A stretch of 45,677 nucleotides of DNA. Source: an uncultured Planctomyces sp. GTDB lineage: Bacteria > Planctomycetota > Planctomycetia > Planctomycetales > Planctomycetaceae. The notes beneath the pieces were generated by a model, which saw nothing but the letters and a program-made list of their open reading frames with translations, was not told the origin of the DNA and did not search any database. Below, in pieces: positions 1 through 45,677 of the stretch. A program made the translations under genes and the position numbers. How positions within the stretch are numbered: the first letter of the stretch is position 1; every line of letters begins with the position of its first letter. The stretch spans positions 1 through 45,677 of the forward strand of contig CALGTK010000083.1 in the NCBI GenBank assembly GCA_937904325.1, in the 5' to 3' direction.

Positions 1-86
1 ATCGATTTCGAAGAACGGTCAGACTGAATTGCTGTGGATCTGTCTGGCGATCCGGCGAGAGGGCAGTCTAACGGCGAGGTGCTGCG

Positions 87-2207
87 GTGCTTTCAATTCT
101 TAACAAAGGCACGCAACTTTGCGACGGGATTTCGCGGCGTGAATTGATGCGGGTTGGCTCGCTGACGCTGGGCGGACTGTCACTTCCGAAGTTGCTTGCG
201 GCGAAGGAACTCGCACAGCCAGTTCCTGTATCCGATAAGGCATTTGGACGAGCGAAGAACGTGATCTTCCTCTATCTGGCTGGTGGGCCACCTCAGCACG
301 AGACATTTGACCCAAAACCCCACGCTCCTGACGGCATCCGGGGTCCTTTCAAGCCGATCAGCACCAATGTCCCTGGAATTCAGTTTTGCGAACTGTTGCC
401 TCGTACTGCGGCAATGAGCGACAAGCTGGCGATCTGCCGATCAATGGCCACGAACGACAACGTGCATTCGTCAAGCGGTGCATGGGTGCTGACCGGTTAC
501 AAATACCGAGGCCCAAACGCGCGAACGATTCAGCCATCCGATTGGCCGTACGTTGGCTCCGTCTTCAAACAACTGAAGCCCAGCGAAAAGCTTCCCGCGC
601 TGACGTCTGTCTGGCTGCCTGACGTCATGCGGCTTAACGAGAATGTCACCCCTTCTGGTCAGACGGCGGGTTTTCTGGGACCCCAATGGAACCCGGAGGT
701 GTTTGTCGGCGACCCCGCCGCACCAACCTACGAAATCGAAAGCCTCCGCGAGACAGACATCACTCCGGTGCAACTCGGGCGTCGCCAGTCACTGTTGTCG
801 CAACTCGAAGATCGCTTCCGGCGTCTCGACGGCTCATTCAAAACTTACGACTCGTTCCAGCAGCAAGCCTTCGACTTGCTGACGTCCGGAAAGGCTCGAC
901 AGGCATTCGACATTGCAAAGGAACCGGATGCGGTTCGCGATCGCTATGGTCGAAACCGCTGGGGGCAAAGCGTACTCCTGGCTCGGCGACTGGTCGAAGC
1001 CGGAGTCCGGCTGGTTCACGTTCACTGGCCTCGCGAACCCGGCGACAACGCCTCTGACAATCCGCTGTGGGACACCCACGCGCAGAACGCGGACCGAGTT
1101 GAGGACGTCCTGTGTCCAATGTTCGACGTCGGCTTCTCAGCATTGATCGAGGACCTCGATCAGCGAGGCATTCTCGATGAAACACTTGTTGTTACGATTG
1201 GTGAGTTTGGCCGTACGCCAAAGATTAACGTCAAGGGCGGCCGCGATCACTGGGGGTCGGTCTTTAGTTTCGCGATGGCCGGAGCGGGCATCAGCGGCGG
1301 ACAGGTCTACGGTTCAAGCGACAAGAACGGTGGCTTTCCAGCCAGTAACAGAGTTCAACCTGGCGACCTGACCGCGACAATGTTCCATCTGCTCGGAGTG
1401 CCGCACCAAGGGCACTTTATCGATGCCCAGAATCGTCCTCACCGACTGACTGGCGGCGAGCCTCTCTGGACAATGCTCGGCAGCGAACCAGCAACCAACA
1501 TCCGAGTCCCTGCAACCGGAGACATCGACCGAGTTCCACCGTTTGATCCGACGCGATACCTCGTTCATACCGACTTCGCCCAGAAGGAACCGTTAAAACC
1601 AATCACGGAGCCATCAAGACCAAAGGGCTGGCGAGCAAGCCCTTTGAGTCTTGTGCGAGATGATTCTTTCGGCACAGCGGTACTACGAGATCTTGATCAG
1701 CAAACCGCCGCACTTGGTTTTAATCTTGCTGATGGATCGCCGCTCGAAATCGCACAGAACTCAAAAGTGTATCTCGCCCAGGAAGTCCGCAGCCCGTACC
1801 CCGGTTCGTACGTCTTCCGAGTCCGACTTCGAGCGGAAGCGTCTTCGCCCGAGTTCTTCGAAGACAAGTTCCGCTCTAACTTCACGTGCCGACTCGTCTT
1901 CTTCCAATTCAACGCACGAACGAAACATGTCAACGAGTCTCGCGAACTTGCTTCGGCAACCGTCGACCTGAGACTTGTCGAATCCAATTCAGACGAGTGG
2001 CAAACTGCTGAGCTGTCAAAGAGCTTCGTTAATCCAAACCCCGGCTCAAACTTCTCATTCGGTGCCGGCATGGGGGTGGCAATTCAGCTGATCAAATCGA
2101 GCGGCGGTACACTCGGGGTTTCAGCCAGCGATCAAGCCTTCGTCCGAGTCAGCTGCGTCGAACTGGACTTCCTCGGTAAAGAAGTCAACGACAACGTCAA
2201 AGCGTAA
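87..2207 (+). CDS. DUF1501 family secreted protein with extra C-terminal domain
   Basis: The 706-aa product starts with a twin-arginine signal (SRRELMRVG, residues 16-24), so export by Tat is likely. Residues about 55-480 carry the DUF1501 (sulfatase-like) core: GGPPQHETFDPKP near the start, then LARRLVEAGVRLVHVHW, DTHAQN, GEFGRTP and GGRDHWG. The core is shared with the second DUF1501 protein at 39742-41106, which is only 454 aa. About 220 residues after the core are unmatched there and look like an all-beta module. The GTG start is chosen because GAGG lies 7 bases upstream. DUF1501 genes usually pair with a DUF1549/DUF1553 gene; if there is one here it lies left of the window. The enzymatic role of the family is not established. 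Bases 1-86 hold no gene I can support. Confidence 0.9.
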   Translation: MLSILNKGTQLCDGISRRELMRVGSLTLGGLSLPKLLAAKELAQPVPVSDKAFGRAKNVIFLYLAGGPPQHETFDPKPHAPDGIRGPFKPISTNVPGIQFCELLPRTAAMSDKLAICRSMATNDNVHSSSGAWVLTGYKYRGPNARTIQPSDWPYVGSVFKQLKPSEKLPALTSVWLPDVMRLNENVTPSGQTAGFLGPQWNPEVFVGDPAAPTYEIESLRETDITPVQLGRRQSLLSQLEDRFRRLDGSFKTYDSFQQQAFDLLTSGKARQAFDIAKEPDAVRDRYGRNRWGQSVLLARRLVEAGVRLVHVHWPREPGDNASDNPLWDTHAQNADRVEDVLCPMFDVGFSALIEDLDQRGILDETLVVTIGEFGRTPKINVKGGRDHWGSVFSFAMAGAGISGGQVYGSSDKNGGFPASNRVQPGDLTATMFHLLGVPHQGHFIDAQNRPHRLTGGEPLWTMLGSEPATNIRVPATGDIDRVPPFDPTRYLVHTDFAQKEPLKPITEPSRPKGWRASPLSLVRDDSFGTAVLRDLDQQTAALGFNLADGSPLEIAQNSKVYLAQEVRSPYPGSYVFRVRLRAEASSPEFFEDKFRSNFTCRLVFFQFNARTKHVNESRELASATVDLRLVESNSDEWQTAELSKSFVNPNPGSNFSFGAGMGVAIQLIKSSGGTLGVSASDQAFVRVSCVELDFLGKEVNDNVKA

Positions 2208-2453
2208 CGTCGCGAGTGCCACGACGCGCAATTCCTCATTTGAAGCAGCGAGCATTTAAAGCGTCGCGAAGAGTATCATGAGTCTGATGCGATAAACCTG
2301 TCTTATCGATTGGGCTCTGTTTTTAATCGGCGCTACCCTGCCAGCTTCGCATACTGATTTAACTGCGGTTGAGGCCAACTCAACTGGTACTTTCGCTCGG
2401 GCGGAGCCATGGATTTAACATCGTAAAACTATCTTCAGTGCCCAGGAGCTACC

Positions 2454-3626
2454 TTAGAACTTGATGCCGAAGCGGGCGAGGAAGCCTGATGAGACGTTAA
2501 AGTTTCCGCCGCCCTGGCTGAACTCGACTTCGCGGTCGAAGACCCAGCCGCCTTCGAGGAAGCTTTCGACTCCGCGGGCATCGCTGCGGACTCCGAGCAT
2601 CACTCGCCAGTCCTGAAGCTGGACCTGTCGGCTGCCTGCGCCGCCGCCGATCTCGTAGGATTCGATGTGGTATTCACCGTTCACGTACAGCCATTGCGGG
2701 ACTCCCCACGGCGTTCCCAGGAAGATGCTGACTTCCGACTGTGGAAACAGTGCTCGGACTTCGAAGTAGTCATTGGAAGTTTTGAAGACGACACCACCGT
2801 ATGGAAGAACCTGATCATCAACACGATCCCAGAACAGTGCCCCGAGAACGACATGTGTCCCCGGACCGGCCGCGATGTGGATCGCACCTCGACCATCCCA
2901 GTTCCATGCATTGGAACCAGGACTGCGGTTGAAGTCAGTATTGAGCGACGGATTGAACGCGAGCTCTGCTGAGAATGGTCCGACTGTCGGAGAGTTCAAC
3001 TGCAGGTCGAGGCCAAAACGGTAAACATCGCCCGGAAGATCCGGAGCCGTCGGTCCGTCCCAGTTTCGCATGTTGAATTGAGGTGCGAATTGAAAAACCC
3101 ACCCAGTTGGTAGCGGAGCGGTGTATCGGAATTCGGAATTGACTTCGAAGACTCCGAACTGGCCGCTTGCTCCACCGCCAGCACTGCTCGTTCGTTCTTT
3201 AGATAGAAACGCAACATTCAGCTTTCGAGCCCAACCACATTGAAACGGACGCGCTCCGTTTACACCTGGAATCGATGAGAATGGTGCACCGATTCCGTTC
3301 GGATCAATCAGCGGCGTTCCGGGCCAGGCGGGGGCCATCGGATTCCACCGACTGCCGTGTTGCATCGGTAGTTGGCCGAGATACTGCTGGCTTCCCAGGT
3401 TGGCTTGAACCGGCTCTTCGTCGTAGGCGACAACCGGTGCCTGGCCGCGGATCACGGTCTTTAACGATGCAACGATCGGGCGAGAATCAATTTCCAACGC
3501 CGAAAACGGTTGTGCGAACACCAACTCCGGAGCGACAAGCGAAACTGCCTGTTGATCACTCTTGGTGGTGTCAATTTCGGCTGGGCTGATTGCCAGCATT
3601 GAATTCAGGACGAGAACTGACAGCAT
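2454..3626 (-). CDS. secreted outer-membrane beta-barrel-like protein
   Basis: This 390-aa protein begins with a short hydrophobic export signal (residues 1-16). A proline- and glycine-rich linker follows (about 75-125). The rest, about 130-390, is alternating beta-strand-like sequence with aromatic residues at strand ends, for example GWVFQFAPQFNMRNWDG and HVVLGALFWDRVDD. It ends in GFLARFGIKF, and a terminal aromatic residue is typical of outer-membrane barrels. It resembles the planctomycete outer-membrane barrel families (possibly DUF6268), but that is recalled, not searched. AAGGA about 9 bases upstream supports the ATG. It stands alone, divergent from fusA across a long gap and convergent with the DUF1501 gene across 246 bp without a clear terminator. 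Confidence 0.75.
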   Translation of the reverse strand: MLSVLVLNSMLAISPAEIDTTKSDQQAVSLVAPELVFAQPFSALEIDSRPIVASLKTVIRGQAPVVAYDEEPVQANLGSQQYLGQLPMQHGSRWNPMAPAWPGTPLIDPNGIGAPFSSIPGVNGARPFQCGWARKLNVAFLSKERTSSAGGGASGQFGVFEVNSEFRYTAPLPTGWVFQFAPQFNMRNWDGPTAPDLPGDVYRFGLDLQLNSPTVGPFSAELAFNPSLNTDFNRSPGSNAWNWDGRGAIHIAAGPGTHVVLGALFWDRVDDQVLPYGGVVFKTSNDYFEVRALFPQSEVSIFLGTPWGVPQWLYVNGEYHIESYEIGGGAGSRQVQLQDWRVMLGVRSDARGVESFLEGGWVFDREVEFSQGGGNFNVSSGFLARFGIKF

Positions 3627-4049
3627 GGTCGAGCGTCCTTGCTCTAAGAGAGGTGGAGTGGGGTTTACAGGCGACCTGAACCGTGAATTACGGGAAGGTA
3701 TCGCGAGAAAATTCCGAACGGGAAATGCCGAAGCTGGAATTTCGCAGAGCTGCGACGGGGAAACTTGAGGAGAATCTGAAGTGGCTGTCAGTTTTGCAGA
3801 AATTCTCGAAACGCGTCAACGCGAGTTTTCGATATATGACCAACATGTCTCACAAAACAACTCGTGAAATGTGGCTAACCTCTTGTGCTGAAAGAGTTTT
3901 ACACACAGGGGCGTGCGAAACTCGACCCGCTCGTGTGAACGTGAATTCACGCCAGGAATTTGCCACTGAGCGTTTCAGTCCAAATTAAATAGCACGATTG
4001 GAGTCATCTAAACCCCCTATTTGGGTAAATAATGTCGAGATTTCCTGTT

Positions 4050-4134
4050 CCGATCTGTTTCTCTGATCGGTAGGATGCGTCGCCCGCGAACCGGAGTTTT
4101 CTGGTCAGGACTTTCAGGCCAACCACCTGAAAGT
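4050..4134. other. two perfect hairpins in the fusA upstream gap
   Basis: CCGATC (4050-4055) pairs with GATCGG (4065-4070) across 9 bases. ACTTTCAGG (4110-4118) pairs perfectly with CCTGAAAGT (4126-4134) across a 7-base loop. Neither has a U-tract on either strand, so these are not plain terminators. They could be part of a structured RNA or protein-binding sites; the function is unknown. Confidence 0.45.
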
Positions 4135-4498
4135 GCCGATAAGTCCGGCAAACCTTTGAAAAATTCGGTCGCGACCCCGCCTGAGCATCGAGCATGCAAC
4201 TGAGAGCTGATCAACGCTTAGCCCAATGGGTCGGGCTGTGTTGTCCTTCCACAGAGCATTTTTCTGGCTCGTTTTCCCCGGTCAAATTTTTGTTTCCCGG
4301 AACTGTTTCCACGAAAAGTCTGATGTCGTGGACCAGCTTTCGGTACTTAGCCTCCAACAGGAAGCAGACTGACTGCAATTCCTGCCACGGGTTTTCTGCG
4401 AAGGGTCTCGGTTTGAGGTTCTCTGCAGACTCGGTTTTGCCGATTTTCGGTCGAACTGAAATCGTCTTCTGGTGGTCAGAATTCGATCGATACAGTCA

Positions 4499-4517
4499 GT
4501 TGCTCGCGGTGAGCAAC
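4499..4517. other. hairpin about 80 bp upstream of fusA
   Basis: GTTGCTC (4499-4505) and GAGCAAC (4511-4517) form a perfect 7-bp stem with the loop GCGGT. It lies 82 bp before the fusA start. If transcription begins upstream, it would be in the fusA leader. fusA has no obvious Shine-Dalgarno sequence, so a structured leader is possible but unproven. Confidence 0.4.
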
Positions 4518-4599
4518 GTTTGGTGCACACTCCAATCGGCACGTTGCGTCAAACAATCCATTCCGGCGGTATGCCCCGCCAGCCAGTCGTAGTTGAACC

Positions 4600-6714
<2,115 letters not shown>

Positions 6715-6750
6715 AGACGAGTCATACGTTAACTGTGTAGATGAATTTCG

Positions 6751-6784
6751 AGTCGAGCGAAGCACTGGCTTCGCTCGACTTTTT
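6751..6784 (+). terminator. intrinsic terminator of fusA
   Basis: AGTCGAGCGAAGC (6751-6763) and its exact complement (6768-6780) form a 13-bp stem with the loop ACTG, followed directly by TTTT. It lies 37 bp after the fusA stop. Confidence 0.93.
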
Positions 6785-6919
6785 CGTGCGATGACACTTC
6801 CAGCACGTGCTCAAGAAACGGATAAACTTGTCATTTCAGAGACGCTCCGGCATCCTCACAGGAAGAACTGAACAGGCTCAGGCTACCGTGACAACTGGTC
6901 CGCCGAAAAAGGCTCCGAT

Positions 6920-7909
6920 ATGAAAAATACAATCCTGACTCCTCCAGCGCTAATCGTGATGCTCGGCCTGCTTATCGGCAGGACCATCTTGTCAGCGGAA
7001 GACGGCTCGACAACACCCCTTCGGATTTCAAAGCACGCCGGAGGTTTCGAATTCCGAGACGGTGAAAAACCAGTCCTGTTCTATCAGGCAAAACCAAAGT
7101 CTCTGGATGGGAGGTTCGAACGGGCCAGCTATGTGCATCCGCTCTATAACCTCGACGGCAAGATCATCTCTGAAGATTTCCCTGTTGACCATCTTCACCA
7201 CCGTGGCATCTTCTGGGCGTGGCACCAGCTCTACATTGGCGACATACGGATTGGCGATCCGTGGATCTGCCGAAATTTTCTTACGCGGGTTGACGAGGTA
7301 GAGATCGTTGAAAGAAGTGGCAACACGGCCGCCATACTGGCAACTTCGCACTGGGTATCGCCGGATTGGCTGGACGCCTCTGGAGCTCAGAAGCCGGTGG
7401 TCCGCGAGGAAACGCAGATTGAAGTATGGCCCGAACAGGAAAACAGTCGGGTCATCGATTTTCGGATCAAACTGACAGCTCTTGAACAGGAAGTACGAAT
7501 TGGTGGATCAGACGACGTTAAAGGTTACGGAGGATTTTCACCGCGTCTTCAACTCCCCAAAGACATTCGCTTCACGGCCGAATCAGGCGAGGTCGAGCCT
7601 CAAAAAAACGCCACCGACGCGAGTTCGTGGATGGACATCTCGGGCACGTTCGGCGAAGCAAACGGTAATCGAAAAAACTCGACGAGTGGCGTCACGATTC
7701 TTTGCCACCCATCACTGCCGGGCTTTCCTCAAAAGTGGATCCTTCGCAGAGCTCGAAGCATGCAGAACCCGGTCTACCCCGGGCGAACGCTTGTGAAACT
7801 TCCAACCAAAGAACCACTCGAACTGCGTTACCGTCTGGTCGTTCATCGTGGCCCGGCCTCAAAAGAGCAACTTTCAAACTGGTTCGAAACTTACGCCGCC
7901 GAAATGTAA
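6920..7909 (+). CDS. PmoA-like family protein (DUF6807), secreted
   Basis: The 329-aa product has an N-terminal signal peptide (about residues 1-26, ending near ILSA). The body carries signatures of the PmoA-like DUF6807 family common in planctomycetes: PVLFYQ early, YVHPLYNLDG, then DHLHHRGIFWAWHQ with its histidine cluster, and RYRLVVHRG near the C-terminus. The family is named after a weak similarity to a methane monooxygenase subunit. Its real activity is not known, and the conserved histidines suggest a metal or sugar-derivative site. AAGG seven bases before ATG supports the start. It stands alone after the fusA terminator. Length is usual for the family. Confidence 0.85.
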   Translation: MKNTILTPPALIVMLGLLIGRTILSAEDGSTTPLRISKHAGGFEFRDGEKPVLFYQAKPKSLDGRFERASYVHPLYNLDGKIISEDFPVDHLHHRGIFWAWHQLYIGDIRIGDPWICRNFLTRVDEVEIVERSGNTAAILATSHWVSPDWLDASGAQKPVVREETQIEVWPEQENSRVIDFRIKLTALEQEVRIGGSDDVKGYGGFSPRLQLPKDIRFTAESGEVEPQKNATDASSWMDISGTFGEANGNRKNSTSGVTILCHPSLPGFPQKWILRRARSMQNPVYPGRTLVKLPTKEPLELRYRLVVHRGPASKEQLSNWFETYAAEM

Positions 7910-8500
7910 CGACCACAATCAGGAGCAGGTTCGCGCAGCGAATTGGCCGCGTAAAGAAGCTCGTCCGGAAATCGCTCCGAGCAAAGAAAGACCGCCTCGC
8001 ATCCTTGCGAGGCGGTTGAGTGAGCGCCATCTCTTCTCTGTCACGCTCTTCCATGAGCGATTGGAACTTCGTGCTTCCCGGACGCATCCTTGCATCCGAT
8101 TAGAAACAGTCAGCCAGTTGGTGTCGAAGATGGAGCGACACCAATTGCACTCGATCCCTCAAGTGTCCAGTTCCGCGAGGCCCGGTCAGGCAGCGGACAA
8201 CATCCGTGATGTACTTTCCTAGTGCGAATCCAGGATTGATTTCACGCAACGAACACCAGCGACAGATGCCAATCCATGGCCAGTTCTGCTCGCCGTGGTG
8301 CGGCGATCGATGCATGATTTTCGTACCGAACAGCTCAGCCAGTAGGCGTCGTCCTTGACGAGTCCAACAGGTTTCCCCATTGGCATGGCTTCAGTCCATC
8401 AACAGAAACGATCCGTCGTCCCTGACCTTTCCGTGGTCGATTTGCAGCCTCCTTTGCAATTGTTGTGTTCGAAGTTCGAAACGAGTCCAACTCGTTCGAG
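7910..8500. other. 590-bp gene-free region with one terminator-like hairpin
   Basis: This lies between the convergent PmoA-like gene and mraZ. A hairpin sits at 7991-8016. On the minus strand, an unbroken frame of about 95 codons without a credible start runs from about 8385 to 8100; it is rich in Arg, His, Cys and Trp and I do not recognise it. No dcw-cluster gene follows mraZ here. Confidence 0.55.
7984..8016 (-). terminator. hairpin terminator-like element, probably for the mraZ transcript
   Basis: ACCGCCTCGCA (7991-8001) and its exact complement (8006-8016) form an 11-bp stem with the loop TCCT. Read on the minus strand the stem is followed by CTTTCTTTGC, a partial U-tract; on the plus strand it is followed by TGAGTG. 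It could end transcripts from either side. Confidence 0.6.
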
Positions 8501-8938
8501 TCACTCATAAGCGTGTTCTGCGATCTCGTCGAACTGCGGATTCAATTGAGCAACGTACGCATCCCAGCGTGTTGCGTCCCAAAGTTCCAGGTGATCGCTG
8601 ACGCCCAGCAGCACGACTTCGCGTTTGAGCTCTGCAAACGCTTTGAGTCGGTCGGGAACCCGCAGGCGGCCCTGAGAATCTACGTCCAGGTGCTCCGCCC
8701 TGGCGTAGAAGAGTCTCATGTAGTTGCGGACGTTGGCTTTGCCCGCCGATTTTTCGGAGAAGCGGTGAGCCAGTGATTCGAAATCTTTCGGAGTAAAAAC
8801 AGCAAGCGACTTCTCCGTCCATGGAGCCAGAAACAGCGACTTCAGGTCCGTGCCACCCAGGTCTTCGCGTACACGCTTCGGGACGGCTAGCCGTCCTTTG
8901 TCGTCGAGCGTTCTTGGCCACGTCCCCGTCAGAGCCAT
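8501..8938 (-). CDS. mraZ: transcriptional regulator MraZ
   Basis: The 145-aa protein has the two AbrB-like SpoVT halves of MraZ, each with its signature loop: DDKGRLAVPKRVRE (12-25) and DSQGRLRVPDRLK (87-99). MraZ forms rings that bind tandem short repeats in its own promoter and, in most bacteria, repress the division and cell-wall (dcw) cluster. Here it is alone: rsmH, ftsL, ftsI and mur genes are absent downstream, where about 590 bp without genes follow. The ATG is preceded by GGTGA and by five regularly spaced pentamers that look like the MraZ operator. It is the expected length for the family. The target beyond itself is unknown in this organism. Confidence 0.95.
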   Translation of the reverse strand: MALTGTWPRTLDDKGRLAVPKRVREDLGGTDLKSLFLAPWTEKSLAVFTPKDFESLAHRFSEKSAGKANVRNYMRLFYARAEHLDVDSQGRLRVPDRLKAFAELKREVVLLGVSDHLELWDATRWDAYVAQLNPQFDEIAEHAYE

Positions 8939-8951
8939 TCGTCACCAGTTA

Positions 8952-8996
8952 CTCCCTGATTTACCACAAAATCCCATTATTCTCCACAGCCCCCCA
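8952..8996 (-). promoter_or_regulatory. MraZ operator: five pentamers at 10-bp spacing
   Basis: Read on the minus strand towards mraZ, the pentamers are TGGGG (8996-8992), TGGAG (8986-8982), TGGGA (8976-8972), TGGTA (8966-8962) and GGGAG (8956-8952). Each is separated by exactly five bases. Known MraZ boxes are TGGGN-type direct repeats with five-base spacers, so sequence, period and position just upstream of mraZ all agree. The last pentamer is 13 bases from the start codon, so bound MraZ could also hinder translation initiation or early elongation. Confidence 0.85.
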
Positions 8997-8997
8997 C

Positions 8998-9025
8998 ACA
9001 TTAATCGTCAGATCCCGATGGTCAA
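8998..9025 (-). promoter_or_regulatory. probable mraZ promoter
   Basis: On the minus strand TTGACC (9025-9020) is followed after 16 bases by TAATGT (9003-8998), a reasonable sigma-70-like pair. The first operator pentamer begins two bases after the -10 element, which fits repression by MraZ. Confidence 0.5.
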
Positions 9026-9148
9026 GTCAGTGTTTGAAAAGTCACGACAGACCGGTGGCTCGATTGACCGCAGGTACTTGCCACAAAGCAACTTGTGACT
9101 TCGAACTTTTTTTGTCGGGGCGGCTCATCAAATAGGTAGAGGCCGGTT

Positions 9149-10264
9149 TCACGCAAGCAGCGACGCGTACAGACGCGAGTACGATTCGACGACTGAATAC
9201 CACGTAAACTGTTTTCTGATCACGCCTTGCAATCGACTCGCTCGGAGCTGGGCCGATTGCGGGGCATTCAGGCAATCGCTGATAGAATTGGCGAGTTCAT
9301 CCTGCTGGGAAATCCCCACCAGCACTCCACACTCGCCTGAGGTGATGATCTCTTCCGCGCCTTCCACACGCGTCGAAACGATGGGAATCCCAGCCGCTCC
9401 GGCCTCGAGCAGCACGTTCGGCATGCCTTCCCACTTCGAAGCCAGTACAAATAGATCGCAGGCCTGCATGATGCCGGGGACATCTGCCTGCCAGCCAGCA
9501 AGGGAGACTCGGGATTCCAGCTTCTGCCTGGCAATTGCCTTCTTCAGGACGGCCTCGTCGGGGCCGTGTCCTACGAAGAGAAGGTGTGCTTTCGGATGCC
9601 GATCGGCGATCTCCGCAAAGCTCTGCAGAAGCCCGAAAGGATTCTTCTGCTCATCGAGCCGCCCGACAGAAAGAATCGTGGCGGCATCTTTTGGAATCCC
9701 GAATTGAGAAAGGTCAGTCGGTTCAGCCAACGCGAAGCGTTCAACATCGACACCATTCGGGATAACAACAACTTTGGACTCTGGAAGCCCTGACTCGGAG
9801 ATCGAGAAGTCCGCGACCGACTGACTCACGCAAACGTGGCGGCTCACGAGATGGTCAGTCAGACGATCGAGCGTCAGTCGCCAGCGCCCTCGTTTCTCAG
9901 CTACTCGGATCCCGGAAACGACAACCGGAACGCCAGCTCGTTTCGCAGCAAGACGTCCGGTTATGTTCGCATGAAAGAGGAACGTCTGCAGCACTTCCGG
10001 TCGTTGCTCTTTCAGGCATTGAGTCAGTCCGATGGTCGCTCGCCACAGCCCTCGTGGACTCCGTACACGCCCGGCACCGATCGCCGTCACGGGAATACCC
10101 GCAGCTTTCAACGGCTCCGTGAGCGGACCTCGGTTGTTCAGCGAAATTACCTGCGGTTCCCACAGGCTACGGTCAAGACCGGTCACGATGCGCACGAGTG
10201 CCCGCTCGGCTCCACCGTGGTCAAGCTCGGTGATCAGAAAGCTGATGCGTCTCGGCACTGGCAT
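9149..10264 (-). CDS. GT4 family glycosyltransferase
   Basis: The 371-aa cytoplasmic enzyme has the GT-B fold of family GT4. The acceptor half opens with a strand and the loop DHGGAER (15-21). The donor half has VVVIPNGVDVERF, then LSVGRLDEQKNP, LLFVGHGPDE and the nucleotide-sugar motif EGMPNVLLEAGAAGIPIV with the EX7E glutamates. It should transfer a sugar from a nucleotide-sugar donor to a glycan or lipid acceptor; the specific sugar cannot be told from sequence. It is a single gene on the minus strand. The DUF1573 terminator lies just upstream, so it is transcribed from its own promoter. Downstream, 210 bp separate it from mraZ. Confidence 0.93.
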   Translation of the reverse strand: MPVPRRISFLITELDHGGAERALVRIVTGLDRSLWEPQVISLNNRGPLTEPLKAAGIPVTAIGAGRVRSPRGLWRATIGLTQCLKEQRPEVLQTFLFHANITGRLAAKRAGVPVVVSGIRVAEKRGRWRLTLDRLTDHLVSRHVCVSQSVADFSISESGLPESKVVVIPNGVDVERFALAEPTDLSQFGIPKDAATILSVGRLDEQKNPFGLLQSFAEIADRHPKAHLLFVGHGPDEAVLKKAIARQKLESRVSLAGWQADVPGIMQACDLFVLASKWEGMPNVLLEAGAAGIPIVSTRVEGAEEIITSGECGVLVGISQQDELANSISDCLNAPQSAQLRASRLQGVIRKQFTWYSVVESYSRLYASLLA

Positions 10265-10315
10265 TTGAAAACGTCTTCAATGGAAGGAGCGGTCACACGC
10301 ATCGGCACTACGATG

Positions 10316-10350
10316 AAAAAGCCCGGCCTCTTACAAAGAGGCCGGGCTTT
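10316..10350 (-). terminator. intrinsic terminator of the DUF1573 gene
   Basis: A perfect 15-bp stem (10318-10332 with 10336-10350) has a 3-base loop. Read on the minus strand it ends in a run of five T. It lies 35 bp after the DUF1573 stop and before the glycosyltransferase start. Confidence 0.9.
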
Positions 10351-10385
10351 GATAATCCAAAGCTATCTTAAACTAACCACCACCG

Positions 10386-11408
10386 TCACGAACCAGCGAG
10401 AGCGATTCTGCCGTACGCCCGGAACGTCACCGGATCGGTACGGCCCGGGATCGTCACAGAAATCTGCTCATCGAGCTTTCCGATTTTCTGCGGTGCAGTG
10501 ACGGTCAGCGGGATAATCTGGATCGGAGCCGCCGTCTTCGGCAATCGAACCTGGAAAACATCTTTCGCCTCAACGCAACTGACCGCCGAAACTTCGAACG
10601 CCTTTTTACCTCGAAGAACGACCTGCACTGTCTTTTCCTGTCCCGGAGACATTGTCCCCAGCGACACGACCGAAGGATTAACGACGATGTCCGGCGTCAC
10701 TTCAGCCTCGACCAGCAGCGGCACTTTCGGACTGTTTTCGTCGTCTGTCAGTAGTGTGATGCTGTGCCGAAACGGACCGAACGGTACTTTGTCGCTGAGC
10801 GTTATGGTTAAGTTGTAATTGGCACGCCCGTCACCGCGAGACGTTTCTTTGGCGACGGCGTTAACGAGTTTGCTGTTCGTCTGAACATCCTTGATCTCCC
10901 AGTCGTCGCGGCCAGCATAGGCGACCTTGAGCGTACGCTCGTTCTTCTGATCCCGGTCAATTTTCCCGAACTGAGCCGAGCCCGGGTCAATCACGACGTC
11001 GGTACGAATGTAAGCCGTAATTGGAATTCGCACTTCCTTGTACGACGGTTGGTCGAACACGACGATCACGTTGGAGTCTTTTCTTCGTGTGAACTTGCGA
11101 GTGTCCATCGTGATTTCGACGTACGCCTCCTCAAGACTCAGCAGTGTCTCCTGACTCGGCTTCCCGGCTGAGCAACCGCAGGTGGTCCGCACCTCTTGAA
11201 TGTGGACCGTCTTGTTGTAGAGGTTCTTTAATTTCAGTCGATAGCTGGAATCAGATCCACGAGCGACAACGCCAAAGTCGTGCGTCGTCTTTTCGAACAT
11301 CTTCTCGGCCCACATCTCGTCCGCCTGAGCGACCGAAGCTCCAAAGGCCGTCGATGTGGCCAAACCGGTTGCCAGCGTACGCGAAACAAATTGACGCCGT
11401 GTGATCAT
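10386..11408 (-). CDS. DUF1573 domain protein with Tat signal
   Basis: The 340-aa exported protein begins ITRRQFVSRTL (2-12), a twin-arginine signal, with a likely cleavage after SVAQA near residue 29. The DUF1573 domain follows (about 40-135), with HDFGVVARG and the typical cysteine pair TTCGCS (75-80). Two further Ig-like beta domains fill the rest (about 140-340). DUF1573 is an ASPM/Hydin-like beta-sandwich common in planctomycetes; its role outside the membrane is unknown, perhaps protein binding. GAGG seven bases before the ATG supports the start. It is single, with its own terminator. Confidence 0.88.
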   Translation of the reverse strand: MITRRQFVSRTLATGLATSTAFGASVAQADEMWAEKMFEKTTHDFGVVARGSDSSYRLKLKNLYNKTVHIQEVRTTCGCSAGKPSQETLLSLEEAYVEITMDTRKFTRRKDSNVIVVFDQPSYKEVRIPITAYIRTDVVIDPGSAQFGKIDRDQKNERTLKVAYAGRDDWEIKDVQTNSKLVNAVAKETSRGDGRANYNLTITLSDKVPFGPFRHSITLLTDDENSPKVPLLVEAEVTPDIVVNPSVVSLGTMSPGQEKTVQVVLRGKKAFEVSAVSCVEAKDVFQVRLPKTAAPIQIIPLTVTAPQKIGKLDEQISVTIPGRTDPVTFRAYGRIALAGS

Positions 11409-12177
11409 GATCCAGCCTCGTTGCTGAGTGTTCGAGTGGGAAAGGGCGAGACGAGTAGAGCTAAGCCATCATGGCCACAGCCGCACACGTAAATATTCCA
11501 CACGGGAGGGACGATTGAGTCTGAAATCCAAAAAGGAGTCCAGGGTTTATAAGGTCGCGTCTGCCTGGCGAAGTACAACTCACGGAGCTGCTACCAGTCG
11601 AGCGATTGTTATCCGTCAGTCAGCCTGGCTGGTAAGAACTATTGGGACTGAAAATGATCGTGAGAGAGTTTTTTCGTCAATTGGCCTAAAGTCCTGGTGA
11701 CGTTAGTTCTGGCGTTGCCCGATGTCAATATATGCAGATTCCGCAAGAGAGTGACTATGCGTCGGGATTGACCTTTGTAAACGGACCTTAGTTTTTCAAA
11801 GGGCAGTAAGTAACATCGAGGAACTCATTCGTGCATCGCGCCATTCGTCTGAAAGCAACGATGCGATACATACGATTTTCATACGTAGCGATGGCACTTT
11901 TCGCGGTCACTGCTGAGACCATAGCGCACTTCCGTGGCAGAAAGTAAAGAGACGTCCAGCGTCTCGTCAGTTTACCTGACATGAAGAAGTCGTCTCGAAT
12001 TTCGTTCGACAAAGGCTGCCCTGGTCAATGCTCAATGTGACAATCGATTGATTGTTCACTCGAATGACCGTGGCACTCAAAGAAGCTAGATTTACGAGAC
12101 GCATCTTTGGTCGTTGATCCGTCGAGTACCGTGAGATGCGTCACAAGGCCGGTCCAGGAATCTCCAGCGAGCAAACT
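11409..12177. other. 770-bp gene-free region
   Basis: Divergent promoters for the DUF1573 and dehydrogenase genes must lie here. I see two small adjoining hairpins, GAGACG/CGTCTC (11949-11965) and GTCAG/CTGAC (11966-11980), and no coding frame that I can support. A 74-codon minus-strand frame at 11788-12012 has no ribosome-binding site and no recognisable content. Confidence 0.5.
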
Positions 12178-15100
12178 ATGTCCCCCACCAACTCCGCACA
12201 TCGTCTTTCGACAATCCTCGTGCTGGCCGCTCTGTCAGCCACCGGAACGATCATCTATCAGTCGAACGCTGCCGACACGAGCACCGATAACAAAGGGAGC
12301 TTTCCGAAGCTGATCAATACGGAGAATCCCGAAGCAAAGCTCACGACCGCAGCGGACGCTCTCGCCGGAATGAAACTACCAGATGGTTTCAAGATTTCGT
12401 TGTTTGCTTCGGAACCGGATATCAATCAGCCGATCGCCCTGGCGACAGACGATCGAGGCCGGCTATGGGTCGCCGAAAATTATACTTACGCCCAGAGAGA
12501 GACTAACTTCGACAACAACATGCGCGACCGAGTCGTCATTCTCGAAGACAATGACGACGACGGAAAATTCGACAAACGCACTGAGTTCTGGGATCAGGGG
12601 CGGCGTCTGACGAGTGTCGAGATCGGTTACGGCGGAGTCTGGGTTCTCGACGCTCCGAACCTGCTCTTCATTCCGGACCGTGACGGCGATGACGTGCCGG
12701 ATGGTGAGCCTGTCGTCATGCTCGACGGCTGGGATGACGGCGCCGTGCGACACAACATCGTTAACGGACTTCGCTGGGGACCGGACGGCTGGCTGTACGG
12801 TCGACACGGAATTCTAGCGACGTCCCACGTTGGCCGTCCCGGAGCCACTCCGGACCAGCGAACATCGCTCAACTGTTCCGTCTGGCGTTTCCATCCGACG
12901 AAACACACGTTCGAAGTCGTTTGCGAGGGGACGACAAATTCCTGGGGAATGGACTGGGATCGGAATGGCGAACTCTTCTTCATCAACACCGTCATCGGCC
13001 ATCTCTGGCACGCGATCCCCGGCGCGTACTTACGCCGCATGTACGGCGAACATCTCAACCCGCACGTTTACCAGGTCATCGAACAAACGGCCGATCATTT
13101 TCATTGGGACACCAAAGAACAATGGCACGACATCAGAAAACTAGGGGTCACGAAGACAACCGATGAAGCAGGAGGTGGACACGCCCACTCGGGCATGGCG
13201 ATCGTCCCTCCCGGTCTTTGGGGCGAGGACTACGACAACTCGTTACTGACCGTCAACCTTCACGGCCGACGAATTAACCGCGACCGACTCGTCCGCGAAG
13301 GTGCCACCTACGTCGGCAAACACGCGGAAGATTTCCTTCAGGCATCCGACCCGTGGTTCCGCGGCGTCGAACTTCACTTCGGCCCGCACGGCACGCTTTA
13401 TGTCGCCGACTGGTCCGACGTCGGAGAATGTCACGAAAACGATGGCGTCCATCGCACGTCCGGTCGAATTTATCAAATCCGACCGGAAAACGATCCATCG
13501 AGACCGTATGACGCCGGACGTTACGGCAGCATTGGCGAAGCCAGCAGTCGCCGACTCGCGGGCGTGTTTGTTTCTGAACAACCCTGGTTGAACTTCCACG
13601 CGATCCGAATCCTTGCCGAAAGAGCTGCGGCTGGCGAGGACCTCAAGTTGCCTCGCGAGATTCTTCAGATCGATTATGTACTCGCCAAACGGCCGGTCAC
13701 TCAACGGCTGCCAGCTCTGTGGGCTCTGCACGCCACTGGCGGCTGTCCTGAGGCTGTCCTGGAGCGGCTACTCGACGATCCTTCAGAAAACATTCGCGTG
13801 TGGGCCGTTCGGTTTGCCGCTGAAGCTGGAAGACTAAGCCCGGCACTCCAGAAAAAAATCACCACGATGGCGGAGTCCGACGAGTCGGGACTCGTCCTGA
13901 CCTACCTCGCCTCGATCATGAACCGCCTGCCGTACGAACAGCGCTGGCCAATCGCCAGGCAACTTGTGAGGCACAGACTGTTTGCAAACGACCGCGTCTT
14001 TCCACTGATGGTCTGGTACGCGATCGAGCCAGCTTTGCTGTCGAACGCCGAAGCCGCAGTTCAGCTTGCCGTCAACTCAAAGCTGCCGCTGGTTAGAGAA
14101 TTCATCGCCAGAAGACTGACTGAAGAAATCGAGCGACGGCCGAACACTGTCGAGCAACTCGTCAGTGTTCTGGCTGGCAAAGTGACGAGCGAATCTCAAA
14201 AGCACGACATCCTGCATGGCATGACCGACGCACTTCGAGGCTGGCGGAAGGCTCCTCAGCCAAAACTCTGGAAGCAGGCCAGTCTGGCACTCAACAAGTC
14301 GTCCAATGACGAAATCTCACGCCTGACTCGAGAACTCTCGCTGGTTTTCGGAGACGGACGTGCAATGGATGAGCTACGTAAGATGGCAAAAGATGGCGGC
14401 GTGCCTTTGGAAGAACGGCGATCGGCGATCAGGGCCCTGGTTCTGGCGAGGGACGAAACCATCGTCGTTTATCTTCAGAACCTGCTGACAAATCGCGACC
14501 TGGCGAAAGACGCGATCAATGGTCTGGCCGCGTTCGGTAACGAAGAAACTCCCAAACTGCTGGTTTCAAAGTTCGGTGGATTTCGAAATGCGGCGAAACG
14601 CGAAGCCATCAATACGCTCGTTTCACGAGTCGCGTTTGCGACCGTGTTGCTTGACGCAGTCGACGAGAAAAAGGTCGCCCGCGATGCGGTCTCGGCATTC
14701 CAGCTACGCCAGATGCAAAGCTACGGCGACGATGACATCAGCAGCCGAGTCGCGAAAATCTGGCCAGAACTGGCTGAGCAATCCCGCGAGAAAAAAGAAC
14801 GCATCTCGGATCTGCGGAAGATGCTGACGTCAGAAACTCTCGCCCGCGCTGACACGTCGCACGGACGATTGCTCTTCAGCAAGTCGTGTGCGAACTGCCA
14901 TACACTGTTCGGTGAAGGCAAGAAGATCGCTCCTGACCTGACCGGGGCTCAGCGAAACAATCTCAACTACCTGCTGGAAAACATAGTCGACCCCAGCGCA
15001 ACTGTATCGAAGAATTTCCAGATGAGGGTCGTGCTGCTGGAAGATGGCCGTGTGCTGAACGGAGTCGTGCTTGCTCAGAACGAAAAAACGCTCACCATTC

Positions 15101-15267
15101 AAACAGCAACGAATCAGGTCGTGATTCAACGAGACGACGTCGACATCATGCAGGATTCGAAACTGTCGATGATGCCCGAGAACCTGCTGAACGTTCTCAA
15201 GGACAAACAGATCCGGGATTTAGTCGGTTACCTGATGTCGCTGACTCAAGTTCCACTGCCAGAATAA
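12178..15267 (+). CDS. PVC-type membrane-bound dehydrogenase with HEAT repeats and cytochrome c domain
   Basis: The product is about 1029 aa from the ATG at 12178, chosen because it begins the signal peptide (MSPTNSAHRLSTILVLAALS); an in-frame ATG 42 bases earlier would add a non-signal leader. Residues about 45-430 form a beta-propeller of the planctomycete/verrucomicrobial dehydrogenase family (LPDGFKISLFASEPDI, RLWVAENYTY, NGLRWGPDGWLYGRHG, GTLYVADWSD). HEAT-like helical repeats follow to about 880. The C-terminal domain holds one CxxCH haem site (Cys904, Cys907, His908) and the family ending LEDGRVLNGVV and DLVGYLMSL. Such proteins are thought to be periplasmic sugar-type oxidoreductases that pass electrons to their own cytochrome. 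The substrate is unknown. It is monocistronic. Confidence 0.93.
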   Translation: MSPTNSAHRLSTILVLAALSATGTIIYQSNAADTSTDNKGSFPKLINTENPEAKLTTAADALAGMKLPDGFKISLFASEPDINQPIALATDDRGRLWVAENYTYAQRETNFDNNMRDRVVILEDNDDDGKFDKRTEFWDQGRRLTSVEIGYGGVWVLDAPNLLFIPDRDGDDVPDGEPVVMLDGWDDGAVRHNIVNGLRWGPDGWLYGRHGILATSHVGRPGATPDQRTSLNCSVWRFHPTKHTFEVVCEGTTNSWGMDWDRNGELFFINTVIGHLWHAIPGAYLRRMYGEHLNPHVYQVIEQTADHFHWDTKEQWHDIRKLGVTKTTDEAGGGHAHSGMAIVPPGLWGEDYDNSLLTVNLHGRRINRDRLVREGATYVGKHAEDFLQASDPWFRGVELHFGPHGTLYVADWSDVGECHENDGVHRTSGRIYQIRPENDPSRPYDAGRYGSIGEASSRRLAGVFVSEQPWLNFHAIRILAERAAAGEDLKLPREILQIDYVLAKRPVTQRLPALWALHATGGCPEAVLERLLDDPSENIRVWAVRFAAEAGRLSPALQKKITTMAESDESGLVLTYLASIMNRLPYEQRWPIARQLVRHRLFANDRVFPLMVWYAIEPALLSNAEAAVQLAVNSKLPLVREFIARRLTEEIERRPNTVEQLVSVLAGKVTSESQKHDILHGMTDALRGWRKAPQPKLWKQASLALNKSSNDEISRLTRELSLVFGDGRAMDELRKMAKDGGVPLEERRSAIRALVLARDETIVVYLQNLLTNRDLAKDAINGLAAFGNEETPKLLVSKFGGFRNAAKREAINTLVSRVAFATVLLDAVDEKKVARDAVSAFQLRQMQSYGDDDISSRVAKIWPELAEQSREKKERISDLRKMLTSETLARADTSHGRLLFSKSCANCHTLFGEGKKIAPDLTGAQRNNLNYLLENIVDPSATVSKNFQMRVVLLEDGRVLNGVVLAQNEKTLTIQTATNQVVIQRDDVDIMQDSKLSMMPENLLNVLKDKQIRDLVGYLMSLTQVPLPE

Positions 15268-15292
15268 AAAAGCCGATCCAGTAGACCGGCTT
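15266..15292 (-). terminator. terminator of the 109-aa protein gene
   Basis: AAGCCG (15270-15275) pairs with CGGCTT (15287-15292). On the minus strand the stem is followed by a run of six T ending inside the dehydrogenase stop codon. On the plus strand there is no U-tract, so it serves mainly the minus-strand gene. Confidence 0.6.
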
Positions 15293-15349
15293 CGGTAGAC
15301 AAAGCGTGACAAGCGTTGATGCCACTCATGTTTCAGCCTGCGTATACAT

Positions 15350-15679
15350 TCATACGTAGCGAGGAATGAATGTCTCGACTTGAGCATCGGCTGACTTCGT
15401 GAATTGCATCTTTGGAGCAGGTTCTGCAGCGTGCGGCTCGTCAATCCGAATCGCCTGGTGCTGGGATGACTCCAAGGGGACGACACCCGTTGATGTCACG
15501 ACATTTTGAGGAATTTCGACAAGGCTCAGGTCTCGATCGATGCGACGCATTTCATTGACGACGACGCTGTGCCAGTCAGAGTCGCAGCGTTCTGCAGCCG
15601 AGACGTAATTTCGACGAGCCCACTGTCGCAATCGAAGTTCTGCTATCAGGTCAAGTTCTCGATTATCACTGTTCATCAT
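15350..15679 (-). CDS. small conserved-looking hypothetical protein
   Basis: The 109-aa product is soluble with no signal or membrane segment. The N-terminal half is helical and charged (RELDLIAELRLRQWARRNYV, then DWHSVVVNEMRRIDRDL); the C-terminal half is extended and rich in Pro, Ala and Glu. It resembles small proteins I recall from other planctomycetes, but I cannot name a family. Two things argue it is real: GAGG seven bases before the first of two tandem ATG codons, and an intrinsic terminator just downstream. It is convergent with the dehydrogenase gene. Confidence 0.7.
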   Translation of the reverse strand: MMNSDNRELDLIAELRLRQWARRNYVSAAERCDSDWHSVVVNEMRRIDRDLSLVEIPQNVVTSTGVVPLESSQHQAIRIDEPHAAEPAPKMQFTKSADAQVETFIPRYV

Positions 15680-15980
15680 TGTTGCGCCTCAAAATTGTCA
15701 CAATCGGATCGTTCGACCGAAGCGGTAGAGTCCAGCGGGCACACACCGCCATTCAGAGCTGAACCACTCACAACGATCGGCAATCGTTGGCGGGAATCCA
15801 AAACGAATTTGCAGAAGTCCTGACTGGATTTCAACGTGCTCTTAGCGCGAGGCCACGTCGTTCGGCTCCTGACTCGAAATTTGTTTCGAACAGCATTGCG
15901 GGTTGAGCCGGACGAATGGGAGGCCGATGCCCCAATGCTACCCCACTCACTGTTCAGGCTACTCAGGCACGAATGCTGGC
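15680..15980. other. 300-bp gene-free region with a hairpin
   Basis: The promoter of the 109-aa protein gene and the 3' end of the MBL transcript fall here. CAACGAT (15771-15777) and ATCGTTG (15783-15789) form a perfect 7-bp hairpin with the loop CGGCA. It has no U-tract. Nothing else is recognised. Confidence 0.45.
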
Positions 15981-16829
15981 TTACAGAGCGTCAATCATTT
16001 CCGAGGCGACGAAGTCGGATCGGTCGTCACGACTGAGCCGAACCGCCGCGTAATCCGGATCGTGATCGAGCAATGCCAGCCAGTCGTTGTCAGCAACCTC
16101 TCCTAACAGGTCGGCTTTGGCCCGTCGCGTTTGCATCAGATTCGTGTCGTAGGCCATGCACCACAGAACTGGAAGGTGCATTCGAGTTCCACAGATGTCT
16201 CCAAGGAAGACTGCGATTTCGCCATCACTTTCGAGCAACAATGCCTGGTGCCCTTCGGTGTGGCCGCCGGTCACTAACGACCGTAATCCGGGCAGCACGT
16301 TGACATTGCCATCGATCAGCTTCAACTGGCCGGAAGCCTGTAAAGGCAGCAGGTTTTCCTGAGGATAGGCACCTCGAAGTTCCGGCAGTTCCGAAGTTGC
16401 CATCACCCACTCACGCCGCTGGGCGATGTACTCAGCATTGGGAAAAGAGGGAACGATGTCGCCAGCCTCGTTCAGGCAGGTACCGCCTCCGGCATGGTCA
16501 AAGTGGAGATGTGAAAAGACGACAACGTCGATGTCTTCGGGTTCGAAGCCTGCGGCTTTTAGATTGTGCAGTAGTGGATCACCCGGTTCGGAAGTGAGAT
16601 TTCGCTGCTGCTTCTCTGGCAACTTCGAACCATAGCCTGTGTCGATCAGAACGTTCCGGCCATCAATCGTCGCGACGACGCAGTTGGTCTGCTGAGGAAT
16701 TCGGTTCTTCTCATCCGGTGGCGTTTTGCGTTCCCATAAAACTCGCGGCACAACTCCGTAAAGTGTTCCGGCGTCAAGATGGCACACGCCACCGGAGACA
16801 GTTTTCAAGTCGATTTGCCCAAGCTTCAT
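15981..16829 (-). CDS. MBL-fold metallo-hydrolase (lactonase-like)
   Basis: The 282-aa protein has the zinc signature SHLHFDH (106-112), an upstream strand with LIDTGYGSKL (61-70), then GGHTEGHQALLLE and FLGDICG, which supply further metal ligands, and a late LLDHDP. This is the layout of the lactonase and glyoxalase-II-like branch of the metallo-beta-lactamase fold. It has no signal peptide, so it is cytoplasmic. The substrate is not set by the sequence. Its ATG overlaps the tmk stop codon as ATGA, so the two genes are probably translationally coupled in one operon. Confidence 0.9.
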   Translation of the reverse strand: MKLGQIDLKTVSGGVCHLDAGTLYGVVPRVLWERKTPPDEKNRIPQQTNCVVATIDGRNVLIDTGYGSKLPEKQQRNLTSEPGDPLLHNLKAAGFEPEDIDVVVFSHLHFDHAGGGTCLNEAGDIVPSFPNAEYIAQRREWVMATSELPELRGAYPQENLLPLQASGQLKLIDGNVNVLPGLRSLVTGGHTEGHQALLLESDGEIAVFLGDICGTRMHLPVLWCMAYDTNLMQTRRAKADLLGEVADNDWLALLDHDPDYAAVRLSRDDRSDFVASEMIDAL

Positions 16830-17506
16830 CCGTTTTCCCCGGAATCGAGCAACGCGGCCGCAACCTTCCAGATTTCTTCACCGACTTCGTCGATCGACTT
16901 AAGCCGTTCATCGTCCAGCAACGAAATTGTCGACCAGTCTGGTTCGCGAGATGCCAGTTCGAGATATGCTTGCCGGACGGAATCCAGGTAATCACGATCT
17001 GCTTCCTGTAAATCCGCCGCCTGGTCGGTGTAATCGCGTTTCGACTTTCGAGCGATCAACAACTGAGCGGTCTCTGCCGGTAGATCGAGGTGAATCATTA
17101 GCTCGGCTCGCGGCAGATGAAAAACGTCGTGCTCGGTCTTCAGAATCCAATCCTGTAGTGCCGTGCGTTCATCGCCGACTTTCTTGGCGCCTTGATGAGC
17201 AACGTTCGAAGCAACGTACCGATCAGCGATAACGACGTCCTTCGTGACCAGCAGTTCGGACAGCATCCCGATCGACTCGAAGCGGTCCGCGGCGTACAGT
17301 GTCGCGGCGAGGAGCGGATCGACCTGGTCGAGTTGACCAAATTCGCCGTTCAGAAATCGACCAATCGTCCGCCCGAAATGAGTTTCGGAGTAACGAGGGA
17401 AACTGATCAACTCAGATGTGTGTCCGGCATCGAGCATTCGCTGGTGCAGCCGCTTTGCCTGAGTTCCCTTGCCCGAACCATCAATTCCTTCAATGGCAAT
17501 CAACAC
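16826..17506 (-). CDS. tmk: thymidylate kinase
   Basis: About 226 aa from the GTG at 17506. This start is chosen because it places the P-loop at the usual distance (GIDGSGKG, residues 7-14) and AGGA lies just upstream; the frame is open 46 codons further, but that stretch has no family character. The kinase phosphorylates dTMP to dTDP with ATP. The DR(Y) motif IADRYVASNVAHQG and the LID region around RKSKRDYTDQAADLQ are present. It lies downstream of a STAS gene (168-bp gap) and overlaps the MBL hydrolase by four bases. Confidence 0.93.
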   Translation of the reverse strand: MLIAIEGIDGSGKGTQAKRLHQRMLDAGHTSELISFPRYSETHFGRTIGRFLNGEFGQLDQVDPLLAATLYAADRFESIGMLSELLVTKDVVIADRYVASNVAHQGAKKVGDERTALQDWILKTEHDVFHLPRAELMIHLDLPAETAQLLIARKSKRDYTDQAADLQEADRDYLDSVRQAYLELASREPDWSTISLLDDERLKSIDEVGEEIWKVAAALLDSGENG

Positions 17507-17674
17507 GGTCCTGATCCAATCGTTCGCCTGGCAGGCTGTTGAGAGTGGTAACCCGACGCGTAAGCGAGGGACTTGAGTCCGCTGTTTCCCCAAAGTAGTC
17601 ATCCGTCGATGACGCTTTGGGGTACCGTGAGATTCCTGATTCAACAGGCAGGTCGTCCAGATACAGACGAAGTC

Positions 17675-18079
17675 TCAACCGACCGTCGAATCGCCTTCGA
17701 AATCATCCTGAGCACGTAGAATCGCCAGTGCCTGTTGTTCGGTTTCACAATGTGTGAAGTAGCTGAGCAGCCGACTGGCATCCAGCACGTCCTGAACGCC
17801 GGGCGTCAGATCAGAAATGACCATCTTGCCGCGGTTTCGGTGTAGTTTGCGATGCAGCGTGATCAATTTTCCAACGACGGAGCTGGTGATGTACTCCACT
17901 CCAGTCATATTCAAAACGATCTTCTGAAACCCGAACTGGTCTGGCAGCAGAAAAAGTTCGTGGCCCAGATCCTCGATGTTTTCTTCGTCATTTATGTGCG
18001 AAACCCCAAACTGAACGACGACGTTGTCGCCGTGTTCGGCTACTTTGAGATATCGAGGTTGAAAATCTTTGAGGCCCAT
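17675..18079 (-). CDS. STAS domain protein (anti-sigma factor antagonist type)
   Basis: The 134-aa protein is a single STAS domain: beta strand VVVQFGV (20-26), a loop, then FQKIVLNMTGVEYITSSVVG (51-70), in which TSS at 65-67 occupies the place of the serine phosphorylated in SpoIIAA-type antagonists, and a following helix LITLHRKLHR. The C-terminal stretch includes SRLLSYFTHCETEQQAL. In the usual scheme it binds an anti-sigma kinase in a phosphorylation-dependent way. No partner kinase is next to it. It sits between mtaB and tmk on the same strand. Confidence 0.88.
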   Translation of the reverse strand: MGLKDFQPRYLKVAEHGDNVVVQFGVSHINDEENIEDLGHELFLLPDQFGFQKIVLNMTGVEYITSSVVGKLITLHRKLHRNRGKMVISDLTPGVQDVLDASRLLSYFTHCETEQQALAILRAQDDFEGDSTVG

Positions 18080-18112
18080 ACCGGCCCTTTCTCAGTTCGT
18101 TTCGTCATGAAA

Positions 18113-18137
18113 CCCGTGGTTGCTGGACCCCGTGGTT
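18113..18137. repeat. short tandem direct repeat between mtaB and STAS genes
   Basis: The 9-mer CCCGTGGTT occurs at 18113-18121 and again at 18129-18137, a 16-bp period. It lies just upstream of the STAS start. It could be a regulator site, or chance. Confidence 0.35.
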
Positions 18138-18173
18138 AGTTGAACAGGGGCGCCCAGCAAAACATCTTCAATT

Positions 18174-19478
18174 CTACAGTGAACCAGCCAGCGACGCACT
18201 TTCAATTCGAACCGCAGTCAGCTGCTGACGTTCCGCCGATTGGCCTCTGGCTGTAACAAAAGCGCCAATGTCGTGGGTTGTGCCCGGAACTTCAACCGGA
18301 GCATATCGCCGATCGGTCCCTCGAACCCAGTCCGGTCGGTCGCGAGACTCACGCTCAACCAGCACCTCCAATTCGCGGCCAACCAGCGTTTGATAATAGT
18401 CTTCCGCCAGATCGCGTTCGAGTTCGCTCAGAATTCGGCAGCGTTCCTTGCGGACTTCCGGCTTGACCTGATCGGGAAAGTCTGCGGCTGGAGTGCCTTT
18501 TCTCGCGCTGAACGGAAAGATGTGAATTTTCATGAATCGCGACTGTCGGCACGCTTCGAGCGTCTCTTCAAACTCAGCATCCGTCTCGCCAGGAAACCCG
18601 ACGATCACATCGGTCGAGAACGAGGGATGATCAATCTGCTCACGCATCTGTTCCAATTTTTCGAGGAATCTGGCCATCGAATATCGCCGCCGCATTCGTC
18701 TCAGGACGGCTTCTGAACCGCTCTGGAGTGACGGGTGAAACTGCGGACACAGGTGCTCGCAATTCGCCGCGGCGTTGATGAATTCGTCGTTCACTTCGAC
18801 TGCTTCGATACTCGACAGCCGCATTCGCCAGTTGCCTGGGATTCGGTCGAGCCGTTCGAACAAGTGCCAAAGTCGAAACGGCGGGAGCCCCGACTTGCCG
18901 CGAGTCGTCTCGACGCCGTAATGTCCAACATGGATCCCGCTGAGCACGATCTCTCGGTATCCGTTGCCGATCAGTCGTCGAACTTCCGCTTCAATCGACT
19001 CCGGTGTGCGGCTCTGCAGGCCCGGCCTGACTTGAGGAATGATGCAGTATGTGCAGTTCAGAATGCAGCCATCCTGAACTTTCACGTAGGCTCGCCGGCG
19101 GCCATCAAAATGGCTGATACCGTCTGGCATGTCGACGATGCCCAACCGATCGAACACGTCGGGCAGTTCACGCTTATCGCGGACAATCTCGAAGACGCCG
19201 GGCAAATCCCGCAGCACTTCTGGATCGCGAGTCGCGTAACACCCCATCACGATCGTGCGTGTGCCGGGATTTTTCTTCGCCAGTTGTCGAATCAACTGCC
19301 GGCCCTTGGAATCCGCCTCGCCCGTTACCGTGCAGGTATTGACGACGCACAGATCCGCTGCCTCGTTGTCCGCCGCCTCGCGAAATCCGTTGCTGAGGAG
19401 CGTTTCTTTGACGAGCTGCGTTTCGTACTGATTGACTTTGCACCCGAGGGTCGCAAGCCTGCACGTGCGTTCGGACAT
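18174..19478 (-). CDS. mtaB: tRNA t6A37 methylthiotransferase MtaB
   Basis: The 434-aa radical-SAM enzyme converts t6A37 to ms2t6A37 in ANN-decoding tRNAs. The N-terminal UPF0004 domain shows the MtaB opening LGCKVNQYETQ (11-21) and its cluster cysteines Cys13, Cys49 and Cys80. The radical-SAM motif is C138ILNC142TYC145. VILGFPGETDAEFEETL-type sequence and a C-terminal TRAM-like region follow. Length fits MtaB, not MiaB or RimO. It is the first gene of a likely minus-strand cluster. Its t6A substrate is made by the pathway that includes the Sua5/TsaC enzyme at 30784-31809. Confidence 0.95.
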   Translation of the reverse strand: MSERTCRLATLGCKVNQYETQLVKETLLSNGFREAADNEAADLCVVNTCTVTGEADSKGRQLIRQLAKKNPGTRTIVMGCYATRDPEVLRDLPGVFEIVRDKRELPDVFDRLGIVDMPDGISHFDGRRRAYVKVQDGCILNCTYCIIPQVRPGLQSRTPESIEAEVRRLIGNGYREIVLSGIHVGHYGVETTRGKSGLPPFRLWHLFERLDRIPGNWRMRLSSIEAVEVNDEFINAAANCEHLCPQFHPSLQSGSEAVLRRMRRRYSMARFLEKLEQMREQIDHPSFSTDVIVGFPGETDAEFEETLEACRQSRFMKIHIFPFSARKGTPAADFPDQVKPEVRKERCRILSELERDLAEDYYQTLVGRELEVLVERESRDRPDWVRGTDRRYAPVEVPGTTHDIGAFVTARGQSAERQQLTAVRIESASLAGSL

Positions 19479-19577
19479 GGTATTTCAGGAGAAAATGAGG
19501 ATTCTGAGTGGAACTTCCGGCTGCGTTTTCAGTTACAGCGAGGTCGCGATCAGTGGCGATGGTCGATTCGGGCGAGT

Positions 19578-19591
19578 ATACCCTTGGGTAT
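19578..19591. promoter_or_regulatory. 14-bp perfect palindrome between divergent genes
   Basis: ATACCCTTGGGTAT reads the same on both strands and lies in the 263-bp gap between mtaB (minus) and the 589-aa protein gene (plus). Its form suits a dimeric regulator. No regulator gene is adjacent. Confidence 0.35.
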
Positions 19592-19741
19592 TCCGTCCAG
19601 CGAGTGAGTGGTCATCGCCGGTTTCAACCACCGCTACGTTCGAGACGACATTTCGGCAGGCATCTCCGAAACCCGATGTCGGATTCCGAGGTACTGTGAC
19701 CACGCCTGAGAGTTTGTCCCCATTTTTTGTTGGAGTTCATC

Positions 19742-21511
19742 GTGCAGTTGTTCACCGTGCAGTTGTCCATCGCTCGACCAGTCTCACTGAGTGCCCCGAA
19801 ACTCTCACTGACACACCGGCTTGCCACCGTTTTGGCCTTAGTCGCCATTATTCTGGTCGACGGCGGCACCTCATCCGCTCAGGATGACGAAGACACTCCT
19901 GCGCACCCGGTTGTCACCGTCTGCGTGGCCGGCGTCGACAACATCATGGACCACATCGGCTACGTTTTTGGAGAAGTAGAACGGCAGGAAACGATGGATC
20001 TCATCGGTGCCGGACTTGCGAACGTCCGTGACCTCGAAGGTCTGGACCGGACCAAACCCGCTGGGGTGATGATTTTTGTCTCGGAAGGACTGATTCCGCT
20101 ACCGATTCCGGTTGGCTTTCTTCCCGTGAAAGACATCGGCGAACTTGGCCAGACGTTCGGCACGATGGGCGCTCAACTGAACGCAGTCCCAGGAGAAGAA
20201 GATCGCTACGAACTGATTCCTCGCCGCGGGCCAACCAGCTTCGTCGTGCTGCAAGGCGACTACGCATTCATCGGCCAGAACGAAGAGAGCATCAACCGAA
20301 CATTCGCCTTGCCGGAAGAATTCGCCGGGCCGCTGGCTAGCCGCTACGATTTCTGCGTATCGGCCAACCTTCGTAAGACTCCAAAAGCCGTGCGAGACTT
20401 GATCTTGATGACGATCAAAAACTCCGCGCAAGCGTCAATGCAGCGGCGAGACGATGAACCGGAAGCCGCTTACAACGTCAGGCGTTCTCAGTCAGAAGGC
20501 AACCTGCATTTCGTCGAGAACGTCCTTCGAGACGGTGAAGAACTGACGCTGGGCTTCAAGGTCGATCAGACAGCAAAGAACGCATCGCTCGAACTCGTCG
20601 TCAAAGCAACTCCTGGTTCTTCGTTCGCCAGGGAGCTGAAGGATGGCATTGCTAAACCAAGTTACTTTGCATCCGCAATCGACGAGAGCATCCCTCTGAG
20701 CGGCTCAATCTCTTTTATGATGGACAAACTCGGTCGCAAAACAATGCTCGACCTGTTCAACCTCGGCGAACAGGAATCCAACCGCGGGCTGGCTGGTCTC
20801 GATCGAGACGTTGTCGTGGAAGACATTCCCGGTCAGCAGGCAACTCAGGATCTCTTCGACGCACTGCGCGAAACCATTAAAGAAGGTCACCTCGACGGCT
20901 TTGTCCAATTCTTCGGCGAGCCCGGCGAAAAATTCGTCATCGTCGGCGGCGTCAAACTGAAGAACTCCTCAGCGTTCGGCTCTGGTCTGAGCGACGTACT
21001 CGAACAGGCCAGCCGGACTGACGCCAACATGGATGTGGAACTCGGAGTCGACTCCTACGGGGACATCGTCTTCCACAGACTTTCCAGTCGAAACCGAGAT
21101 GCTGGGGACAAGCGGATGTTTGGACAGGAGTCGGCACTCTACTTCGGAACCGACAACCAGGCACTCTGGTTTTGCGTCGGGGGAGACGCCGCTATTCCCA
21201 CATTGCGAACAGCCATCGACCGTATCGCTGCCGGCAATGACACCGGACTGCGACGAGGCGAACTGGCACCGTTTCAGGTCATCGTCAACCTGACTGAGTG
21301 GATCAACATCAACCAGTCAGACGGCGATCAGCCTGGCCGATTCGCCGCACTCGCTCTCGAAGCCTTCGACGCCAACGGCAGCGACGTCATCCGTGCCGAC
21401 GCTCGTTTACTGAAGAACGGTTTTCGAGTTCGCATTCAGTTTGAAAACGGGTTCCTTCGGCTAATCGGGCTCGCCATCTCGGGGCGAATCGAAAGAAGAC
21501 AGGCTCTGTAG
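19742..21511 (+). CDS. secreted protein of unknown function
   Basis: The 589-aa product starts at the GTG with GGAG six bases upstream; a TTG five codons earlier lacks this. A signal peptide covers roughly residues 20-46 (LATVLALVAIILVDGGTSSA). The mature part has no motif I recognise. It alternates beta and alpha, with glycine-rich turns, an acidic character and repeats of the type GDYAFIGQNEESINRTF and DNQALWFCVGGDAA, which suggest two related alpha/beta halves. Similar large secreted proteins are common in planctomycetes. It ends 1 bp from the stop codon of the convergent lipid-kinase-like gene, leaving no room for a terminator between them. Confidence 0.8.
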   Translation: MQLFTVQLSIARPVSLSAPKLSLTHRLATVLALVAIILVDGGTSSAQDDEDTPAHPVVTVCVAGVDNIMDHIGYVFGEVERQETMDLIGAGLANVRDLEGLDRTKPAGVMIFVSEGLIPLPIPVGFLPVKDIGELGQTFGTMGAQLNAVPGEEDRYELIPRRGPTSFVVLQGDYAFIGQNEESINRTFALPEEFAGPLASRYDFCVSANLRKTPKAVRDLILMTIKNSAQASMQRRDDEPEAAYNVRRSQSEGNLHFVENVLRDGEELTLGFKVDQTAKNASLELVVKATPGSSFARELKDGIAKPSYFASAIDESIPLSGSISFMMDKLGRKTMLDLFNLGEQESNRGLAGLDRDVVVEDIPGQQATQDLFDALRETIKEGHLDGFVQFFGEPGEKFVIVGGVKLKNSSAFGSGLSDVLEQASRTDANMDVELGVDSYGDIVFHRLSSRNRDAGDKRMFGQESALYFGTDNQALWFCVGGDAAIPTLRTAIDRIAAGNDTGLRRGELAPFQVIVNLTEWININQSDGDQPGRFAALALEAFDANGSDVIRADARLLKNGFRVRIQFENGFLRLIGLAISGRIERRQAL

Positions 21512-21512
21512 G

Positions 21513-22394
21513 TCAGCTCGCAGGGACGAACAGTTCCATTTGGGCCGGCAGACAACTGAAGGTGATGGGCGTTGTTCCAAATGGATCGCCGTCGATCTGA
21601 ACCGGTGCGGTAGCCTTAGTTTCAATCGATACTGAGGAAGTGTTGAAGACGCGAACGTCCGGCCTCTCCAGGTGACGACGACGGGTGACCAGCGTGCTGT
21701 ACTTAGCAAAATTCCACCGCCCGGATTTTTCAAACACACGCACTGTCAGCAAACCGTCGTCAGGCTCTGCGTCGGGATTCACCGGCAGCTTGAATGCGTA
21801 AGCCGGAAAGTTTGAAACAATCACGAGCGAACCTTCGATTGGTTCGGGCAGCTCGTCAGCCTTCACGGTCAGTCTCGGAAACGAATAGCTCATTACCGAA
21901 CGGCAAATTGGCGAGACATAGCTCAAGTGCGAAATATTGCCTCGGCGCGAATCATGCAGTCGTCTAATGACTTCCGCATCAAAGCCGACACTGCCCATAA
22001 TCAGGAACTTTGTTCCCTCTCCTGCCTGTCCCACGTCGAATTTCCTCACGTTGCCGGCCGCAATAATTCTGGCAGCTGCTTCTCCGTTCAGCGGAATTTC
22101 CAGGTACTTCGCGAGTAGATTCTCAGTACCCAGTGGGAACGGGCAAGCGGGAACTCCGGGAAACCGATTCGCAATATCGGTCAAAGTGCCATCTCCACCG
22201 GCCGCGACAATCGCAACCAACGCCGCACGTCTTTCTGGATCCTTCAAACGTTCGGCAAGAATTTCGCGCTGCGAAAAAATGTGCGGACGCAGGTCGTGCC
22301 GTTTCAAGGCGGAAGCAAGGTCGAACAGAAAACGACGACGTTTCCCGCTTCCCGATCGAGGGTTTCGTTGAATGGCAACCCACGGACGAATCAC
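21513..22394 (-). CDS. diacylglycerol kinase family lipid kinase
   Basis: The 293-aa enzyme belongs to the DagK/YegS family, which phosphorylates diacylglycerol or related lipids at the membrane. The nucleotide site is seen as NPRSGSGK (11-18) and AAGGDGTL (64-71), followed by PLGTENLLAKYL (87-98). The C-terminal half is the beta-sandwich domain typical of the fold, with VQIDGDPFG near the end. The usual glycine after PLGT is Glu here. Its ATG overlaps the stop of the HAD gene by ATGA, which indicates a coupled operon. Confidence 0.9.
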   Translation of the reverse strand: MIRPWVAIQRNPRSGSGKRRRFLFDLASALKRHDLRPHIFSQREILAERLKDPERRAALVAIVAAGGDGTLTDIANRFPGVPACPFPLGTENLLAKYLEIPLNGEAAARIIAAGNVRKFDVGQAGEGTKFLIMGSVGFDAEVIRRLHDSRRGNISHLSYVSPICRSVMSYSFPRLTVKADELPEPIEGSLVIVSNFPAYAFKLPVNPDAEPDDGLLTVRVFEKSGRWNFAKYSTLVTRRRHLERPDVRVFNTSSVSIETKATAPVQIDGDPFGTTPITFSCLPAQMELFVPAS

Positions 22395-23104
22395 GACAAC
22401 AATCCCTGCAAATCGGTTAGTGACCGCACGACGCCAAACGGCGAATCGGACAGGCCCGTTTTGTCAGCATGAGGTAACTTCCGGTCGATCAGTACTGCTT
22501 TCATGCCAACAGAAAGTGCGCCCTCGACATCATTTTTCAGGCTGTCGCCGACCATTAGAATCTGCTCAGCATCTACCTTCAGTGCGTCAACGACAGCCTG
22601 ATAGAACTGCATAGACGGTTTTCGAAATCCCAGTTCCGATGAGATGAATCGTTTCTCAAACAGGCCAAACGTTGCAATGCCATCGCAAATCGGATGCAAT
22701 CGGTGATCAAAGTTCGATGCGATTGCCAGCCGCAGGCCGCGTTCGCTCAAGGAGTGCAGTGTTGGAAGCGTGTCGTCAAACGCTCGCCATGCGGTCAGCT
22801 CGGCGAAGTAATCATGCAATCGTCGAAAGCAGCCTTCCCCGTCTTCAACCTCAGGAAAGACTTCGGCGACGATGTATCGCCAGCGGGTTTCTTCAACATC
22901 GGCGTTTGTCGTCATCCCAGTCGATCCGCGAGACGCATCCTGCTGTTCGGTTTCCGAGAAAGCCGACATGAAACGTAAGCGAACTTCTTCCAGAGTTCGT
23001 TCGGAACCGAATTGTTTCCCGATCATGTGGTAGGCCTGTGCAACGCTCGGTTCCGGGTTGATCACCGTTCCGACAGCATCGAAAACAATCCACTGGACTT
23101 CCAC
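22391..23104 (-). CDS. HAD family hydrolase (HAD-IA type)
   Basis: About 237 aa from the GTG at 23104, which has GGAG seven bases upstream; the frame is open further upstream without a ribosome-binding site. HAD motif I is FDAVGTV, so the nucleophile Asp is present but the +2 acid-base Asp is Val. Motif II is AIASNFD, motif III is the lysine in GFRKPS, and motif IV is MVGDSLKNDVEGA. This pattern is seen in REG-2/HDHD3-like members. A small-molecule phosphatase activity is possible, though the missing Asp may alter or weaken it. It is the middle gene of an operon. Confidence 0.88.
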   Translation of the reverse strand: MEVQWIVFDAVGTVINPEPSVAQAYHMIGKQFGSERTLEEVRLRFMSAFSETEQQDASRGSTGMTTNADVEETRWRYIVAEVFPEVEDGEGCFRRLHDYFAELTAWRAFDDTLPTLHSLSERGLRLAIASNFDHRLHPICDGIATFGLFEKRFISSELGFRKPSMQFYQAVVDALKVDAEQILMVGDSLKNDVEGALSVGMKAVLIDRKLPHADKTGLSDSPFGVVRSLTDLQGLLS

Positions 23105-23176
23105 GTTCACGCTCCATAATACCACGCACTGACGGATGAATTGTGTGGTTGTAGCCAGTGAAAGCTCGCGCAACTA

Positions 23177-24244
23177 CTAATTGCGGAAGTAGATCCAATT
23201 GACGAGTTCATCGGCGATCGACTGATGCTGATAGAATTCGGGCCAGATGTGGCCGTAGCCGATCATCTCAGACAGGTCGTAGTTGCAGACCTGTGACGCT
23301 TGTCTGCCGAACTGCATCAGATCTCTCTCAGTGAACCCGGTACTGCCGAGGGCTCGTTTTGAGAAAGGCCTCCGTAGTGGATAGATCATCAACGCCCAGT
23401 CCTTGCGGACTCGGATATTCAGCAAACATTCTGTCGCGTTCAGTGCATACTCATATCGCTGCCTCGGACAAAGCCAGTCGTGATCAATTGCCGCTCCGGC
23501 AAGAATCGTTCGGATCTGATGCGATGGTTCTTCGCAAATTTTTACACCACATAGTTCACCACCACCCATCAGGTTCAAACCCGAAGCAACAATTCTTGCA
23601 CCGTGGCTGTGACCAATCAGGCAGATCGGCGACTGAGGCGAAATTGACTGGATCAACTTGACCAGACGAATTCCGTTGAACTCGGCTCGTCGGCCTAGAA
23701 TGGCGACATCAAGCCCCGGCACTGCAGAAGTACCGGCGATCGCGGGGTTGAGCGTCAGCAATCCCTCGCTGGCCCACGTCAGAAACACAACCTGCAAATG
23801 CAAATGAGGTGCCGCACGGCGCAGCCACCGAAATGTGTTCTTCGAATCCTCTGCAACGGTATCTGCCGTCACGAAACTGCCATGCACCATGATGCAAACA
23901 GGCACTCCGGGCTTTAGCCACCGATGGAATTCCGTGTCAGAAGATTCAGTGGCGCACCCATCCCAATCCGAGCGGACGTACTCGAAACAGCAATCGTGAT
24001 CGCAGCCGTGGCGTCTCTGCTGACAGTGTCGACCACTGACAATCCAGTGTTTTTCGTTGAAGATCGATCTTCCGGAGCTTGGTAAAGGGACGATGCCAGC
24101 GTCAACTGCGGGGTTCGGTTCTGGCAATTGCAGTATATGTCGGAGCCGAGGCAGGTCCTGCCCGGCAGCAATCGGGTTCATCACGGCCGACAGCAGGGCC
24201 AGCGCGGTGAGAGATAGAAATACGTGAAAGATTCGACGAGTCAT
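23177..24244 (-). CDS. secreted alpha/beta hydrolase with cysteine-rich segment
   Basis: The 355-aa protein has a signal peptide (about 1-28). Residues 70-100 form a Cys/His-rich patch (Cys74, Cys81, Cys85, Cys86, Cys97). The hydrolase fold follows: VPVCIMVHGSFV (oxyanion strand), VVFLTWASEG, and the nucleophile elbow LIGHSHGA (209-216) with Ser213. It looks like the DUF900-type alpha/beta hydrolases seen in planctomycetes, whose substrate is unknown. GGAAG lies close to the ATG. It heads the operon with the HAD and DagK-like genes (72-bp gap). Confidence 0.82.
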   Translation of the reverse strand: MTRRIFHVFLSLTALALLSAVMNPIAAGQDLPRLRHILQLPEPNPAVDAGIVPLPSSGRSIFNEKHWIVSGRHCQQRRHGCDHDCCFEYVRSDWDGCATESSDTEFHRWLKPGVPVCIMVHGSFVTADTVAEDSKNTFRWLRRAAPHLHLQVVFLTWASEGLLTLNPAIAGTSAVPGLDVAILGRRAEFNGIRLVKLIQSISPQSPICLIGHSHGARIVASGLNLMGGGELCGVKICEEPSHQIRTILAGAAIDHDWLCPRQRYEYALNATECLLNIRVRKDWALMIYPLRRPFSKRALGSTGFTERDLMQFGRQASQVCNYDLSEMIGYGHIWPEFYQHQSIADELVNWIYFRN

Positions 24245-24593
24245 AGCTTCCAGATGTCCATCCCGGGAGTCAGTTCAGATTTGGGCAAAGGGTTTAGCCA
24301 ACGCATTCGCAGATGGCTGAGGAAGAAAGTCTTTACCTGAAGTTTGAATAATTCTGCGTAATGAATGTGCGACGGAACGTCTGACGCTACGAATTTAACC
24401 TGGCTTTGTAGCCCGTGTCGGATTTCACACCGACACGATTTGAAGTTCGACACGTGTTTGTCAGGACGGTGGGGTTGGATCGGATTTATCGGAGGGGTTC
24501 ACCTTCCGGACAGCCAAATCAAACCGCCGTAGATACAAAAAGAGGACGAAGCAATCGCTCCGTCCTCGAGTGTGCGATCAACGTCTAATTCGG
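24245..24593. other. 350-bp gene-free region with a hairpin
   Basis: It separates two minus-strand genes and so carries the promoter of the hydrolase operon and the terminator of the giant protein gene. CGTGTCGG (24414-24421) and CCGACACG (24430-24437) form a perfect 8-bp hairpin with an 8-base loop and no U-tract. Confidence 0.5.
24536..24567 (-). terminator. intrinsic terminator of the giant FHA coiled-coil gene
   Basis: On the minus strand GAGGACG plus GAGC (24567-24557) pairs with GCTT plus CGTCCTC (24552-24542), with a GATT loop and a U-rich end of five T. It lies 27 bp after the stop codon. Confidence 0.85.
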
Positions 24594-27500
24594 TTAGACA
24601 GACACATTCGCTACCGTCGAAGTGGCTTCTTGCGTGACTTCCGCAACGTAATCGACAGGCTGGTGCGAATGCTGCGGGTGTGGTGGCCACGTTGTCGTCG
24701 GACCCGGCTGAATCTCCGGCGTTTGCCGAGCGTAACGATCTTCGTAGCTGGGCTGACGAGTCCGGCGAGCACCTGACTTCCTCATCGCTGTTGCCCGTTG
24801 CCAGCGAATAAAAGTGCGGAACATCTCAACGATCGCAATCACTCCGATGATCACCGCTACCCCGCCGTACGTTCTCCACGAAAGCCCTTGATTGAAATTC
24901 TGGGACAGGAATGCTCCGCCCAACCCCATCGAGATACACGCCAGCGAACCATCAATCCACATCTTCCGCTTCAGTTTTCTCTGAGTATGCTCTGCCAGCG
25001 CGTTTCTCGCTGACTGATTCGCGACCTCCCGCAACGAAGTCATGGCCATCCGCCGTGCAAGGTCTCGATTCTTAGTGTGTCGATCATCGGTCTTTTTTGA
25101 AGCTTTCTGTCCGGTATCTGTGGCACTGGAGCGGTCTACTTCCTGTGTCATCGGCGTCACGTTGCGAGCCCATGGTGGTTCCTGAATGATGACCGGTTCC
25201 TCAACGGACAGCCCTTCGTCATTGATGGCCGAATTCGCCTGAGGATTCTCGATTGGAGCTGGTTCGTCTACGAGTTCGTCGCCCGGCTTCTTCATTCCAA
25301 ACATCGAGCCGAGCATCGATCGAAATGCCTGCAACTGCTCTTCTTCCGCGTCCGCATCCTGAGCGGCTTCAGCCAGATCAGAAAGAGCGACCTTTCGCTT
25401 CTTCGTTTTCGTCCTGGACTTCTTGCGAGACTTCCAGGAACTCAACTGCTCCTTCACATTTTCGCCGGCGGAGTCAATCGCGGACTCGTCGACGTCGGCT
25501 TTCAGCGAACCTGCGTCTTCTGCCTCTGCTTCAACTTCTGAGTCAGCAACATCCCACGGATCGTCCTTATTTGCCGGTATCGCTTCGAGTAAATCGCTTA
25601 AGGCCTCTTCAGTCTCTTCCTTCTGCTGCGCAATCTCGCCCCGCTCCTGAAGAAGGGATTCAACTTCAACCTCTATTTCCTCAAATTGTCCTTCCAATCG
25701 TGCAGTTTCTGTTTCACCGAGGCCCCAATGGTCAGCCTCTTCTGATGGCTCGCTTGTCAGAGCTTCATCAAGATCAAAATCCAGGTCGATCGTCTGCTTA
25801 CTCCCTGTACTGTCCTCAGCTAGATCGCCGACCGATTGCTGCAACTGACTCTGCTCCTGACTCAACTGTTGTTTGACGTTTGAGAATTGCTGAACCATTT
25901 GTGCAAGCTGCTGGCGTTCCAGGTGCCGAGCCCGCTGTTCGTATTGCAATTCTTCAAGAGCCATCTGCAGACGTTCCTGAATGTGGGCGTCGTCTGTTTC
26001 TTCAAGCTGATGTGTGAGTTCCTGCTGACGACCATCGAGATCGTCGCGTTCCGACAGCAAGCATTCGATACGTTCAGTCATCACTGTAATCTGTGACTGC
26101 AAACCTTCGCGATTCGCATCAAGCGACTTTGAGACTCCTTTGATTTCGGTTTCTTTCTGAGCAAGCTTTCGCTGACGAGCGACCAGTTTCTGCTTCTCAA
26201 CACTCAATTGCTGCCGCATTTGCTGGAGCTGACGTTGTCCTTCTTCGAATCGTGTTTCTACTTCGTAAAGTTGCGACCTGTCCGCTTCGCGGGCCTGCCT
26301 CTCCAATTGCAATTGCTCAATGGCATCTTCAAGTTGCTGAGCAAGATCGCGTGCCTGCTGGCTGACGTTGTGATTCTGCGAAACGAAGTTGTCTCGCTCG
26401 GTATCAAGACGTTGCCAGTCCGACTTTAACTTTTCTTGCCCTGAACCAAGCTGTTCCATCTGAGAACTGACAGCGTGCTGCTCAATTTCCACTTCTTCAC
26501 GAATTCGAGTCAGCTCCATTTCTTTCTGGGCAAGCGTCATCTGCAGCGTCGACAGTTCATCTTCCTTTGCGGAAACATCAAGTCGATGGGACTGAACTTT
26601 CTCTTCGTCCAGGGTGATCCTGGAACGCAGTGATGCCAGTTTCGCCTGTTCGTCGGCCGTTCGTTTTTCGATTTCTGCAACACGATGACGATCGCTGTCC
26701 CGCTGCAGCCTTTCGTTTTCCAGTTCAGTCAACGCATCTTCGACCCGTTCCATCAGTTGGACTTGTGCCTCGTCCGGATCAAGATCACCGGTCAGCAACT
26801 TCTGCTCAAGTTCGGCGACGCGACGACGATCGTTGTCACGCATTTCGCGTTCAGCTTTCAGTTCCTGGACAGCCTGTTCAAGTCGGGAAGTCAGCTCCTG
26901 CTCACGTTCCGCCAACTCGGTTCCATGACCTGCCAGTTCAACTTTCCCGGTTTCAACATGATGTCGCTGTTGTCGCAGGTCGGCGTGCTCTGAGTTTAAC
27001 TCTTCCATGCGGCTATGTAGAGATTCGCGGTCATTATTCAACGCCGTCTTCGCATCGCCGAGCTGATTTTCAAGCACTTCCAGCTTCTGCTTCAACGATT
27101 CAACATGATGCCGATCCGCAGCGACTTCCGCTTTCTCTGTTTCGACACGAGCAAGGTCTGCGTCGATTCTCGTCTTCTCAGCCTCAATCTTTGCGTACTG
27201 AGATTCCACCTTCGCCTGTTCAAGCGCCAGGCGAGCCCGTTCAGCAGAGACCTCGCCACGTTCTGATTCCAGATTTGTTCGTAATTTGTTGAGCTGCGTC
27301 CGCTGATCTTTCAACTTGTCGACTTCGTCGTCGCACTCAGCTCGTTGTTCGGCAAGCTCGACTTCCACTTTCTTGATTTCGGCTTCACGTTCATTAAGAC
27401 ATTCGACGTTTGCATCGATCTTTGCCTGTTGTGACGGAATCTGAGCTTCGCGAAGTTTCAACGACTCTTTCGCAAGACGCAGTTCTTCGGATGCTCGTTC

Positions 27501-30074
27501 CAGACTGTACTGATTTTCTCTGACCATTGATTCGCGTTGTTCAAGATCCGATCGTCCCGCATCCAGATCTTCCTGGTACGTTGCCAGCTCTGACCGGCGA
27601 GATTCAAGTTGAGCCGCTTCTTCGTCGAACTGTGACCTCGCGTGAGCAAGTTCTCCCTGCTCATCTTCAAGGCAGGCTGACTCTGCTTCGAGCTGCTTCT
27701 GTTTCTCGTGGAAATTGACACGTGCGGCAGCCAACTCGTCGCGGTCCTGGTCAAACTCCCGTCGGTTTTGCGTAAACTCAGCCCGGTCATTGGCTAATTG
27801 CTCCTGAGCAATGGCACAAGTGGCTCGAGCATCGTCAAGTTCGACCTCGCGATTAGCGAGGTTGGATAGTTGAGTATCGAGTTCGGCGTGTCGACTTTGC
27901 AGCTCATCCTTGTGTTGATCACGCTCGTCATGGAAAGTTGAATTGTTTCGCGCGAACTGGTCGAGAGTTCTTGAGATTTCCGCCTGTTGCTCGATGATAC
28001 TCTGCCGTTCTTCTTCGATTTCCTCGCGAAGAGCAAGCTGATCGGTCTCAAAGGTCTGCTGGCGAGAGTCAAGCTCCGCTGCGGCGGACGCAGTCAGTTC
28101 TCGTAACTCTTCAGCTTCAACCCGGACGGCTTCCAGTTGTGAAGTTTCAACGTCGATCGTTTTTCGTTGCTGAGTTATCGCTTCCAGTTCCCGCACCGAC
28201 TCCCTGTGACCTTGGGTGAGTTCATTTTCGCGAGCGTTCAAATCCTGTTGCCACCCATCGAGTCGTGCTGACTCCTGATCCAGAGTTGCGTGTTCTTCTT
28301 CGAGGCGAGCAACCGTCTGGTTCAGCTCTTCCTGCTTCAATGTCGATTCGACATCCAACTCTTCCAGTTGCATCCGCTTTTTGTGTATTTCCTCAGTTTG
28401 CGATGCGACATCCTCGCGTGCTGCCTCAATTTCGGTTTGGGATTCGTCGAGTCGATCAAGTTTACCTTTCAGTTCCGTTTGCTGCTGCTGCATCGCCACC
28501 TTGTCAAGCTGGAACGATTCTCGATCAGCTTCTACTCCCGAATACTCAGTTTCAATTCGGTGCCGTTCCTCGTCCATTTCGCAGCGTTGGCTCTCAAGTT
28601 CGGCATTTCGCCGCCGCAGTTCTGCCTGCGCATCCTGGAACTTCCGACGATCGCGCTCCAGCCGTTCGCGATCAGCTTTCAGCGAAGCGTGGTAATTGTC
28701 GAGTGCCGACTGAGCCGTTCCGTATGCCTGAGATTTTTCATCAAGTTTGTTCCGCTCGTGGTCCAGATCGAGCAACTGCGTTTCGAGAGTCGCTCGATCT
28801 TCTTGCAGCGACTCGCGTTCCTGCTCAAGTTGATCTTCTTGTCTGGTAAGAGAAAAGCTCTTTCGATCCAGTTCTTCATCCTGTTCAGTAATCCGTTGTT
28901 CGCGATCCTTGAGCATCGAAACCCTACGTTCAGCATCTTCCACTTCGAATGAATCGGATTTCTGCTTGAGTTCGAAGTCCTTCTGTCGAGCTTCCAGGTC
29001 CCGGCGTTCACGCTCCATTTGGGCTTTCAGTTGAGCGAGTTCTGCACGATCTGTGTCGATCAGTTTTTCAGGCGACGACATTTGAGCAGCGTTCCATGAC
29101 CCTTTTCCGGTCAGTTGCTCACGCAACGCTTCAATCTCTTCGCGTTGTTCATCCAGTTCTTTCTGCCGCCGATCAAACTCTTCGCGGCGAGCCTCAATAA
29201 TCTTTTCCTGTTCTGCAGACTCTGCTCGCAGTTTCTCCGTGTTCTGCTCGCGTTGTTTAAACTCGTTTTGCCGATGCTCAAGTTCAAGTTGCTGGTTCGC
29301 GAGCGTTGCACGTTTCCGGTCCAGTTCACGCTCGCGTTCTTTAAAATTGTCTTCCCGTGTTAACTCATTTTTCCGCGATTCATCGAGCTCTTCTTGAAGC
29401 TTTATCAGCTCGTGGCGTTCTTCCTTCAGAGCATCGTCGTCACCTTTGAGCGAGAGCGATTGCGTATCCAACTCCGATGGTTCAACACCGTTGGTGCGTT
29501 TGCACAGCGATTGGAATTGTTCGTCGAGTTCCTCGAATTTTGTGTTTAGTTCTTTTTCACGTTCCAGCAATTTGAGCTCGCGGTCGTCAAGTCCCTGGGC
29601 CTCACTGGCAAGGTGTTTTTCCATCGAAGCCAATCGAGAACGTTGATGATTCATCTCTTCCAGCGGAAAGTCATCAACGCTGTCATTGTTACCGTCGTTT
29701 GAGAACGCGGCGTTAACTTCTTCCGCATGAGCCTGACGAATGCGGAACTCGGTTGGACCGATCGCCAGACGGTCATTTTCCATCAGCTCAATTGACTCTC
29801 GAATCGGGCGATCGTTCAGCCATGTGCTGTCACCCCACTCTTTTAGCAGGGTGCTGTTCGCTCCGGAAACAATCAGACAATGCCGAGGCAGGATGGCCTG
29901 GGCTCGCACCGTCAGCGTGCAGACTCGCGACGAACCGATCGTACACTGAGTCCCCGGCAGCAGAAGAATTGCCTGCAAACCGTGATGCTGCTGGATCGGC
30001 TCAATGACCAGTACCTGACGTACCGGGCGGATCGATTGGACTGCGTTACCGTGATTTTCGAACTGTTCTGACAT
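24594..30074 (-). CDS. giant FHA-domain coiled-coil membrane protein
   Basis: The 1826-aa protein has three parts. First is an FHA-like domain (about 20-115): TIGSSRVCTLTV, ILPRHCLIV, STWLNDRPI and DRLAIGPTEFRI. Next is about 1350 residues (138-1495) of nearly unbroken coiled coil, rich in Glu, Gln, Arg, Leu and Lys. An acidic, then basic linker follows, with a conserved-looking FRSMLGSMFGMKKPGDE. Last are two membrane helices (about 1707-1726 and 1735-1755) with a short basic, Pro-rich tail. Most of the chain is therefore cytoplasmic if the tail is also inside. The usual phosphopeptide-binding residues of FHA are mostly lost. The role could be scaffold or filament-like; SMC-like ATPase motifs are absent. 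It has its own terminator. Confidence 0.85.
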   Translation of the reverse strand: MSEQFENHGNAVQSIRPVRQVLVIEPIQQHHGLQAILLLPGTQCTIGSSRVCTLTVRAQAILPRHCLIVSGANSTLLKEWGDSTWLNDRPIRESIELMENDRLAIGPTEFRIRQAHAEEVNAAFSNDGNNDSVDDFPLEEMNHQRSRLASMEKHLASEAQGLDDRELKLLEREKELNTKFEELDEQFQSLCKRTNGVEPSELDTQSLSLKGDDDALKEERHELIKLQEELDESRKNELTREDNFKERERELDRKRATLANQQLELEHRQNEFKQREQNTEKLRAESAEQEKIIEARREEFDRRQKELDEQREEIEALREQLTGKGSWNAAQMSSPEKLIDTDRAELAQLKAQMERERRDLEARQKDFELKQKSDSFEVEDAERRVSMLKDREQRITEQDEELDRKSFSLTRQEDQLEQERESLQEDRATLETQLLDLDHERNKLDEKSQAYGTAQSALDNYHASLKADRERLERDRRKFQDAQAELRRRNAELESQRCEMDEERHRIETEYSGVEADRESFQLDKVAMQQQQTELKGKLDRLDESQTEIEAAREDVASQTEEIHKKRMQLEELDVESTLKQEELNQTVARLEEEHATLDQESARLDGWQQDLNARENELTQGHRESVRELEAITQQRKTIDVETSQLEAVRVEAEELRELTASAAAELDSRQQTFETDQLALREEIEEERQSIIEQQAEISRTLDQFARNNSTFHDERDQHKDELQSRHAELDTQLSNLANREVELDDARATCAIAQEQLANDRAEFTQNRREFDQDRDELAAARVNFHEKQKQLEAESACLEDEQGELAHARSQFDEEAAQLESRRSELATYQEDLDAGRSDLEQRESMVRENQYSLERASEELRLAKESLKLREAQIPSQQAKIDANVECLNEREAEIKKVEVELAEQRAECDDEVDKLKDQRTQLNKLRTNLESERGEVSAERARLALEQAKVESQYAKIEAEKTRIDADLARVETEKAEVAADRHHVESLKQKLEVLENQLGDAKTALNNDRESLHSRMEELNSEHADLRQQRHHVETGKVELAGHGTELAEREQELTSRLEQAVQELKAEREMRDNDRRRVAELEQKLLTGDLDPDEAQVQLMERVEDALTELENERLQRDSDRHRVAEIEKRTADEQAKLASLRSRITLDEEKVQSHRLDVSAKEDELSTLQMTLAQKEMELTRIREEVEIEQHAVSSQMEQLGSGQEKLKSDWQRLDTERDNFVSQNHNVSQQARDLAQQLEDAIEQLQLERQAREADRSQLYEVETRFEEGQRQLQQMRQQLSVEKQKLVARQRKLAQKETEIKGVSKSLDANREGLQSQITVMTERIECLLSERDDLDGRQQELTHQLEETDDAHIQERLQMALEELQYEQRARHLERQQLAQMVQQFSNVKQQLSQEQSQLQQSVGDLAEDSTGSKQTIDLDFDLDEALTSEPSEEADHWGLGETETARLEGQFEEIEVEVESLLQERGEIAQQKEETEEALSDLLEAIPANKDDPWDVADSEVEAEAEDAGSLKADVDESAIDSAGENVKEQLSSWKSRKKSRTKTKKRKVALSDLAEAAQDADAEEEQLQAFRSMLGSMFGMKKPGDELVDEPAPIENPQANSAINDEGLSVEEPVIIQEPPWARNVTPMTQEVDRSSATDTGQKASKKTDDRHTKNRDLARRMAMTSLREVANQSARNALAEHTQRKLKRKMWIDGSLACISMGLGGAFLSQNFNQGLSWRTYGGVAVIIGVIAIVEMFRTFIRWQRATAMRKSGARRTRQPSYEDRYARQTPEIQPGPTTTWPPHPQHSHQPVDYVAEVTQEATSTVANVSV

Positions 30075-30474
30075 ATCGCCACCAGACAGAGTGAGGTGCT
30101 CAACTAGTTGAATTCGCCGTAGCTGCTCACCAGCAGCAAATCAAAGGCCAACAACTCGTGCGAACAGACGAAATTTCGTCGCGATGGGATATACCGTCCT
30201 TGCGGATGCGAGATCGGATAACTCCGCCTTCCTGACCGGCAAAGGCGGAAATTTGTGATCGCTCAGCACGATCGCGTTCTCCCTATCGGAGATGGCAAGA
30301 GGTTGCATTCAGACAACATAAATATTGATTGTTGACGATTGTCAACGTTATTGCCTTGTGAGGAGATGCGTTGAGAAGACGTGGCGAGGATGGTATTTCC
30401 CGCCATTGCGTCTACTCGATCACCACGCAACAAGCGAACCAGGGGCTTGCCCGGTTTGTGTAAAGAACCCCCGC
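30075..30474. other. 400-bp gene-free region upstream of the giant gene
   Basis: It lies upstream of the giant gene and of the kinase pseudogene. TCCGCCTT (30223-30230) and AAGGCGGA (30242-30249) form an 8-bp hairpin with an 11-base loop. GTTGAC and GTCAAC (30331-30346) form a 16-bp palindrome. A frame from 30325 is open into the pseudogene but carries nothing recognisable before 30475. Confidence 0.45.
30319..30345 (-). promoter_or_regulatory. candidate promoter of the giant gene
   Basis: On the minus strand TTGACA (30345-30340) is a perfect -35 match. TATTTA (30324-30319) follows after 15 bases, which is short for a spacer. The -35 lies inside the palindrome at 30331-30346. It is 245 bp upstream of the start codon. 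Confidence 0.35.
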
Positions 30475-30778
30475 ATGGTTTCCAAATCTGTCGGCCCGTT
30501 TGAGCTGAAGGGAAAGTTCGGATCGGGTGGCATGGGCATCGTCTAGCGGGCGACCTGCCGAACGAATGGCTACGTCGTCGTGCTCAAAGTGCTGACTTCC
30601 GAACTGTCTCTGAACCCAGACTCGTCGTGAGATTCGGCCGGGAAATGGAGGTTCCGGGAAATTTGAATCACCCGAACATCAGTCCGCAGAGCAAGAATTC
30701 GATCGCCACTACTACATCCAGCTGGCGCCGTTTCAGATCGCCGATATCGAAGCCGTCGTTGACACATCACATCCGTGA
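30475..30778 (+). pseudogene. remnant of a Ser/Thr protein kinase gene
   Basis: The start at 30475 encodes VGPFELKGKFGSGGMGIV, the glycine-rich loop of a Hanks-type kinase, then a TAG (30544-30546). The same frame continues to VVVLKVLTSELSLNPD, with the ATP-binding lysine, and stops at TGA (30628-30630). Another frame carries RFGREMEVPGNLNHPNI, and a third carries EFDRHYYIQLAPF, as in the next strand of the kinase N-lobe. So two stops and two frameshifts break the N-lobe. The rest of the kinase domain is missing, and homology ends just before the Sua5 stop codon at 30784. It is a fragment, not a working gene. Confidence 0.85.
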
Positions 30779-30783
30779 ATTCA

Positions 30784-31809
30784 TCAGTGGCACGCTCGAT
30801 TCAGGCGATCGTTCAATGCTCGTCCCAGACCGTGATCCGGGAACGGTTCTGCGAGGATCAGATCCAGACCTTCTGCATCAAGTCTGCGTAATGCGGCGAA
30901 GAATGAAGCTGCGGCCAATCTCAGGTTGCCGTCGGCAGTCAAGATTTCAACGCTCGCAAAGTCCGCGATGTGGCGTGCGGCAGTGTGTGTCTCCGAGAAC
31001 TGCAACAGACCGACGCGTTTGTTGCTGATTAACCCGGTGTCGACGTCGCCTGCTAACATTAGCGGCGTCGTTGGCGAATAATGCTGTGACAACATCCCCG
31101 GCGCCGCGACACCTGCATGCAGTTCCTTGGTACTGCACGCAGAGCTTCCGACTGATGAAGCTTCAGCTTCGTTGCCGAGATGAACATCAACTGGCCCAAC
31201 GACAGATTCCAGTTGCTCCTGAGTGATCCCTCCGTGGCGAAGAATCTGAGGGCGATCGTCGGTCATCAGGACGACCGTTGACTCCACACCGACGTCGCAC
31301 GGGCCGCTGTCAAGAATGAGATCGATGCGGTGTCCCAGATTGTCGAGGACATGCTGAGCGGTTGTCGGGCTAATTTGTCCGAACGGATTCGCACTGGGAG
31401 CAGCGATCGGAAGGTCAAACTGCTGCAACAGCTCCAACGCCAACGGATGACTCGGTATACGAATCGCGACTGACGGCAAACCTGACGTTACCAGATCAGG
31501 GACGATGTTCTTCTTCGGAAGCACCATTGTCAGCGGTCCCGGCCAGAACGTGTTGGCCAGACTTTGTGCTGCCGGTGAAAGTTTTTCAGCCAGACGATCA
31601 AGCCATCCTGTATCGGCAATGTGAACAATCAACGGATCAAAGTGCGGTCGATTCTTGGCCTCATAGATTCGAGCCACCGCGTGCTCATCGAGGGCGTTTG
31701 CCCCAAGTCCGTAGACGGTTTCCGTCCCGAAAGCGACCAGCCCGCCCGCGCGAAGAATCCTGGCGGCGTGGGAGACGTCAGTCGATATTGGGCATTTTGC
31801 GTCGGGCAT
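30784..31809 (-). CDS. tsaC: threonylcarbamoyl-AMP synthase, Sua5 type
   Basis: The 341-aa enzyme makes L-threonylcarbamoyladenylate from threonine, bicarbonate and ATP, the first step of t6A37 synthesis in tRNA. The YrdC domain covers about 1-205, with GTETVYGLGANA (28-39), EAKNRPHFDPL (50-60), FWPGPLT (88-94) and the SAN motif (139-141). The extra C-terminal Sua5 domain (about 215-341, with PGMLSQHYSP near its start) makes it the long, Sua5-type form. Its start codon shares a base with the stop of a small upstream frame. Confidence 0.93.
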   Translation of the reverse strand: MPDAKCPISTDVSHAARILRAGGLVAFGTETVYGLGANALDEHAVARIYEAKNRPHFDPLIVHIADTGWLDRLAEKLSPAAQSLANTFWPGPLTMVLPKKNIVPDLVTSGLPSVAIRIPSHPLALELLQQFDLPIAAPSANPFGQISPTTAQHVLDNLGHRIDLILDSGPCDVGVESTVVLMTDDRPQILRHGGITQEQLESVVGPVDVHLGNEAEASSVGSSACSTKELHAGVAAPGMLSQHYSPTTPLMLAGDVDTGLISNKRVGLLQFSETHTAARHIADFASVEILTADGNLRLAAASFFAALRRLDAEGLDLILAEPFPDHGLGRALNDRLNRACH

Positions 31810-32021
31810 CAGTCTGCACTGGAGTGATCAGGTGGAAGTATGAACGAACAAGCAGTCGGGTGTTTCATTTGAATATCTGTGGCGGTAGACGGGTATTCTT
31901 GCGGAATTGTTGCGAATTCAAACCGAGACGCATCGTTGCGGTCCGGGTTCCCATCCGGATGCCAGCATCGCTCGGTGCGGGGAAGGTCGGAAAAGTCGAT
32001 CAAATCCCCCCAATTCAACAC
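31809..32021 (-). CDS. possible small protein coupled to Sua5
   Basis: This 70-aa frame from a GTG ends in TGA that overlaps the Sua5 ATG as TGATG, a common sign of translational coupling. Its composition (FSDLPRTERCWHPDGNPDRND) is less Arg/Cys-rich than typical shadow frames. The ribosome-binding site is weak (GGA close to the GTG), and I recognise no family. The remaining 112 bp to the next gene hold nothing I recognise. Confidence 0.3.
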   Translation of the reverse strand: MLNWGDLIDFSDLPRTERCWHPDGNPDRNDASRFEFATIPQEYPSTATDIQMKHPTACSFILPPDHSSAD

Positions 32022-32133
32022 GTTTCCGCTGATGCCTGGACCAGAAGTCTGTCGATCTAAAGAGCTGGTGCTGAACTTTTGAGTTCAGTTTCCGCACGTG
32101 TGCAGCCTTCAAGGATGAATCGAGGCAGGCAGA

Positions 32134-33381
32134 ATGAATCTTCCAACCTGGTTGCTTCGAGTCGCTGGCTGGGCGACTCCAAAAAGGCGCCGACGAACAA
32201 GCCTCAACAATTCTGCAGAACGGTTCGAGCCGAAAGCGATGCTCTCAGCGTTCATTGTCGACTCGCTTCTCGACCAACCTGACGCGAATCCAGGAGACGG
32301 CATTGCCGCTACGGCGTCTGGTGACACCACTCTTAGAGCAGCTGTTCAGGAAGCCAACGCGACGTCCGGCCCTGACGCGATAACTCTGCCGTCCGATCTG
32401 ATCGAACTGTCGTTACAGGGAGCAGTCGATCACACGGCAGCTTCTGGGGATCTCGAGATTACCGACGACCTTGTAATCTCAGGTGCGGGTCTCGAAGAGT
32501 CGACCATTGACGCTTCGCTGATTGATTCAGCCTTTCATATTCAAGATGGAGTCTCGCTGACTCTTGAAAATCTCACTCTGCAGGTTTCGATCGGGAACGA
32601 AAACGCCATCGTGAATGACGGCGGAACACTGACGCTCAAGGGAGCCGACGTCGACGAAGTTTCCGAAGCATTCCCTGCCAGAGATTACTCTGAACTGACA
32701 ACGAATACCCGACATTCGGATCTGCTCGTCGGACTGTTCCAGCCAGTCGTGCAGCGTAACGAACCGCTGGACGCCATCTTTATACCGCCGCCGATCTTTG
32801 TCAGTGTTGTACATGCTTCGAAGCCAGACGCCACCATTGCTATTGGAACAGAACGTTTGCCAGGTTGGAGTACGGCTGGACGGAATCCGGATCTGCAACC
32901 AACGCCGGAAACGGCTCCACGGAAACAACTCGATGGTCCGATCCGAGTCGCAGAGCAGCATCCCGATTTGCCTGGCGAAACAACAAAGCAGCGACGCCGC
33001 GATGTGGTTAATTCGCTGTTTCAGGAACGACCAGACGCCAGGCAACAAAGCGTCAAACCTGTCGCGGGTGAACAACCTGTCAAAGGCAAGTCAGAAACGG
33101 AACCAAGGCGACTTAAAGAAGCATTTCCGATGCTGCTCCCAATAGACGAAGACGGCGAACTACAGGTGGTGCCCCAGAATGCGACGATCGATGGCCCCGT
33201 ACCTCCACCATTGCCCGAGCCCGCTCTTTTGAAAGACGCCGTGAGTTACAATCGACGAGCCGTTGAGCATTCCGCACCTGTCCAGGCACTGATGGCAGGA
33301 GTGCTGTTAACAATGGTTCGCCCAGGTGCATTACGCCGAGCCGTCAAACGAATCACCGACTGGAAAAATCTGGTCGTCTGA
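32134..33381 (+). CDS. CSLREA/beta-helix surface protein, short form
   Basis: The 415-aa protein starts with a basic N-terminus and the segment AERFEPKAMLSA (about 29-40), like the LEPR-XLL element at the start of many large planctomycete surface proteins. A CSLREA-type beginning follows (FIVDSLLDQPDANPGD, then TTLRAAVQEAN at 67-77), then a few beta-helix turns (DGVSLTLENLTLQ, GGTLTLKGADVD) to about 175. Instead of hundreds of further repeats it changes to a Pro/Arg-rich linker and ends in one possible membrane helix (ALMAGVLLTMV) with a basic tail. AGG upstream of the ATG fits a start. It may be a shortened or re-made family member. Confidence 0.7.
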   Translation: MNLPTWLLRVAGWATPKRRRRTSLNNSAERFEPKAMLSAFIVDSLLDQPDANPGDGIAATASGDTTLRAAVQEANATSGPDAITLPSDLIELSLQGAVDHTAASGDLEITDDLVISGAGLEESTIDASLIDSAFHIQDGVSLTLENLTLQVSIGNENAIVNDGGTLTLKGADVDEVSEAFPARDYSELTTNTRHSDLLVGLFQPVVQRNEPLDAIFIPPPIFVSVVHASKPDATIAIGTERLPGWSTAGRNPDLQPTPETAPRKQLDGPIRVAEQHPDLPGETTKQRRRDVVNSLFQERPDARQQSVKPVAGEQPVKGKSETEPRRLKEAFPMLLPIDEDGELQVVPQNATIDGPVPPPLPEPALLKDAVSYNRRAVEHSAPVQALMAGVLLTMVRPGALRRAVKRITDWKNLVV

Positions 33382-33399
33382 AACTTCAGTCGTCTAAGA

Positions 33400-33467
33400 G
33401 GCCGACAAAGAAACTGAATCTGATGGCTGTATTTCGCCTGGCTTTCCACGGCAGTTGTTTGTCGGCC
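33400..33467. other. long imperfect hairpin between convergent genes
   Basis: GGCCGACAAA (33400-33409) pairs with TTTGTCGGCC (33458-33467), and after a small internal loop AACTG pairs with CAGTT. The loop is about 35 bases. It fills the 87-bp gap between the beta-helix protein and the TRAP permease, both of which end here. It could block read-through in either direction, though neither strand has a clean U-tract. Confidence 0.5.
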
Positions 33468-33468
33468 G

Positions 33469-36123
33469 CTAAGCGGTAGCAGGCTCGACGCATTCTGGTT
33501 CATCCTTTGCCGCTTTGCCCGCCAGGACAACAGTGACCGCAAACAGTACGCAGCCGATTACGTCTGTAATCGGCAACCAGAAGGGGCCTACGTCAATTCC
33601 TGACCCCGGATACAGCAGAAACGCAGCCGCGACAAACAGCAGTCCGCGGCACAGTGGGTTCAACAGGTTTCGCATATAACCTGCCAGGCCTGCGGCAAGA
33701 GCGATGATCCCAATCGCCGCCGCTGCAACCGACATGATGACATTCATGATCGACAGCCGCTGGTCGGTAAACTTTCCCCATGTGTATGAGAAGTTCTGCT
33801 TCTCTTCATCTGTGATTGATGCCTCGTCGCGAGCAGACTCGTAGACATCGATCGAGCCAATGTGCAGTGACTCTCCGAACGCAATCGGAGAGTCATTTTC
33901 CTTCTCAGCATCGGTCTGCGAATTCGGTAACTGTAGTGTCAGTGTCCAGTCACCCGGAGCGAGTTGCGTTCGAATGTTGCCGTAGTCGCCAGTTTCAAGG
34001 CTGAGAGGGGCATCCTGTCCAGACTGCAGAAGTGACACTTTTGCGCCGGGGACAGTTTTCCCGAACTTGTCGAATGTGACACGTAGAACCCCTGACTCCC
34101 CAGCTTCATCCGCCGGTTTGTACGAGATTAACTTCACTTCCGGAGCATCACTTTGCAGAGTGAGCTCCGGCCGATAGACAAACATGAATGGCAATGAGAA
34201 GCCAACCAACGAAAACGCGAACGCAGCAAACGCTGTTTTCATGATTGGAGCTTCCGCGATCGACGCACTCGCGTACGCAGCCAGAGCAACTGGTGGTGTC
34301 ACCATCGACATCATTCCAAAGTAGAAGATGAAGAGGTGAGCGGACAGCGGAATGACGCCTAGTTCACCAAGCAGCGAGCCCATCAGTGTTGCCATCAGGA
34401 GGTAGCAAACAACAGACGGAACGCCCATCCCAAGGATCAGCGAACAAACCATAATCCCCATCAACGCGGCAAACAGGTTGGTCTCGACAACTCCGCGAAT
34501 CGTCGCGCTGAAGTCTGTCGCGATTCCAGTTTGCTGGACGATGCCAATGATGATACCAACACAGGCACTTGCAGCGACAAGAGAAACACCGTTCTTCGCC
34601 GAAGACCCGAACGCCTTCAACATCGCCGGTCGCCAGGCGGGGTGCAGCAAACCAAAGACGAGCAGACAGAATGTTCCGATGAGAGTCGAATCAAGCCATG
34701 ATTCCGCAATCTGTCTGATTGACGGCTCGTCAACGGTATCGGCAATCACAAAGTGGTGGATCAACGTTCCCAGCGCAAACGTGACAAGCGCCAGGCACCT
34801 GGGAGCTGTTCCCAAGGCAAGTTGCTTTCGGAAAATTGAAAGAAACAGGATCCCGATCAATGCTCCGGTCACTGATTTAAATGGCGAGAACCCCCAGACA
34901 AGCAGGCCGACGAGAATTCCTAATGCGCCAAAGAAAACGACTGCCTCAAACTTCCAGATCGACCCCTTGTCAGTTCCGTCAGATTGAATCGCTTTTGCGC
35001 CTACTCGCTTCGAGTAGAAGTGAACGATCATGAAAATCGAGAGGTAGTACAGAATTGCTGGTACAAGTGCGGCCTTCGCGACTTGCAGGAAAGTGACCTG
35101 AGGCTGGACAAGTTCCAGCATCATGTATGCGCCGGCCCCCATCACCGGAGGGACAAGCGCACCGCCAGATGCAGCTGCGGCCGTAATTCCTCCCGCGACG
35201 TGCCGTTCGAATCCAGCGTTTCTCATCATTGGAATCGTAAATGCTCCGGTCGTCACCGCATTCGCAACGGCGCTGCCAGACAGCGATCCCATCAATCCGC
35301 TACCGAGTACAGAAACTTTCGCAGGACCACCGGGACTTCGACCAAAAATCCTCTCGGCAAAGTCGATGATGAACTGCGTGGCCCCGGACATTTCGAGAAA
35401 TGTCCCGAATACGACGAACAGGAATACGTACTTGAACATGACTGTCGCTGCCGGGCCGAACACTCCCAGAGTCTGCAAATACGTTGTGGCAACGATGGCG
35501 TCGACACTTTGCCCGGCATGCGGAAGCAGCCATTCAGGCATGGATGGCCACCCATAAGTTTGCACGGCGAAGCAATAATACGAATGACCAACAAAAGTCA
35601 GAGCGAGCAACGGCACGATCAGCCCGATCGTTCGCCGCGTGGCTTCCAGAACGAGTACCAGTCCGACCAGTCCGATCTGGTAGTCGAGCGGTTGTTCATC
35701 GCCTGCTCGATTCGCGAGTGACTGCTTCTTCAGCCAGAAGCTCTCGAAGAAGGGTTCCGTCTGAACGATCACATAGGCACAGCAGACGCAGGCAGCGACT
35801 CCCAACAGGACGTCAAACCAACGAGCGAGCTGGTTGTCCTTGAATTTCGGATGAATTGGATACTGAATAAAGCAAAGAGCCATCCCGAACAAAACAAATA
35901 ATGCCAGCGCAGACTGCGGCTGCATGCGGTTGTAATTTACCTCGGCCAACGTGAAGAGGCAGAGTAAAACGCTCAGCAACGGAACAACGAACTTTGTCAT
36001 TTTCGCAAACGCGTCTGGTGCTACCGGCAACGGGGTTGCGACCGCCTCGCCATCATCCGAATTTCGGGACTGCGGGCTTTCTTGAGCTTCAGAGTTCGGT
36101 TGGCTGTTCACGTTGTCTGTCAC
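33469..36123 (-). CDS. TRAP transporter fused permease (4TM/12TM, TAXI type)
   Basis: The 884-aa inner-membrane protein fuses the small and large TRAP permease subunits. Membrane helices begin near residue 42 and run to about 650. Diagnostic stretches are GVFGPAATVMFKYVFLFVVFG, LGSGLMGSLSGSAVANAVTTGAFTIP-like sequence and GGITAAAASGGALVPPVMGAGA. After residue 655 lies a soluble beta-rich domain of about 130 residues (GVLRVTFDKFGKTVPGAKV, APGDWTLTLQL), like DUF3394, then two more helices near the C-terminus. It should import an organic acid with a sodium or proton gradient. Its receptor is the lipoprotein 133 bp upstream. The substrate is unknown. Confidence 0.93.
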   Translation of the reverse strand: MTDNVNSQPNSEAQESPQSRNSDDGEAVATPLPVAPDAFAKMTKFVVPLLSVLLCLFTLAEVNYNRMQPQSALALFVLFGMALCFIQYPIHPKFKDNQLARWFDVLLGVAACVCCAYVIVQTEPFFESFWLKKQSLANRAGDEQPLDYQIGLVGLVLVLEATRRTIGLIVPLLALTFVGHSYYCFAVQTYGWPSMPEWLLPHAGQSVDAIVATTYLQTLGVFGPAATVMFKYVFLFVVFGTFLEMSGATQFIIDFAERIFGRSPGGPAKVSVLGSGLMGSLSGSAVANAVTTGAFTIPMMRNAGFERHVAGGITAAAASGGALVPPVMGAGAYMMLELVQPQVTFLQVAKAALVPAILYYLSIFMIVHFYSKRVGAKAIQSDGTDKGSIWKFEAVVFFGALGILVGLLVWGFSPFKSVTGALIGILFLSIFRKQLALGTAPRCLALVTFALGTLIHHFVIADTVDEPSIRQIAESWLDSTLIGTFCLLVFGLLHPAWRPAMLKAFGSSAKNGVSLVAASACVGIIIGIVQQTGIATDFSATIRGVVETNLFAALMGIMVCSLILGMGVPSVVCYLLMATLMGSLLGELGVIPLSAHLFIFYFGMMSMVTPPVALAAYASASIAEAPIMKTAFAAFAFSLVGFSLPFMFVYRPELTLQSDAPEVKLISYKPADEAGESGVLRVTFDKFGKTVPGAKVSLLQSGQDAPLSLETGDYGNIRTQLAPGDWTLTLQLPNSQTDAEKENDSPIAFGESLHIGSIDVYESARDEASITDEEKQNFSYTWGKFTDQRLSIMNVIMSVAAAAIGIIALAAGLAGYMRNLLNPLCRGLLFVAAAFLLYPGSGIDVGPFWLPITDVIGCVLFAVTVVLAGKAAKDEPECVEPATA

Positions 36124-36195
36124 TCTGGAAAGCTCCCGATGCCGAATTATCCGGCGAAATGGCGCTTCTGAGATATCAGAAGCCTATGAATTGAA

Positions 36196-36233
36196 GGCAG
36201 GCTGGAACGGTGGTGAAAACGTTCCAGCCTGCC
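36196..36233 (-). promoter_or_regulatory. intercistronic hairpin of the TAXI-TRAP operon
   Basis: A perfect 14-bp stem (36196-36209 with 36220-36233) with a 10-base loop sits in the 133-bp gap between the receptor and permease genes. On the minus strand it is followed by TTCAATTC, a poor U-tract. It probably stabilises the upstream mRNA or partly stops transcription, giving more receptor than permease. Confidence 0.6.
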
Positions 36234-36256
36234 AGCGTATTTCCAATCGTCGGCCA

Positions 36257-37390
36257 CTACTTTGAATCGCCAGTTTCAGCCGGTGCTGTGCCGTCTGTGT
36301 TGTCGGCAGGTGCCTCAGTTTCGCTCGAAGCGTCATCAGCCTGAGCTGAATCAGAATCACTTTCTGACGCAGGCCAGATGCCAGCTTCTTTGTAAAATTT
36401 AACGGCTCCCGGGTGAAACTCCGTGCCCGTATATCGAGCCGCGTTCTTTTCGTTGATCGCCTTGCCGGCTCCATGCTTTTTGACGATGTCTGCCCGATTC
36501 TCCCAGGTTGTCTTTGTAAGCTGGTAAACCAACTCTTCGTCCGTCGATGCTGCGGTGATGACGTGCATTGATCCTACGTTCAGCCCGTCAAATGGTTCTT
36601 CATGTCCCTGGTAGGTACCGCCGGGAATCGTGATGGCATGAAAGAACGGGTACTTGTCGATCAATCGCTGACGAACTTCGGGATCGAACGGTACGAAACT
36701 CGTTTCGTAAGAGGCACACGCCTGGCTGATCGCGGCAGCCGGAACGGCGCCACCGAGGAATGCAGCATCCGCAGCACCGTCAGACAACATGTCGACGGCC
36801 GGACCTTGCGGAGCGTTAACTTTGTCGATGTCTGCCAGCTTGACTCCGTGCTCTTCCAGAATCGGACCGACAAACATTTCGAAGCCAGCACCGGCTGGCC
36901 CGATGACAACTCGCTTGCCTTTCAAATCCGCGATGGACTTAATGCCTGAATCAGCCTTCGTCACAAACATGGCAACGTTCGGCGCCATGGTCACGACGGC
37001 TCGGATGTCGTATTTCTGATCCCATGACGATTCGCCTCGGAACGCAAAGTACGAGATGGCCGAATTGGACAGTGCGAGCTGCAGATCCCCTTTCGCCAGA
37101 CCTCGAATGTTTGCCTGCGATCCCTTAGTGCCCTTGGCCTGAACTTTCCAGTTGTTTTCGTCCTTGTGCGTGTTCAACGTCTGGGCGATTGCGTCACCAA
37201 CGATCGGGAATGTTCCGCCAATGGGCGCTGTGCCCATACTCAGAAATGCGGTTCCACCCGTCGCAGGTACTGTCGGATCATTAGCGCCGGGATCAGTGGT
37301 CTCTCCTCCGGTGCAGCCAGAGAAAAATGAAACGGCAACCAGACATGCCGTCGCAGCGAGTGTCCAGCGTTTGAAAATGTTCCTGGCCAT
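36257..37390 (-). CDS. TAXI family TRAP solute-binding lipoprotein
   Basis: The product is 377 aa from the ATG at 37390, which has AAGGA nine bases upstream; a TTG two codons earlier is less likely. The signal ends in a lipobox with Cys26 (FFSGC), so the mature protein is a lipoprotein anchored outside the inner membrane. The TAXI core follows: FLSMGTAPIGGTFPIVGDAIAQ-like sequence, then LQLALSNSAISYFAF, ADLKGKRVVIGPAGAGFEMF and DAAFLGGAVPAAAI. The C-terminal 40 residues are acidic and disordered. It binds an organic acid and passes it to the fused permease downstream. Confidence 0.93.
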   Translation of the reverse strand: MARNIFKRWTLAATACLVAVSFFSGCTGGETTDPGANDPTVPATGGTAFLSMGTAPIGGTFPIVGDAIAQTLNTHKDENNWKVQAKGTKGSQANIRGLAKGDLQLALSNSAISYFAFRGESSWDQKYDIRAVVTMAPNVAMFVTKADSGIKSIADLKGKRVVIGPAGAGFEMFVGPILEEHGVKLADIDKVNAPQGPAVDMLSDGAADAAFLGGAVPAAAISQACASYETSFVPFDPEVRQRLIDKYPFFHAITIPGGTYQGHEEPFDGLNVGSMHVITAASTDEELVYQLTKTTWENRADIVKKHGAGKAINEKNAARYTGTEFHPGAVKFYKEAGIWPASESDSDSAQADDASSETEAPADNTDGTAPAETGDSK

Positions 37391-37653
37391 GATCAACGTT
37401 CCTTGAAGAAGAATGCTTTGTTATACGATCACTCGCTGTCGATACCGACAGCAGGATGGCGATTGTTTTTGATTCAGATCGGTCGGCGGAATTTCAGGGA
37501 TTCTGCCGAATCGGGAGAGACGAAACGGAGTTCCCGGACGGAACACAGGTGGGGAAATTGATCTGCGTGCATCACAACCAAATTGAGGTCAAAAGACACA
37601 AAGCGATCGTATCAGTCGCCAATTGGCCTTTCCAGTGACTGGCCGGAGTCTCT

Positions 37654-38763
37654 TTATTCAGCGAACACGTCCTCAGACTTGTCACTCAGCCACCTGGACA
37701 ATGCCCTGGCGGCGATTTCGTGAGCGCGTTCATTGGGATGAGCGTCAAACGGGTTGACTGTCAGTCGTTCGTCCGAGTGCTCTGACAAGGCAGGATCAAG
37801 ATCGAAGCAGTCGATACCGAGATTTTTGCAGTCCGCCATGATTCGGTGGTGAATCGGTCGAAACGGATATTCCGGACCAAGGTTATGCAGGAACGGAAAA
37901 ATCGCAACGCGAAACCTGCATCCATTTTTGTCGCACATCGCGGACGTCCTGGCCAGTGCCTCGCTAAACAGCAGCCAGGGTGTGCCCTGGTAATATTCCT
38001 TCACGAAGGAGTAGTACCCACGGGTCTCTGACTGAAGCAGAATCTGAGTTCGGAAAAACAACCAGTTGAAGAAATAGGTGTCGCGGAACAGAAAACTCGG
38101 TGGTTCGAACTGAGCCAGGCTTGCACTGCGTGACATCGTAGGGTCCTGAAACGCTTCGATATCGTTAAGACAAAGCACGTATACCGCGTCGTCGATTCGG
38201 CCGCCCGACTCGAATGAATGGGCAAGAACAGATTCTGTCCAGATTAGATCGGTGCCTGGCCATGCCAGATTAGACACTTCGATGGGCGTAGCAATTTTTC
38301 TGTCGAGTACCCGGGAGACGCGATTGCTGAACCGGTCTCTAATGTCAGGCACGCCATGTCCGAATGTGAAACTGTCGCCCAGAAAGCAGACATGGCGGAT
38401 GTCGTCTTCAGGATTCAGGACGATGTCTGAATGATTGCGGTAACTAATTCCGGCGTCATCCGCGAATTTCAACGTCCGAATGTCCGGTTCAACGTGAATC
38501 TGGAACCAACGATTAGAAACGTTCGTCATGTCGAACGAGTCCGTCGTGTCGTAAAGCAAAGCAAAACCGAGTTCGGGCAGTGTCAACAGACCAAAGCACA
38601 GCCATGCCGAAAGGCTCGCATAAATGATTCTGAGGCGAATCTTCTGTGCAGCCCATTTTCTCCGCAAACGTACAAGCACGACAGGCGTCAGGCCAAGCAC
38701 CACAAGCCAACTGGTCATCGTCAGCAGGTAGCCGTCCGAGAGATGCAGAAAGAGTTGCCACAT
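37654..38763 (-). CDS. SGNH/GDSL-like hydrolase with N-terminal membrane helices
   Basis: The 369-aa protein has two N-terminal membrane helices (about 15-33 and 45-68). The catalytic domain follows: CFLGDSFTFGHG (126-137) is the GDS block with Ser131, VSNLAWPGTD is like the glycine block, VLCLNDIEAF carries a block-III-type Asn, and DAHPNERAHEIAA near 343-355 gives the DxxH dyad. It is probably an esterase or acyl-modifying enzyme acting outside the membrane. Three bases separate it from the cyclotransferase gene, so they form an operon with that gene first. Confidence 0.85.
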   Translation of the reverse strand: MWQLFLHLSDGYLLTMTSWLVVLGLTPVVLVRLRRKWAAQKIRLRIIYASLSAWLCFGLLTLPELGFALLYDTTDSFDMTNVSNRWFQIHVEPDIRTLKFADDAGISYRNHSDIVLNPEDDIRHVCFLGDSFTFGHGVPDIRDRFSNRVSRVLDRKIATPIEVSNLAWPGTDLIWTESVLAHSFESGGRIDDAVYVLCLNDIEAFQDPTMSRSASLAQFEPPSFLFRDTYFFNWLFFRTQILLQSETRGYYSFVKEYYQGTPWLLFSEALARTSAMCDKNGCRFRVAIFPFLHNLGPEYPFRPIHHRIMADCKNLGIDCFDLDPALSEHSDERLTVNPFDAHPNERAHEIAARALSRWLSDKSEDVFAE

Positions 38764-38766
38764 GGT

Positions 38767-39138
38767 TTACCAGCGATCGCCGTTGTCTGAACAACCTTCA
38801 ACATCACCGAGAAAAAAATAGGCGATCACCTGCAAACGGTTGAATGGATTCTGGAGCCGAATCGGTCGGCGTTCGTACAAGCCAGAATCAACATCCTCGA
38901 CCTCGTCGAGCAATCGCATAACCTCTTCTTCAACATCCCACACCTCGCCATGAATTGCCAGCCCTTGCCCGAAAGTTGGTGTTTCGACAAGCCCCGGATA
39001 CCAGTCGACCCGGTACAGTCGGTAGTCCTGTTGCGTCTGCGCGTTTCCGACGAACTCCTGCCCGATCAGATGCTCGTGCAGAGCTCGCCCTCGCTGCAAA
39101 GTTCCGTAGACAAAAACCAGCACCGTATCTCCAATCAT
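38767..39138 (-). CDS. gamma-glutamylcyclotransferase family protein
   Basis: The 123-aa protein has the fold signature VFVYGTLQRG (8-17) and the catalytic glutamate in LDEVEDVDSGLYER (Glu81). The family releases 5-oxoproline from gamma-glutamyl compounds or removes similar gamma-glutamyl-amine bonds, as in GGCT/GGACT and AIG2-like proteins. The length is usual. It lies just upstream of the SGNH gene on the same strand. The true substrate is not shown by the sequence. Confidence 0.9.
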   Translation of the reverse strand: MIGDTVLVFVYGTLQRGRALHEHLIGQEFVGNAQTQQDYRLYRVDWYPGLVETPTFGQGLAIHGEVWDVEEEVMRLLDEVEDVDSGLYERRPIRLQNPFNRLQVIAYFFLGDVEGCSDNGDRW

Positions 39139-39409
39139 ACAAATAGGTTGCGATTCGTAGCCTGTATTTCCTTTAAAAAGTGAATAACCATCACAAGTAG
39201 AAGAACAGAATTCGGTCGCTTCGGCGAAACTGGATTCTTGAAGAAGCTGGAGATTGCTGTGGATTTTTCCTGTCTACTACTGAATTTCTAGATGAAATGG
39301 ATTCTGTCGGTATGTGGTCAAAAATCAACGGCGTGTTCGAGACTGAACAATCCGTTAGATCGATTACCGAGACACAAATTTTACGACATACGAATCGCGA
39401 GTAACTACC

Positions 39410-39655
39410 ATGGCAAATGTGAGTGCAGCCGAAAAATCGCGACAGGAACGTCGACTTTGCTCGCCCGGGTTCCTGAAATCTTTTGGCGTCGAGCGAACAA
39501 CAGCACTTCTCTTCGGAGCTGTCACTGGGCTGCTGTTCGCTTTCATTTCAATCGCAACGTCAGAAGGTACAAAGACGTCAGAAGCCGACGTCGAACAGGC
39601 TGGGCCGTTAGAAGTCATTGCCGTGTCCGGTGAGCCGCTCATCGTTCCACAGTGA
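39410..39655 (+). CDS. small single-pass membrane protein
   Basis: The 81-aa frame has a basic N-terminus (EKSRQERR), one clear membrane helix (about 30-50, TTALLFGAVTGLLFAFISIA) and a short acidic tail. No family is recognised. There is no strong ribosome-binding site, but the amphiphilic layout is unlike the shadow frame on the other strand. It is between two divergent/convergent units and is not clearly in an operon. Confidence 0.5.
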   Translation: MANVSAAEKSRQERRLCSPGFLKSFGVERTTALLFGAVTGLLFAFISIATSEGTKTSEADVEQAGPLEVIAVSGEPLIVPQ

Positions 39656-39741
39656 TCGTCCCACGGTAGCAGGCGTTTTGATCGACATTGTCGACCTGGA
39701 TTTCGTCCGCCTCAATTCAGACTGCTGCTGACTCGCTTTGA

Positions 39742-41106
39742 TCAGCCCGTGAGCTCTGAAATCACCTCTGCTTCATGAGGAGTCACTCGAACCGGGCGCC
39801 CGTCACTGGTGTGGAGTTCGATTGTCGGGTCAATTCCCAGTAGCGAATAGATCGTGGCGGCGAGATCGGAAGGCGTTACGGGGCGATCTTTGGGACTTTC
39901 GCCAACTGAATCGCTGCTGCCGATGACTTGTCCGCCCGAGACCCCCCCACCAGCCAGCAACGTGCTGAATACTCGCGGCCAGTGATCGCGACCTCCTGAA
40001 ACATTCAGTTTCGGAGTTCGTCCGAACTCACCCATTACAACGATCAGTGTCTCATCAAGCATGTTACGCTGTTCCAGATCTTCGATCATCGCCGACAGAG
40101 CCAGGTCAAGCGAAGGAACTAACCCCACTCCTACCTTTGCGCCCGAATAGCCTTCCTTCAGTCTCGTGTAGAGATTGTTGTGTGTGTCCCAGCCGCGATT
40201 GTTCACCGTGACGAACGGAACTCCGCGTTCGACCAGTCGTCTCGCCAGAAGACAACTCTGCCCGATTGATTTGCTGCCGTACCGCTGTCGTACCTTGCGA
40301 GGCTCATCATTCAGCTTGAATGCTGCCTTCGCTTCAGCTGAAGTCACCAACTGGCAGGCTCGTTCCAGGTCGGGATCCGTACTGGCTGACGTCCGTCGTT
40401 CGAGACCGTCGCCGAAATCATTAAGTGCGTTAACGAATTGCCGACGACGATCCAGTCGCGCCACGTTAAGGCCTAGGTAGAAATCAAGATTGCGGACCTG
40501 GAAATCAGACTTTGCTGGATCGCCACCAACGGAAAACGGGCGAGTCGCAGCCGGCAAATAGCCGGCACCATTCATTCGTCCGCCTCCCACGCGAAACTCA
40601 GGTACGGCGATATGCGGCGGCAGTACGTTTGACGTATCACAAGTGTGAGCGACGACCGCTCCGTACGTTGGATAATCAAGCACGGGCGTCGGTTTGTAAC
40701 CAGTCATCAGGTAGTGTGTGCCGAAGTTGTGCTCACCGAGTGGCGAAGTCATCGATCGAATAATCGCCACTTTATCAAGCATCGTTGCCGTCCTGGGCAG
40801 GCACTCACTGATTCGAATTCCAGCGACGTTCGTCGCGATTGAATCCAGCGGACCGCGAACTTCCTTCGGCGCGTCTGGCTTAACGTCGAACGTCTCGAGA
40901 TGACTTGGTCCTCCGTCCAGCCAGATCAGCACGCAGGACTTTGCAGTTGGCTTCAGAGTCGGAATGCGTCCACCTGCTGAACAAAGCCGGCGAAGTTGGA
41001 ACAAATCTCCCGTGCCTAGCCCAAGAGCAGTCAGGCTTCCGATGCGCATGAGGTCTCGCCGGGCAACACCATCACAACGTTCTCTTGTTTGAGATGTGTT
41101 TTTCAT
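39742..41106 (-). CDS. DUF1501 family secreted protein
   Basis: The product is 454 aa from the ATG at 41106, which has GGAG eight bases upstream; the frame is open ten codons further without support. The signal is twin-arginine (VARRDLMRIGSLTALGLG). The DUF1501 core has WLDGGPSHLETFDVKP, then LARRLVERGVPFVTV, WDTHNNL, GEFGRTPKLN and GGRDHWP. It is colinear with the first 480 residues of the protein at 87-2207. It is the last gene of an operon after the DUF1549/DUF1553 gene (45-bp gap), the usual pairing in planctomycetes. The activity of the family is unknown. Confidence 0.93.
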   Translation of the reverse strand: MKNTSQTRERCDGVARRDLMRIGSLTALGLGTGDLFQLRRLCSAGGRIPTLKPTAKSCVLIWLDGGPSHLETFDVKPDAPKEVRGPLDSIATNVAGIRISECLPRTATMLDKVAIIRSMTSPLGEHNFGTHYLMTGYKPTPVLDYPTYGAVVAHTCDTSNVLPPHIAVPEFRVGGGRMNGAGYLPAATRPFSVGGDPAKSDFQVRNLDFYLGLNVARLDRRRQFVNALNDFGDGLERRTSASTDPDLERACQLVTSAEAKAAFKLNDEPRKVRQRYGSKSIGQSCLLARRLVERGVPFVTVNNRGWDTHNNLYTRLKEGYSGAKVGVGLVPSLDLALSAMIEDLEQRNMLDETLIVVMGEFGRTPKLNVSGGRDHWPRVFSTLLAGGGVSGGQVIGSSDSVGESPKDRPVTPSDLAATIYSLLGIDPTIELHTSDGRPVRVTPHEAEVISELTG

Positions 41107-41151
41107 ATCAATATCTCCGACCTGAAAGTGGCCCAACGTACCATTGCCATT

Positions 41152-43263
41152 TCAGTGATTCGTCACGAACTCTTTGCAGGTAAGGAGGCTCCATACAAAA
41201 TCTTCGAGCAAGGCTTTCGGTACGTCTTCATTCTTCTGCAACTGATCACGCCAGAACGATTGCTCGGCAGAAGACGGCGGTCGACAAAGAGCCAGCCGAT
41301 AAAACAGATGGATGATCTCATCCGAAGCCTTTCCCTCTTTGATCAGTTTGGCCAGTCGCCCTTCAGGGGCAACGATTCTGTGATTGAGCAACGGGCCGTT
41401 GAGCAGATGCAACTTCTGAGTCAAACCACCATTTTTCTTACCGTTTGATTCACAGGAATCTTCCCGTGAACATTGCCCAAGAATGGCCAGCATTTCCGAT
41501 TTGATCTTTGGGTCGAACAACGAAACCGCTCGCGTTCCCAATGGATAATCTGGAAATTTCTCAAACACACCCGTAACGTCAGCAATCGCGTCGGCAAGCA
41601 CTTCTGGATCGAGTGGCGTCGACAAAGTGTGTGAGTAATAGCGATCGTCTGACTGATTCTCTGGCAGTGGTCGAGAAGTTCGTCCATACGCACTGCTCAA
41701 CGCTATCGTTCGGAGTGTGTGTCGCAAGTCGTAACCATTCGCAACAAAGTCATTCGCCAGGTCATTCAGCAACGAGGGATGCGTCGCTGGGTTTGTTGCG
41801 CGAAGGTCGTCGGTCGACTCAACAAGCCCACGTCCCATCATTGCCTTCCACAAACGATTGACGGCGGCCTTTGCGAAATATGGATTATCCGGCCGAGTCA
41901 GCCATTCGGCGAACTTCGCCCGGCCATCGCCATTGCCGAGGTATCGATCGCCAGGAATTCTGGGAATCGCGGCTTCGCCAGTCCTCGGATGAGTGACTTC
42001 GCCGTTCAAGGCAACGGAAACAAACCGCCCCTGCTTCACCTTCGCAAAGATTGCAGCGAGACCGTGGTAATCGTCCTGCGTCCAACGGTCCAACGGGTGG
42101 TTGTGACAGTTGGCACAGCGAAGTCGTGCACCCATCAGAAGCTCGCTGGCAAACTCTGCCTGCTCTCTCGGTCCCGCAACAGTCCGATAGAAACCTGCAG
42201 GACCAACTTCATAAGTGTCGCCGCTGGACGTCAGAATGCTGCGAGCAATCTGGTCATACGGAATTTGTTCATCGAGTTGCCGTTTGAGCCACGAGTGGTA
42301 CGTCGACGCAGCTGTCGTATCACCTGGCTGCGAACGAATTCGTAGCAACTTTGCGAAACGCAGCGTCCAGTATTCAGTAAACTCATCGGACGATAGTAAG
42401 CGATTAACCAGACTGTGCACTTTGCGAGAATTTACGTCGTGCAGATACCTGTCCTGCTCCGACCGTGTTGGAAGTCTTCCGGTAAAGTCGAGGTGGACTC
42501 GGCGAAGAAATGCTGCATCGTCCGCCATCGGAGACGTCGGCAGGCTGAGCACTTCAAGCATCCGCAGAACATGGTCGTCGACAAAGTTCGTGCGAGGTTC
42601 GTCATCGAGGTCAACCGAGTCGCGTGACAAAGGAACGATGATCTCAATCGGTACAACATGGTCTAGAAATCTCGCAACCACGATATGCCGGCCGCGACGA
42701 ATCGCTGTCGCAGTGCCGGTTTTTGCATCAACTTCAACGGCTGCGGTGTCCTCAGGCTTGAAAACCGTCCACTTTGTTACGTCTTCCACTTCGCCACCTG
42801 AGAACTCAGCGGTTGCGCGAAGATCGACTGTCTGGTTAACACCTGACAGAACCGTCGATCCTGGTTGAACGGCAAACCGATTCAGCGATGCAGAACTCGC
42901 CCTCACCGCCCCTTCGTGAATCCACTGCCGAAGGACTTCGACCCCCGAGCCTTCAAATTCCAGACGAGGCCCTCCGCTGTGATTGATCGATTCCGTCGCC
43001 TTCAGCAGAAGCAGACTCTCGTCAGGATTCACGAGGTTGACTCGTCGACCTTCGATTTCGAAAGCAATCGATCGGTGATCAAACTCTGGATCGCTCCCGT
43101 AAAGCGACAGTCTGAACTCGCCCCGACCGGCGGCAGCACCGTGGCACGCTCCGGTGTTGCAACCCGCTTTGGTCAACACAGGAATCACACGAGTGTCGAA
43201 GTCGATGCTCGTATGATTCGCGGTCGGACTCGCCGCCAGCATCATGATTAGAAGTGCGTGCAT
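41152..43263 (-). CDS. DUF1549/DUF1553 cytochrome-type protein
   Basis: The 703-aa exported protein starts with a short signal (about 1-15). The N-terminal part carries a cytochrome-like Cys pair (GCNTGACHG, Cys35, Cys40, His41), spaced CxxxxCH and so not a classic CxxCH. A Big2-like domain lies at about 140-210. The DUF1549 region (about 225-410, FLRRVHLDFTGRLPT) ends near RCANCHNHPLDRW, a true CxxCH. DUF1553 fills 430-700 (AVNRLWKAMMGRGLVESTDD, LYRLALCRPP). Such proteins probably bind haem in the periplasm and work with the DUF1501 partner encoded 45 bp downstream. Confidence 0.93.
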   Translation of the reverse strand: MHALLIMMLAASPTANHTSIDFDTRVIPVLTKAGCNTGACHGAAAGRGEFRLSLYGSDPEFDHRSIAFEIEGRRVNLVNPDESLLLLKATESINHSGGPRLEFEGSGVEVLRQWIHEGAVRASSASLNRFAVQPGSTVLSGVNQTVDLRATAEFSGGEVEDVTKWTVFKPEDTAAVEVDAKTGTATAIRRGRHIVVARFLDHVVPIEIIVPLSRDSVDLDDEPRTNFVDDHVLRMLEVLSLPTSPMADDAAFLRRVHLDFTGRLPTRSEQDRYLHDVNSRKVHSLVNRLLSSDEFTEYWTLRFAKLLRIRSQPGDTTAASTYHSWLKRQLDEQIPYDQIARSILTSSGDTYEVGPAGFYRTVAGPREQAEFASELLMGARLRCANCHNHPLDRWTQDDYHGLAAIFAKVKQGRFVSVALNGEVTHPRTGEAAIPRIPGDRYLGNGDGRAKFAEWLTRPDNPYFAKAAVNRLWKAMMGRGLVESTDDLRATNPATHPSLLNDLANDFVANGYDLRHTLRTIALSSAYGRTSRPLPENQSDDRYYSHTLSTPLDPEVLADAIADVTGVFEKFPDYPLGTRAVSLFDPKIKSEMLAILGQCSREDSCESNGKKNGGLTQKLHLLNGPLLNHRIVAPEGRLAKLIKEGKASDEIIHLFYRLALCRPPSSAEQSFWRDQLQKNEDVPKALLEDFVWSLLTCKEFVTNH

Positions 43264-43311
43264 GAGTCATTCGGTCTTTCTGGCAGGCTCCGGTGTTTTG
43301 TCATTCAACTT

Positions 43312-44196
43312 TTATTTCTTCGACTCTTCGGGCTTTGTTCCAAACTTTATTCGCCACTCTTTCAGCTTTGTCTGAGCTGTGGCCGTTCCATAATTCGACA
43401 GCTTTCCGGAGTCGACAACGGTTGTCGTGATCCTGCCTAGCTCCTTACGAGCTGTTTCGTTCCCGGCGACATATTCTTCCAGCTCTTTCGCGGCCTTCTC
43501 AACTTCATCCTTGTTAGCCTCTTTGTTGATGACTGACCGAAGCAACGATGTCAGTTTCGGATCGGTTTTTCTCGCCGGAGACTTCTTCTGATTCTGCCCG
43601 CGGTAACGTGGCCCAGCCAATTCTTCAATACTCGGAATTTTGCCGCCACCGGTGACACCAGCGATTGCTTTCAAAATCTTCGGCCCATCCGCCTGGATGC
43701 TGGGTTGAACAATCGCGAAGTTTGCCGTCACTTTACCTTCGTTCGCGACAAGGATTGTCAGCGTCACATTGCGATTCAAACCGTAGGCTCCGGGACCGTC
43801 CGCCCCATCCTGCGAAATTCCATAAGCGACTCCTTCAGGGAAGTGCTTCTCGACACGCCGCATCCACGATTCAGTGCTTGTGGAATCATCTGTCAAGAAG
43901 ATCACTCCACTGTGTAAGCCAGTCTTCGTACGCGTCGCCGCGAACTTCATCGTTAGATTGGTCAGAGCAAATGCCGGTCTCGTTCGAGCATGGACGAACA
44001 CCAGCGCGACAGATTTTTTGTCCGCCTGTTTGATCAGGTCAAATTGTTTTCCAGCCAGGTCACGAAAGACTCCTTTCGCTTCAAACGGGACGAGTTTCTC
44101 TCCAATCTGCGGACCCGAGAAGACCGGGTCTCCGGCCTGGCAGAATTGCACATACAACAGAACTGTCGGGAGCGTAAGTAAAAACAATCGAGACAT
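43312..44196 (-). CDS. secreted thioredoxin-fold protein lacking the CxxC pair
   Basis: The product is 294 aa from the ATG at 44196, with GAGG eight bases upstream. A signal peptide ends near CQAG (about 22). The next 150 residues look like a thioredoxin or AhpC-like fold (PFEAKGVFRDLAGKQFDL, SVALVFVHARTRPAF, TLTILVANEGKVTANFAIVQPS), but the active-site position reads FVHARTRPAF and has no cysteine. The C-terminal 90 residues are basic and helical (LRSVINKEANKDEVEKAAKE). A redox role is therefore unlikely; binding or scaffolding is more likely. It is the first gene of the operon with the DUF1549/DUF1553 and DUF1501 genes. Confidence 0.82.
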   Translation of the reverse strand: MSRLFLLTLPTVLLYVQFCQAGDPVFSGPQIGEKLVPFEAKGVFRDLAGKQFDLIKQADKKSVALVFVHARTRPAFALTNLTMKFAATRTKTGLHSGVIFLTDDSTSTESWMRRVEKHFPEGVAYGISQDGADGPGAYGLNRNVTLTILVANEGKVTANFAIVQPSIQADGPKILKAIAGVTGGGKIPSIEELAGPRYRGQNQKKSPARKTDPKLTSLLRSVINKEANKDEVEKAAKELEEYVAGNETARKELGRITTTVVDSGKLSNYGTATAQTKLKEWRIKFGTKPEESKK

Positions 44197-44406
44197 TGAT
44201 GGCACCTCAGTTGTCGAGAACAGGGCTGATCAGGTAACCGAAGCATTGACTGTGACATCTGGCTTCCCGTTCGGCCAGTCGAATTCCGGATTTCGCTTCC
44301 GATTTTGCGGCAGTCAAGATAGCGTCCGAGCAGTGACCGTCTCCGAATACCGGCAGACTATAGCCTCTGTTCACTTCGACACTTCTACTTACCCCAGAAT
44401 AAGCAC

Positions 44407-45677
44407 ATGCCCAACACTTTTTCAGCATCAGGTAACAATGGTTCCGGTCCGGCATCCGCGTTTCGTACGGAAAGCTCGACGACGCACCACTCGATTGAGC
44501 TTGATGGTGAACCGCTCAACTACCGGGCAACGGCCGCATGGACGACGCTTCGGAAAATCCACAAACCGGTCGCCGAAGTCTTCCACACTTCGTACTTCGT
44601 CGACACGGATGACAACGTGAGTCGACCATTGACGTTTGTCTTCAATGGTGGCCCGGGTGCGGCGTCGGCGTTTCTTCACATGGGCGCCCTGGGGCCGCAA
44701 CGCGTGTCTTTCGGAGAGTCCGGAACCATCCCGCCGATGCCCGTCAAGGTTCTCGATAATCTGGAAAACTGGCTGCCATTCACTGACCTGGTTTTCATAG
44801 ATCCCGTAGGTACTGGATTCAGCCGGGCCCTGAAGGAAGATTCCACTCCTGATGGTTCCGCTAAAGCTGACAATCAGTCCGCTGGGCCAAGCGAAGATAC
44901 CGCCTTCTGGGATATCGATCGCGATCTCCATTCGTTGGGCGAGTTGATTTGCCGAATCCTGTCGCAGCAGCATCGGTGGACGTCGCCGCTGTTCATCGCC
45001 GGAGAAAGCTACGGCGGATTTCGAGTCGCTAAAATGACTCGAATGCTCCAGGAAAATTACGGCGTTGGACTCTGCGGAGCGCTTCTGATATCTCCCGCGA
45101 TCGAGTTCGAAGGCCTCTTCGGAACAGACTACAATCTTACGCATTGGATCGAAGTATTCCCTTCGCTTGTCGCCACCGCTCACCAGCACGGGCGGACGAA
45201 GAACGTGGTTGACGAAGAATCGCAGGATGAAATTGCGGCCCTGGCCGCTGACTTCGCGACTCAGCAACTAAGTCGGTGGCTTGCGTTGGGCGACGCTCTT
45301 CCCGAAGAGGACCGAACGGGAATCACCAAACGCATGGCAGAACTCACTGGTCTCTCGGAATCGTTCATTCAGAACGCAGGAGGACGAATCACGGCTCCGC
45401 AGTTTTGCCGGGAATTACTGAAAGATCAGAAGCGGGTGCTGGGCCTGTACGACGCGTCGCTTTCGACTGCCGACCCATTTCCCGATCGCGCGAATTTCGA
45501 AGGACCCGATCCATCGCTGTTGTCGATCGACCCTCTTTTTACCGCGGCGATCAACCAGCAATTGCGGTCGACACTGAAGGTTGATTCAGAACTCGACTAT
45601 CGACTGCTGTGTATGGAAGTTTTTGAAAAATGGAAACACGAAGCGGCCGAACACGTCTTCAAAACAGCAGTTGGGGC
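44407..45677 (+). CDS. serine carboxypeptidase (peptidase S10), C-terminus cut by window edge
   Basis: The frame is open from the ATG at 44407 to the window end (423 codons). The S10 features are PLTFVFNGGPGAASAF (75-90, oxyanion hole), TDLVFIDPVGTGFSRA (about 128-143) and the nucleophile elbow FIAGESYGGFR (196-206) with Ser201. The catalytic Asp and His should lie past the edge. There is no strong signal peptide at this start, although S10 enzymes of this type are often exported; the true start could differ. It is divergent from the thioredoxin-like operon across 210 bp. Frames on the other strand here are shadows. Confidence 0.9.
   Translation, partial: MPNTFSASGNNGSGPASAFRTESSTTHHSIELDGEPLNYRATAAWTTLRKIHKPVAEVFHTSYFVDTDDNVSRPLTFVFNGGPGAASAFLHMGALGPQRVSFGESGTIPPMPVKVLDNLENWLPFTDLVFIDPVGTGFSRALKEDSTPDGSAKADNQSAGPSEDTAFWDIDRDLHSLGELICRILSQQHRWTSPLFIAGESYGGFRVAKMTRMLQENYGVGLCGALLISPAIEFEGLFGTDYNLTHWIEVFPSLVATAHQHGRTKNVVDEESQDEIAALAADFATQQLSRWLALGDALPEEDRTGITKRMAELTGLSESFIQNAGGRITAPQFCRELLKDQKRVLGLYDASLSTADPFPDRANFEGPDPSLLSIDPLFTAAINQQLRSTLKVDSELDYRLLCMEVFEKWKHEAAEHVFKTAVG

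Follow-up and report, generated by a model that had tools for sequence, protein, structure and literature searches.

The window, the 45,677-nucleotide stretch of DNA from an uncultured Planctomyces sp. analyzed here, contains a gene (24594..30074, minus strand) for an 1826-residue protein with an N-terminal FHA domain, a long coiled coil and a C-terminal two-helix membrane hairpin. The protein is a member of a broader family, not named as such in Pfam or NCBIfam. Within this family it is a lineage-specific secondary duplicate (clade A, here paralogue A), which carries the longest coils. No description of a membrane-anchored FHA coiled-coil family was found in the literature searched, most of it outside the subscription journals. 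Judging from sequence, we propose that the family protein is cytoplasmic and anchored to the membrane, where it acts as a long-range tether or scaffold, with a probability of about 0.55.

Translation of the gene gave a single intact frame, with no internal stops or frameshifts. Orthologues are present at L032, L033, L036 and L037, and the one in the near neighbor L032 is 84% identical to the window protein. The first-pass annotation had described an FHA-like N terminus, a long coil and a two-helix anchor in one gene. Our analysis confirms this layout and adds the minus strand. The annotation had named homologues limited to one strain or a frameshifted gene as grounds for dropping its view, and the L032 orthologue and the intact frame speak against both.

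The FHA domain comprises residues 37-115 (29730..29966, minus strand), as defined by Pfam, a family alignment of 33 members and profile matches to solved structures. PF00498 matches residues 44-106 with 28.0 bits, above the cut-off of 20.7, and relatives score 25.9-38.7 bits. The residues that bind phosphothreonine in canonical FHA domains, the Arg of GR, the Ser of SxxH and the NG loop, are missing in the window protein and in nearly all of the 33 members. In the window protein GR is replaced with GS, the Ser of SxxH with Pro and NG with ND. In the family alignment, the invariant Gly of GR is followed by Ser in 29/33 members and Arg in 2/33. Most members have Pro, Ala or Glu in place of the SxxH Ser, which is kept in 1/33, and the His is retained in 31/33. 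The Asn in the last loop is invariant and mostly followed by Asp (Gly in 4/33); a TWLND block is characteristic of the family. The earlier term ‘FHA-like’ thus calls for a qualifier, given the absent binding residues.

The solved sequences closest to the family FHA profile are those of Ki-67 (E = 4e-10) and the kinesin-3 KIF13B (3fm8, E = 1.2e-9). In both KIF13B and the planctomycete family, IGS and P-x-H-C (PEHC in the alignment) replace GR and SRxH. The KIF13 FHA domain binds CENTA1 independently of phosphorylation (PMC9355967). Together with the missing phosphothreonine-binding residues, these nearest profiles make a phosphorylation-independent protein-binding head the better inference, and by analogy the family FHA head may capture proteins with no need for phosphothreonine. 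The FHA domain is located near a coil in kinesin-3 as well, but the planctomycete family is bacterial, with no motor domain (no kinesin match in Pfam for the window protein) and no microtubules. The assignment of the FHA fold rests on these profiles, since AlphaFold gave a poor model (pLDDT 49) from a two-sequence alignment, and a Foldseek search with this model gave nothing usable. The genome of the window has 29 FHA-domain matches, most of which score above the FHA domain of the window protein. The R. baltica FHA protein RB1789 was rejected as a counterpart; at 243 residues, it is too short.

A degenerate FHA fold is also found in Yop-YscD_cpl (PF16697) of the type III secretion inner-membrane ring. 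Several relatives pass the Pfam cut-off for this family of 33.2 (35.9-45.6), whereas the window protein scores 30.9. The periplasmic ring domains of YscD/PrgH are absent here; the C-terminal part is a hairpin and a short tail, preceded by the long coil. No type III secretion families were found among the neighboring genes scanned, and we rejected this assignment.

The coiled coil extends from about residue 121 to about residue 1506 (25557..29714, minus strand), approximately 1385 residues, with a weaker heptad signal at 506-582 and 1045-1198. At period 3.5, the hydrophobic residues give a mean spectral power of 0.80, about five times that of shuffled sequences (0.165 +/- 0.027; z about 24). 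This agrees with the earlier estimate of about 1350 residues and on the order of 200 nm; a straight coil of the length found would measure about 200 nm. The most conserved part is located at residues ~930-1395 (25890..27287, minus strand). Most of this stretch is 52-69% identical to the proteins of G047 and G011, compared with ~15-40% for most other parts of the coil, and its conservation in paralogue A about equals that of the ends of the protein. A 26-residue element occurs in it four times, at residues 1065, 1111, 1248 and 1369. These copies score far above the coil background, and the next best site in the window protein scores far lower. The conserved stretch and its repeats suggest that this part of the coil is more than a spacer and serves as a surface for docking or packing. 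The aligned orthologues are longer, ~2220-2320 residues, because they contain a contiguous 436-residue coil segment that is absent from the window copy. The site is at residue ~400 (28872..28877, minus strand), and the two break points are similar in sequence. Either a natural in-frame deletion of 1308 bp or a collapse by the assembler would account for the gap.

The C-terminal module begins with the family signature LREVANQSARNALAEH (residues 1681-1696; 24987..25034, minus strand), located just before the membrane hairpin. Its family-wide form is [LFM]R(E/Q/D)(V/L/I)AN.(S/N)AR.A(V/L/I)A.(H/S), followed by two helices. The hairpin itself (residues ~1710-1758; 24801..24947, minus strand) is indicated by hydropathy, flank charge and an AlphaFold model. 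Its first hydrophobic stretch, TM1 (~1705-1728), is weak, with a mean Kyte-Doolittle value of 1.34, and TM2 (~1736-1758) is clear, with 2.15. The AlphaFold model, from two sequences only, shows two helices joined by a turn, the first of them long (pLDDT ~70-76). Lys and Arg outnumber Asp and Glu on both flanks, 6 to 2 before the hairpin and 8 to 2 after it, which predicts that both termini are located inside. The tail after the hairpin (residues 1759-1826; 24597..24800, minus strand), basic and then Pro/His-rich, would accordingly be cytoplasmic. The N terminus has no signal peptide-like start and Pfam found no NTPase domain, so that by the positive-inside rule the coil is most likely cytoplasmic. 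The module has neither a consistent Pfam match nor a significant solved relative.

We found this module to be widespread in part of the class. A search of relatives’ contigs with the full protein returned a single near relative, recorded as ‘uncultured Planctomycetaceae bacterium’. A profile of the C-terminal module matched 113/150 genomes and 52/58 genera of the window's own family (f1). A wider profile matched 142/297 genomes of the class, in families f1, f5, f7, f9, f81, f82, f84, f85 and f87-f92. Families such as f1, f5 and f82 probably belong to the order Pirellulales. With the best ~15 candidates scored per genome, the module was below detection at this sensitivity in the sampled f2, f3, f4 and f6 of the same class. 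The phylum-wide search matched 41/342 genomes, all in f1, f5, f7, f9 and f81, and detected none in other classes. The N-terminal FHA domain and the C-terminal module occur together in 49 proteins examined, from about ten families, and 131 of the 142 matching genomes have one match each. The conserved architecture at about one copy per genome that the first-pass annotation had named as support for a scaffold is therefore largely in place. A bridge of fixed length is not supported. The linker between the FHA domain and the module ranges from 350 to 1991 residues (median 970), which argues against a ruler. The heptad z exceeds 5 in 43/49 linkers, and some are barely coiled. In L112, L128, L129 and the second copies (paralogue B) in genomes with paralogue A, the linker is rich in Pro and Gly and either short or weak in coil signal. 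A stiff rod is thus not essential to the family.

The genome of the window has two copies, paralogue A in the window and a contig-end fragment of paralogue B on C25. The sequences of paralogue A group as a single clade with full local support in the tree, and they are found in the window's genus, G047/G119, G011 and G031/G110. Seven A-bearing genomes have B copies that can be read whole or in large part (G003, G004, G001, G011, G047, G119 and G110). These contain 42-182 coil-like residues, compared with 1295-1820 in A; most f1 relatives without A have roughly 250-1150. The FHA domain was not recognized in the B copies of G001, which is cut by a contig end, and G110. A coil long in A and nearly lost in B resembles a division of labor after duplication, as far as the sequences indicate. 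In G031 (L038:3755-10555), either sequencing error or gene decay has broken paralogue A up into three open frames of 248, 217 and 1753 residues.

The single-copy gene divergently adjoins the same tandem pair of genes in 12 genera of two families: g51, g17, g44, g25, g35, g38, g33, g14, g8, g16 and g22 in f1, and g265 in f85. This kept adjacency suggests co-regulation. Read by eye, the first pair member, of ~390 residues, combines a zinc ribbon (CxCG...CxxC) and a single apparent TM helix with an outer part that resembles TPR. The second is an exported TPR-like protein of ~520 residues with a BamE-like C terminus (GMTxxxVxxxLGxP). Neither has a Pfam match. Each is found in 46-47 of 59 relatives, some in families without the coil protein, which indicates that the pair can exist alone. 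Example loci of the pair are L042:2095-4805, L091:2982-5686 and L044:2290-4988, and it also occurs in f2, f4 and f6.

Paralogue A does not adjoin this pair. It is flanked by Sua5 and an exported 355-residue protein, solely in the window's genus. The latter, encoded downstream of the window gene (23177-24244, minus strand), has no Pfam or NCBIfam match. We rejected it as a partner, because it is mostly single-copy across f1 genomes and usually not close to the coil gene (~6 kb away in G023). Past the stop of the window gene, a hairpin (24536..24566, minus strand) with a perfect 7-bp stem, GAGGACG...CGTCCTC, followed by TTTTT, resembles an intrinsic terminator when read by eye. It suggests that the window gene is not co-transcribed with the downstream gene. 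Elsewhere in the window, an 884-residue DctM-type TRAP subunit (33469-36123, minus strand) lies beside an NMT1-like, TAXI-type binding protein (36257-37396, minus strand), resembling a TRAP-TAXI operon.

From these features we infer dimerization, topology, partner binding, tethering and a link to the envelope pair. The two-helix hairpin would anchor the protein in the cytoplasmic membrane so that both of its ends face the cytoplasm. The coil would form a parallel dimer that extends up to ~200 nm or runs along the membrane. At the far end the FHA head would catch a protein partner with no phosphothreonine required, as the KIF13 domain does. The single-copy (B type) form probably acts at the envelope together with the products of the divergent pair, the zinc-ribbon/TM protein and the exported TPR-like protein, and after duplication paralogue A probably took on the long-coil function. 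The tether is supported by the architecture, the copy number, the missing phosphothreonine-binding residues, the positively flanked hairpin, the gene pair, the split in coil length between A and B and the conserved repeats. The weakly coiled linkers in some members, the weakly hydrophobic TM1 of clade A and the location of paralogue A away from the envelope pair count against it. Golgins, like other coiled-coil tethers with a tail anchor, also have a long coil, a C terminus at the membrane and a free end for capture. This likeness is in layout, and we claim no sequence relation; the tethering function of the planctomycete protein is putative.

The same features could be assembled differently. 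The very long coil would suit a membrane-attached, self-assembling cytoskeletal filament similar to intermediate filaments (cf. crescentin or FilP), in which lateral packing of coils shapes the cell. The four repeats and the conserved coil stretch would fit such packing. We consider a filament unlikely, as the length and strength of the coil vary widely (350-1991 residues) and the conserved parts are the head and the membrane module. A phospho-signaling receptor or adaptor is a little less likely still. Its FHA domain would recognize the phosphothreonine that Ser/Thr kinases produce and bring proteins to the membrane. Such a protein would resemble metazoan SLMAP in STRIPAK, which also faces the cytoplasm and shares the order of FHA domain, coiled coil and C-terminal membrane anchor. 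The genomes of related planctomycetes carry tens of Ser/Thr kinases (PMC11032199), and the 29 FHA matches of the window's genome would be in keeping with such signaling. However, SLMAP has a tail anchor (PMC2712456); where such an anchor is a single C-terminal helix, the window protein has a pair of hydrophobic stretches followed by 68 more residues. The SLMAP FHA domain binds an autophosphorylated kinase linker (PMC5663475), whereas the planctomycete domain is non-canonical, lacking the phosphothreonine-binding residues in nearly all members. The likeness is in the order of parts, and we do not claim homology outside the FHA fold.

The ftsZ gene has been lost from the whole planctomycete phylum (PMC10632474). 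A membrane-anchored protein, near single-copy and deeply conserved inside an FtsZ-less group, might be a group-specific division or budding scaffold that replaces part of the FtsZ machinery. We give this little credence. The module is undetected in sister families that likewise lack FtsZ, which argues against a universal FtsZ substitute or division factor, and none of the neighboring genes scanned was recognized as a division gene. As a general replacement for FtsZ, the division role raised in the first-pass annotation is not supported, with the module undetected in f2, f3, f4, f6 and other classes. In the main text of the paper on essential genes of P. limnophila, neither FHA nor coiled-coil proteins are mentioned. 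Least probable by far is a chromosome- or DNA-linked coil, either SMC/Rad50-like or a nucleoid tether. NCBIfam SMC models do align to the coil, but their scores are far under the cut-offs (62 bits against 567) and cover coil only, as expected for any long coil; we rejected the SMC, HmpF and Rad50 matches as coil similarity. No ABC-type ATPase head (Walker A/B) was found at the coil ends with Pfam and NCBIfam. The earlier statement that SMC-type Walker motifs are lacking holds, with no NTPase domain in Pfam and no AAA or SMC_N match.

The membranes of planctomycetes are unusual, and these bacteria divide with no FtsZ. Tentatively, the tether reading may extend to a system conserved in a large clade of planctomycetes that bud and lack FtsZ. 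A phosphorylation-independent FHA domain on a stalk of 200-300 nm at most, with the zinc-ribbon/TM and exported partners, might organize membrane invaginations, the nucleoid or the envelope, a function duplicated and split in the relatives of the window. The near single-copy, membrane-anchored long-coil protein and its conserved neighbor pair are a concrete, deletable candidate organizer of the planctomycete cell plan. The head suggests that a class of non-canonical, kinesin-3-like FHA domains joined to a coiled coil exists in bacteria. The duplication with loss of the coil in one copy provides a natural experiment to separate the function of the stalk from that of the head.
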